DNA of 64,000 bases from the NCBI RefSeq assembly GCF_026210795.1, contig NC_089455.1, positions 2,852,001-2,916,000 on the forward strand, read 5' to 3'. Below, piece by piece: positions 1-64,000 of this stretch (the first letter of the stretch is position 1; each line of letters opens with the position of its first letter). The stretch comes from Rhizophagus irregularis. Taxonomy: Eukaryota > Glomeromycota > Glomeromycetes > Glomerales > Glomeraceae. Position numbers and translations under genes: made by a program. A model generated the notes under the pieces. The model saw only the letters and a list, made by a program, of their open reading frames with translations. It was not told the origin of the DNA and searched no databases.

Positions 1-291
1 AAATAAATAAACTAAAATAAAAATTATGAGATTGTGGAAATTTTCTTTCGGATATTTAATTTTTTTTAGACTTATCTCCTTATTAGAAAGGATTTTTTTG
101 TTACGGATAATTAAATATATAGTTCTTTTAAATTAAATAATATTTTATTTAAATAATGTAAGAAATAAGATAAAATGATTATACAGTTTATTTTCACTAA
201 ATATTTCTACTGTAACAACTACTAATTATGTCAGAATATAAAGAAATAAAGAATAAATAAAGAATAGAATATTACATGGTTATACAAAATT

Positions 292-1119
292 TTACCGTTG
301 AAATCCTGAAGAAGAATTATTCAAACAAGCAAGTACTTGCTGAATCATATCCGAACTAGGTATAATAATAAAATTTGTCTGAGGAGAATTAATGGTAATG
401 TTAAGCGACAAAGGAGGTATATCAGCAGACGAAGATTGCTGATTATTGTTGTGATTAGTATTGTTTGAATCGGGATTATTATTATTGCTGGGTTGTTGAT
501 GGTGATTATGACCAGGAATGATAGAATCAGTGTTGTTAGAGATGGCGGTTTGATAAATGTATTGTTGGTAGCTAGCATCATATTGCTGCTGATGATTAGG
601 TGAAGCAACACTATGTTGATGATATTGCTGATTATGACTAGGTGAAGAAACATTGGGTTGCTTATCAGGAGAGTTAGTTATGTTATCGCTATAGTTAGAA
701 ATGGCATTATCATATTGCTGCTGGTGATTAGGTGAAGGGACATTGGGCTGCTGATATTGCTGATTATGATTAGGTGATGCAGCATTGAGTTGCTGATCGG
801 GGGAGATAATGTCGTTATTGCTATAGTAGTTAGAAATGGAGGATTTTTGATTATTACATTGTTGATAGTTAGCATAGTTAGCATAGTTTGCATAGTTGGC
901 ATCATATTGCTGCTGGCGAATAGATGTGGGCTGCTGGTATTGCTGATCATGATTAAGCGAAGAGACATTGGGTTGCTGATTGGAGATAGTGTTTGACATC
1001 ATGAGTTGCTGATCAGAAATTGCGTTATTAACGTTATTGCAATATGTACGAAATTTTAATATTTTAAAGTGAATTTTTTTCGAGTTCGATTTTAGTCGGT
1101 TTTTATATTGTTTGAACAT
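292..1119 (-). CDS. Q/N-rich low-complexity (prion-like) protein, 275 aa
   Basis: A single uninterrupted frame starts with a basic segment (about residues 1-28, Lys/Arg-rich). About 200 residues follow, dominated by Gln, Asn, Ser, His, Pro and Tyr. This part is built from degenerate repeats of the type SPNHQQQY and HNQQYQQP and holds a short run of NYA triplets near residues 75-85. The last 40 residues are different: Pro/Leu/Ile-rich with a hydrophobic patch (NFIIIPSS) and one Cys. There is no signal peptide or membrane segment. The composition is that of prion-like, phase-separating fungal proteins, but I recognise no family and infer no function. The matching low-complexity frames on the other strand are shadows. 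No intron is needed. Confidence 0.6.
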   Translation of the reverse strand: MFKQYKNRLKSNSKKIHFKILKFRTYCNNVNNAISDQQLMMSNTISNQQPNVSSLNHDQQYQQPTSIRQQQYDANYANYANYANYQQCNNQKSSISNYYSNNDIISPDQQLNAASPNHNQQYQQPNVPSPNHQQQYDNAISNYSDNITNSPDKQPNVSSPSHNQQYHQHSVASPNHQQQYDASYQQYIYQTAISNNTDSIIPGHNHHQQPSNNNNPDSNNTNHNNNQQSSSADIPPLSLNITINSPQTNFIIIPSSDMIQQVLACLNNSSSGFQR

Positions 1120-1127
1120 AACAAAGA

Positions 1128-1262
1128 TTTTTACCGAATATATAGAATATATACATCAGATTTATGTAAGTATAAGTTTCTTTATTGCATATAGCAATAA
1201 AGGTATTACAATAAAAAAAAAATCAAACTCACATAAATAACTGACATATATATTCGGTAAAA
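1128..1262. repeat. Short inverted repeat upstream of the Q/N-rich gene
   Basis: TTTTTACCGAATATATA at the left end is mirrored by TATATATTCGGTAAAAT at the right end, about 100 bp apart, just upstream of the minus-strand ATG at 1119. It could be a small MITE or part of the promoter. I see no convincing target duplication. Confidence 0.35.
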
Positions 1263-2595
1263 TTGTAAAAACCTACATATTGTCAAAGTATATAAGTATA
1301 GGGCGGAGTATAAATATCTGTTGTGTATAAAATTTTACAAGTTACACCCCAAATCAATCTTCATTGACATTGATAAGAGATCTAGAACCCCTAAAAAAAG
1401 GGTAAAATGTTTAACCGAATTTATCTTAAACCTTTTAATTCAAAAACACTTTCGACTAAGTTCTTAATCATAGGTAACAACTCCGGATTCTCTATACTAA
1501 GAAGGTTCTTTTACTTGGATCTCTTGTAAATTGTAATAATTTTGATTCATAACAGGAAAATTTTTTGGTTGGGTAAAATAAATTATTTTTATCTCAATAA
1601 AGTAACAAAACAGAGTTATAGTCAAAAGTTATTCAAATTTGTTTTTTATTTTTTTTTTTATTTTTTCTTTTTTTACCGTCATATTTTAAACCAATTTTGG
1701 TCATAATCCATTGTCTTTATTTCTTACTTATTCATGCTTCAATATATCGTTATCGGTTATTATCCATGTTTTATTATTTTTTTTGAAATGAAATTAATTT
1801 ATTCGTGCTCATTTTCGATGGTACCATACAGAAGATCTTTTAAACTTTAAATTACATAATCGTATAAAAAAAATAAATTTGCATTTAAAGGAGAAAAAAA
1901 AAATAATTTCTTACAGTTTGTTTTGATAAATCATTCATACAGATTGCAGAGTTGATATTACATAATTTCAATATGAAATATAATAATATGGATAATATAT
2001 ACTTTTTTAAACACGAATTATAATTAATACACCTTTTTCGTTAGTTATTCCTTTAATAAGCAATAGTAAAAAGGTAATTAAAAAAAAAATATTTTTTTTT
2101 TCAAATAATAATGAGCTAATTTTCTGTGTATATGCATAAAGAAAAAATGTGTTTTTTAACAAATTTTTACCGTAATTGTAATATAATTTTACCATATATT
2201 GTAATCGAAGTTTGGAATAAAATAGCAGAATTATTAAAAAAGTAAAATTGTAATTTATTTAAAAACGAATTAAAATTCTTTAAAAAAAAAAACTTGTATT
2301 TTAAGAAAAAGTTGTATTTCTTATTTGGTTTGGTTCGAAAATGAATTTTTTTATATAATGTTTACTTTAATCACATGACTTTAATATTTTTCCACATTGG
2401 TCATTTACCGTAAACATGTCGGGTTGTCGGGTATTAGACTTTTAATAAAATTTTTTATTTCTTATTTATTTACATAAAAATATTTTTAATATTTAAATTA
2501 CCTTGTAAAATATATGTGGCTTATATATCCTAATTAATTAAAATAATTATATTATTTGTATGTTATTGTACGGGCGTGCTTAAAAATCAAGGTGC
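1263..2595. other. AT-rich intergenic region
   Basis: Homopolymer-rich AT sequence. I see no frame with coding character, no RNA gene and no clear repeat. Confidence 0.5.
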
Positions 2596-2681
2596 GTGTA
2601 TGCCAGAAGTTATGCTTTCGTGCGAATGAGTGAATTAATTTCTCACTGCCCGCGGTGGTTCTCGTTTCAGGAAATCAAAAA

Positions 2682-2988
2682 ATGGCTATTATCACTTTCA
2701 CATACCTTACTGGGCGCTTTATTGGAACTCCGCGCAGCGTTGCAGAAGGAACTATTACAATCTCCAACGAAGATTCGGTCGATAATCTTCACTCTCAGAT
2801 TCAGCAACTGTTACCACACTCATACGGAAATATTTCATTTTTTCTTCGCGCACTTCGTTTTACGCTCACAGAATACAGAGTTATGCGACAAGGGATCCGA
2901 TTTCCCAATATTTCGGCGACAGTCCTAACGCGGAACCTTACCACGTTATTATAGAGGAGGATGCATATAATTTATATACCTTGTAACG
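2682..2988 (+). pseudogene. Small lineage-specific ORF, probably frameshifted
   Basis: From the ATG at 2682, preceded by an acceptor-like TTTCAG, a frame reads MAIITFTYLTGRFIGTPRSV and continues to about residue 60. The coding-looking sequence then switches frame near 2870 and goes on as TRDPISQYFGDSP...AEPYHVIIEEDAYNLYTL before a TAA. Base composition is clearly less AT-rich than the flanks. I recognise no domain; the alternating hydrophobic pattern suggests a small beta-rich or ubiquitin-like fold, but that is a guess. Either a short intron or a one-base indel near 2870 would explain the frame change. Confidence 0.35.
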
Positions 2989-3265
2989 CGATATGCTCGC
3001 ATTTTTTATGTACTGTAAGCCGACTTCCGGCAATGATATATTATATTAAATAAAGCATTGACACTGTTCTTGCGATACGTGTCACGTGTGATTACGTATT
3101 AGTGAAAATCACCGCCTTCTCTGTATCTTCTTCTACCATATGCATGTCGATCTTCACCGCATAATATATTTTTACAGTAAGGTGGTAGAAGAAAATAGCA
3201 CAAGAACGATACATTTGCTTCTCTGTGCGACATAAAATCAGCCCGCCGTACATTTTTATTCCATC

Positions 3266-3479
3266 TTACCCAGTATCACCGACACTTTTTCCACCCCCAC
3301 GTGATTTTGTAATATTCATCACCGGCATCACACCCCACCGCGTTTTCACTGTTTATATTTATCTGAGGGACTTAGTTTTTTTTTGCCTCGCAAAATTATT
3401 TTTTTCACATCCCATTAAATGTCACCGGTCACGTGGGGGTGGAATTTTAATTATAAAAGTGTCGGTGATACTGGGGTAA
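3266..3479. mobile_element. 214-bp MITE with long inverted ends
   Basis: The left end TTACCCAGTATCACCGACAC (3266) is mirrored at the right end by GTGTCGGTGATACTGGGGTAA (3459-3479). The match extends inward through CCACCCCCACGTG (3291-3303) and CACGTGGGGGTGG (3430-3442), with a 14-bp insertion in the right arm. The interior is short and non-coding. TTTTTATTCCA occurs just outside both ends and may be part of the target site. The superfamily is not clear. Confidence 0.7.
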
Positions 3480-3557
3480 ATTTTTTATTCCACATCGGTC
3501 AAACACTCCGAACGTAACGCATTTTTTTATCCGAGCCAAATATCCCTATAAAGCATT

Positions 3558-3963
3558 ATGTCCGAAGCTAATACACTTCTACTTCCGCTACTGCCACTGG
3601 AAAAGACGCGCTTACGTTGGCGGACGAAATTAAAAAGTATAAAACGACTGAACTTATCTCGTTCTTGCAGGGACAGGACTTGGAGGTGGAGAGGGCGTGT
3701 TACTCTATATGAGAAAGAAATTCTTGACCTTAAAAACGAGAACCAGAAGAACTTGGAGCAGAATCGAGGAGTTGGAGAAAGGTAAAGTAGATACCGATGT
3801 CGAGAACGTCAAGCGTGATGCTGTGAATATTGAGCTTAAAGCTGAGATAGCAAAATTAAGGCATGATATCGATGAGCTTAAGGAAAATCACAAGTTCCAG
3901 ACTAGGTGCATCAAAATAGCTAAGGAAATTCTTAATGAGAAACTTACCACCCTCCTTTCTTGA
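3558..3963 (+). pseudogene. Decayed SAM-like plus coiled-coil gene
   Basis: Coding signal runs through three frames. After MSEANT at 3558, the second frame (about 3581-3711) reads TSATATGKDALTLADEIKKY then KTTELISFLQGQDLEVERAC and stops. This pattern of a short Ser/Thr leader followed by ADEIKKYKTTELISFL is one I know from a large family of Rhizophagus proteins that start with a SAM-like helical domain. A coiled coil follows in two more frames: YEKEILDLKNENQKNLEQ, then VENVKRDAVNIELKAEIAKL up to the stop at 3961. At least two frame changes and one stop are needed, so this copy is broken unless tiny introns are present. Confidence 0.5.
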
Positions 3964-4241
3964 ATGGATTAGGGCTTGATACCTTCTCCAAAAATATCGA
4001 ATTGCATTGGAGGTGCAAGGGGCTCAGCATCGACAGCACTAGCTGGTATAAGGATGTTAAAAAACTCGAAGATATCGTTAATCGTGATCGGCAAAAACGA
4101 TGCATATGTCAAGATAATGAAGATAATGGAATTTCCCTTCTTGAAGTATGGTACGACGAAAAACCGGAAATCGTTATTCCTAAAAGGATCCAAAAAATTA
4201 AGGAGTTCGTTTGTCTAGCATCCAAAAGGTTTGATCAATAA
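3960..4241 (+). CDS. Unrecognised 93-aa ORF, possibly the C-terminal part of a decayed gene
   Basis: The frame overlaps the end of the coiled-coil fragment by 4 bp. Its most ordered part is RQKRCICQDNEDNGISLLEV followed by WYDEKPEIVIPKRIQKIKEF: a Cys pair, then a hydrophobic strand, a Trp-Tyr-Asp turn and an amphipathic helix. I remember similar endings in Glomeromycotina repeat genes but cannot name the family. Base composition is less AT-rich than the flanks, which supports coding origin. It may be a separate exon of the gene at 3558 or an independent remnant. Confidence 0.35.
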   Translation: MNGLGLDTFSKNIELHWRCKGLSIDSTSWYKDVKKLEDIVNRDRQKRCICQDNEDNGISLLEVWYDEKPEIVIPKRIQKIKEFVCLASKRFDQ

Positions 4242-4461
4242 CTTATAACCTGATCGACATCTTAACATTAAGATCTGAAGAAATTTTTAATGCAAAAATA
4301 GCTCTATTTTTATTTATTCTTAAAATTTAATACAATTCAGAATTTTGAGAAATAATGAGGTTATATTAAACGAATTCTTTGAATATAACTTCTGGATAAG
4401 TAATTTCTTGAATAATGCACATTACTTTTGTTGCATAGTTGTTGGAGAAATATTTTCCCGT

Positions 4462-5418
4462 TTACTTATTTATCCTAAGGTCTAAGTACTCTGTCTTGGA
4501 TTTCCCACAAATCAAATCGAAATTAATAGTAGGGAGGATAAATGGAGTACGATTAAAGATCTCAGCTGCAGGGATTTGTAACTGATATGTTGGAATGTTA
4601 GGGGTATTACAAGGGGGTGCACCAAGTATCCCAACACCAGTGACATTAACGCCAATACCAAGAAAGTAATTTACTACTCTGTTATCAAGTGGTGCATTCC
4701 CAAATGAAATCATTCTAGTCGGGATGTTAGGAGTTTGACCTGACCTTTGATATAGCATTGCGACCATCGGCTTACGACCGGGATAGTGAGTGCGAACAGG
4801 ATATATCTTTATAGCTAGATAAATCATGATTGTTGTACGCGGAGACAGGTAAAATGGCGCCAGTCCATGTAAGCTTCGGGGCGACTCACGATAACCTACT
4901 TCAATTACCATATTTGGATATGGAAGCCCATCTGAATTACACGACAGACCAGCTCGAGGTGGAGGGAGATTTCTTGGTCGAATAGAGAAGTCGGCGGTAA
5001 AGTAGCTATTTGGAGCCACAATAAGATCTTCTTTATTTGTACCGGTCATTTGGTCGCTCCATACACGCATCAGTCCAAAGACCTCACCTGCTGCCGTTCC
5101 ATGAGATGATAGAGCTGACTCGTAGGCTACAACATTTCCATTAATTAAGCGTGTTTTAATAGGAAGATTATTTTCAGCTTCGCAAAACTTCACGTAACTT
5201 TCAAAAGAGACATTTTTGACAAGAACCACTCCTTTTTCAGGAGGGTTTTGTCCAAGTAAACGCTTCTTTGCTGATTCAAGAAGTCCTTGGGACAATTTGA
5301 GTTCTGAATTTCGTGGTGTTGTTGAAAACTGGTAAAAAGAATTTGTAGCAGTTGAAAAGTATACATTTTTGGAATTTCTTGAGGAAGAACAAAAAAATAT
5401 GGACTTCAAATACCTCAA
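4462..5418 (-). CDS. Uma2-like PD-(D/E)XK nuclease-domain protein, 318 aa
   Basis: One intact frame. About the first 60 residues are Ser/Asn-rich and could be a targeting or linker segment. The rest resembles the Uma2 (DUF820) branch of the PD-(D/E)XK nuclease fold: FTADFSIRP (candidate first acidic residue), then PYPNMVIEVGYRESPRSL with the conserved IEV strand about 20 residues later, then a helix and TTIMIYLAIKIYP, where the strand after the core carries Lys. Fungal Uma2-like proteins of this layout are abundant in Glomeromycotina. The catalytic Lys position is less canonical than in bacterial Uma2, so activity is uncertain. The region upstream of 5418 is non-coding and leads to two transposon-derived elements. 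Confidence 0.65.
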   Translation of the reverse strand: MRYLKSIFFCSSSRNSKNVYFSTATNSFYQFSTTPRNSELKLSQGLLESAKKRLLGQNPPEKGVVLVKNVSFESYVKFCEAENNLPIKTRLINGNVVAYESALSSHGTAAGEVFGLMRVWSDQMTGTNKEDLIVAPNSYFTADFSIRPRNLPPPRAGLSCNSDGLPYPNMVIEVGYRESPRSLHGLAPFYLSPRTTIMIYLAIKIYPVRTHYPGRKPMVAMLYQRSGQTPNIPTRMISFGNAPLDNRVVNYFLGIGVNVTGVGILGAPPCNTPNIPTYQLQIPAAEIFNRTPFILPTINFDLICGKSKTEYLDLRINK

Positions 5419-5713
5419 TCATTTCAATCATTGATATAATAGCGTAATAATAGAAGTTAGTGATTCATTGAATCATCAGCATCAGTGTATCAGTATGCGA
5501 AGTTTAATATATTAAAAGAATTACGCAATTTTTCGGTCGTACTTGATCCATTTGGTAACACAGGTTGATAATCCGGAAAATTTTTCTAGAAAATTATCAG
5601 ATGTAGCAATTGTACCTCAGACATACTTAACTCCCTATTTCACTTGTGATCGGTTTCCTATCTATCCTTGAGACACAGTCCAGTAAGGATAAATTTCTCA
5701 GTACCTTGCCCCC

Positions 5714-6330
5714 AACAGGGCGGACATCCTTATATCACCTTGCCGATCATTTGCCGATCTTATAGTAAATTGGGTGATATCAGACTTTAAAGCTTCGGCC
5801 GAAGTCACAGAAGTTTGGCCGAAACTTGAAACTTTTATGGGTCATAGTTTAACTGATTTAAAATCAATGGCCGAAGTAATCATTCCTAATTTTAGGTAAT
5901 CAAGAAGTTATGGCTAAATTTATACTTGCAATTATATTTGTTATAATCTATATAATAAATAGAAATTTTCAAAATGCAATTTCTCAATCAATTTAGTGTA
6001 AAAATTTTATGAAATTACTATCAAAATGTTTGTCTTGACGAGATGAATCTAAAAAACTAACAAAAATTAAATTTTAATCACTGGTTGTCACAATATCATT
6101 AAAATAATTTAATTTTCTAATTATTATTAAAATTCAGCCCATTTTTGGGTTTTAGTTAATTTTTGGATTTGAAAACATTAATTTTCGGACTTTGGATGAA
6201 TTTTGATAACAAATAAAATTTATATAGTTAAATTTGCAAAAAAATGGTATTTTTTATGTGATAATATTAAAATAGATGATCGGCAAAATGATCGGCAATA
6301 ATGTGATAATATGAGGATGTCCGCCCTGTT
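5714..6330. mobile_element. Non-autonomous Mutator-like element 1 (617 bp)
   Basis: The terminal inverted repeats begin AACAGGGCGGACATCC and end GGATGTCCGCCCTGTT. They extend inward for about 45 bp and carry paired TGCCGATC motifs. The element is flanked on both sides by the 9-bp direct repeat CTTGCCCCC. A 9-bp duplication with long inverted ends fits Mutator-like elements. The interior is AT-rich and has no transposase. Confidence 0.8.
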
Positions 6331-6344
6331 CTTGCCCCCTATAT

Positions 6345-6940
6345 AACAGGGTGGACATCCTTATATCACCTTGCCGATCATTTGCCGATCATATAGTAAT
6401 TTGGTGATATCAGACTTTAAGGCTTCGGGCGAAGCCACAGAAGTTCAGGCGAAACTTGAAACTTTTATGGGTTATAGATTAACAGCTTTAGAATTAATGG
6501 CCAAAGTAACACAGTAAAATTTTAGGTAACACAAAAGTTATGGCCGAAATTATACTGGCAATCATATTGTTATAATTTATATAATAAATAGAAGTTTTTA
6601 AAATATCATTTCTCAATCAATTTTGTGTAAATATTTATGAACTTATAATCAAAATGTTCGTCTTGATTTGACGAATTCAACAAGCCATAAAACATTAAAT
6701 TCTGATCACTGGCTGCTGCAGTATCATCAAATTACTTTTAATTTTTCTAATTATATGATGTAATTTTGGCTAATTTTGACCATTTTGACCCTCAAGATGA
6801 TCAATTCAAATTATTTTAGTTTTATGTATAACAGAATTTGCAAAAAAACCCATAATAGTGATAATATCGAATAGATAATTAACAAATGATCGGCAAAATG
6901 ATCTGCAAAAATGTGATAATATGAGGATGTCCGCCCTGTT
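6345..6940. mobile_element. Non-autonomous Mutator-like element 2 (596 bp)
   Basis: Same family and same orientation as the element at 5714, starting AACAGGGTGGACATCC and ending GGATGTCCGCCCTGTT. It is flanked by its own 9-bp direct repeat CCCCTATAT. Only 14 bp separate it from element 1, and the two target sites overlap in the ancestral string CTTGCCCCCTATAT. The interior is diverged from element 1 but alignable (for example the ggcttcggcgaag-like stretch near the left end). Confidence 0.8.
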
Positions 6941-8182
6941 CCCCTATATAATGAAGCGAAAATATAAGATGGTCGATGGGTGTGGTAATCATTATGGAGA
7001 ACAGATTTATCGTTTGAATGTTGGAAGACATTCCTCGGTCAGTCATGTGAAACCATCACCTGAAATGCGCAGTATAATACTCGGAAAAACTTTTGCAGAA
7101 AAATATGGAAATTTACTCCGTTCTCTTACGATGACCATCTAAGAAAAAACTGTTTATCCGCGAAATGCAGTACGTAATTTCTGACGGAGATCTAGGGCAC
7201 CTGCGGATTTCAAAGTGCTATATTAACAGTCTTTTTTTCGTATAGCTTCCGTCTCTGATTAGCATTCGAAACCTCGCTTACAGCATCCTAAAGAAATTAG
7301 GAGACGATATCGTTAAGGACATCGAATTTACTGAACTTGAGAAATGTCCGCAATGTGATAAAGACATCCTTTCTGTGTTATCTTGTGCTCATGTGTTTCA
7401 CAGGGGTGTAATGAAAAAGTATTGCTTCATCAAAACAATTGTCCCGTCAGACAACCTTGCCACGCAAGCGCAAGATGCCGCGCCTCCAGCCGGCTCCGTA
7501 ACATCATTGCAATCAACCATGGATGTGGATGAAGTAGATGTGGACCCAGCTTCTATAGAGCACCCTAAAAGGACAAAGGAACCAGGTACCACTTGTCCAG
7601 CCAGATAGTAATAGTAAGAAGCGCTCTAACTAAGCTACGAATCCTCCCTCTAACAAGAAAGCTAAGCAGGCAAAGAATGAAGACTCTCCTGTGTTGAAAA
7701 AAACTTATACAGGAGCTGTGTGTTGGCTCGCCTAAAGTTTCGGAGGTTAGAGAAAAGGAAAACCTCTTTAAGAGGTCACAACAGGAAGGGAGTGAAGACA
7801 ACGCCAGGACTTTTTTAACTTTATACGTCAAAATCGTCAATGCCGAAGATAAACATGAAGTCTCAAATCAGGAAGTTATACGCGCATATTACTTCTTTAA
7901 TGAAGCATTATCATGACGCCTTGATCATCACAAAAAGACTATGGAAGAGCACGAGGCTCAGAGACAGGTTAACGATGAAGTTAGGGATCAGCTTAGAAAG
8001 AATAATAAGAAAACTACGCTCTGAAAGAAAATAGAGCAGGCGCGAAAAATTTATGATCTGTTTCGTCGTATAAGTTCTGATAAGATTCAACGAGTAAGAT
8101 CTTATTCTGTTTCGAGCTTAGCGAAATTAAGCTGGGATAAAATTGAGTATGTAATTAGCCAGATTTCAAAAAATACAGCGTA
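6941..8182 (+). pseudogene. Decayed lineage-specific gene (Zn-finger-like start, conserved C-terminal domain)
   Basis: The first part reads (7330-7610) LEKCPQCDKDILSVLSCAHVF, a CxxC...CxH RING-like half-finger, followed by a linker with STMDVDEVDVDP. The last part (7700-8182) holds in one frame KKLIQELCVGSPKVSEVREK, TFLTLYVKIVNAEDKHEVSN, QEVIRAYYFFNEALS, RQVNDEVRDQLRKNNKKT and ARKIYDLF...KIQRVRSYSVSSLAKLSWDK. I recall this order from an expanded Rhizophagus protein family of unknown function. Two TGA codons in this frame (7914 and 8022) sit where Arg (CGA/AGA) is expected, and at least one frame change separates the two halves. The 5' end lies in the region disrupted by the Mutator-like elements. 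Confidence 0.55.
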
Positions 8183-11100
8183 ACATGTCAAATTAGGGTG
8201 AGACGTTGCCTAATTAATCAAAACTATGCAGCAACATTGATTATTTTACTATAATCAGATTTTATACTATGCAAAACTATAAAATTTATTAAACTTTTTT
8301 ATAATAATTTATTATGAAATAAAACTCAAGACTAAAAGTTTCTTGCAAATATTGTGTACATTTTTCAACTTTCTTTTGGTTGAAAACTGTTCTTAAGAAC
8401 CATTTCAAAGTAATTATGTTTTTTTTTACAAAGGTTTTAAAAATGATTTTATATATTTGCTTAAAAGAAAATTTGAACCAATAAAGCACCAAATCTCTAA
8501 AGTTTTATATGATAAAGAGAAATATTTGAATGTAACTTTGTTCTTAAACCATTTATAGACTTATCATAAAAATTTGAAGGTAAACCTATATTTTCATCAT
8601 ATGGTGAAACATTTTAAAATGTGTCAATTGTAACATGATACTATTATAATATTCAAAATGCCAAAGATTTCCAAAAGAAAAATTCAATCATATAAAGCAA
8701 ACCAAGTTTCCATAAATATATAACAGCAAAAAAAGACAATTAGTAATATTAATCTAATTTATCAAAATATCACAACCAAATAACAATAAGAAGGATATTA
8801 ATGATGATAAAGTGGAAACTAATAACAAAAAGGTGGCAACCAATACATATTGTCAAAAATTAACTAAAATAATTAAAGATTTATCAGATGACCTGCAGTT
8901 CATTTATTTGATATTATGCAATATTTAAAAGGACCAAATAAGAGTAATTTACTTTACCTTTTTTGTAAATTTTTCTCTTTATAAAGTAGGTCAAGATTCA
9001 GGCTTATTAATTCAAAATAATTAAGAATTTTAAAAGCAAATAATGTGATTAGAACATTCCAATTTTAAAAAAAATCACAAAGTCAAAAAATAATAGAAAT
9101 AATGTTACAATACAAATGTAAACAATGTCAATGTATATTAAAAGTACATGTTGCAGCATAAAAATAAATCTTTATCAACTAAATCTTAAAGTTTAAAAGT
9201 ATACAAGCAATTACTATAAAAAATAAACATCAATTATACAAGTATTACAAATTTGTAAAATGTCATTTTAAAATACTATTAAGATGTATAAATAATCTTA
9301 GGTTTTTTAACTGGAAAAAGTTCAATTTTACAGTATATAAATCTATTATTCGAGAAAACAAAGAAATTAGTGAAATTCATATTAATTAGATTTTTGATCA
9401 AAATAATCTTTTAAAATTTTTTACTTTTAGAATAATGTTAGATAAATAATAGATTAACATGAGATGAGTATAAGATATTTCACTATATATTATATTCTAA
9501 AACTCAAAAAATAATAAACCAAATTTTCAAGTATTAGAACTGAAAGATTTACTAACTTGTATAGAAAAATCAGTTGCTTAAGCAATATATAATATTTTTG
9601 ATCATTTTAAAGTAAATCCATAACAATGTTTTGTATATATCTCTAATAATACAAATTATATAAATGGAAAAACTGAGATGCAATTTTATATTTAATAAGT
9701 TGAATGGTACTAACTTATTCTGAATTTTTTGTAAACTTTATGTTACATATATTATAATAAATAATTTTGAAGAAGTTGCTTTTGATAAATTATTTAATAT
9801 TAGTAAATTTTCATAAAAAAAATTTGCAGCAAATTTTTTACATTTAATTTGAAAAATTTATAATGATTATAATAAAACAGATAAAGACAAATTCAATCAG
9901 ATTATATTTGCAGACTTTATGATAAACAATTTGGATATAAATTAACAAAATATTACAAAATATTAATAGTCTATTTGATTAAAATGACTTTATAAATTAA
10001 TATGTGCTAAATAATATTTAGAATAAAAGAATATTCATAAATAATTTACAGAATAGTTTTTATCTTATCTTAAATTCTAAAAAAAACACCAAAAGTATAT
10101 ATTAAAAAGTGGAAATTATTTCAGGATTGGCTTCAGCTAGTAATTTCTCAATTCTCAGTTCTCATCCGTAAAGTTTTTTAGTCATATTTCTAGCAAATCT
10201 TGTTGTTTAAGTAGACTACAATTTAAATTAAATTACTAGTTTATTTTAAAAATGTCTTTTATTATTTAATAACTAAGTTTTTTATAGAATATAATTCTGA
10301 ATTACAAATAGTTCAAAATTTTAAATCAATAAATCTTCTTTCTGATCAATAATGTATATTAAATATCTGATATTGTATTATATATAATAATAAAACTTTG
10401 AAATATTGCTAATAAAGATATCTACTCTTTTTTCAAAACTGAACTATTAGAAAATACTAATTTGTTAAATAATTTTTTTTTTTTTAATGATTTATATATG
10501 CTTTATTGATATTAAGTTTATATACCATACAAACAAATTATCATGAGCTATATCCACCCAGCAGGATGCAATCATCAAAATATAGATAATAAAAGAAAAA
10601 TGATAGTTGATACTATACCAATTAATTTGAACTACAAGATTTGAGGTTTTTTTTTTTTTTCCTTTCAAAATTAATGAATTTAAATTCAGAGTAAAATTAA
10701 TTATGTTGTTATTAGATCTATTATAACATTGTTAATAATATTTTTTGTTTTCTTATATGCCCAGCTATACCACCAGTTATTACTAATTAGTAAACTCATC
10801 TGATCTTGAGCTTTTTTTCCCACTCTATAACACTTTGATATAATGTGATTTTCATTTAATGAATTTTCAGACTGCACTGAATCCAACTCAATTGAAATAT
10901 CATCAAGTACTGCAATTTGATCTTCCTGTAAATCTGAATAATTGTTCTTCTTTAAAGTTTGTTTATCCTGTTTTAAGTGTTTAACCTGTTAATTTGTTAA
11001 ATAATTACTAAATAAATAAACTAATTTAGGATATTGAGTGTGCTGCTTAAAAAGTGTTAAAACTTTACCAAAAATGGTTAAATTGTTAATTGCATTTTTA

Positions 11101-13900
11101 TCATCTAGGTGAAAAATATGAACAAGAGTTTATACAAAGCTTTGCATATATTGTTTTAGGAATGCCTTTGCTATTAATACCTTCATTGTGAGAATTATGT
11201 TATATAAAATTTATAAATATAGTGACTTTGATCTATCAGTTGCATTATTTAAGAATTCAGCATTTAATTATATATTTTACCAATTTATCCAAGAGTAAAA
11301 ACTTTTAAACTAGCTTTTCAAACTATTTGAATTTGTAAAAAATAGAATTTGGCATATTGTTGTTTACTAATAATAATAAGTAGAAGATCTCTTTAATAAA
11401 TGGAATCTTAAAACTTATTTAAATATGACAAGTAACCTACTATAGCAATTAAAATTAAAATTATCAAGTATGACACTTACTAAAATTGGTTGTAATTTTT
11501 CAAATTTGATAAAGCTTAATTGCCGATCCACGAATGAATCGGACCTAGTGATCGGCAAAATCAAATCTCCACTTCCAAAAAAAGTAAAGTCGGTCAATTT
11601 TTAGCCAAACCAATTAAATTTTTTTTTAAAAAAAACTTAGAGATTAAATCTATTTTGTAAAAATATAAATTTAAGTATTTCAAAACTCAAAATTTTGCGA
11701 ATTGCTTTTAAATATCATCAATTAGCGAAATTTTAGTAAAAATTATTTATCATTTTTTTTTCTAATAAAAGTACTAGCAAGAAGTCTCAAAATTCACACA
11801 TATATACTTTGGACATATATTAATAGAATATTTAAAAAAAAATGATATAATAAATGTAAAAATATTTCCTACTTTAAGGTTAACTAACAATAATCCATTT
11901 TCCCATTTTTAATGCTTATATGAAACTTTTATAAATCAATCTTTAGGAATTTAAAAATGGTAATTTTATCTTAAAATATAAGTTCTGAACATATTTAAAG
12001 TATTTATTTTCAAATTATTAAGTGAAAAAATTTTTCGGTTTTGTGTCGATGGTTACGCAAATTACGAATTGAAGAAATTTAAAGTTTATTGGTGAAAGTT
12101 TGACTTTTTTAAGAGCTATTTTTGATACTTTAATAAAATAAAGCAAATGTCAAAGTTTTTTCATTAAAAATTTCAATCTATTCGATTAAAAATTGGTGGA
12201 TATTCCTATATTGGAAATGCAGATTTAAGGGGTGGTCCGATTGGTACATGGATTACTAATTAAAGCCAAAAAATGTTAAAAACAAATAAATTTTGAAAGT
12301 TTAATTTAGAAAAATCTTGAAGATAATAATTATGAAAAAAAGCAAATATATTATTTGATAATTTATTTGGTTAAAAATAATTTAATTTTATATATGCTGT
12401 CCAAATTATTTTTGGATACCATAATTTATTCAGTTTATATATAATTTACTATATAAAGTACCAAAATAATAAAATAATGAAATAAGAAATAGTGGATATA
12501 TAAGAAATAGAAAGAATGAGCTAAAATTTGAAATTATAGAAAATAAGAAAAAAAAGATTTGGTACAAATCTTTATTTTTATTTTTTATTTATTAATTATT
12601 ATTATGAATGGTTTGTTAACTATTCTTTCTTTTTTTTTATAAGTTCAGGTGGACTTTATGATACAAAATTAAATATTTTTATTAATTAGTATTATATATA
12701 TAATAATTAAAGAGATGTTTAAAGTTAGGTTCAATCATATAACTTTTAAAAATTTATTTTTATAAATAAAATTTTTTGCCAATATATAAATTTTTAAATT
12801 ACCATATTTTACTATAAACATCCAAAAATAAGTATCTTTAACCAGAATTATAGTTATTTTAGCCAAAATCATAAGAATCTTAACTAGTATTAAATGCAAA
12901 AAAAAGTGTTTATATACTGCAAAATACAATATATATAATAATATATGTATTTTAGCTATTTTTAACTTATTCGACTTTTTTCATTTTTGTTATTCATTTT
13001 TAAATATGATCAAAAAAGATTATTTATTCATATGTAAAATCAAAAACAGTATTTAAAAATCAACTTTTTTCACTAAATAAAACTTGTAGAACAAATCAAA
13101 ATACATTTATTTTATGATTTTTATATTTACATTAATCTTAATAGTTTATAAAAGATTCTCTGAAGTGAAAAGTAAAACTTCTTATAAAACTAATATTAGC
13201 TAATATATATCATTACCTTATTATTAATAGTTTATATAACTTATAAGTTGGTCTTCCATTTATTTATTTAATCCTATAAAGTTTTAAATTATATAATTAT
13301 CAAATATAAATTTCTTGAATTTATGACATGCTGCAGAAACTATATCCATTTACTTCTAACAAAAGGTTCTTCACAAATATGGAAAATATAGTTGCAGTAT
13401 AGTAGGTCCCATAATCACCCTTGCATTGACTACAGGGCCCTTGGCTAAGAAAACATATTTTCATATTTTACATATGTTTACCTGTAAAGCATAATAGATC
13501 ATTCAACAGTGCACGCGTGAGGTATTTTAATAATATGATGAGCAGTTTATAAATTAATAATATTAGTTTAATTAAGTAGTTTAGTAATTTTATTATGTAT
13601 TACTTTAATTATTTTAATAAATTTAATAATGTGCCGCGATTAAAAAAAATATATATATATATAAATTTCTGTATATTGCAAATTTCAATTTTAATAACAA
13701 ATGTAAAAAAAATATAAAACTGTATATTAGTAAAATATTTTCACTTGTATTACACAAAATTAGCAATTAATTTTACAAATAATAAAAATCTCTCATTTTT
13801 CCAAAATGCCAATCATTAATAAGCAAAATCTTTGTAACCCAGATGATTTTGAATAAACTTTTATTTCTATGTAATACAAGTGAGAATACTTTTACTATTA
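8183..13900. other. Gene-poor AT-rich region with relics
   Basis: No convincing gene. A short frame at 8657 (MPKISKRKIQSYKAN) and a fragment near 8790-8890 (DINDDKVETNNKKVATN, KLTKIIKDLSDD) look like decayed coding sequence, possibly of a DNA transposon. A 39-bp hairpin TTGCCGATC...GATCGGCAA lies at 11521-11559 and resembles the motif in the ends of the Mutator-like elements at 5.7-6.9 kb. The rest is homopolymer-rich and AT-biased. Confidence 0.4.
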
Positions 13901-14130
13901 TGCAATTTATATGCTAATATTATATATTTTATATATTATTGGACAGTTATTTAAGATTATTTTTAAGATTTTATTATTTAAATTATTTATTAAAATTTTT
14001 TTATTATGCAAAAAAAATCATTTTACATCTTTTTTACTAATGCAAGATGCCGATCACTTGTTAACGGATGAACTGATCTGTGATATATACATATAAAAAA
14101 AAAACTTCAAATTTACAATCATTTGAAAAA

Positions 14131-14868
14131 ATGCCAAAGTGGTCATTAAATTCTGACTTTTCTCTTATACATAATCCTTCTTCAGTATGGTCTTACGGCT
14201 CAAAGCCCGCCGGCTATCACGTAACCGGTATGTTCAGTTTATTTACACACTTAGATCCGGAACCAAAATGCTGTAGTGAAATTGTCGCCTGGTTTGGGAG
14301 TGATAACGTATGGTATACTCACGGGCTGGGTGTTTATTATAACACAAAGCCAACGAATATTCTCATGGGCTCCGTAATGTTTCCTGCTAACGGTATAGCC
14401 ACGCATCCAAGCGACGATGGTAGATTCTCTGTCATAAGATTCACTGCACCGAAGGCTGGAAATTATGTCATAGACGCAACGTTTACACATATTGATACAA
14501 GTGCATCACATACAGGAGTTTACATAATATATAATAACCTAATAACGCTTTGGGAAACAGGCCTAGCCGGTCCAGAAGATTCAAAATCGTTCAAAACAAC
14601 CGATAAAGGGATTTCTGTAAAAGCAGATGAGCCTATCGACTTCATTGTAGGCGTTGGTCTAGATAATGTCTACTATTTTGATATGACTTTTACTCGTGTG
14701 GATATTCATTTATTGGATTTATTGGAAAATCAACCAGGATTTCCCATAATTACTGGATCAATTGGATTTGTACTGGGTATTATTATTAGCGCTATTCTGT
14801 TTCATATTTATTACCGATATCGTGAGAATAGACGAAATGCTAATGTCGGTTATCAAGTTATAAACTAA
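14131..14868 (+). CDS. Single-pass membrane protein with a beta-rich ectodomain, 245 aa
   Basis: An intact one-exon gene. An upstream in-frame ATG at 14080 would add 17 Lys-rich residues, but the ATG at 14131 starts directly with the ordered domain (MPKWSLNSDFSLIHNPSSVW). The motif WSLNSDFSL...NPSSVWSYG, followed by aromatic and Gly-rich strands (FSVIRFTAPKAGNYVIDATF), is typical of beta-sandwich extracellular domains seen in bacterial and fungal surface proteins. Near the C-terminus PIITGSIGFVLGIIISAILF (about residues 213-232 of 245) is a clear membrane helix, followed by a basic tail (YRYRENRRN). I infer a type I-like surface or endomembrane protein. There is no cleavable signal peptide at the predicted start, so a first exon could be missing. 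Confidence 0.65.
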   Translation: MPKWSLNSDFSLIHNPSSVWSYGSKPAGYHVTGMFSLFTHLDPEPKCCSEIVAWFGSDNVWYTHGLGVYYNTKPTNILMGSVMFPANGIATHPSDDGRFSVIRFTAPKAGNYVIDATFTHIDTSASHTGVYIIYNNLITLWETGLAGPEDSKSFKTTDKGISVKADEPIDFIVGVGLDNVYYFDMTFTRVDIHLLDLLENQPGFPIITGSIGFVLGIIISAILFHIYYRYRENRRNANVGYQVIN

Positions 14869-16866
14869 GTGCGAATTGTGAATTTAAGATGATTTCTTTT
14901 CATTTATTTATTTTTAAAAAATTATGAAAATCGAGTCAAAATTATACACATATTTTATTGAAATTGTTTAATAGTATAATGTAAATTTCCAAATGTATGC
15001 ATACGATTAAAAAATAAAGTATTTATTATAAATATATTATAAAAATAAACTATTTAATACAATAATAAAGAAACTATATACCACAATAATCTCTAGTTTG
15101 GTACATCTTAACTAAAGTTATCTCTTGAAGAAATGTTAATTGACCCCATCATCAAATATTTGAATATTCCTGATTGCTTTTTCCAATTGTACCATACATC
15201 CCTGTCTCTAAATTATCATTAATATCGCTAATCTTTTAGTTGATCAGGTTGGATTTTAATTGTGGATATGTAATCATTTTCTGCTAATACCAGACGAATC
15301 GTATTATCTTTGCAACAAACCTATTATTAGAAACCAATCAGTCTCAGAATGTGACCACATGTTATATATTTGACTACATCATTGAATTTTTCTAAAATCC
15401 TGTCCTATTAATAATTGCCGAAGCAAAATTAAAATTATTGAAGTACGAGAAATGATCCTGCAGAAACTTAAAAAGCATAGGAACACCCATAAAGCTAAAT
15501 CATCTCTTCGAGAGGCGCATCTTACTTAGAAATATTACCTAGGTGAGAGGAATAATCCCAACTTAACTATCAGTTTGAGAAGGAGAATACGGAAAATACC
15601 ATCGATTCCTCTACATTACCACATACCAGATAATGAAATAGGAACTTTAACATCTACTTGTCGATCATTATGCACACTATATGTTTCACGTGAAAAGTTA
15701 CCCGATAATATTTTGTCGCACAAACAGTAATAGATTTACGGTTTATTATTTATTACATCATACATACTTTAAGAGAATCGGACATGCATTATAAGATACA
15801 TGAATACGTAACATACTATGGGAGTCTCTCGGATAGTACTATTAAGATAATCAGGATTCTGTACCCATTTTGTCATATCAACCCATCCTGAAGGATTTTT
15901 AAGTCTATAACCTTAAATGTTACATTAAACAACCACAATGATAACTGACTATTCTTCTTTTCTGCCAAATCGTGAAATCGATCAGCCACATTATTAAAAT
16001 TCTATTATTTTTCCATTAATGAAATAATAACCTTTATGAATAGCCTTCTTCTCGCTAGGGGTACCATAATGATTAGACCTCTTCTTGCAATTTTTCCAAG
16101 CGCTGTTGCATAGAAATTTTTAAACCGATCTTGATAGTATCTCATTAGTGGTAAAAGTACCTTTGATCGAAACATTATATTTAATGAAGAGTTGCCTTCG
16201 ATAACTCTTCTTCCTTTTTCGTATTCTTTTATTAATGCATTTCTTCAGGTGATCAATTGCCACATTCCTCAGTATATCACTGATAAATATTAAGGAGTCG
16301 CATACAGTGCAATAAATATTAAATTCCCCATCTTTATATACAATCTTTTAGATATGTGAATACCCGCATAAGAATAAGAAAAAGTCTAAAAAACCGAGTT
16401 CCCGATAACAGAGTTTGGAAAGTCAACTGTTGAAGACCACAATAACTGAACTTATAGGTATAGGCTCAACGGTTTTGAAACAAAACCTCTTCACGGAATA
16501 TACATATTCAGAGCTCTTTTAACGCACAAGAACATCCCGTTCCTAAATTCATTCTTGAAAAAGTACACATTCATCTGCGGATTATAAGTCAAGAAAATAC
16601 GTTACTTTTTGATGCATATACTGTATATCGGATTTAAACCAGATTCTGCTGATTGGATTTTCATCGCGCAAAAAAAAAACCAATAAGATCGAACAGATAG
16701 TAGTTATAGATAATTTTATTTAATAAAAGTCTTTGGCAATGTTCCATTAATATATTAAAATGGATTTATTTAATAAATATATATATAATAAATACAAATA
16801 AATTGTTATAAATAGTAAAGTCATAAAGCATTGCTTTAGGAGGAAAATTTTGTTCCGTCATAAGTT
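14869..16866. other. Intergenic region with decayed coding-like segments
   Basis: From about 15150 to 16650 the composition is less AT-rich than the flanks. Minus-strand pieces look protein-like (for example LKNPSGWVDMTKWVQNPDYL near 15870-15920), but no frame stays open. I take this as one or more degenerate genes of unknown family. 14870-15100 and 16690-16860 look like plain AT-rich spacer. Confidence 0.35.
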
Positions 16867-18615
16867 CTATGTCCAATTGTTAATTTTATCTCTCAATTTC
16901 TGACCGCCTATTTCCATTACCACCAATAAAATAGTAATGACGCCAATACTACCAACACAAATCCATCCAAGAGTTTCACCAAACACCGAATAAACAGTTT
17001 TAACTCTATACTTTAACATCGAAATAGGAACCTGAAATGAAGTTTTAGGTGTATTTACAGGAGCATAAGTAACGGTTGTCCGAATTGATTCCATACTCCT
17101 GAAATTCCGTACGAACAACAACGAAATGTTGCAAATCCATTTTCTATTATGTTTATACGTGCTTTTGGTACTGCAACTATGCCTATATACCAAAAAGGAG
17201 AATTTAAATTAGGAGATTTCAATTTGATTTAACAAATTTCAAGATTGAATTGAGACTACTTACCCCAAGTATTACCAGAATCCAACATTAAATTAACATT
17301 TTTTGAAGAAGCTTGACCGATTAATATAGGAAAATTAAAATCATAACAAATAGCAGCACCAATATTTCCAAATACTTCACTCTGAAAAGTTTGTAATTTA
17401 TTGTCACCTTTAACAAAATCATTTTCCAAGACTGGGACTAGATGAGTTTTATTATAATTTACAACCATAGCTCCTTTGTTATCAAACACTACTTGTTTAT
17501 TATATGAATTTTGAGTGGTGTAATCAATGTAAGTAAATCCAATAATTGCACCATAGCTTGTCAAGATATTTTGAATCGAATTATATAATAAGGTGAGATT
17601 TTCTGCAGAACTAATATCGGATAACCCTTCTGACCAAAGAATAATTTTATTTCCTGCTGAAGCTGCTAATTCTCGCGTTAATTCGACATAGTAATTGACT
17701 TCAAGTATGTTTTCTTGTCTTAAAACACAACCGACATTTATTAATTCTTGGGGAAAGTACTTCAATTTTTTGCTGATAAAATGGTACATAATTAGTACTT
17801 AATCTAATACTACCATAACTGAGCACTAAAAATAGAACAAACAAATAAATGCTAAATGAATTAACAAATGTTGGTAGGGTTGAGAGCTTTCTTGTAGGGT
17901 GAGTAGGTGGCATTTTTAATATGATATCTGAGTTATTATCTTCAGTTGACGATCGATTGTCAATAGTGCTTGATTTAATATCGCATCGAAATTCAAAACC
18001 ACATCCTACCGTACCCCACCATGCCAACATAAAATTTATTCCTCCTAATCCTGCAAATGATGTAAATTGCATAATCTCATCGTAATTTAAGAAAGTGAAC
18101 CTACAAATACCAAGACGTAAAATTAATTTAATTAAAGACAGTAAATATTAATTTTTGTATTAAAATCATTACCATTATATTACTTACGCGTAATCTACAA
18201 TATCTCCCAATGGATTTGCAAATAACAAAATTGTCGACATTCCGGTCCAAATACAAGGAAATACCATAACTCTAGCCCATCCATCACTTGAAAGTCTATA
18301 TTGAGCAATTCTATCAAAAATATACGGTATAAGCAATGCAAAACCTATCAGTAATCCCATACCATAAATTACCCCTGCATAAACTTTTGCCATTTTAGCT
18401 CCCAAATTAAATGATTCCAAATACGCCAACAAAAAGCCTATACTATTCATCATATAAAATAAAAATATCCACCACCATCGTTTACAATTTCTTACATAAT
18501 ATACGGAAAGAGGATAATAAAGAATAGCAAAGACGGTAATTGTTTGATAACCTGCTCCGAATGCTGATAAAACTATAAATAGTTGAAGCAGTGCGTGTAT
18601 AAATAGTGGTGATGA
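16867..18615 (-). pseudogene. Carbon-nitrogen hydrolase / apolipoprotein N-acyltransferase-like gene, frameshifted
   Basis: The first exon (about 18188-18600) is a chain of hydrophobic helices (LLQLFIVLSAFGAGYQTITV ... MMNSIGFLLAYLESF ... MVFPCIWTGMSTILLF). An 87-bp GT-AG intron (18101-18187) leads to FTFLNYDEIMQFTSFAGLGG, and the CN-hydrolase domain follows. All three residues expected for the nitrilase fold are visible: Glu in IILWSEG, Lys in VNYNKTHLVP and Cys in GAAICYDFNFP. A second intron (17183-17263) precedes the exon with ENGFATFRCSYGISG and a last membrane helix (WICVGSIGVITILLVVMEIG). This arrangement matches Lnt-type acyltransferases. Frame changes near 17775, near 17090 and probably near 18615 are not explained by introns, so the copy is broken or misassembled. 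Confidence 0.65.
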
Positions 18616-19960
18616 TGGATGATAACTTCATTGTTGATCGGTCAGTTAAAAAAAAAGATTGATTTTGATCTCAAAGAATAATAATAATGATGATTTTTGA
18701 TGATGCTTTTTGATCCCAAGGAAACGATCCTTTTAAATAAAAAATCAAATAATTAATTAAGTTACAAACTACTAACTATTGTCAAAATGATTAAAATTGT
18801 CAAATGATTATCAAAATGATTGTCAAAATGAAAGTTGTCGCAAAATTCCTTTTTTGATTTAGTCAATGATTGGCCGCGCTGCATTATGTATTATGTACAC
18901 TTATTTGGAAAATTTGAATTGATCTGTTTTAGTGTCTTGGTAGTCAAGGGTGGGGTGCTAAGAAAAATTTCTAGAATTCTAGAAACGATACTGTCATATT
19001 CGGTTAATTGAAACGATAAAAGTTTATTTTTTAAAAAAAAATTTACTATTACAGTATTAGCTGTATGTGGGGCATTGATCCAGCAAAGTTTCATTTTTAA
19101 TATAGCTTATTTAATTTATAGTTTATTTTTATTATTAGTTTATTATTAGCTTATTTTAGTTTATTTTTAGTTTATTTTTATATCTGAATATTAAATTATA
19201 TCTTATAGATGAAATTGAAAACCCATATAACCTGTAATGAATGTTATAATTCGGAACTTAGAGAAAAATTTTACGACATTTCCATATAAATCGTATCGGA
19301 TTATTGATACGCACTTTAGGACAGCAGAAAACTTTTTAGTATATTATGTCAGCCTTGATATTTCAAAAATGTACAAAAAAAAATATATATATATACAGTA
19401 TATTTTTTTATTTTTATTTCTATTATGCGATTCATATTGTAAAGAAAGTAAATTTACAATACTGGCTGTAGGTACGATTAACGGATACTAACCTATCTAA
19501 GCATGGCCTAAGTTTGAAAGGATGCCTAAAAACCTCTCGGTAAAAAAAAGGACAAGCCTTTTTACGATAAAGAAGTCCTTAAAAGGACTCTAAGAACGAA
19601 AAATATTATCATAGTTAACCAAAATCCAGTAAAACCCAACAGCACAGCGGTCAGATGACTGTACCTTTTAGCGCTGAGCCTCCCTGAAAATGTGGCGTAG
19701 TAATTACATTTGTTCCAAAATATCAGTATATTCGATCTAATTCTAAAAATAAAATTTCTATTATTAATTTTCCTATAAGGATTTGTTTGGTGTTTTTTTA
19801 ATAAATTTTTAATATTTTTTATTCTCGCGAAAAAAAACGGGGATACAAAAGAAGTTGATTATCAGTAAAAAAAGTGATACATGATCAAAAAAGGAAAGAG
19901 CAGAGGTAATTAGTGAGGAAATTCCACGGGTTACCACAAATCCTTGCACCTTTAACTAGG
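18616..19960. other. Intergenic region and possible 3' region of a LINE-like fragment
   Basis: 18700-18850 has several copies of TGTCAAAATGA-like words. 19500-19720 is less AT-rich and contains AGTCCTTTTAAGGACT (a palindrome) and an island around GCGCTGAGCCTCCCTG. It lies just downstream (in minus-strand terms) of the LINE-like ORF fragment and may be its untranslated tail. No ORF or structured RNA gene could be assigned. Confidence 0.35.
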
Positions 19961-20705
19961 TTAATAAACGTAAACTGAATATAATAAATCCCATACGTCC
20001 ATTTCATATTCTGGTTGATTATTTAAAAATAATTTAAATAATTTAATCTTATTACAAGTCCATAGATGATCGAACGTTTCATCATCCTGTTCACATAAAG
20101 GACATTTTCATGTTCTATAAATTTCAAAAAAATTATATTTGCGTTTTTCGACCGTAGAAATTTCTTCAATTAATAAACGAAGGTATCGAACGGTTATAAT
20201 TTCCTGTAATTATATTTTGTGAATTAGTAAAAAACTGCGAATAATTCTTCCTTTGTATCGAACATTGTTCCAGAATGTTAAAATGATCAATAACTATATT
20301 ATTACATTCGTCAATTATTCCTTCTCACTGATTAAACATTCCTATTTCTATTCGATCTTCTTTTTTATTCCAGCAACTCATATTTAACTTAATTTGTGAT
20401 ATTCTATCTACAAGTGCCTCCCGTTATAACGACACTCTTCAGGACATTAGTAAATTTTTTCTAATTGTCTTCATAATGAAATTAATTATATTTATATAAC
20501 GACATCAAAGGATTCTAAAAAATGGTATGTTGGGAAGCACTTGTATATTATTTCCTTTCATATGAGAATCATCTTTTTCCCCAAATTCCTGTTTTATATT
20601 AATACAATCTTCAGTAATAATATTTTTCAATTCATCGTACCATGGTTGAGTACTATATAATTTATCTTTAACAAAGTTTTCCTAATGACTGTTGACCATA
20701 TAAAG
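19961..20705 (-). mobile_element. LINE-like C-terminal ORF fragment
   Basis: Minus-strand translation gives LYSTQPWYDELKNIITEDCI near 20630, then (after the inserted MITE) ISQIKLNMSCWNKKEDRIEI, RYLRLLIEEISTVEKRKYNF and CPLCEQDDETFDHLWTCN near 20070-20110, ending in a TAA at 19961. The Cys-rich CPxC...DETxxHLWTC signature close to the C-terminus is typical of the tail of non-LTR element proteins and related endonuclease-like ORFs in Glomeromycotina. No reverse transcriptase core is present, so the fragment is 5'-truncated. A TGA before KCPLC and another after MFNQ sit where Trp is expected. Confidence 0.55.
20411..20543. mobile_element. 133-bp MITE inserted in the LINE-like fragment (pogo-like)
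   Basis: Ends CAAGTGCCTCCC and GGGAAGCACTTG are inverted copies with one mismatch, and the target TA is present on both sides (20409-20410 and 20544-20545). The left part contains CGTTATAACG, as in pogo/Tigger-type ends. Removing the element and one TA rejoins the minus-strand reading HMKGNNI with VDRISQIKL, confirming a discrete insertion. Confidence 0.75.
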
Positions 20706-21643
20706 TTTTTGCTAAAATATACAAAAAATTTTTTATAAAACTGTCATTTCCTATAATATTTCGAATCGATACATAGTATTATTAATTTTATATAAATATT
20801 TACTAATAACTTATTATTTAATGCAGTTACTATGTATATTTTACAACAAAATGATTATGTTATTATATACATAATAACATATCTTCAAATTTTTTTTTTT
20901 ATTACCGCAATCACATACAAGACATCTTTTTTTTATTAACTTTCATTTTGTTTTTTTTAATAAAATGTTACTGAATAAATAAACGCGACGGACTTTAACA
21001 AGTAGTTTATCGAATTTAAAGCTTAATTTCTCTAAAACAGAAGTTCTTTCTAAAAGTTTGTAATTACCTGATTACAGTTTTAGATGATAAATTTATGGAA
21101 TTAAATGCGCCAATGAATTTTAAATAATAAATTTCACCGTAAACATAAATTTGATTGGTTAAAACAATTTTACATGTAAAACGTGTCAAAGGGAAATTTT
21201 GCTGCAGTCTGTTAATCGAATTTACAGTAAGCTAGTTAAAAAAATAACCAATTCACGTAAAATATATTTTTGACAAACCCTCATTATCACTGTAATTTTA
21301 ATTGTAAGTGTAAATATTCATTTTAAAGAGATTCAAAATTACGCGTTTTTTTGGTAATAAAATGATGTAATTTGTTTTGAAATTAAGGGGAACGTATATT
21401 AAATAAATTTATCATCTTGAAATAAAAAATATTTTATTAAACTAGGACATAGATGATAGCAATATTAAGGTTTACATAATAAATAACATAATAACTAAAT
21501 ATCTTCCTAATAAAGTTTAAATCATTAAAATATATTTAATACAAATAAATAAATAAATAAAAAATGAAATGTAGACTTGGGATCAGTTAAATTCTATATA
21601 TTTTATATTGTAAAATTCTATATATTGTTATAATTTTTTGGAT
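20706..21643. other. AT-rich intergenic region
   Basis: I see no gene or repeat structure here beyond AT-rich runs. Confidence 0.45.
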
Positions 21644-22027
21644 TTAATTGCAAAAACTATTAGGGAGGGCCAGTGCACAAACTATTAGGGTTGGCAAATC
21701 TACAGCCAAAAATGACAAAGAGCTAAGATGACAAAAGGGCTCGTCAGCGAAAACCATATAACGATGACCTATAAGATCGCAGTCAAGTTCACTACCATAG
21801 GAGATACGTACAGTATCAAAACCTGTAGCATCACAGCCTCCGATGTTTGTTGCATTACAATCACAACCATTTCGTGATATGCACCTACTAACAGCAGAGC
21901 TACCGGAGATGAGAAAAACCAAGAGACTCAAAAAACAAAAAATAAGGTCTTCTTTATTTTTTGTTATAATTATTTTTCTTGAGAAAATAATGTCTGTAAT
22001 TAAATATTTATCGTGAATATTCATCAT
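21644..22027 (-). CDS. Small Cys-rich hydrophobic ORF, possible secreted protein
   Basis: A 127-residue frame. Residues about 30-46 (CFLSLLVFLISGSSA) look like a signal-peptide core with a small-residue cleavage site. After it comes a Cys-rich stretch (SRCISRNGCDCNATNIGGCD) and then two more Cys. The Lys-rich leader ahead of the hydrophobic core is long for a signal peptide, so the true first exon or start may differ. The nucleotide 3' end holds a short direct repeat (CACAAACTATTAGGG-like, twice). No family recognised; candidate secreted peptide by composition only. Confidence 0.35.
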   Translation of the reverse strand: MMNIHDKYLITDIIFSRKIIITKNKEDLIFCFLSLLVFLISGSSAVSRCISRNGCDCNATNIGGCDATGFDTVRISYGSELDCDLIGHRYMVFADEPFCHLSSLSFLAVDLPTLIVCALALPNSFCN

Positions 22028-25000
22028 CTTCCATAAAAATTGCGCGTATGCGTGTAATACAGACTTTTTAGTGCAACTAATGAAAAAAATTTAAGACGTG
22101 CATTTATTTAGCCGAAAAAGGAGGCTTTGAGAATATTTGGGTAGGGAATAGAGATTGATTCAGTCCCTGCAAAATCAGTTTGTCATTTACAGACTAAATG
22201 CATTTTTTTTATTGCGTTGCATATTAAAATATGTAGCCTGATTCAAGGATTGATGATTTCATAGATGAAATATTGGTTTATCAAAGATAGTTGTACTTCA
22301 AAGAAAAATATGATGAAGACGAAAATGGGAAAGGATTTATTATCTATTAATTAATATTAATAAAACATTACTATTACAAACTTGCGTTAAAGAAATTTGT
22401 GGAACATTACAAACTGAAATCTCCTCAGATCTAATTAGATGATGAAACACAAAGTATACTGACAGTCGTTTCATCAAAAATCATTTCACTGACCATTAAA
22501 ATTGAAAAAGTTGGCTATCGATATAATCGATACCCAGGTTGCATGACGAGGACGTAGCATACAAAAAAGAAATCGTCCTACAAAAAGCAAAACCTAAATC
22601 ATTCCGCAGTCATCCTACAAAAAAAAAGCAAAAGTAGTTAAAAAAAAATATCTAACATAACATAAGCAAATAAACGAAAAAAAGAAATACGAAACTTATT
22701 GTATGCATTATATTATTTGTCAACATATATGTCAAATTCGTTGCAGAATTTGATTTCAATACATGATGAGTTACTAATAACATAATAATTTAGATTTTTT
22801 GAACCTGTGGTATGTATAAATCTATTGCATTGTGTCCGATCTTGGTTACAATCTCAATGGCCTCTTTTGTAAACATCAATTAACTGTTTTTCGAATTTTC
22901 TTTCTTTCCTGTGAAAATTAGATCGAAGAATAGGAAATTTTTTTTTGATCATCAAGTCATCAACATTTCTTAAATATGCATATATTTTACTTACCGATAT
23001 ATCTTTTTTTTTTCACGGAAAATTCCGACGTTTCAAAACATTGTTTTTATTATCGCGTGAAACGTTTTGTATCTAATTGATTTATTTGTACTTAAAATAA
23101 ACTAATTATTATGAAATATATAAATTTCAAAGCCCCTATTGCTTTGCCCCCGGATCATGATTGTAATACCTGGCTGATGGCTTGTGAGAATAAATTTTTA
23201 ATTTGTAATCTGACACTAATTAATTTTCGATTTTTCGAAGTTTCTCTCTTGCCTTTAAAAGTTCGGTAAAAACTTTTTTGATCAACAAAGCCATATTAAA
23301 TGTGACATAAATAACACATTAACAAATTGATTATTATTAAAAAGTGATATCTTTATAAATTTGCATTATCAATATTTTTTATTGTTAATCATATGATATT
23401 TCACGCGAAACCTTACTAATTAGTGTATGTGGCTTACAAAAAAAAAAAAATTAGAAATAAATCTTTTGAAGATATCAAAACAACTTCATGAATCATTAAA
23501 AGTTGTTAACTCCGTTCTTTAAAGACATATTGCGCCTTTTATTACATTCTATATTTAGTTTCTTAGTTTTTAAATGTTTTCTATAATTTCTTGTAATCCT
23601 TTTTACACCCGGTGCTAATTAAATATCAAAATAACTCATGAAATTTTGATATTTTACATATTTTACAACGAATTTGTGTCGTACCGACCGGCTGTAGGAT
23701 CTTGGATGTTTTGATTTTAAGCCCTGAAATAAATCAGTTTGGGCTGTGTGGGCCGTGGGCTATGGTTATAGGCTGTGTATGTTTTTTTGATTCCATATGT
23801 ATTTACATTAAATTGTTAATTATATAAATAGACTGACTGCTATTAAAGTTCTTTTTTAAATACACGCATCACTTCTCTAAAAGATTATTTTCAAGGAATA
23901 ATTCTTTAATAAGTAACTCACACCTTCAATTATTAGTATTCTAAATGCAAGAATTAATAAATATAAATGGAGATTAATGAATTTGATAGATCAGATATAA
24001 AATGGAAATCTATAAAGCATTGTTATACTTAAGAAAACCATACTGATGACTTTGCAAAACCATTCTTAATTCAAATAAAAATCTTTTATATAATATATCA
24101 AATAAAAGATTTTTAATCAAGCAAAAAAGTCCATATCATATTTACAACATGTTAATAATTCCCAAAATTGAATAATATAGAACTCAAGTTACAATCTTTA
24201 CAAAAAAAGTTAGTGTATATATGTTGAAAATACCTCACAGATACTTCTTAAAAAATAAATTAAATTAATATTGCAGCACAAAATATTGGAGGGATCATCA
24301 TTCATTCTAATTTTAAGAATAATCTCAATACAATATATTTGTATTGTTCGTTACAAATTTAATCGCTAATAAAAGAATAATCTCAACACAAACAAGATTT
24401 TATATTTTAATAATAAATAAAATTCATTGATACAATTAAAATAATAGATAGATATTAGAAAACATTTTTTTGAAATTTTTATTTTTTGCCTAATGCCTAT
24501 ACTATATATTTTATAAGCAAAACTAATTTTTTCACAAGATAAAACAATAAATAAAGCCTTAGATAAAGTCTATAAGAAGAGTTATTAATATAAGTTTTCA
24601 ATACTATTAAATTTGATATATTATTAAAGCATTATTCTAAAATGAATTAATCTAAAAAAGTTTAATTTTATCAACAAGAAATTAACATTATTTTTCATCT
24701 TATTTAAAATCATTAATAACTAATATTAGTAGAATTTTCCAAAGATTGCAATTGGAAATGAAAAGTTTTTATATACAAATATATTAGATAACATTGATTG
24801 ATAGAAAAATTTTAAATTATATTTTTTTATGATTTAATACTTATTAATTACTATCAATAATCAATTGATTCATATCATTAAAAGTACTGTTATAATAGAA
24901 CCCCGAACATTATATACATAACTCAGATCTAAGGTCAAAAATTTTAATATAACTTTATACACTTAATTTTATTAAAAGCTTTATACAAAATTATCATATA

Positions 25001-27730
25001 AGTTCAAATTTTACTACAAATTATACAATTTCAAATCTGAGTTTATATAAAACAAAAATTATTTTATTTATTAATTTTATGTAATTATTTCAATAATGAT
25101 TTATCAATTCAAAAATTCATAATTTAAAAAAAATTTTAAAAAAACTTACTTGTCATAATTCAAAAATTAGTACTGTTGTGAAAAATACAAATGTTTCCAC
25201 AAGTATTATACTAATGATTACAAAAATTTAAATCTAGGTAGTTTCGAACCTGCTGAACAACTTTCAATTAATAAAGATAGTTGATTTCATTTGATAAAGG
25301 TGCCGAAATTATGCTCTGAAGTTACTGATCAGGTGATTAAAAAAAAATTAAGAGTGCAAAAATGGCTCGTATTCTATAAGCATTACTCCGATTACTATAA
25401 AAATTTAGGTGTAGGTAGTTCTGACCTCTGTGAACAATTTTCTCTAATAAAGAAAGTCGATTTCATTTGACTAAAATGCCGTAATTATGCTCCAAAATTA
25501 ATAAACAAAAAAAAGCAAATTTAAAATTAATATAATTATAAAAATATGTGCGTATTCTATAAGTATTACTCCAATTGCTATGAAAATTTAGATTCAAGTA
25601 GTTTTGATATTGCTAAACAACTTTCTCTTAATAAAGAAAGTCAATTTCATTTTTCTAAAATAGTAAAATTACACTCCAAAGTTTGATGAAAGTAAAAAAA
25701 AAAAATTTAGGAATAAATGTATTATGAATTATATAAAATACCCATATCTTCACAAAATACAGATAATAAAAACTGAGACAAAAGTATTTAATATGTGCTA
25801 ATTTGTAAATTTACAAAGTTTTTAAAATTTTTTATATATGTATATATAATATATAATTTATTTACACAAGTATCATTGTACAAAATAAAAATCTCACTTG
25901 ATTTAAAGATTATCACTGTTATACAAATACATATCTGACTTACCGAAAAATTACCAACAGGCTATACAAAATCAAACATATGATTTATTGGAAAATTATA
26001 TAATAAGTTTATACAAAACTGGATTCCAGTGTTATATGTATTGTTCGAGATCCTGTTATAACCACATTTTACAAGAAGAAGAAAGTCTATTATACTTAAT
26101 TACTGAAAAATATCCTATTAATTATAGGATAAATTTAATTTATCTAACTAAATGATAATTGAAAAAACATATATAGTACTCTTATCTATTTGAGTATTTG
26201 TGCATCTTTTATATGAGAAAGGATAAATAGTTAGTGAACATTTTACTATAATCAATGCAGAACAGCAAAAGAAGGATTTAACAAGTAAAACTGAAAGTAA
26301 CTGCTAAAATTCACAAAGCTATTAATAAATTAAAATCATAAATAATAATCCCACTATCTGTAATTGAAATATAAAAATAAAGCTTTTCTATTACTAAAAT
26401 AATAAAATCATCTTAAACTTATGATTGTCACCAAAATTTAATATCTAGTAATAAGAAAATCAGTTTGATACATAATAATGAAAACCTTTAAATGCTTCCA
26501 TTTGGTATTTTAAAAATACATATAAAAACCTAGATATGAAAAATTGATCATTATAAATAATAATTGAAATTATATTAACAATAATATTGATTGAAAAATT
26601 AGATAAGATTCACAAACCTTTATAGGCGAAAATGTTTATATGTTCTAATATTTATTTAAAAAAAATAATTTTATTAATATATTATATTGGAATTAGAACA
26701 GTATAGATTATCTATCTATATTAAATTCTTAATTATTAATTTATTATAACAAAAAATAGTCTTATTCTTATTACTAATATAATCTGATTTTGCAGTAGAA
26801 ATATTTTTTCTATCTGTAAAATTAAATAAAAGCTGTTTAAAGTATTTTTTCAATTATTTTTATTTCAATCAAGTGGATTATTATATTTTATTACTTTTTT
26901 GATAAAAAAGAATTTAGTTTTTAATAGTATCTTACAGCAAATAAAATCCATGCAAAATTCTTCAATATATATATAAAGTTAATGATAAAAGTTATTTTGT
27001 AAATGTATAAAACTATTATAAAAGTCAGATTAATAATTTTTTACCAAAGGTTTTTAATTAGCATAAAAATTAAAAAAAATTATACTAATCAAAATATAGC
27101 ATACCTTTCTTTAACAACAAGAATTATAAACTTCTTATATATATTTAAAGGACAATAGAAGCTTATATATCTTATATTAAATACCATTAACACTAAAACA
27201 ATATGATATATATATTATATATTACTAGAATGGTATTGATCTTACAATTATTTTTGGATAAAGTTCTTCAGTTTTTATTATACCTTCTTTCAATCACCTT
27301 TTGTTTAATTTAGCCAAAAAAGAAGAAACAAAATTACATAAATGTTGAAACTATAATGATTAATGAGAGAGAAAAAAGATCCTATTAGCAAATTGTATAT
27401 AATCCAAAGAATTAGATATGTTTTCCATATCAAATATTACTATTACTTCAACTTCAAACATTAGTGGTTCAATCCAGATATCTGTTTATCTGTAAACAGT
27501 TAATCTGTGAGTCACATTACGGATACGGATGACTATCCATAAAAAATTAAATAAATCTGAATAAATCTATAATAGATAACGGATAATATAAATAAAAAAA
27601 TTTTTCAAAAAATTTAATAAAAATCTTATTTACTCGCTTTAAATTTCTTTAATGTCATTTTATTTATTTATAGCTTTGTATATTATACTTTAATTACATA
27701 TTAATTATTATTTATTAACTATTCTGAAGT
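22028..27730. other. Gene-poor AT-rich region
   Basis: No gene found. Apart from the ~180-bp repeat trio at 25195-25695 (listed separately) the region is AT-rich sequence with no long open frame. 23690-23790 is a small G-rich island (GGGCTGTGTGGGCCGTGGGC) of unknown nature. Confidence 0.45.
25195..25695. repeat. Three diverged tandem repeats of about 180 bp
   Basis: Three successive copies share the order: TATTCTATAAG(C/T)ATTACTCC-like start, ACTATAAAAATTTAG, AGGTAGTTTCGA, GAACAACTTTC, AATAAAGAAAGTCGATTTCAT and ATTATGCTCC. The copies begin near 25195, 25370 and 25545 and differ at many sites. No open frame is maintained. Confidence 0.65.
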
Positions 27731-27824
27731 AGAGTTCCGAATGGGTCAGGTCAGGTCAGGTTAATTGATAAACCTGACCTGAAATTTTTTTTCAGGTCAG
27801 GTCAGGTCAGGTTATCTGTTTGAC

Positions 27825-28268
27825 CAGGACCGGGAAAACCTATAATGGAGGTCACTGTAGTACCCGGCACACTAGTAAAATCCATTGAATTTTTTATATA
27901 TACAATTTTTAATGAAGCCAAAATGTGTGGATTAAACTTATCTGTTTAAGTTTAGAGTTAAATGCATGATTTATACACTCAATTTAGATTTTTATATATT
28001 CTGTATAACACAAAAAGGTGGTTCGCATAATTAGTAAATTTTTTAAAAAGTGGTTCGCGTTATTATAAAATTTTTTTCGGAAAATTTAATGATCTCAGTT
28101 AATATTGATATTAAAAGAATAATTTATGATTCATTTTATTTTTCAGACATTTCTGTATGATTTGTTAGATTTTTAGTTTAATTACTTAAGAAAAATTTTT
28201 ATTAATTTGGGCAAAACCATCATTTTACTATTGTCCGGTGACCTTTATTATAAGTTTTCCCGGTCCTG
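27825..28268. mobile_element. 444-bp MITE
   Basis: Ends CAGGACCGGGAAAACCTATA and TATAAGTTTTCCCGGTCCTG are near-perfect inverted copies, and the symmetry continues through GGTCAC. If the ends are as given, the flanks share TTTGAC (6 bp). If the right end stops at GGTC, the shared flank is the 9-bp CTGTTTGAC, which would fit a Mutator-like duplication. No coding sequence. Confidence 0.65.
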
Positions 28269-28374
28269 TTTGACCTGACCTGAACTGAAACCTGAAAATT
28301 TTCAGGATTTATATTAAAATATCAAAAAAAAATGGTGCAAAACATTTTTTTTGAAATATTGCGATTCAGTTTTT

Positions 28375-28945
28375 TATATTAAAATCGCATAAAAAGGTGA
28401 ATCACAATACCACAACTAACTTTTTAAATATAAAATCAATATAAAAAAATGAATTCCGATACCGAAATTCACTTTTTATATATAAAAATGATATAAAAAA
28501 GTGAATTCCGATACCGAAATTCACTTTTTATATATAAAAATGATATAAAAAAGTGAATTCCGATACCGAAATTCACTTTTTATATATAAAAATGATATAA
28601 AAAAGTGAATTCCGATACCGAAATTCACTTTTTATATATAAAAATGATATAAAAAAGTGAATTCCGATACCGAAATTCACTTTTTATATATAAAAATGAT
28701 ATAAAAAAGTGAATTCCGATACCGAAATTCACTTTTTATATATAAAAATGATATAAAAAAGTGAATTCCGATACCGAAATTCACTTTTTATATATAAAAT
28801 CGATATAAAAAAGTGAATTCCGATACCGCAATTCACTTTTTATATATAAAATCGATATAAAAAAGTGAATCCTAATATCGCAATTCACTTTTATTATATA
28901 AAATCAATATAAAAAGTGAATTATAATACCATAACTCACTTATTA
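28375..28945. repeat. 52-bp palindromic satellite array (about 11 units)
   Basis: The unit is AAAAAGTGAATTCCGATACC followed by GAAATTCACTTTTTATATAT and a short AT spacer. The period is exactly 52 bp between 28501 and about 28780 (several units identical), with more diverged units at both edges. Each unit is an inverted repeat: AAAAAGTGAATT pairs with AATTCACTTTTT. Near-identity of the central units points to recent amplification or gene conversion. Confidence 0.85.
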
Positions 28946-28947
28946 TA

Positions 28948-30274
28948 CACTGGCCTACAAAAAGTATTCGGATTTTCATCACGTGATTTTGCGCATCTGT
29001 GTTACAATCGGCGATTTCTCCCTATCGCACATATAAATAAAGGAGATAACAAAATATTTATTTTTCACTCCTCTTCTAGTTTTAAATGCGTGGAAAAGAA
29101 GTTTCAAAGACCCACTGGGAACGAATTATTGGCGCATATCTTAGTGGTATCAGGCAAAGAGTTATTTCTACTCAGTTTGGTATTCCGACCAGTACTGTAA
29201 ATGATATTATAAAAAAGTATAAAGAAACAGGTTCTACAGAACCTAAGAAATGTTCTGGAAGACCAAAAGTTCTCACTGAACGTGATACCCGAGCTTTAAA
29301 ATGTATCATCTGAACTGACCGGTTTTCTCCTCTAGGTGATGTGACAAACAGGCTAAATACCAGTCTTGACGCAACTTTACACCATAATACAGTCAGAAGT
29401 TACCTTCATAGTGAAGGTCTTGGAAGTTATACTGTCCAAAAAAAACTTCATTTGACTGCAAAACATCGAACTGACCGTTTGAGATGGTGTAAAGAAAAAA
29501 AAATTGGATAGAGGAGTGGAAACAAGTGGTATGGTCAGATGAGTCAAGATTTGCTCTTTTTCAATCAGATGGTCGAGCAAGAGTATGGAGAAGTCCTGGA
29601 GAAACATACAATAAAGATTGTATTCAACTACAGTTAAGTTTGGGGGAGGATCGGTAATGTTTTGGAGGTGTTTTGGTTGGCGTGGAGTTGGTCCTTTGGT
29701 TGTAGTGGAGGGAAATATGGATTCTGATGAATACGTTAATATTCTGGCTAACCATTTTATCCCATGGGTTGACAATTACCTAACTCCATTTTTCAACAAG
29801 ATGGAGCATTTTGTCATACTTCAACTTACAGTGTTTGGTGGATGAGAACGCATAGTATTCCGATTTTAGACTGGGTGGCACAGAGCCCGATCTAAACCCG
29901 ATCGAAAACCTGTGGAACTATTTGGATTATCAGGTTCGTAAAAGAAAGCCTTTGTTTAAGTCTAAACAGAAGTTAATTGGGCAGTACAAGAGGAATGGCG
30001 AAAAATCACTATTGAAACATGCCAATAACCTAATTTTAAGTATGCCTAATCGGGTTAAAGCAGTAATTAAGGCCAAAGGTGGCCATATTAAATATTAATT
30101 TTTTAGCTATAATATTTTTCGTATAATAACTTTATATTTTATATTTTAATATAATAAAATTTATTTGTCAATTAATAAGTACGAAAAAATTTTTTATATG
30201 TACATAAAATTATAAATTTTACATATAAATTTTATAAATAAAAAAAAAATCTGAATACTTTTTGTAGGCCAGTG
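28948..30274 (+). mobile_element. Tc1/mariner transposon, 1327 bp, inactive
   Basis: Terminal inverted repeats CACTGGCCTACAAAAAGTAT (28948) and ATACTTTTTGTAGGCCAGTG (30255-30274), flanked by TA on both sides (28946-28947, 30275-30276). The interior encodes a Tc1-type transposase on the plus strand, described separately. Size, TIRs and the TA target fit the Tc1/mariner superfamily. Confidence 0.9.
29086..30098 (+). pseudogene. Tc1-like transposase, broken
   Basis: The N-terminal part (ATG at 29086) has a paired-like helix-turn-helix: SKTHWERIIGAYLSGIRQRV and FGIPTSTVNDIIKKY, then the GRPKVLTERDTRAL linker. The catalytic domain follows with VVWSDESRFALFQSDGR (first Asp), KFGGGSVMFWRCFGWRGVG, QQDGAFCHTS (second Asp) and SPDLNPIENLWNYL (Glu), i.e. 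the DDE arrangement of Tc1. The C-terminus reads MPNRVKAVIKAKGGHIKY. The frame is lost at a TGA at 29311 (Arg expected), near 29500, near 29630 and near 29890, so it is a dead copy. Confidence 0.85.
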
Positions 30275-30367
30275 TATAAAATCATAGTTTCAGGTTAACA
30301 GGTCATTCAGGTTATACTGATGTTACAACCTGAACTGATGCTGAATTGCAATTGCTAAACCTGACCT

Positions 30368-30470
30368 ATACTTGCCGCTCATATTCAAAAAAGGAAATTA
30401 TAACAATAAATGATCGGCAAGTATAGTATATGTTACAATTTCCTTTTTTGGTAAATGGGCGGCAAGTATA
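30368..30470. mobile_element. 103-bp hairpin element
   Basis: TATACTTGCCGCTCAT...AAAAAAGGAAATT at the left is mirrored by AATTTCCTTTTTT...ATGGGCGGCAAGTATA at the right, with a TGATCGGCAAGTATAGT core between them. Probably a small foldback element or MITE inside the composite nest. Confidence 0.55.
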
Positions 30471-30540
30471 ACCTGACCTGATAAATTCAGGTCAACCTGT
30501 CAGGTTACCTGAATTTGGTCAACCTGTTCAGAACTCTAAG

Positions 30541-32326
30541 TTAAACATAGTGAATTAATTAGAGAATTAGATTTTTCCATTTCTATAATAAATTTGTTAT
30601 AGCAAATGACATGTGATGAAACAAATCCGCTGATATTTGACTGCGAAAGTAACATATACGTGTTTAAAAGTGAAATAATTTGAAATGAGTTGAAATATAT
30701 TATGCACAATACATATACAGTAGATGTTACAAATAATATGTATATTTTGACACTATTTTATATTCAAGAATTTCTTGACTGTAAAAGTATTTGACATAAA
30801 AAATGATCAATGATCAGATTCTGCTGTAGTATTCAGTTAACCATAAACTATACTTATTAGTTATAAGACGCGTTTAATTTAATAATATTTGCTAAATTAA
30901 ATATTTTCATTTTTTTTAAAAAAAAATAAATACTTAATTATATTTTAATTAATATATTTTACTGTAAAGAAATTCCAAAAAATCATTATATAGAATCACA
31001 GGAAGTTGTCATGAATTGCAAGAGTACCATTTTGCTGAAGCATATTGGATCAACGAATAAATGTATAAATTGTGCCATGAAGTCTTAATATTTCAGGTAG
31101 CAAGGGAGAAATTAATGATTCCAGTAATTATGTAATTATTACTATAGTATATACATAATAACATAACATATCTTCAAATTTTATTACATATTAAATATAA
31201 GACATATTTTTTTTTTTTAATTTAGATGAGTTTTCAATATTAACTGTATTGAAATATAGTTAGTTATATAAAATAAAAACTAAATACATATCCACATATT
31301 CACATTGTGTAAGTGCCATTAGAATTGCACGAATTGAAATTACAGTATTACAAAATATAGATTTTACCATTTAAATATCTTCAAAGATCAGCATTATAGG
31401 TTTACAAATTACAATTTTCTTTGTGTAATTTTTGTATATTTGGCATTAAATAATTAAGAATTATGGCAATTTAATATAAATTTTATATGTTATAGTTAAT
31501 TTTGATAGTAAGTATATCATATATATAATATATATAAAAAAAGAAAGACATACTGTAATATATAATAAATGTCAATAAATAATTTTTATCTCAGTTAAAT
31601 ATAAATTTATATATGATACCAAATTATTTTGAACTGGCATAATTATAAATAAAATTCCAAATTCAATTATGGCATTTTAAATTATTTTAGTACTTTACAT
31701 AGTAGATTATATATAAATTGAATGAATTACGATATTCTAAATTATAATTATGACATCCCAAAATAATTTGAGCAGCATGTATAAATATAATAGTATTTTT
31801 TAAAAAATTACTAGAGTAAATATTAATTATAATATTACTTATTTTAGTAAAACAAAAAAAATATTGGAACTAGTAAATAAAAAAAATGATTTATTAATAT
31901 ATATTAAAGTAACTTTTTTTACCTTAACCTTAAATTACTTCAGATCAACATTACTTTAAAGATAATGCATTTAATTTAAACTAATCTTTTTACTCTAATC
32001 TTAAACTACTTCAAATTGATTACTTTAAAAATAACGTATCTAATCTAAACCAACTTTTTTTACTTTAATTCTAAATCATTCAAACTAGCACTACTTTAAA
32101 GATAATACAACTAACTTAAACTAACTCTTTTTATCCTAATATTAAACTACTCCAAACTTATATATAATTAATATAATTTAAAATTTTTGCCAATCCTTTA
32201 TAAAAAATTATATAATAAATATATAATAATATGCAAATTTAATTATTTAAAAATTGAAAACTCTTTTCACTGATCGCATGGACCATTTTTTTACATAGGA
32301 ATTTTGAAGGAAAATTTTCTGAAACT
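30541..32326. other. AT-rich intergenic region
   Basis: No gene seen. It contains the 68-bp tandem repeats at 31915-32162 (listed separately) and otherwise featureless AT-rich sequence. Confidence 0.45.
31915..32162. repeat. About 3.5 tandem copies of a ~68-bp unit
   Basis: The unit runs TTTTTTACCTTAA(C)CTTAAA, TACTTCAAATCA, TTACTTTAAAGATAAT and CTAATTTAAACTAAC, repeated with moderate divergence. Non-coding. Confidence 0.6.
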
Positions 32327-33256
32327 ATGGCTTTCTCGTCGATCCCAAACATTTCCAAAGTCTTTTCTGCAGGTGATGACCTTAACACAGCTATAGATAG
32401 AGCTCTTTACTTTGAACCAGTTAGCCACACCTTGAGAAAATATAGCGCCTTCGGTTTAACTGAAGATGATATTGCTTGAACTGTTGAAAAATCTTCAGGT
32501 GATGGAGAATACCTTACAAACTTATTAATGGAACATCATAAAGCGCTCTCAACCTTCGATATCGGTGACATACAATCTTTATATCACTTATTCTTTCTTT
32601 TTTATGAATCTTTTGATTTTATCTAAACCAGCGTTAGTAAAGGGATGGAAAGCGCTTGCAAAGAGTTTGTGCAATAACAGATGATATCACCAAAATAAAT
32701 GCCAGACGCGTTCGAATCTGTAGAGGATCAATTAATAGAAATAGAAATTTTAGAAGCGCCAAAAATGCTCAAATACCAATTAAAAGTTGCAGCACAATAA
32801 GAGGAATCAATAAGCGGTCTCTCAATAAAAGCCACTCCTTTTACGTCTAAAGGTAAACAAAAGCGAGTTTCATATGCTAATATGGTTAAACAGGACCTGA
32901 AAGATGATGTCAGCAGACTGAACTCGCCTTCACCTTCTATGGAAAAAAAGAGAAAAATTGCGTCTGTTTTAAAAGCTAATAATAACTGAACTAAAGTCCT
33001 TCTAAGATTACCAAGAAACAACCCGCTGCTACTTCACCTAAAACAATTAGTACCGTTATGACTGAATATGTGCCTGCAAACAAGGACCTTATTCGGAAAA
33101 TTACAGTTTATGATATCCCCTCCACCTAGTCTCAACTTGATATGCTTAATCATCTTAAAGCCTGGAGTCAAGTAGTTGCGATTAAATTTAAATCTCAACA
33201 GAAATACATTACAGTTACTGTTTCGATTGAACTCAATCAAGAGGCATCAAGACTAT

Positions 33257-36200
33257 CACTGGTCGAATGAAGGGCTACCGGGTAAATTTCATATACCCGA
33301 TAGCCCTATTATATGTTTTCGATTTTAACCTGAATGGCAGCTGATCGATCCACCCGATTTGTGACCGGTTCTCGGCGCAGATCAGGTATAAGTCATGTGA
33401 CTTTCAGGTTAGAACATAACGGTAAAGTGCTATATGAATATCGGGAGAATTTCAGCAATCCGATATTTCTCCGAACTATTTATAATATTAGATGTATATT
33501 TGCTACATCGAAACCCGAAACTTATTATTTATTCATTTATATATACTATATATTATTCATTTATTTATTTATTTAACATAATAACATATATATATATTTA
33601 TTTTATTATTATATTTTTAAAAATTATATTCGTTAATTTATCCTATTCTATCTATCTACATTATGTTGTTAATGGTTTGGAATATTATTCCAGTTGGTTC
33701 GATTCCAACAAACAACTATTTTTCCCAAAGTTTTTATGCCAACTCTTCCGAACTATTGCCTACTAATACCAAACGAATTAAGCAGAAGATGGATATTAGA
33801 TTGTGGTGGATTAGGTTGATTTTGACTTGGTAAAATTGTGAGTGAAATATTATTTCGTTCTCTATAAAAAAAAAGAACGTTTAGTAAACGTTCTTAACGA
33901 AAAATATTAAAAAAAATAAGTTCTGGTACCTTGTGTCAATTTCATCTTGAGCGAATTACCTACAAGAAAACGAAAAAAGTAACGTTAAAAATGTTACAAA
34001 AAAAAATAGAAAAACCCTTCTATTTACCTTTCGTCCAAAGTCCAGTTCGTAATCTTGTCTGGCGTTCCTACTAAAAAAGAAAGAAACGTTAGTACGTTTC
34101 TTTAAAACAATTAAACACCATACACCGCATTATCCCATATACCTAAGTCCAGGTTCTCCCAAATTCCTAGGAGTCCGGTAATCTAAAAAAACAAAAAAAG
34201 AAACGTTAATACGTTTCTTTAACATAATTAAACACCAACGCTATACACTTCCCCATATACTTTACCGGGTTCTTCCAAATTCCTAGGAGTCCGGTAACCT
34301 AAAAAAATGAAAAAAGAAACGTTAATACGTTTCTTTAATACAATTAACGCCATACACTCCTCCCATATATTTTACCGGATTCTTCCAAGTCCGGTAACCT
34401 AAGAAAATGAAAAAGAAACGTTAGTACGTTTCTTTAACACAATCAAACGTCATACGCCACCCATATATTATACCGAGACTTCCAAGTTCCTAGGAGTCCG
34501 GTAACCTAAAAAAATTGAAAAAAGAACGTTGATACGTTTCTTTAACAGCCCCCATATATCTAAATCCGATTTATTGAAAAAAAATATTTAGTTTCGACAA
34601 AAAAACTTACCGAATTTAAATACCGAGCTCAACAAATCCTACAAAAAAAAGAAAAAGAAACGTTAAAACGTTTCTTAATAAAAAAATAAAGTTTCGTAAC
34701 GATTTTCATTACGAAACTTACCATTTCGACCTTAGAGTACCGGAGCGGCGGAGCCTACAGATTCTACAAAAAAAAAATAATAAGAACGTTAGAAACGTTC
34801 TTTGAAAAATAAAAAAATATTGAAAGTTTGAAACTTACCCTCTCTTAGGCCTTAGCATCCCAGTCCGGTATAAAAGTCGAAGGGAGCCTACAAAAATAAA
34901 TAAAGAAACATTAGTAACGTTTCTTTAAAAAAAAAATAAAAAAAAAGAATCGAAGTTTCAAAACGAAACTTCGAAACCTAACCGAAATCCAATATCCAGA
35001 GAGTATCTACAAAAAAAAGAAGAAACGTTAATATAACGTTTCTTACAAAAAAAAGAATAAAAAAAAAAAGATTGTTTCGCAACGTTTAAACTTACCGTTT
35101 CGAAACACTGAGCCGAACACTTGAACCTACAAAAAAAAGAGAGAAACGTTAATATAACGTTTCTCAAAGAAAAAAAATTTTTTTAAGTTTCGTAACGTAA
35201 CTAAATGTCGCGAAACTCACCGTCATTTCGAATTTCACAAGGCCGAAATACTTGAACCTACAAAAAAAAAAGAGAAACGTTAATATAACGTTTGCTTTAC
35301 AAAAAAAAATAAATAAAAATAAGTTTCGCGTTGTGAAACTTACCATTGAGTTGCCATTTCGAAGCTCCCCACTTGAACCTACAAAAAAAGAGAAACGTCA
35401 GAATAACGTTTCTCAAACTCTCAAAGAAAAAAAAATTGTAAGTTTCGCAACGCATTGCGAAACTTACCGTTCGTTTCGTTGAAAAATGAAAAAAGATATT
35501 TCGAAGTATACTTGAAGTATATCTTCGAAATGTCGAATTTAATTTCGTCCGTCTAAGGAGCCGCCCAAAAGAAACCGAACCTAAAAGAAAAAAAAATGAA
35601 ACGTTAATAAACGTTTCGTTGAAAAAAAACAAAAAAAAAAATATATTTCGAAGTATACTTCAAGTATACCTTCGAAATGTCGAGAAGGAGCCGCCCAAAG
35701 AAGTCGAACCTAAAAAAGCAAAAAAAACGAAGCGTTAATAAACGTTTCGTTGAAAAAAAAAACCCAAAAAAGAAAGACATTTTGAAGTATATATACCTTC
35801 AAAATGTCTTATTGATTTCCGTCCGTCCAAGAAGCCAAGAAGCCGCCCAAAGAAGCCGAACCTAAAAGAAAAAGAAACGAAACGTTAATAAACGTTTCGT
35901 TAGTCGAAAAAAACAAAAAAATAATTATTTCGAAGTATACTCGAAGTATACCTTCGAAATATCGAGTTCCGAATCTCCAAGGAGCTGCCCAGCCGAACCT
36001 AAAAAAGCAAAAAAAACGAAGCGTTAATAAACGTTTCGCTAGTCGAAAAAATAAAAAAATAAATTATTTCGAAGAAGTATACCTTCGAAATGTCGAATTC
36101 CGAACCTATACCTTCGGCGTTCTGGACCTAAAAAATAAAAAAGAATATTAGTGCTAACGTTCATTAAAACAAATAAAAAAAAATTTTTTGCTTACTCCGG

Positions 36201-36785
36201 AAGACTGGAACTAATTTAGATACCGGTATATGTCTTCGGCTTCCTTAAAGTCTCCAAGAGTCCGGCGTTTCCTTCAAAAGAAAAGAAGTCCGGAGACTAC
36301 TAAAGTGAAACTTTTTAATCCGTTTCTGCATGTTGCAGATTATATTCCGAACGTTGGACGAGCTTGCCAGAAGTTAGAAATTTGATTTCGAGTTAAATAT
36401 TTGGTTCTTCAAAAGGTGTGATAAAAATTTATTTATTTAAAGTATTGTAAGAAAAAAGTTAAAAAAAAATTAACTTTAAAGTGTAAAAAAAAAAAGTTTA
36501 TCAATTAAAAAAAAGATCGAAGATTTTTGTGGGAATAGAAATAATTACATGCCGTAAATTATTCCAATGACCTATCAGACTACTGATAGGTATAATAAAA
36601 TTTTCTGATATTTTAATGATATGTCTTTAAAAAATCAGATTTTTTTCATAAAATATTATTAAACATTTCGGATTACCGATACTTGTAAATGTTTAATATT
36701 GCCTATCATGCCATATCGGGTTTCTGATTATTTCCTGATATTTGACCAATACGTTATTACCCGATATTTCATCATTTGACCAGTG
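33257..36785. mobile_element. 3.53-kb non-autonomous CACTA-type element, copy 1
   Basis: It starts CACTGGTCGAATGAAGGG and ends ATCATTTGACCAGTG, and is flanked by the 3-bp duplication TAT (33254-33256, 36786-36788). CACTG ends with a 3-bp duplication are diagnostic of CACTA elements. The left subterminal zone has a hairpin GGGCTACCGGGTA / TACCCGATAGCCC. The interior (33860-36200) is an array of hairpin units. No transposase frame is present. The first 11 bases equal those of the large CACTA element at 38358, so that transposase family may have moved it. It is over 98% identical by eye to the copy at 44092. Confidence 0.85.
33860..36200 (-). repeat. Array of ~19 hairpin units with splice-like borders (copy 1)
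   Basis: Nineteen units spaced 100-200 bp apart (mean about 127) each contain a GAAACGTTA...AACGTTTC palindrome. On the minus strand each unit begins at a donor-like site (GTAAGTTTCG, GTATACTTCG or GTATATGGG, depending on the subgroup), passes through the palindrome and ends in a T-tract with TTTTTTTGTAG or TTTTTTAG. Between units are 23-65 nt exon-like segments such as GTTCGGCTTCTTTGGGCGGC and GTTACCGGACTCC. In many units the donor lies inside a second hairpin (AAGTTTCG...CGAAACTT). Segment lengths are not consistently multiples of three, so coding is doubtful. Confidence 0.7.
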
Positions 36786-37560
36786 TATGAAATGATGGAG
36801 CATGGACGGCTCCACTTAAAGGTCTACCTGTACGATAGTTTCTGGCTAATTGGGATCTCAAACAAAGAAAAAAACGAAAATGATTTCAAGCTGTGGTTAA
36901 AGGAATTCCTACTTCAGTGATCATAGTTAGATTATACCTGGATAATCCTGCTCACTCTATTTTTGCACCTTTAAGGTGTAAAGCATTTAAATTAATTCAA
37001 GATCAGGGCACCTGCAAGTTAATAACTTACTTCAAATCGTAGGCTGACTTGGATAAGGTTATTGGTAAGCCATTTAACTTGGACGAATTTACTGGTGATT
37101 GGATGAGGTACTTTACCCCTAACTTGAAGCAAAGAAGGAGAAATCTTCAGAAGATGAATCAAGAAGGTGACTCTAAAGTTCAAACAAATAACACTAACAC
37201 TCAGTCGAGTAAGAAGCAAAAGGTGACCAAGGAAATCAAGAATATAGATAAGGCCTTGAGCGGTATTGACAAGCTTACTATTTTAGCAGAAATAAGGTCG
37301 ATGCTTAAAAAACTGGAAGCATCATGATATAAGTTTGAAAGAATGGTCAGATAGTCTTAGTTTTAGAAGTGTAATAGTAGTAGGGTGGTTTCGTTACTTA
37401 CTGTTTTTTGTTTTCGTTTTATATGTGGAATTCTTTTTTTTTGTTTTATTTTTTCCTGCATTTTTCTTTAGTTCAAAGGTGCATTTGCACCAGGTTTATT
37501 AATGCATCCTCATTGCAATCCGGGGGTAGTTGACTTATTTTCTGTATCTTTTGTGATGTA

Positions 37561-37744
37561 CAGTTAAACCTTTATATAACGATATGTCGGGACTCATAAG
37601 AAAAAATTTAAAAAATATCGTTATATCAAATTATACCAATATTTATATGTCCTCACATATAGTGGGAATGTAAAATTTTATCGGTATATCAAGTTTTTAA
37701 TAATGTATCGGTATATCAAATATCGGTATATCGAGTTCTGACTG
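37561..37744. mobile_element. 184-bp pogo-like MITE
   Basis: CAGTTAAACCTTTATATAAC at the left is mirrored by TCGGTATATCGAGTTCTGACTG at the right (imperfect). TA flanks both sides (37559-37560, 37745-37746). CAGT...AACCT...ATAACG ends are typical of pogo/Tigger-derived MITEs. It lies in the 3' region of the LINE-like copy. Confidence 0.7.
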
Positions 37745-38734
37745 TAGTTACATCTATATTGTATAGACTCTTGTGTCATTTTTAATAAACTTGAAATATA
37801 AAAAAAAAAAAAAAATAATTATTTAAAAATTTTATAATTTAAATTATAAATTAATTTATTAATTTTACTATATTATATAAATTTAAATTATAAAATATTT
37901 AAATTTTTTCATATGAATAATTAGATGTTATTTCTTCAACAGATTTCCATAAAATACGGCAAAAACCAATTACTAATATAACAAATCCTTTTAATTTATT
38001 AGGATTTGATTTAGTTATTTTAATTCTTTTATCAAATATTCCTGAATAATAATCATTTGTATTTCCTTTTGAAATAATATTCATATATGATTTCAATTAT
38101 TTAATTCCATTATTTAATATTTCTTCTATAGTTATTTTTTTAGTTTCATTATATTCTTTTGACCAATATTCATATGATCTTTTTAATAGAATTTTTTCAT
38201 CTTCTTTTTCAATAATTTTATCTAAATTTTCTAAATCATTTGTATTAAACTTCTTTTTTTAATTTTTAATTAATCCAATTAATGGAATATATTTTAATTC
38301 TAAACTAATATTATTATTTCCTATTCCTTTTAAAATAAAAATATCTGAATATCCAAACACTGGTCGAAATAGGACAATTCGACCTAAATTTGACCAGGTC
38401 GAATATAGGTCGAATGACGATCTAACCTGTGTCAAATTAAGGTCGAATTTTCGGGCGCATTTAGGGTGCCAATCGTCTCAAATTCGGAAAGGATATTCGG
38501 CTAAAATTAGACCTATATTAGGACGTTATTACATATTTGTTCGACCCTAAAAAAAAACCATATTCGACTACTATATGTAACCCGAATATTATTGATAAAT
38601 AGAGTTTTCAAGGACGAATAATAAAGCATAGTATAAGCAAATAAAACCCGTTTATTTTATATTTTATATATATTGACGTATAGTAATTATATAAATCAAC
38701 CCATGTACATAATAATATATAAACCCCAATAAAC

Positions 38735-38910
38735 CAACCATATTAAGCCAAAAAAAGAAATATAAAATATACTAATAATACCATATAATAAAAAATAAAC
38801 CCAATAAACCAACCAAAAAAAAGAAATATAAAATATACTAATAATACCATATAATAAAAAATAAACCCAATAAACCAACCAAAAAAAAGAAATATAAAAT
38901 ATACTAATAA
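38735..38910. repeat. ~64-bp tandem repeat, about 2.7 copies
   Basis: Unit: CCAACCAAAAAAAAGAAATA then TAAAATATACTAATAATACC and ATATAATAAAAAATAAACCC. It overlaps the 3' end of the accessory gene: the last unit contains that gene's stop codon region. Confidence 0.75.
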
Positions 38911-41260
38911 TATTCGTCGGCTTCAAAGATTTCATAAATTTTCTCGTCTTCTTTTGCTTCTTTTGTGGCTTTTTCTTTGCCTTTTCGACTCCTTTCGGCT
39001 CTTTGTTGCTAATATGATATAAACAAAATTAATTAGCGATATTTGCGATGTAAAAATATTAAAAACAATTCAACTTACTGTCGTCGAACTTTCACCAATC
39101 TCATCCAAATCTTCGGGTCTAATCGAATTCATTTCCGCTGAATTTAACAAGAAATCCGAATATGGCTCCGTTAAATTCGGCTCCATTGGCTCACAATCTT
39201 CGTAAGATTGAATCAAATCATCAATCACATCATCAGCCACGTCATATTCGCTAACGTCGTTTGTTTCGTTGGTTTCATCAGTTTCGTACATTTTCGCTTT
39301 ATCGAGCGCCCATTCGGGCGCATTCTTGAAGGTTCACTAGACGTAAAATACATGTCATCATCATAAATTCTCTCTCTTTGCTTTTTTGCGTGTTGAATAT
39401 ATTCTGCTTCGGGGTCCAATACGTTTCGTAATAGGTGTTTTAACTATTTAAAACAAAGATAAACTTTATATATCGAATAAATATTAAAATAGGTTAATAG
39501 CAATAATCACTTTAATACCTTGTTCGAACGCCATTCCCGATCGTATACATGCAGGAACCGCTTGTTATTAGGCAATTTCTGTCTTGATTCGTCTTCGGAA
39601 TCCGATTGCTCAATCGAATGACAATCATTCTGTAGGAGCATTGGTAATAATTCATCTTTATCGAATTCCTGTATGTTGGCATTATTTCTTTCGTATAATT
39701 TTATTGCGGCCTTTACTCGTCTATTTTTTTTCTGTCGAATATATAAAGATTAATTTCAAATGACTAAAAAAAAAGAAGTGTATTAAAATAAAATACTCCT
39801 CACTTCGGACAATCGCGCATTTACGTGCATTCTTCGATCTACTTTGTCTAATTGGCCTGATTGTCATTTCCGTTGTCTATCTCTTTTATGCTTGTGCATC
39901 AATCGTAACCAGTCTGACAATTGGGTTACCGACGGATTATAATGTCCACTCATCAACTTCTTTAATTCAGGTATCAATTTTTCGTATATCTTTGCTGTCT
40001 GTTCACTGAAAGTCTTACCATAATCCAACCGATATTCTTCGGGTATTTGACCTTTCAAGAGGTTCTTCATTTCAGCCTAAACAATAAGAGGAAATAATAA
40101 AATAATAAAAGCTGTATATATACATTAACACAATTCGGCTGCAAATAGTCTTGTAAAATTCTTACTCTTGCATCTGTAGCGGCAACTTCATCAGGAGATT
40201 CCTCTCTCGATTTTAATCTTTTATTGGGACGTTTTGGTGAATATTGCTGCGGAGGATTAATAATCTTTCGAGGTATGTGAAGTTGTTTGGATTGTTGAAG
40301 TTCTTCTCGGAGAGCTTTATTTTCTTCACATAATTCATTCGATTCGTTACTAAAAATTTCATTAAAATCCCGTAACATGGAGTTCTCCTCCTCGATCCTA
40401 CGAACATGGTCTTCTAAATTATCTATTTTTCGTTTCATTCTGGCTACTTTGGACTTTTCTTGTTTTAATTCGTTCTGTAGTCGAAGGGTTTCTTTTTTTA
40501 AATTTCCTAACTCAAAATTACCTATTTTAAATTATAAGGATATGTAACAAACAGATGTAATATAATAAATATCAAAATATAAAAATAACAAATTCGATTT
40601 ACCCGCTTCTTCATTACTTGGTCGATCACTTCTTGGTGCTCCTTCTTCGTGATGTGAACGATAACTTTTTGGTACATTAATATTAGGATATTTTTTAATA
40701 ATATCCGAAGCCGTTAAATTTCGTTGAGATTGAGATTGAGTTCGACCTATTGAGGCTGAAATATCTGGCAGAATAACGAGTTTAAAGGGAGATGAAGAAA
40801 CTGTAGTATTAGTATTTTGTGGTGTTAGTGTTGACGAAGTGGTAATATTACGTGTTGATAGTGTTGACGAAGTGGTAATATTACGTGTTGAAGAAGCAAT
40901 ATTTCGTGATGCTGATGCTGACGATCGTGATGCCGGTGTTGAAGTGGCAATATTTGGAGGTGTTGGTGTTGACGAAGTGGCAATATTTGGAGCTGTTGCT
41001 GTTGAAGAAGCAATATTTTGTGGTGTTAGTGTTGACGAAGTGGTAATATTTCGTGATGCTGATGTTGACGATCGTGATGCCGGTGTTGAAGAAGCAATAT
41101 TTCGTGATGCTGATGCTGACGATCGTGATGCCAGTGTTGAAGTGGCAATATTTGGAGGTGTTGGTGTTGACGAAGTGGCAATATTTTGTGGTGCTGGTGT
41201 TGACGACTCAGCAATATTTGGTGGAGGAGTATTTGGTTTCGATGGTTTCTTACGAGTCAT
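38904..41260 (-). CDS. CACTA accessory protein (TnpA-like, coiled-coil), six exons
   Basis: Exon 1 (40603-41260) starts MTRKKPSKPNTPPPNIAESS and has Ser/Thr/Pro-rich tandem repeats of the kind STPTPPNIATS / RSSASASRNI, then DIIKKYPNINVPKSY. Exon 2 (40124-40521) is a long coiled coil (LKKETLRLQNELKQEKSKVA ... EENKALREELQQSK). Exon 3 (39804-40076) reads MKNLLKGQIPEEYRLDYGKT. Exons 4-6 (39519-39731, 39077-39443, 38908ish-39008) are charged and end in a Lys/Glu-rich helix (ERSRKGKEKATKEAKEDEKI). All introns are short GT-AG and in phase. A TGA in exon 3 and a frame change near 39325 suggest the copy is damaged. By position (divergent from the transposase, inside the same TIRs) it is the likely DNA-binding partner protein. 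Confidence 0.65.
40830..41230. repeat. Coding tandem repeats in the accessory gene
   Basis: Plus-strand words GAAGTGGCAATATTTGGAGG, GAAGAAGCAATATTTCGTGA and GACGATCGTGATGCCGGTGT recur about ten times in mixed order. They encode the Ser/Thr/Ala/Pro-rich minus-strand repeats. The opposite-strand open frames here are shadows. Confidence 0.7.
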
Positions 41261-41821
41261 TATTGGTTTTTTTTTTCAAAAAAAAAAGAAAGAGATTTTT
41301 TGTACGGACGAGGAAATTGGTCCACCTTTTATATCTATTTTTTACTATCAAATTAGACTCTCAACAATCAACGATCAATTACACTTAAACATTTGTATCA
41401 AATTAGACTCTCAACAATCAACGATCAATTACACTTAAACTTTCGCATCAAATTAGACTTTCAATTAATTAAACAGATCAAATCAGACTTAAACTTTTTC
41501 ATCAATCAGACTTAAACTTTCGCATCAAATTAGACTTTCAATTAATGAAACTGTTAAATCAAATTAAATAGTATGGTGATACGTATGTTTTATTTTTAAA
41601 TTCCTATACTTATTCAATTTTCGTTCAATTTTTTCGTCTATTTCGTCCAATTTTCGTATGGTTTTTTTAATTATACCATCAATATCACTTTAAAAACGGA
41701 ATATAAAAAATCACAATATTACTAAAAATTCGACATCACTAAAAATTTGATATTAATAATTACAATTTTATTCAACGTAAAAACATATTACAACTTTATC
41801 ATATCTGACTTTTATCAAAAA
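41261..41821. promoter_or_regulatory. Divergent promoter region of the CACTA element
   Basis: Spacer between the two divergent CACTA genes. It contains two perfect 40-bp-scale copies of ATCAAATTAGACTCTCAACA...ATTACACTTAAAC (about 41348 and 41398, period 50) and two or three shorter partial copies (AAATTAGACTTTCAATTAAT) up to 41560. The repeats could be regulatory sites, but this is inferred only from position. Confidence 0.5.
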
Positions 41822-44091
41822 ATGAATAAAGGGAGAAGAAAACGCATTGCTGCTAATATCTTGGACGAATATAATAATTCGAGTTCTTCAACCTCTGAAC
41901 GAACTTATGCCGAATTTACGACCAGAAAACCAAGATCGAAGGTTCCGTGCTATTGCAGCAATTGTAATGGGAAAATGATTGATCCGCGCACAAAGGAGAC
42001 ACGAGCAAACGAATTCTTTAGAACCATTAAATTCCGATAAGGCTCCAACATCTCAAGAGTTAGTAGAACTGATTGATTCGACAATATCGTTAGAAGAACC
42101 ACAAGATACGACAATATCGTTAGTAGAACCACAAGATACGACAATACCGTTAGTAGAACCACAAAATACGACAATACCGTTAGTAGAACTACAAGATACG
42201 ACAATATCTATTGATACATATTCTGATAATGATACGTATGAGGAACAACAATATGTATTTCTTCCACGTAAAAAAAGGTCAAAAACAGGCACACTTCGTC
42301 ATATTACTGAAGTTGAGCAAGTCGCTGAATCAACTGAATATGACACGGATGATATCTACACTAGTGAATCTTCGGCACAAGAAGATTCTCCTAATAATGA
42401 TGATAACGAATTTTCAAGTAATTTTGAGAATTATTCTCATCCTATGTTCGACATACCAGATATTTCAGACACACCGAATATTTCAGAATTACCAACAGAT
42501 GAACTAATTAAGGGGATTTTGATATGGATTATGAAGTTCAGGTCGAGTCATAACATACCAAATACCGCAATTGAAGAATTAATACAATTTATTAAAATAA
42601 TATTGAAAGTGTGTAAAAATATCAATTCCGAATCATTTCCAAATTCATTATATATGTTAAGAAAAGCGTTAGGACTTATCGATCGATTTACGCAATTTGC
42701 AGCTTGCCAAAAATGCCACAAATTATACAAAAAAGAGGATATAATATCAAATGATGATAATACTATTATGAAATGCAGCCATGTCGAATTTCCAAATTCG
42801 GCCACAAAGAGATTAAAGCAATGTCAAACTCCTTTAGGAAAGAAAATTTCTTTAAATAATAGTATATCAATTGTTCCTGAATTAATTTATCCGGTCTCGA
42901 GTATACAACAGCAGCTTTCTAGTATGTTCAAGCGACCAGGATTTGAAGAATTATTGCGGCATTGAACTCGTCGTTCAGTAATTGATAATGTTTTATCAGA
43001 CATATATGACGGGCAAATTTGGCAAAATCTTAAGGAATCAAACGAACAAGAGTCAAATAACTTTTTCCGACCGGACAAGGCTGATACTCATCTAGGATTA
43101 ATGATAAATTTGGATTGGTTCCAGCCGTACGAAGGAACGATTTACAGTACAGGTGTAATATACGCAATAATATGTAATCTACCTCGGGATGTTCGATTTA
43201 AGCCTGAAAATATGCTTATACTCGGCATATTACCGGGGCCCAATGAGGTTAAATTACATAGAGTAAATCATTACCTTTCACCAATAATCACGGAATTAGA
43301 ATCACTTTGGGAAGGCGTGATTCTTAATCGCACTTATGAATGTCCAAATGGCAAAAATATTCGAGCTGCATTAATAATTGCTTCGTGCGATATTCCTGGA
43401 GCTCGAAAATTATGCGGGCACATCTCTGCCCTTGCATCATGCCATCGATGCGAAAAAAGGGCCAATAATCGCAATTTTGGTGGTATGGCGGATATGAGCG
43501 ACTGGTTTATCATGAAAGATCCAGTCGAGCATCGTCAAAAGGCTTTAGAATGGCGACGATGCAAATCTAACGCAGAAAGAGAGATTCGTCAAGGAGAATG
43601 GCGTAAGGTGGTCTGAAATATTAAGACTGCCGTATTTTGATCCGATTCGTTTTGTTGTTGTAGATCCGATGCATTGCCTTTTTCTAGGAATCGCTAAATG
43701 GATAACAAAACGAATATGGATTGATGAAGGTGTATTAACAGAAAAAGATCTTCAATCAATTCAAAAGAAAATGGACGAATTTAAAGTACCATCAGATTTG
43801 GGATGAATTCCTGGTAAAATCCATTGTGGTGAAGGGTTTTCTAACTTTACCGCTGACCAATGGCGCAACTTTTTCCTAATATATGCCACTGTTGCTTTAT
43901 GGAATCATCTTCCGGGTAAAGATCGCAAAATTCTTACGTATTTCGTAAGAGTTTGTACGATTTTGGTTAGACGAATTGTGGAGATTAACGATATGAAAGA
44001 AGCCCATGAACTTTTGATAAAGATAATTAAATTGATCGAAGAATGCTATGGCGAAGAAAAAATAACGCCAAACCTCCACCTCACTGGTCGA

Positions 44092-46215
44092 ATGAAGGGC
44101 TACCGGGTAAATTTCATATACCCGATAGCCCTATTATATGTTTTCGATTTTAACCTGAATGGCAGCTGATCGATCCACCCGATTTGTGACCGGTTCTCGG
44201 CGCAGATCAGGTATAAGTCATGTGACTTTCAGGTTAGAACATAACGGTAAAGTGCTATATGAATATCGGGAGAATTTCAGCAATCCGATATTTCTCCGAA
44301 CTATTTATAATATTAGATGTATATTTGCTACATCGAAACCCGAAACTTATTATTTATTCATTTATATATACTATATATTATTCATTTATTTATTTATTTA
44401 ACATAATAACATATATATATATTTATTTTATTATTATATTTTTAAAAATTATATTCGTTAATTTATCCTATTCTATCTATCTACATTATGTTGTTAATGG
44501 TTTGGAATATTATTCCAGTTGGTTCGATTCCAACAAACAACTATTTTTCCCAAAGTTTTTATGCCAACTCTTCCGAACTATTGCCTACTAATACCAAACG
44601 AATTAAGCAGAAGATGGATATTAGATTGTGGTGGATTAGGTTGATTTTGACTTGGTAAAATTGTGAGTGAAATATTATTTCGTTCTCTATAAAAAAAAAG
44701 AACGTTTAGTAAACGTTCTTAACGAAAAATATTAAAAAAAATAAGTTCTGGTACCTTGTGTCAATTTCATCTTGAGCGAATTACCTACAAGAAAACGAAA
44801 AAAAGTAACGTTAAAAATGTTACAAAAAAAAATAGAAAAACCCTTCTATTTACCTTTCGTCCAAAGTCCAGTTCGTAATCTTGTCTGGCGTTCCTACTAA
44901 AAAGAAAGAAACGTTAGTACGTTTCTTTAAAACAATTAAACACCATACACCGCATTATCCCATATACCTAAGTCCAGGTTCTCCCAAATTCCTAGGAGTC
45001 CGGTAATCTAAAAAAACAAAAAAAGAAACGTTAATACGTTTCTTTAACATAATTAAACACCAACGCTATACACTTCCCCATATACTTTACCGGGTTCTTC
45101 CAAATTCCTAGGAGTCCGGTAACCTAAAAAAATGAAAAAAAGAAACGTTAATACGTTTCTTTAATACAATTAACGCCATACACTCCTCCCATATATTTTA
45201 CCGGATTCTTCCAAGTCCGGTAACCTAAGAAAATGAAAAAGAAACGTTAGTACGTTTCTTTAACACAATCAAACGTCATACGCCACCCATATATTATACC
45301 GAGACTTCCAAGTTCCTAGGAGTCCGGTAACCTAAAAAAATTGAAAAAAGAACGTTGATACGTTTCTTTAACAGCCCCCATATATCTAAATCCGATTTAT
45401 TGAAAAAAAATATTTAGTTTCGACAAAAAAACTTACCGAATTTAAATACCGAGCTCAACAAATCCTACAAAAAAAAAAGAAAAAGAAACGTTAAAACGTT
45501 TCTTAATAAAAAAAATAAAGTTTCGTAACGATTTTCATTACGAAACTTACCATTTCGACCTTAGAGTACCGGAGCGGCGGAGCCTACAGATTCTACAAAA
45601 AAAAAATAATAAGAACGTTAGAAACGTTCTTTGAAAAATAAAAAAAATATTGAAAGTTTGAAACTTACCCTCTCTTAGGCCTTAGCATCCCAGTCCGGTA
45701 TAAAAGTCGAAGGGAGCCTACAAAAATAAATAAAGAAACATTAGTAACGTTTCTTTAAAAAAAAAATAAAAAAAAAGAATCGAAGTTTCAAAACGAAACT
45801 TCGAAACCTAACCGAAATCCAATATCCAGAGAGTATCTACAAAAAAAGAAGAAACGTTAATATAACGTTTCTTACAAAAAAAAGAATAAAAAAAAAGATT
45901 GTTTCGCAACGTTTAAACTTACCGTTTCGAAACACTGAGCCGAACACTTGAACCTACAAAAAAAGAGAGAAACGTTAATATAACGTTTCTCAAAGAAAAA
46001 AATTTTTTTAAGTTTCGTAACGTAACTAAATGTCGCGAAACTCACCGTCATTTCGAATTTCACAAGGCCGAAATACTTGAACCTACAAAAAAAAAGAGAG
46101 AAACGTTAATATAACGTTTCTTACAAAAAAAAATAAATAAAAATAAGTTTCGCGTTGTGAAACTTACCATTCGAGGTTTGCCATTTCGAAGCTCCCCACT
46201 TGAACCTACAAAAAA

Positions 46216-46269
<54 letters not shown>

Positions 46270-47661
46270 AACGTCAGAATAACGTTTCTCAAACTCTCAA
46301 AGAAAAAAAATTGTAAGTTTCGCAACGCATTGCGAAACTTACCGTTCGTTTCGTTGAAAAATGAAAAAAGATATTTCGAAGTATACTTGAAGTATATCTT
46401 CGAAATGTCGAATTTAATTTCGTCCGTCTAAGGAGCCGCCCAAAAGAAACCGAACCTAAAAGAAAAAAAAATGAAACGTTAATAAACGTTTCGTTGAAAA
46501 AAAACAAAAAAAAAATATATTTCGAAGTATACTTCAAGTATACCTTCGAAATGTCGAAAGTAAGGAGCCGCCCAAAGAAGTCGAACCTAAAAAAGCAAAA
46601 AAAACGAAGCGTTAATAAACGTTTCGTTGAAAAAAAAAACCCAAAAAAGAAAGACATTTTGAAGTATATATACCTTCAAAATGTCTTATTGATTTCCGTC
46701 CGTCCAAGAAGCCAAGAAGCCGCCCAAAGAAGCCGAACCTAAAAAGAAAAAGAAACGAAACGTTAATAAACGTTTCGTTAGTCGAAAAAAACAAAAAAAT
46801 AATTATTTCGAAGTATCTCGAAGTATACCTTCGAAATATCGAGTTCCGTCTCCAAGGAGCTGCCCAGCCGAACCTAAAAAAGCAAAAAAAACGAAGCGTT
46901 AATAAACGTTTCGCTAGTCGAAAAAATAAAAAAATAAATTATTTCGAAGAAGTATACCTTCGAAATGTCGAATTCCGAACCTATACCTTCGGCGTTCTGG
47001 ACCTAAAAAATAAAAAAGAATATTAGTGCTAACGTTCATTAAAACAAATAAAAAAAAATTTTTTGCTTACTCCGGAAGACTGGAACTAATTTAGATACCG
47101 GTATATGTCTTCGGCTTCCTTAAAGTCTCCAAGAGTCCGGCGTTTCCTTCAAAAGAAAAGAAGTCCGGAGACTACTAAAGTGAAACTTTTTAATCCGTTT
47201 CTGCATGTTGCAGATTATATTCCGAACGTTGGACGAGCTTGCCAGAAGTTAGAAATTTGATTTCGAGTTAAATATTTGGTTCTTCAAAAGGTGTGATAAA
47301 AATTTATTTATTTAAAGTATTGTAAGAAAAAAGTTAAAAAAAAATTAACTTTAAAGTGTAAAAAAAAAAAAGTTTATCGATTAAAAAAAAGATCGAAGAT
47401 TTTTGTGGGAATAGAAATAATTACATGCCGTAAATTATTCCAATGACCTATCAGACTACTGATAGGTATAATAAAATTTTCTGATATTTTAATGATATGT
47501 CTTTAAAAAATCAGATTTTTTTCATAAAATATTATTAAACATTTCGGATTACCGATACTTGTAAATGTTTAATATTGCCTATCATGCCATATCGGGTTTC
47601 TGATTATTTCCTGATATTTGACCAATACGTTATTACCCGATATTTCATCATTTGACCAGTG
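44092..47661. mobile_element. 3.57-kb non-autonomous CACTA-type element, copy 2
   Basis: Same ends as the copy at 33257 (CACTGGTCGAATGAAGGG ... CATTTGACCAGTG) and same orientation, flanked by its own 3-bp duplication CCT (44089-44091, 47662-47664). It differs from copy 1 mainly in homopolymer lengths and a few small indels. The largest difference is an expanded run of about 47 A around 46219-46267. Removing it with one CCT restores the transposase reading HLSLHLCECSYDYG of the host element. Confidence 0.88.
44695..47035 (-). repeat. Array of ~19 hairpin units with splice-like borders (copy 2)
   Basis: Same array as 33860-36200. Copy 2 has slightly different segment lengths at a few units (for example an exon-like segment of 45 nt where copy 1 has 47, and 43 where copy 1 has 40), so the two copies are independently drifting by small indels. 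Splice-like borders and AACGTT palindromes are conserved. Confidence 0.7.
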
Positions 47662-50160
47662 CCTATCATTACATCTATGCGAGTGCTCTTACGATTACGG
47701 ACCTCTGTATTCGTTCTGGTGCTTTAGCTTTGAACGAATAAATGGCTTATTAGGTAATTCAAATTTAATTGTGTCGATTTTTCGAATTATATTATTTCAT
47801 TTAGCAAAGATTAATAATAAATTATTTATTAGGATCTTTGCCTAATAGCCACCGCCAAATCGAACCTGAACTAATGCGTCGATTGATGACCGAAGCGCAA
47901 ATAAATGATATTATTAATAGTTCAAGTTCAGAAGTAATAGGACTCGAATTACTCGATAAACGACCTTCTGTCAGTTCTCTTTCCGAATTTCCAACAGATG
48001 AAATGTATCGATTTTTGATGAATTCCAGAAATATATCGGAGTCACCAATTACTGGTTGCGAGGAATTTCCAGGTAAATTTTTAGCACCGCAATCCAAAGA
48101 TATTCATCTTGAGGAACAAATCTACGATTTACTTATCGAATATTACGAGGATACATATGTAGATTCTATATTCAGAAAACCGTTCACAGAAAATTTACCC
48201 AATTCAACGATCATTATCAACAGAGCGAATCGATATGGAAGATGTCAAATCTGTGCAGAAACTTTTGGATCTGCTGCTGCAACCCGACATATTAAGAGCT
48301 CATTCGTCTTAGCTAAATTTATTAATCGTGATGGGAATAGCGTTGATACTTACCCAGGTCAAATCCAATTTTTTTTCGAACATAGCGTTCATTTATCTTC
48401 CCGTAATTTGACACACAAATTGGCTTACATCAAATGGTACAAACCGGCAAATTTGACATCTCGATTCCATTTCAGTATTGACGATGATGTCGAAACTTGC
48501 AACGTCGAATTATGGGAAGATAATTTCTACCCAAGCAGTAGAGACAATATAATCCCGATACACAACATTTTAGGTCGGTTTATACCTGTAAAATACAAAA
48601 AATCGGATCGATGTAATGCCAGGGAATATTTAGCCGTTATTCCTATAAATAGAAAGTTCCATTTGCGTTGATTTAATATAACATTCGAACTGGTATTTAC
48701 ACCAATTCGAATTTCAAAACATTTTTTAACAAATTATTTTTTTATTATATTTAGTATTATTAATATAGTATAACCACTATTTTATCTAGAAAAGTGAATA
48801 AAAAAAGCATGCAATTCGGCCATTATTTTTTATATTTTTTGTAAAAAAAAAGTTATAGTTCGACCATTATTCTGTTAGGTTGAATATAGTTTAATTTTAT
48901 TATACGCATTTCGACCATCATTCTGCAGGATCGAATCAGAGTCGAATATAGATTGAATTGTATATCATTACTAATTTAGGTCGATTTTTTTTAAAATTGG
49001 CCGAATTTAGGCTGAATTTTTTAGAGGTCGAATATTCCTATTTCGACTAGTGAAATCAACCAAATCCTTTTAATTTTGTACCATCCATTACTAATGATAA
49101 TTCAGGAATACAATATTTTAATGGTAAAAGATTTTCAACAATTGCTTGAAGAACAGGTTCATTTGCAGAAAATAATGATATTTGTGATCTTATTAATAAA
49201 AATGTTTTTAAAAGTTCAATAAAAGGTAAAATATTATTTGCAACAAGATTTTTATATGCTGAAGTAATAAAAAGAACATCATTTACAACTTGTCTATATA
49301 CTAACTTATCTTTATTTTATTCTAAAATTCAAATTTGTTTTGTTACAAGTTCTAAATAATAATTATAAATAGTTAATAAATAATATAAAAATAATAAAAA
49401 TAATAAAAATATTATAATTTACCAGATGAAGAATCAGTATAATTATTTCGTGTTCTTTTTAAATTTTCTTTTTGTTTAACTTGAAAATCAATTTTTTCAG
49501 TCCAAATCTTATTAAAGGTTGATTCCAATTCTTCTCCTGAAATATGCATTTCACTTTTTATATCATTATATATATAACAATTACGAAATATAAGACAAAT
49601 ATCTTTTTCAAATTCTTCAATACTTGCATATTGATTATTTTCTAATTTTGAAATTATTGTAAATAAATCCATTGAATTTTTTAGTCTCATTTAAAATTTC
49701 ATAAAATGGATGAATATTAGATTTAATATCAAGTTCTTGAAGAATATCATAACAAAAGTTAATAAGTTGAAAATTTTTAAAATTATTTTCAGCAGTAGAA
49801 ATAAAATGATTATTAGGAATTTCAATATTTTTTTTTGAATGAGATGAATTAGAAATAGATTGATTTTTAATAGAAATAAAGTAATTATTATCAGAATTTT
49901 CAACAAATACTATATTTTTTTTTTCATTATATTTTTCAATATTCTTTTTTGAATTAGAAATGGATTGGTTTTTAATAGGAATAAAATGATTATTATCAGA
50001 ATTTTCAATAATTTTTTGTGAATAAGAAGAATCAGCAAGCACTATATTTTCTTTTTCATTATTTTCTTCAGTAAATACATAATTTTCTTTATATTCTTTA
50101 ATAATTTCTTGCCAAAATGTTTTTAATATTTTTGTATACCGAAATCGTTCTGCAATTACC

Positions 50161-50397
50161 TATTATAAAAAACAGTTTATTAGTAGTGTGTTTAAAATTT
50201 TATTTAGTAATATAAGAAGGTACATAGCCAATTCCTCCTCCAGAATTAGCAGACTTATATCAACTACAAAGTTAGGACACCTGAACCGAGAAACTTGGAG
50301 TGGTTACCAAGACTTGTCAAATCCAGTAAATTCCCTAAGTTAAGTTCCAATTAACTCTAGGGATTACCCTAACATTGCAAAATAAAAAAAAACACAC
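50161..50397 (-). other. Intron 2 of the bromodomain gene
   Basis: This GT-AG intron is larger (237 bp) than its neighbours. It contains a less AT-rich block (50230-50370, CACCTGAACCGAGAAACTTG and GGTTACCAAGACTTG) that could be a small inserted repeat. Confidence 0.45.
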
Positions 50398-51299
50398 CTT
50401 ATTTTTTAAATTAGGAAAATGTTTTCCTTTTTTCAAGAAACGAATAGTCCAAAAATTATCAAGATTTTTCCAATTGTCTAGTAAAGTTAAAGTAGTATCA
50501 ATTGAAGCAATAATAATATCACGATGATTTTTTAAGAACCTCCAATATGACTTTGTTGTCCTATTATTATCTGATAAATAAGAGATAAGAGCTAGAAAGA
50601 TAGAAAAAAATATTAATATTATAATCTATAAGTTAAAATACAATTCACAAGATTTACCATTTTGACCAATAAAATGTTCAGATATGTTAAAATACAGTTT
50701 ACAAGATTTATTATTTTGACCAATGAAATCTTCAGATGTATTCATATTAAGAAGTTTATAATTGATTAAATTGATTGATAAAAAAAAAAAAGAAATTGAT
50801 GAGAGTTTAATGTTTTAAATATAAAAAGAATTTTTTGTAGATAGTATAACTCAAACTGACATATTGATATATCAAAATGAAAAAAATTAACACTACAATT
50901 ATAATAATTAAATCTATTATTTATCATATTAATAAGAACTTAATCATTTTGCCAAATATAGTATAATATAATTCTTGATTAAAATCATGTCATTTAGAAT
51001 TTAGATATATATAGCTTAAGAAATTAAAGGTAATTTCATTTTAATTTCAGTTATTTTTGTTTAGCAAATGACTCAACTTTCATCATTTTGACGCATTTTG
51101 ATATATACGTATTTAAAAGATGAAATATTGAAATATGTTGATATTGTAAGCGATATATGTACAGTAGGTGTTACAAAATAACATAAATACATACTGATTG
51201 TAAAAGTAATATATACTGTATATATTTAAATTAAAATAATTTGAACAATTTGAAATATATTGTGCAGCATAGTTTAACAAAACTATATCTGGTTATATA

Positions 51300-52010
51300 A
51301 TACTTTACTGTAACCCTTAATTTTTTTTACAATATTTTTACAATATTTTTATGATATTGCAATTATACAATAGCAATCATAAAACTATAAATAATTGAGA
51401 CTCATAAGAATATAATTTAGATCTTTATACAATATTGTATTAATATAGTATATATATAGTTTTATAATCATGTAATATTATACAAATATTGCAAATATTG
51501 TAAATATATTTTGGAAATAACTTTACTATATTGTACATTTATTGTAAATGTATTTTAAAGACTTGTAGAAATAACTTTATTATATTGTAAAAGTATTTTA
51601 AAGACTTGTGGAAATAACTTTATTATACTGTAAAAATATTTTAAAGACTTGCGGAAATAACTTACTACATCGTAAAAGTATCATAAAAGTATTGTGGAAA
51701 TAAATTTATTATATTGTTAAAGACTTGTGGAAATAACTTTATTATATTGTAAAAGTATTTTAAAGACTTGCGGAAATAACTTACTACATCGTAAAAGTAT
51801 CATAAAAGTATTGTGGAAATAACTTTATTATATTGTTAAAGACTTGTGAAAATAACTTTATTATATTGTAAAAGTATTTTAAAGACTTGTGGAAATAACT
51901 TTATTATACTGTAAAAATATTTTAAAGACTTGCGGAAATAACTTACTACATCGTAAAAGTATCATAAAAGTATTGTGGAAATAACTTTATTATATTGTAA
52001 AGTAAATTAT
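51300..52010. repeat. Complex AT-rich tandem repeat
   Basis: Words TTTTAAAGACTTGTGGAAAT, AACTTTATTATATTGTAAAA and ACTTACTACATCGTAAAAGT alternate in a higher-order pattern. The ACTTACTACATCG subunit recurs at about 51660, 51780 and 51942. The subunit length is about 40-45 bp. Non-coding. Confidence 0.75.
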
Positions 52011-52383
52011 AATATATTACACAAAATTCGTAAATTTAAAATCATATTTAGATAAATAATATTTAGTTGGACCAGAAATATACAGTACGTCATGCATAAA
52101 TCTAGTATCCTAATAGATCCTTACGCAGTAAGCCTTCTGATCACGCTTTCGTCGATAGCATGCTAACGTCTAAAGAGTGAGGACCGTTCCAATAAGACTT
52201 ATTAGATATTGTATGTAAGAAAAAAAAGCATCATTTAATGTCAGTTACCTACTGATTGATTTTTCTAGCTTTGGTTCAGGAAGGTTCTCTCTTGAATTTT
52301 ACGACTTCGTTGCTTTTCTCTCTTTTTTTGGAAACTTTATTTTCTGTTTCCTTTTTAATATAAAATTTTTATTTCTGAAAAAA
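52011..52383. other. Intergenic region downstream of the FAR1/MULE-like fragment
   Basis: 52080-52200 is less AT-rich (GATCACGCTTTCGTCGATAG, CGTCTAAAGAGTGAGGACCG), possibly the decayed continuation of the neighbouring transposase-derived fragment. No frame can be followed. Confidence 0.35.
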
Positions 52384-52738
52384 CAAAATCAAAACTCTAT
52401 ATCGTTTTACCACAAATCCCTTCTGCCTTCCATACTCTCTTATATGGTGTTCGGCAATTTCCCAAAAACTAAATTGTGCACCAACGGACAATTCCAAAGG
52501 TTGACTTAGCATAGGGTATTGTGTTGAGTCAAGACCTTCCAGCTTCGTCCAGAGAATAGACCCCGTAAGAATATTTGTGTTACTTTCACCTTCTTTATCA
52601 AGTTCTATTTGTTCTATATGTATTAAATATTGAGTTAACTTTTGTTTCTTTATTTTACTAGGTAGGAATACACATTAACTTCAAAGTTGTCTCCACCTAA
52701 CAAATAAGCAGGTTCAGCCAGTGTATCAGTCTTCATAA
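52384..52738 (-). pseudogene. FAR1/MULE-type DNA-binding domain fragment
   Basis: The minus strand reads IMKTDTLAEPAYLLGGDNFE at the upstream end. After one frame change it reads an open stretch KKQKLTQYLIHIEQIELDKE, ILTGSILWTKLEGLDSTQYP, LELSVGAQFSFWEIAEHHIR and EYGRQKGFVVKRYRVL. The last part, with FW...AE.HI..YGRQKGF.V.RYR, is the FAR1-type (WRKY-GCM1-like) domain found at the start of MULE transposases and related Glomeromycotina genes. No MULE catalytic core follows, so this is a truncated remnant or a domesticated exon. Confidence 0.6.
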
Positions 52739-53361
52739 TTAATTGTTTCCTATAACAATATTATAGCTTTAATAGCGTAAAAGTGTATTACTTGATCCAA
52801 GGTGGAAGAGTTCCCCTGTAGTATAAAACAAAAAATAAAAGCTTACCATTTCTAAGAAAGAAAGCCTACATATTTAAACGTGATAACTGTCTTTTTAAAC
52901 TTTCGTTAATATTTTTTTTTTCCAAATAAAGGAACGAAACCTACTTAAAAAGAAAAACAAAAAAGAACGTTTGAAACTACATTTTTAAATATCAAAAGAG
53001 AGCCTATCGAGAAAAATAAATATGTTTCTCATATTTATTTATTCGAAAAGGAATAAAACCAGAAAACCTACCGAGAAAAAAAGTAATGTACTAAGTAATA
53101 TTAGTAATAATGTTTACTTTGTTTATATTACAAATTACACGTGATTGAAATCACGAAATTCCACATGACTAAAAATTTTCGATAAAAAAAACTTAAAAGT
53201 ACCGCTAAATTGGTTTAACATCCTGTTAATGTAACAGACAACGTTTAGAAATAAAATAAAAATGAATAATTTATTTACAAGAATTTTTCATTGTCTAAAA
53301 CTAAATTTAGTTTTTCTTTCAATTACATAATATATATTGGATAATTTTATTGTTTGATTAA
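52739..53361. other. AT-rich intergenic region
   Basis: No gene or clear repeat seen between the FAR1-like fragment and the 3' end of the transposase-like gene. Confidence 0.45.
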
Positions 53362-56300
53362 TCATATCGCATTATAGAAAAACTCATTTAGCAAATAAGG
53401 TTGCGATAAATCATGACTTTCTATTAAACAATTATCTACACATTGATGAACAAAATGAATTTTTGGCATAGAAGTTACAAGAGATATAGGGAAAATATTA
53501 AGATATTTTTCTCTTTCTGTACATATTTTGTACTTTTGACACGTCATTAAAGTATCAAACCCATTTCTTCCTTTAACCTTTTCAAACCAATTCACAAAAT
53601 AGAAAGGATATGTTTTATCATTATTATAAGTATGCAAAAAAATTGCCTTTACTATTGCGTATGAAGTTCCTTCGTTTTCTTCTTCAATTTCTACTATATC
53701 TCCAACACGTATTCGTATTATTGATGATTCATCATTATCGTTTAACACTTTGTAAGTGATATAATTAAAATAAACAATTTTCTTATTATGAATATATTCT
53801 AAGAAATTGAAATAATCTTTGTAAGCCATTTTTAGTCCATTATAAATATCTCCATCAATTGACATATTTGGTTCAAAATTATTTTGTGAAATTTCATAAT
53901 ATTTCCATTTAATTCGACAACGAATTTCACAAATAAAATCAACTGGAGAATTAATTTCTTCTTCGTCTATATTTAATAAAATAATTGATTTATTGTTAGT
54001 AAAAAAGAAAATAAAATAAAATTATAAAATAATAATACCTATTTCTCTAGTGTCATAATTAGTTACTGATGTGGCATACCAAGAAGAAAGTAATGATCTA
54101 AAAATGTTGTTTTGATAATATCCGTTTCCCAAAGTGTTGTAACGAGAATCTAACGTGCCATCTATAATATTACGCAATGCTTGTAAAGTATTATATCTCT
54201 TTATCAAATCTCTTTCTATCATTTTGCCATTTGTATGTGGAACAGCACCTTTGAATGTCCTATGAACCATTTCCTTTATTCCAACGGCACTATTTACTAG
54301 TGTAGCAAATGTCTTAGCGTGACATTGTAAATGAGCGTTAATATGTAGGTTAGGAAGATGAGTAAAATTTTGAGGGAACATCTATAAGATAAATTAACAA
54401 TTAATAAAAGAATTATATGAAAAATGTTAAGTTCGTTTTATAATATTGTGAAATTATCAAATAAATCAATGATCATTACCTTAGTAAGTAAAATAATTTC
54501 TTGCTTTAATAAACTATTTAAAGTTTCATATGACTCATCATTAAAAGATAGATTAAAACAAAATCTAGCACACTTTGCTACGATTGCCCAACATTGAATT
54601 AATCTGTTGATTACTAATCCAGAATTAACAGATAGATTTTCTTGTAATTCATCAATCGAACGTTGCTTTAAATGTTTAAGTTTTAAGAATCGTCTAAGAA
54701 TATGTGGTAAAATCATAGCCAAACGTAACCGATCTGACATCATAAAACTTTGTCGATGTGTTACTGGATTTGGTAGTTTATGCCATTGTATGGGCATTTC
54801 AAATATTTTCCAAGTTTTGATAAAATCATTATTTCCAGTTGAACTAAACATATTAAAAGTACAATCCATTAATCTTAATATTTTACCAGCAATAGCGTGG
54901 TAAATATCATGAGGAGTTTGAAGTAAGCGATCAAACATTAAATCATCTAACACAGGTTTTTGATTTTTCAATCCAAGTTCTGAACATAAAACTTTCTGTT
55001 CTGTTAATGAATTTGAACTTAGTATCTTTTCAAATTCACGATCCATCAATTGGTGATAACGTAGTTCTTTAGATAAATCATCAAAGGATTTTAAAGATTC
55101 ATGTTCTTCAATCATACAAAATCTACAACCTTTTTGGCATTATGTCTCATAACTCCCGCTAAGTCATTTTCCTGCGGAAGGTCTGCAGTTACAAGACCAA
55201 GTCCCGCTACAACCAATGTATCTTCACCTTGAATATTAATAATTTTCCCTTTTTCTAGTTCCTTTAATTCTTTTAAGAAAGGGCGAATAAAATCTTTAAA
55301 TTTTCCACCAAAAGGGACAAAACCTATAACAAAATAGTTTTTCAAAAGTTTTCGCATTGAAAATGGCATATTGCCAATTTGTATATATACACCACCAAGG
55401 GAGTGATAAACATTTCTATAAGTACCAAAATCATCATAATAGAGATCTATAAATAATTTCCAAATCGGTAAATTACTTGAATTTTGAGGAAAAGAACAGT
55501 ATTCGGATGGGTGCCTAATCCTGTAACATATGTTTCTAATTTTCCATGTATTTTCATAACGGTATAAAATTTCGTCAACTTCATATGAATAATAAGATGG
55601 TTTTTGTTGGTCACGCAACCATACTGACGTTTTATTAACTAGAACTCTGGGATCAACTATTATTGGTTTGTCTTCTAATAACCACCTTGTATTGATATTA
55701 GAAGCACGTTCAGATGTTTTGAATCGATCTGGAAGTTCTTCGAATCTTAAAAACCTTTGCAATTTTAATTTTACATTTTCATTATGAAAAATTATGGATG
55801 TTATTCTCATGCAATTTAAACGATTTGATGTTATTATATGAACAAATTCTCCTGTAAAATATTTGACTAAAAAGTATTATTAAAAAAAAACACACTATTA
55901 ATATAATTTAATATATAGTTAATTAATTAAAATACCCAAGAATTATAATTACCTGAATTTATTATGATGCTATGTGCACCAAATAATGGAGATTGTTGCC
56001 AAAGTTCGCCATGCCAAAATTCACTTTTGTTTTCTATTTCAATTCCTGGACCATTGTACATTTTGGAAACTAGAGACGGATTAGACAAAATTTTTGTTAA
56101 AGTATCAATCAATGATACTGGATATGCTTCTCTAGTAGGTTGTGAAGTAGATTGCGTTTTCATATCAGATATCGGTATTGTATGTTTTTTGATGGTTAAT
56201 AATGGCAATTGATTTCGGCTTGTTTCCTTAAAATTTCTAATATTCGTAGGAACATCTTTGATATCAAAATTCGGATGATTCAAAATTTTGATTAAGTCTT

Positions 56301-56928
56301 CATATGCATTTGTTGCTAAAGAAAAAAGTCAACTAAATTAAAAAAAAATTATATTAAAAATAATAGTTAAATTTACTAAATTTGCTTACATATCATATGT
56401 TTAGTAATCCAAGCAAATATTGAGGCAGAAGAAAGATTTCTGAACGAAAAAAATAGCGGACCAAATTCGCCATCAAATGAAGAATTAAGTAATGAACTAT
56501 TTTCAAATATATTTTCAGAATCAGAATCGGAAATGTTTTCAAAACTCTCATATTCATCAATATTTTCAGGTAATTCATTTTCATTCTGTTCAAAAATTTC
56601 TATAGGCTCCCCATCAATATTATCAGGAAAATCATTTTCTTCTCGTTCAAAAGGAATCTCTATAGGTCCATTAAATTCAACATCATCGTTGTTATAGTTT
56701 TTATCGCTATCACCTGAATATTAATAAAAAATTATTATTAGAGGGATGAGACGGATGGTCAACCAACATGATGCATTTTCAAATTCCTCAACCTTATAGT
56801 AAGTTGTTTACACAATATAATTACCTACCCTCATTCATTATTAATTCAGTACTATTTAAAGAATTATCATCTCGTTGTCGTAAATTTAAACTTCTACTTT
56901 TACTCTTAATACTTCTTTTTAAAGACAT
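53362..56928 (-). CDS. Large transposase-derived protein (KDZ/Tnp2-like), six exons, one frameshift
   Basis: Exons: 56829-56928 (MSLKRSIKSKSRSLNLRQRD), 56390-56713 (acidic, then SFDGEFGPLFFSF and FAWITKHMI), 55953-56315 (NAYEDLIKILNHPNFDIKDV ... MYNGPGIEIENKSEFWHGEL), 54480-55851, 54039-54381 and 53362-53966. Exon 4 holds the core: LPIWKLFIDLYYDDFGTYRN, VYHSLGGVYIQIGNMPFSMR, NYFVIGFVPFGGKFKDFIRP, VAGLGLVTADLPQENDLAGV and GCRFCMIEEHESL. The last exon has RIRVGDIVEIEEENEGTSYA and FYFVNWFE, a BAH-like module. The order is that of an abundant Glomeromycotina transposase family. Introns are all GT-AG and in phase. One base is missing in an A-run near 55120 (NAKK/GCRFC). No TIRs were found, so it may be domesticated, dead or misassembled at one base. 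Confidence 0.65.
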
Positions 56929-57915
56929 GTTAAAAATTTTGTCTTAACAATAGTGAGGAGAGGCTGTATTAGCTACAATCACGTACGTTAAAAATTTAAT
57001 AATTAAATAATATAATATCGGTTTCTATTAAAAAAAAAATGTTTTTTCCTATATGCTGAAAAAGAATCATAAAAAATTTTTTTCTTTTTATCTAGATCTT
57101 GATTTTGTGACTACTCATCGACATTCATTTAAATTAGTTCAACACAATTTGGTACATATTTGGAAATTGAATGTGAGGCTTTTACATCAATCGATAATTA
57201 TTCGGATAAAATGAAACATTCAAATACAGACATTGTTATTATAATAATAATAATAAAAATCATGAAAATTCTTAATGCACTATACTTAAAACTTTAATTA
57301 ATAAGCAAAATAAATGGTAAGTCAAAGTGCGTATTATCAAGATATATTTATTTTTGGTCTAATAATTTAATAAATTAATAATATTCTTTATTTCAGATAC
57401 AGTAGCTACCAGAAGTCTTTATTTAATAAGTTAGAAGAGACCTGCTTCACGCAATTTGTAAACGTATTTACTGAAATTTATATCTAGCCTGCTTAATTGT
57501 ACACGTTAATTAATGTCATTAATGAAAATTCATAAAAATAAAAATATTAACTAAAACTTAATTTGGTTTTCCTTATTTTTAAAGGGAATATATTAAAAAG
57601 CACAGTTGGTCAGGAAACCTAATGTGGTCTAGTCTGTACTATTACACAGATCAAGAAGAATACATTTGCGTTTAAAGACTGTTTTAGGTAAGAACTTTGA
57701 CTTTAATTGAAAATAAAAAAAAATGCGGTTGAACTGCACAATATTTATTTTATTAATTCTGCGATAGTTAAAAAAATTCGCTATCGGTACTGCTTTATAA
57801 ATTCAAGTGCGATTTTAAGAAATTAAAGTTCAAAATTTGGATACTGCTTGTTTTATATAATTTAAAATACTTATTTTTTATTTTTTAAAAAAATAAACTA
57901 TTATTCTTTATTATT
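56929..57915. promoter_or_regulatory. Intergenic region with a duplicated upstream motif
   Basis: 57112-57190 contains GACTACTCATCGACATTCAT, TTAAATTAGTTCAACACA and TTTGGAAATTGAATGTGAGG. A close copy in the same orientation lies at 59770-59835, upstream of the RRM/Hsp20-like gene. Both sit 180-300 bp before a minus-strand start codon. The remainder (57250-57915) is AT-rich without features. Confidence 0.5.
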
Positions 57916-59478
57916 CTATTGATAATCTTCTTTTTTTATACCCTTCTCCTTTGTAAATGTTATTTTAAATAAACTGATAGCATCTACTTTTTCAATTTTC
58001 ACTTTTTTTGTTGGATCGATTCTATTATATCAATTAAAATTAGAATAACTATAGTATATAATTAAATAAAATAATTACAACTACTTACTACCTTGATGGT
58101 AATGGAATCTTAGTTTCAAATCTGCCGGTTGGAATTAACTTTTTAATATAATGATTACCTTCCACTATATTGATGTTCTTATATTCGCCACTGATGATAA
58201 CAACTTTATCATCATCATCTACATAAAGACTTATTTCATCTTTATTATTGATGGTTGGTATATTGATATATAAAGAAAATATCGTTCTATATTAAATTAA
58301 AAATTAACTAAACATCAGATAAATATTATATTTAGTAAAATTTCATGTTAAACAAACAAACATAATTACCCGTCATCATATAAATTATATAAATTATGAG
58401 AAGGACCATAGTTTGAATCTACGGTCTTCTATATAAAAATAAACATAAACATTAGTAATAATAATAAATTAATTGCTTACATTTTTTTTAAAAAAAATAA
58501 ATTAAAATTACATGTTCAGCTTGCTTTTTTCTTACTAAGGGAAAAAAATGGATTGTTAATTCCTCCTCACTTTCTTGACCAATTTTAAATTTTTTTCCAT
58601 CTACTTCTTCAAAGAAATTAATTTTAGTTTCCTCGTCAACGAAATGAATAAATCCATAACTAAAAGTTAAATCTTCATTTAATTTCATTTAATATTAAAA
58701 TTAAAAAATATAATTAATAAGTATATACATACTTCTCCTTTCTTTTTTTGAAAATATGCGCAAAATTTTGTGGAATGGTTTCATTTTTTTTGATCCAATT
58801 TTCAATAGTTAATGACGTCATACCGGCAAGATTATCACCACCAATAAATAATGAGCAATTATCTGGGTGGCATGGTTCTATTTTATCAAAAAAAAAATAA
58901 CACCTTCATCAAAGAAGGTAAAAAAAACAACACCTTCATCAAAAGAAGGTAAAAAAAATAACACCTTCATCAAAAGAAGGTAAAAAAATAACACCTTCAT
59001 CAAAAGAAGGTAAAAAATAACACCTTCATCAAAAGAAGGTAAAAAATAACACCTTCATCAAAAGAAGGTAAAAAAATAACACCTTCATCAAAAGAAGGTA
59101 AAAAATAACACCTTCATCAAAAGAAGGTAAAAAAATAACACCTTCATCAAAAGAAGGTAAAAAATAACACCTTCATCAAAAGAAGGTAAAAAATAACACC
59201 TTCATCAAAAGAAGGTAAAAAAATAACACCTTCATCAAAAGAAGGTAAAAAATAACACCTTCATCAAAAGAAGGTAAAAAAAATAACACCTTCATCAAAA
59301 GAAGGTAAAAAAATAACACCTTCATCAAAAAGAAGGTAAAAAATAACACCTTCATCAAAAGAAGGTAAAAAAAATAACACCTTCATCAAAAGAAGGTAAA
59401 AAATAACACCTTCATCAAAAGAAGGTAAACACCTCAAAAAATACCTTTATCAAAAGTAAACCCACCTCCAAATTCCAT
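57916..59478 (-). CDS. RRM-like plus Hsp20/alpha-crystallin-like protein, 228 aa, six exons
   Basis: Exons 59445-59478, 58733-58877, 58512-58659, 58370-58428, 58092-58286 and 57916-58021 join in phase through GT-AG introns (687 nt with stop). The protein starts MEFGGGFTFDKEPCHPDNCS. Residues about 20-107 look like an RRM: SLFIGGDNLAGM (RNP2-like), a helix, NYGFIHFVDEE (RNP1-like) and a final strand. Residues about 130-225 look like a small heat-shock domain: DEISLYVDDDDKVVIISGEY, GNHYIKKLIPTGRFETKIPL and a KKVKIEKVDAISLFKITFTK strand, which matches the alpha-crystallin pattern of an IsGe strand followed by GxFxxxixLP. The fusion is unusual. RNP aromatic positions are partly kept. Intron 1 is filled by a minisatellite. 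Confidence 0.65.
58890..59432. repeat. Minisatellite in intron 1 (~19 copies of a 27-30 bp unit)
   Basis: Unit ACCTTCATCAAAAGAAGGTA plus AAAAAATAAC, differing mainly in the length of the A run. Each unit contains an ACCTTC/GAAGGT hairpin with a 7-nt loop. On the minus strand the unit reads CTTTTGATGAAGGTGTTATT, close to the exon-1 end and donor CTTTTGATAAAGGTATTTTT at 59435-59455. The array probably grew by duplication of that exon-intron junction. Confidence 0.85.
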
Positions 59479-60461
59479 TTTATTAAAGAAATTAAAGAAA
59501 AATACTGTTTATTTATTTCAAAAACTAGAAACAGCGAAAACAAGTGGGAAGATTTTTTTTTGTCAGTTATGACGCGCTATTTAAGGTACAGTATATTACG
59601 TCATTATTTATATGATTATAACCACTTACACGTGACAACAAATAATTGTAATAAAACTGCTATTGGTTTTGTATCGACTGATTCGACTCATGTGCCAAAA
59701 GAGAACTATTTTATAATTTTATAAAGAATTTTCATCTATAGATTGATGAAAAATCTAGATATCTATTTGTGACTCGTCGACATTTATTTAAATTAGTTCA
59801 ACACATTTTTGGAAATTGAATATATGGGCTTTAATTGATGTTTAGTATATATTTTCTTAAAATGTATTTTTCATTTTATCCGATTGATGTAAAAATTTAA
59901 TATTTTCATATAATGTACTAAATAAATAAAATAAATAGATTTGTCATCTGATTGTCAACTATTTCTAAATTTGTTATAACAATATAAATATTTCGTTGTT
60001 CTAGTAACAATATTGAAGATATCAATATGAGACGATATCAACGATATATCATCATGTAATCAATTATACGAATTTGTTATATTAATATAATATCGATTAT
60101 CTATTTTTGCAAATCCTTACATAATGATCACAATGATCAGATCATAATATCTACTGTCTTCATGTGTTCTTAACTCTATTATATGCGATTATTCGTGACG
60201 AATAAATACCCCTGAATGTAACAAAATTGTAATTGTGTCCACTTAAATTTAGGTATTGAAATACGTGAAAATTCTAAAATACAAAATTTTAAATCTAGTA
60301 AGAAAAACCAAATTTAATTTTTGTAGAAAATCTAAGGTAGCGCAATTTATCACAAAATAAAATTTTTTCCTATGTTTTTCAATTTCTCAAAAATATTTTC
60401 TGTGTTTATTTACTAATTAATTTCATAAGATTCAATCAAATAACACTTCCTTATAGTGGTG
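59479..60461. other. Intergenic region
   Basis: Upstream region of the RRM/Hsp20-like gene; it includes a copy (59770-59835) of the motif seen upstream of the transposase-like gene. Otherwise AT-rich with no gene. Confidence 0.45.
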
Positions 60462-61830
60462 CTACTTAATTAAATCTTCGATATTTAAATTGTTTACAAT
60501 ATCATGACCCGAAGATGAAGGAACTTTTATATTGATCGTAATATGGTTTAAAGTATCTTTTATAACGTTTTTAGGACTTATTGTGGATTTTTTTTGTTCA
60601 TAATCTACTACAGCTTTAAACGATTCCAGCACAAAATTGCGGAGCCTTTTATGATCTTCCTTCATTGCTTCGAACTTCGTTTTATTAATGGCTTTAAGAT
60701 GCAAGCCCAAAATATTTCTCCACGAATCTCCAATAAAATCTTCTACCCTATTAATAAACAAAATCAATAGACAAAATCAATAAATTTAATTAATTAAATG
60801 ATAATGCTAAAACCTTCCAAATACTTACTTTTCACCACTATCAATAAAAGTGCGAGCCATTTCAGTCAAAGTTGCTATAAATTTGAACCGAAAGTCTGAC
60901 ATTTTTAGGCCACATTCACGACGAAGTTCTTTAGCTTTATCTCTGTAAAGTTCGGTTCGTAAATGTGGATGGGTTGCAGAAATGATTGAATTAAAAATGT
61001 GAGAATTTGCTATCCTACATCTAAGGAACAACAGCTTCAATTCTTGAATCAAAAGCTTTTTATTTTTGTCCATGGTTTTCTAAAAAAAATAAATTTTATT
61101 TATTTAAGATCACACTAGCTGTTTGGTATTAGAGAACTACATATTCATTATAGTCTAATAAAATATTAATATTACCTTCTCATTTTGAATATTTAATGAC
61201 TCATTTACTGAATTCCCTGCTGGCGTTTCTTTTGAATCACGAAGTACGTTTGCTAATTTTAAAATTGACAGATGATCTGCAACGAAATTTGCGATTTGGA
61301 ATTCGCTATATGATTCTAAATTAATACTAAAAAAAAAAAATATAATTTAAATTCATTTCTTGTAAGCTATCATTAATTGAATTATAATATTCTTACTTGT
61401 TTTTTTTAATCTCACTTTTTTCTTCCAGATTAATAATGTTATCCGGGTTAAGTGGAATAAGTTTATCCTCCTCTAAACCAACATCACTTTCTTCGCTCAC
61501 TACAAAAAAAAAAATTGTTGTTTAACTCTGAGATTATTAAAATCATAATTAAATTAAGTCGTACCACTATAGTCAAGATCTTCGGGAACTGTAATTTTTA
61601 CGGTACTATTTTCAGCAGCATTAGGTCGTGGTTTTTTTGAACCTCTTTTTTTAACAGTTTCCTCGTCTTCGACATTTGAAGTTCTTTTCGAGTTACTTTC
61701 ACATTCTATAATAACGAATATAATGAATTCTCTTTATATTTAAAAGAGATTATTTATCGTAATATTATTTACCTTTTGACGTGTTTTGTGCGTTAGGTAG
61801 TATTTTTTGATTAGATTTTTTGGGTGGCAT
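60462..61830 (-). CDS. Unknown Lys-rich protein, 329 aa, six exons
   Basis: Exons 61773-61830 (MPPKKSNQKILPNAQNTS), 61565-61705, 61397-61499, 61176-61326, 60829-61079 and 60462-60747 join in phase with GT-AG introns to 990 nt. The N-terminal third is disordered and basic/acidic with a likely nuclear localisation signal (KKRGSKKPRPN). The middle has NLESYSEFQIANFVADHLSI. The C-terminal half is helical: KLLIQELKLLFLRCRIANSH, RDKAKELRRECGLKMSDFRF, DFIGDSWRNILGLHLKAINK. The MDKNKKLLIQELK segment resembles the start of the neighbour at 62180, so the two are diverged paralogues. I recognise no family. The layout (disordered nuclear N-terminus plus a helical domain) resembles transcriptional or chromatin factors. 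Confidence 0.6.
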
Positions 61831-62179
61831 TTTTTTTTCTGAGAGAAAAATTGAACGAGAAAAAATTGAAAAAATCAAATATTAGACGCGTACATTAAAT
61901 ATTTAAATGTGATGTAATGCGCGTAACGATCATGTGCATCCAGGTAAATAGAGTAGTACAACTGATTCATCGTGGCTTAATTTGTTTGAACATTATATTA
62001 TTACAATATAAGAGTGTAAGAACTATTTAAGGATTTGATCTTACAGCTTTATATATCATCCAGTCAATGTCATATAATGATAATTTTACTAAACAAACTT
62101 TATTTACAAAATTGTCGTTACATAGTAAAATTCTGATCATATGGTAAGCTCAATCTGTAACTTATAATTTCAGTTTATT

Positions 62180-62864
62180 TTAATCCATGTTATATACAAT
62201 ATTAGTATGATACCTTGATTGTAGTCTAACTGAACTAGTACAATAGTCTAATTTTTTAAGTTCCTCTTTTACATTAAAGTTTGGTATGTAAAAAGATTTT
62301 ATACCAATTAACATACTTTTTGTAACAAAATTAGTAAGCTCATTTAAAGATACTTCATTACCCTCAAAAGATTCTTTATATACACAAGAAAGATGTGAAG
62401 CAAGAATCTGTCTGCAATCATTTTCAGTAATAATATCATTTAACAAACTTTCGAATTCTTCTAACTTAATATTTCTAATAAAAAAAAAAATTAAAATTAA
62501 AAATATAATATACTTTCAGTTATTAATTTTAATTTCGCATTACCTAAAATAACCCTCAAGATTTCGCGCTTTATTTAAAATTTCTTTTTTGTAATTATAC
62601 CTAAAATCTGAAAATTTTCCCTTGCAAATTTTGATGTATTCTTCAATTTGACTATAGTTCATTGCAGGATTTATTGATTTTAATAATATTTCTAAGAAAT
62701 CGTCTGAAGGGCTTCTTGTTTTTAAGAAAAGTAATTTTAATTCATCAATCAGAATTTTGTTAAATTCTTCCTTAATATATTATTAATCAAATAATCAAAA
62801 TTAGTAATTTTTTTTAAAGAAAAAATATGAAATTTTGTTTAATTTGCTTTTTTACCTTATCCAT
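62180..62864 (-). CDS. Paralogue of the upstream-numbered neighbour, about 176 aa, three exons
   Basis: Exons 62856-62864 (MDK), 62544-62770 and 62180-62474 join in phase with GT-AG introns. The protein reads EEFNKILIDELKLLFLKTRS, KFSDFRYNYKKEILNKARNL, CRQILASHLSCVYKESFEGN and ends NIVYNMD. The KILIDELKLLFLKTR and FSDFRY segments align with KLLIQELKLLFLRCR and MSDFRF of the gene at 60462. It lacks that gene's long disordered N-terminus. Same strand, 350 bp apart: a tandem duplication followed by divergence. Function unknown. Exon 1 of only nine coding bases makes the start less certain. Confidence 0.55.
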
Positions 62865-63736
62865 TTTGTTTTAAACCTGGTAGAGAATACTCTGTCGCGT
62901 TTATATTTTTAAAATATTATGATAACGTAAGTATCTGCACTAATACAAAATTGTACACCATCGTGATTATAATTAAATGACAAGCACTGCATAAAATATC
63001 ACCCTTTAGGCGTACCCACTTTAGGTATTTTACTCGATATAAAAAATTTCCCCTGGCTTAAGACCCGAATATAATTCACTGAAGTTTTGTATTAGAACCC
63101 GGGTAGTATTTATATAAATTATATAAAAAATAAAAACTAACGAAATTCAATAAATAAACTGAATGCTGATTTTAAAATAATCCTATGACTTGTGCAAATA
63201 TATATGTGGCTTTGATTTTATCGTGACATATACGTAATTAAATTTTTTACTAAATCATTTTGTTCGAATTTAAATTTCACGAATTCCCCGAATTTATTAT
63301 ATCTTACTGATTTGGTAATTTTATTGTGTTACTCTTCCACTTCATGTAACATTTTTTATTATATTATTTGTAGATTTTTTTTTTCTTCTCTCAAAGCCCC
63401 TGAATACACAGATAGAACCCAAATTTTCGGGTAGTTCTGTCACATGTTTCTATGGTTTCTGACATAATGTTTAACCATTTTGATACTATAAAAACCGGTT
63501 TATACTAATTTGATTCTCTAAACAGGTAATTATGTTCTGACAACATAATAGCATTACTAATCTCTATTATACCTTGAATGCTTGTTTGAAGGCGTTACTT
63601 TCGCGTACAGATTTAGTTCAGAATTAAGGGGTTCGACGTACAAAAATCCATATCAGGAATGTTCGATGTACTTTTTATTATTTATTATTTATCATTTATC
63701 TCTTTTTTCTTTGTCAATAAATTTAATCATAAAGAA
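62865..63736. other. Intergenic region between divergent genes
   Basis: AT-rich spacer with no repeat or RNA gene recognised. It would hold the promoters of the minus-strand gene at 62180 and the plus-strand gene at 63737. Confidence 0.45.
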
Positions 63737-64000
63737 TGAAAGTAGTAAGTAATTCAAGTTCATCCAAAAAAAGTTTACAACAAAAAAAAACTTGATTATT
63801 TTGGAATAACAAATAACTTTATTCAAGGAAAAGGAAAAAGCACTGCATCTAATACTGGTGAAAATGTCGCTCTTATGTATTAATTTAAACGTGTAAAATA
63901 ATTAAGTAATTTATATTAAATTTTAGTAGTTCAAAGTGAAAATTTATCAGCCAAAAGAACTCGAGATGAAAATACAGAACAAAAGATAGTAGAAATTTTT
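63737..64000 (+). CDS. Start of a gene truncated by the window edge
   Basis: The frame starts MKVVSNSSSSKKSLQQKK. After a one-base shift in an A-run it continues LDYFGITNNFIQGKGKSTAS and NTGENVAL. Beyond a probable intron (GTATTAAT...TTTTAG) comes VQSENLSAKRTRDENTEQKI. The Ser/Lys-rich leader followed by LDYFGI resembles the start of transposase-derived or nuclear proteins, but too little is visible to name a family. The frame shift and uncertain intron phase lower confidence. Confidence 0.3.

Follow-up and report, generated by a model that had tools for sequence, protein, structure and literature searches.

Chains of hairpin-bearing intron modules inside CACTA-type elements of Rhizophagus irregularis

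Introduction

One locus of Rhizophagus irregularis raises the question of what splicing may mean to a transposable element. In a stretch of 64,000 nucleotides of contig NC_089455.1 (positions 2,852,001 to 2,916,000 of the forward strand; hereafter the window), a transposon-like element is packed with intron-like modules, each built around a small palindrome. What is such a chain of introns doing inside a mobile element? The original prediction named three candidates: a micro-exon gene carried by the transposon, an introner-like amplification, and subterminal binding repeats that mimic splice sites.

Two young copies of one element

The window holds two copies of the element, A and B (Table 1), in direct orientation and 10.8 kb apart. 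Both start with CACTGGTC and finish with GACCAGTG, and these CACTG termini, together with 3-bp target duplications of ATA (A) and AGG (B), bear out the predicted CACTA-type assignment. A and B differ by 8 substitutions, plus differences mostly in homopolymer length, and are two young copies of one CACTA-type element. The second copy had been predicted to span 44092-47661; its right end at 47661 is correct, but the other end lies at 44082. Alignment to A places the array of B at about 44687-47070. No ORF overlapping A exceeds 111 aa, and A is therefore classed as non-autonomous.

Two local features deserve separate mention. At 46210-46271, intron 6 of B contains a stretch of some 62 A residues (T when read on the minus strand) that is not in A, an expanded polypyrimidine tract. 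Elsewhere in the window, at 28364-28947, a 52-bp unit is repeated in tandem (11.3 copies, 91% matches), by eye with an inverted repeat within the unit.

Table 1. Positions in the window of elements A and B, their target site duplications, and the hand-placed introns of A
Feature	Position	Strand	Remarks
Element A	33257..36785	-	non-autonomous CACTA-type, 3529 bp; terminal repeats CACTGGTC... / ...GACCAGTG
Target site duplication ATA	36786..36788	-	5' side of A
Target site duplication ATA	33254..33256	-	3' side of A
Element B	44082..47661	-	second copy, 3580 bp; module order as in A, from alignment to A
Target site duplication AGG	47662..47664	-	5' side of B
Target site duplication AGG	44079..44081	-	3' side of B
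A intron 1	36128..36195	-	GTAAGC...TTTAG; weakest; branch hairpin imperfect, not in predicted fold; z +0.59
A intron 2	35999..36082	-	GTATAC type; donor inside exon-intron hairpin
A intron 3	35862..35951	-	GTATAC type
A intron 4	35710..35796	-	GTATAT type; exon-intron donor hairpin of 14 bp; z -6.76
A intron 5	35581..35669	-	GTATAC type
113-nt exon	35468..35580	-	contains a 20th, broken module; donor AT, not GT
A intron 6	35379..35467	-	GTAAGTTTCG donor hairpin; palindrome with CTGAC branch site
A intron 7	35258..35343	-	
A intron 8	35127..35220	-	
A intron 9	35007..35095	-	
A intron 10	34888..34982	-	donor GTTAGG
A intron 11	34764..34838	-	
A intron 12	34639..34721	-	
A intron 13	34506..34610	-	
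A intron 14	34399..34473	-	without donor hairpin; branch palindrome with TACTAAC
A intron 15	34299..34375	-	without donor hairpin; minimum-energy fold without branch hairpin
A intron 16	34183..34265	-	without donor hairpin
A intron 17	34068..34142	-	without donor hairpin; annotated model takes an AG 3 nt upstream
A intron 18	33960..34027	-	
A intron 19	33862..33929	-	

An array of exon-intron modules

Between 36195 and 33862 on the minus strand of A, 19 complete GT...AG introns of 68-105 nt were placed by hand from donor, branch site and acceptor, matching the predicted "about 19" modules, with a 20th that is broken. Each module begins with a donor, followed by a palindrome around a CTAAC-, CTAAT-, CTGAC- or TTAAC-like site, a T-tract and AG; the palindrome is imperfect in a few. 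Donors are GTAAGTTTC, GTATAC or other GTA-type hexamers, with GTTAGG and GTGAGT occurring once each. Internal exons measure 23-113 nt: the minimum of 23 nt stands as predicted, while the supposed maximum of 65 nt is exceeded by the exon that holds the broken module. Tandem repeat analysis of A identifies units with periods of 99-139 bp and 75-84% matches (for example, period 116 and 4.3 copies at 34076-34547). Exon-intron units have therefore been duplicated in tandem, so whole modules were amplified, as had been proposed.

A scanner that requires a donor, a palindromic branch site, a T-tract and AG called 14 introns in A (8 strong) and so overlooked several of the hand-placed 19. The opposite strand gave 0 calls, and 100 dinucleotide-shuffled versions of the array part gave 0.02 calls on average. 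Across the other 110.8 kb of window strand it returned 4 weak and 0 strong calls, with 58800-59500 left out because its palindromic tandem array had misled an earlier scanner into false intron-array calls. That array, at 58891-59429, consists of a 29-bp unit in 18.1 tandem copies with the palindrome ACCTTC/GAAGGT.

Folding of the introns gives a more varied picture. RNAfold minimum-energy structures, judged by reading, contain the branch-site hairpin in 17 of the 19 introns of A (all except 1 and 15). Fold z-scores lie below -3 in nine introns and between +0.59 and -1.92 in the remaining 10, among which are all seven of modules 13-19, none reaching z -2. Many donors were predicted to lie within a second hairpin, and part of the modules have one, but this hairpin is optional: it is absent from modules 14-17 and, by eye, from the arrays in L046, L056 and L060. 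Of the two structures, the palindrome at the branch site is more consistently present.

Constraint on the splice signals

Divergence was counted over 22 locus pairs in both directions, using the best alignment only and covering 145 introns, with a score of at least 6 and TAG required of the reference copy; the resulting counts are correlated comparisons, not independent events. Among 265 comparisons the branch A showed 0 substitutions and the branch T 2; the donor GT was substituted in 7 of 510, donor position +6 in 0 of 256, and T-tracts in 2.7% of 3025. Substitutions reached 9.7% of 6121 in exons, 7.2% of 8013 in intron spacers and 8.1% of 577 in the hairpin loop outside the branch site. Introns are thus better conserved than exons, as originally predicted, and their signals lie far lower still. 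The outer positions of the branch 5-mer changed in 9.1% and 7.9%, matching the expectation for yTnAy. AG is the weakest intron signal, substituted in 4.1% of 534 and so above GT; some of these changes, not all of which were traced, convert TAGG to TAAG, keeping AG and moving it by one base. Gaps affected GT in 2.4% and AG in 2.1%.

Column counts within the family of A point the same way. Over nine copies, variable columns numbered 0 of 57 at YAG and 2 of 114 in donor hexamers, compared with 55 of 754 in exons, 80 of 1409 in the rest of the introns and 61 of 1127 in flanks (L034, with a bad alignment and 267 substitutions versus A, was dropped from this count). The splice signals are therefore the best-kept part of the array. 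Border bases that vary as freely as other bases would have spoken against introns; instead, donors and the branch A fall far below exons and spacers, with AG less clear-cut. GT donor, yTnAy branch site, T-tract and AG follow one another in order and under constraint, as in U2-type introns, and the conservation pattern, as far as sequence comparison can tell, is that of selected spliceosomal introns.

Introns better conserved than exons are also what RNA host genes display, and nine of the 19 introns of A have strong predicted folds (z < -3). Such features would suit a model in which the excised introns, as hairpin lariats, are themselves the product, either small-RNA precursors or a means of titrating splicing factors. 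This is improbable, given that spacers change almost as fast as exons and that a search of 33000-48000 at Rfam gathering thresholds matched zero families.

Palindromes with compensating changes

Paired changes indicate that the palindromes are kept as palindromes. At non-CpG pairs the branch palindrome has an odds ratio of 20 for a paired change, compared with 2.0 in a control in which the partner was slid by 2 bases; for the donor hairpin the corresponding values are 80 and 3.5. CpG pairs covary too, with odds ratios of 5.5 and 3.9, the slid control for donor CpG pairs being uninformative at 3 changed partners. Most distinct double changes (23 of 27 and 30 of 35) restored Watson-Crick pairing. 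When introns were detected without reference to hairpins, a perfect stem of at least 6 was present at the branch site in 152 of 271 distinct chained introns (56%), compared with 4% when flanks were shuffled. Among isolated detections, 16 of 38 also had a stem of at least 6. The roughly 2 in 5 detected introns that lack such a stem represent false calls, imperfect stems or real absence. Because of the paired changes and the excess of stems over controls, the comparative evidence indicates that the branch palindrome is real and maintained, as RNA or as DNA. What is new in this architecture is the position of the branch site, at the apex of a palindrome in which a change in one arm tends to be matched in the other.

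Which of the two molecules is selected is a separate matter. Single-sided changes left G-U and A-C equally often (67 distinct events each; 34 and 31 at non-CpG pairs), while a selected RNA helix should favour G-U, so an RNA hairpin and a DNA palindrome both remain as readings. The proposal that donor hairpins couple splicing to RNA folding is accordingly only partly tenable, the hairpins being optional and G-U not favoured over A-C. The same lack of G-U preference, together with palindromes that are perfect in several families despite differing in sequence between them, would fit DNA-level features, such as sites for a dimeric protein or quasi-palindromes perfected by template switching, with splicing incidental or secondary. 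We consider this quite unlikely: it leaves unexplained the invariant branch T and A, the conserved donors, and the occurrence of T-tract and AG on one particular strand in 19 of the 20 loci sampled, and in one of the families described below (family 2) the subterminal repeats sit elsewhere.

Subterminal transposase-binding repeats are short motifs near both ends of an element and in both orientations. The arrays are internal and run in one direction, and the repeats that family 2 does have close to its ends are separate from them, so the binding repeats of the original prediction are not supported.

In a crude control of ordinary host introns (heuristic calls in four genes, with some poor scores, several unresolved gaps and no intron found in L064), 13 chaperonin-gene introns included no G/C-containing branch stem of at least 6 and two A/T-only stems; these introns also look weaker, with GTAAGT in 1 of 13.

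Copies and families across the genome

A search of the genome (146.7 Mb, 32 contigs) shows that A is one of many such arrays. Its first 300 bases have 23 matches, 17 of them with at least 94% identity across the whole query. A donor-hairpin pattern matched 26 times at 17 loci, against 0 for its control, and all 17 loci contain chains of at least three called introns. Donors of called introns account for 22 of the 26 matches and the other 4 lie 21-111 nt from one; every match has three or more called introns no farther than 400 nt away. The shorter branch-palindrome pattern matched at 339 places and its reversed version at 0. Among the 100 of these that were listed, 63 have one mismatch, none touching T-A-A. 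For 20 loci hand-picked from those 100, a T-tract and YAG downstream and a donor upstream were found on the predicted strand in 19 and on the other strand in 0; at L043, the one exception, GTAAG stands in place of the acceptor. The scanner gives at least two modules in 14 of these 20 loci and a single call in 6, which by eye are short module chains or repeat-like sequence.

The architecture of A is found again in four or more further array types of the R. irregularis genome, while L019 is similar to A (75-83%). Family 2 has the termini CACAGGTC (a variant start), forms an element of 4.2 kb in L013, carries its separate repeats near the element ends and outside the array, and is flanked by the duplications ATC (L013) and CTT (L018). 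Family 3 occupies L009, L021, L022, L024 and L025, with TTT (L021), TGT (L024) and AAC (L025). Nested in a family-2 element at L010:2924-5848 is a CACTG element with a CCA duplication and its own hairpin-intron array, which runs opposite to the array of its host element; L015 shows the empty site. L023 represents a further array type. Target duplications of 3 bp also matched at L020, L037 and L040. No matching one was found at L036, L038 or the family-2 locus L016, and the check could not take in L034, L035, L039 and L041. At L044, a hairpin-intron module lies upstream of frames that by eye resemble part of a homologue of the splicing factor SF3B4.

A possible source of transposase is found at L068, an element read from one end, whose first 18 terminal bases are those of A. 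It encodes a Transposase_21 domain (E 4e-18), which we take to be the Tnp2 type expected of CACTA, and has no hairpin introns in the 4 kb read. The search for an autonomous partner also scored 123 matches for Plavaka and 23 for KDZ. Plavaka elements are reported to be prevalent in R. irregularis strains (PMC11075540). One Plavaka copy (L066, 5 kb) is without the matching termini that the Tnp2 element L068 possesses. A DUF7869 domain (E 5.6e-13) was found at L067:2533-2823, in an element that is 86% similar to A over its first 37 bases; the 3.6 kb read of it contain no hairpin introns.

Highly similar introns in hundreds of copies, within terminal-repeat elements, recall introners, that is, mobile introns that copy themselves into genes and for which the arrays would be a breeding ground. 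The genomic distribution makes this highly improbable. All 26 donor-hairpin matches fall within or beside arrays, 20 further loci (a sample rather than a full census) contain no recognised host coding exon pair flanking a hairpin intron, and the 13 chaperonin introns lack such a hairpin, save for the two A/T-only stems. Moreover, the unit that multiplies is exon plus intron. With no dispersed introners in the loci sampled, the predicted introner-like amplification was not upheld.

Coding potential of the exons

The remaining candidate is a protein gene. Database searches with two spliced-exon queries retrieved 20 R. irregularis proteins, labelled hypothetical, unnamed or uncharacterized. P0001 fits A exactly through 9 introns, and P0008 fits L018 exactly, with no mismatch, again through 9 introns; in each case 8 donors and 8 acceptors are as predicted. 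P0013 fits L012 exactly only with irregular introns (8 introns, with 5 donors and 7 acceptors as predicted), which mean little because the mapping accepts any GT-AG pair, and P0002-P0005 have no exact fit to A. These gene models skip exons and read one exon unit in different frames; they may be ab initio predictions. RNA-seq-guided annotation that includes Nanopore data is described for a 146,773,001-bp R. irregularis assembly (PMC10234402).

The exons themselves ignore reading frame. Exon indels are multiples of 3 in 22 of 147 cases, as rare as among intron indels (91 of 504), and 139 distinct exons of 18-70 nt divide 48/52/39 by length modulo 3. Stop codons are depleted in exons with z -5.94 in sense and -7.95 in antisense. 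Compared with an order- and phase-permuted null, spliced ORFs are longer in 3 of 20 chains (p < 0.05; L009, L022 and L024, 46-61 aa). Against a mononucleotide shuffle they are longer in 5 of 20 (p < 0.05), including A with a maximum of 130 aa, an excess that reflects composition because antisense stop depletion is equally strong. Conserved coding was rejected after tests by three-frame concatenation, shuffled and permuted nulls, indels modulo 3 and stop depletion with an antisense control.

As a side observation, three consecutive 42-nt exons of a second array, at L015:9320-9805, are in frame (VQRLIGRMEFNISK-like), similar to the first modules of A, and a repeat peptide is plausible there.

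A captured, effector-like micro-exon protein gene, with copies that diversify and are alternatively spliced, would draw on these in-frame exons, on the 20 database proteins, on the 130-aa ORF and the five chains that beat the shuffle, and on the higher rate of change in exons than in spacers, for which positive selection is another possible cause. A conserved micro-exon protein is nevertheless unlikely, because exon lengths and indels disregard frame; few chains exceed the permuted null, stop depletion is as strong in antisense, and the frame of one exon unit differs across database models. The micro-exon gene of the original prediction was set aside on these grounds. SP7-like effectors were also considered; the portion of PMC11333574 consulted does not contain "transpos".

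A proposed spliced cargo without a reading frame

Taken together, the data make it probable that non-autonomous CACTA elements of R. irregularis carry a multi-intron, frame-free transcription unit that has grown by tandem duplication of exon-intron modules. This unit would consist of numerous short exons together with U2-type spliceosomal introns about 65-125 nt long. It would be transcribed, its introns would be removed by the host spliceosome, and selection would preserve its capacity to be spliced, as an RNA that is noncoding or indifferent to frame. The gain for the element can be guessed at: well-spliced transcripts might be exported and spared RNA surveillance or silencing. The palindrome, for its part, may present UACUAAC in an exposed loop for pairing with U2.

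A stronger version is offered tentatively. These may be DNA transposons that carry nothing but structured introns, chained without regard to frame, in which repeated splicing itself is selected, the branch site sits in a hairpin loop fitting the branch-site-interacting loop of U2, and splicing rather than protein sustains the element.

If true, this would be a mobile element selected for being spliced while coding nothing stable, and would offer material on why parasites keep introns. Hundreds of similar introns with strong signals also provide a resource for branch-site mapping and for studying the effect of branch hairpins on splicing within one organism. In addition, some "hypothetical proteins" of R. 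irregularis may be gene-prediction products of transposon arrays.

Comparison with known systems

No report of such arrays appeared among the listed results of searches in open-licence literature, but several systems share part of their features. Micro-exon genes, such as the MEGs of Schistosoma and the bicycle genes of insects, have many very short exons and largely keep frame. The exons here are similarly short, whereas their frame is not kept. Like CACTA/Tnp2 elements, the array elements have CACTG termini and 3-bp duplications, and they share 18 terminal bases with the Transposase_21 element L068; unlike them, they have no transposase ORF, and L068 has no hairpin introns in the sequence read.

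Introners resemble the arrays in forming near-identical intron families within one genome, some with signatures of DNA transposons (PMC9860276). They are, however, single introns inserted in genes (PMC9860276), while the repeating unit of the arrays is an entire exon-intron module within a transposon; the word "Rhizophagus" is absent from the main text of that paper. The internally symmetrical stwintrons of Hypoxylaceae are likewise fungal introns with inverted repeats that have proliferated in a genome (PMC8469720). Their terminal inverted repeats measure 45-55 nt and they have no short flanking duplications (PMC8469720), whereas the palindromes described here are short, centre on the branch site and lie inside CACTA elements.

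Tgm-Express1 of soybean is a CACTA element containing five unrelated host gene fragments (PMC1947982). Both it and the elements described here are CACTA elements with internal exons and introns; those of Tgm-Express1 are spliced into many transcripts (PMC1947982), and splicing is proposed for the arrays in R. irregularis. In contrast to Tgm-Express1, the cargo of the R. irregularis elements is a tandem series of modules that resemble one another and have palindromic branch sites, and no host gene was recognised in it.
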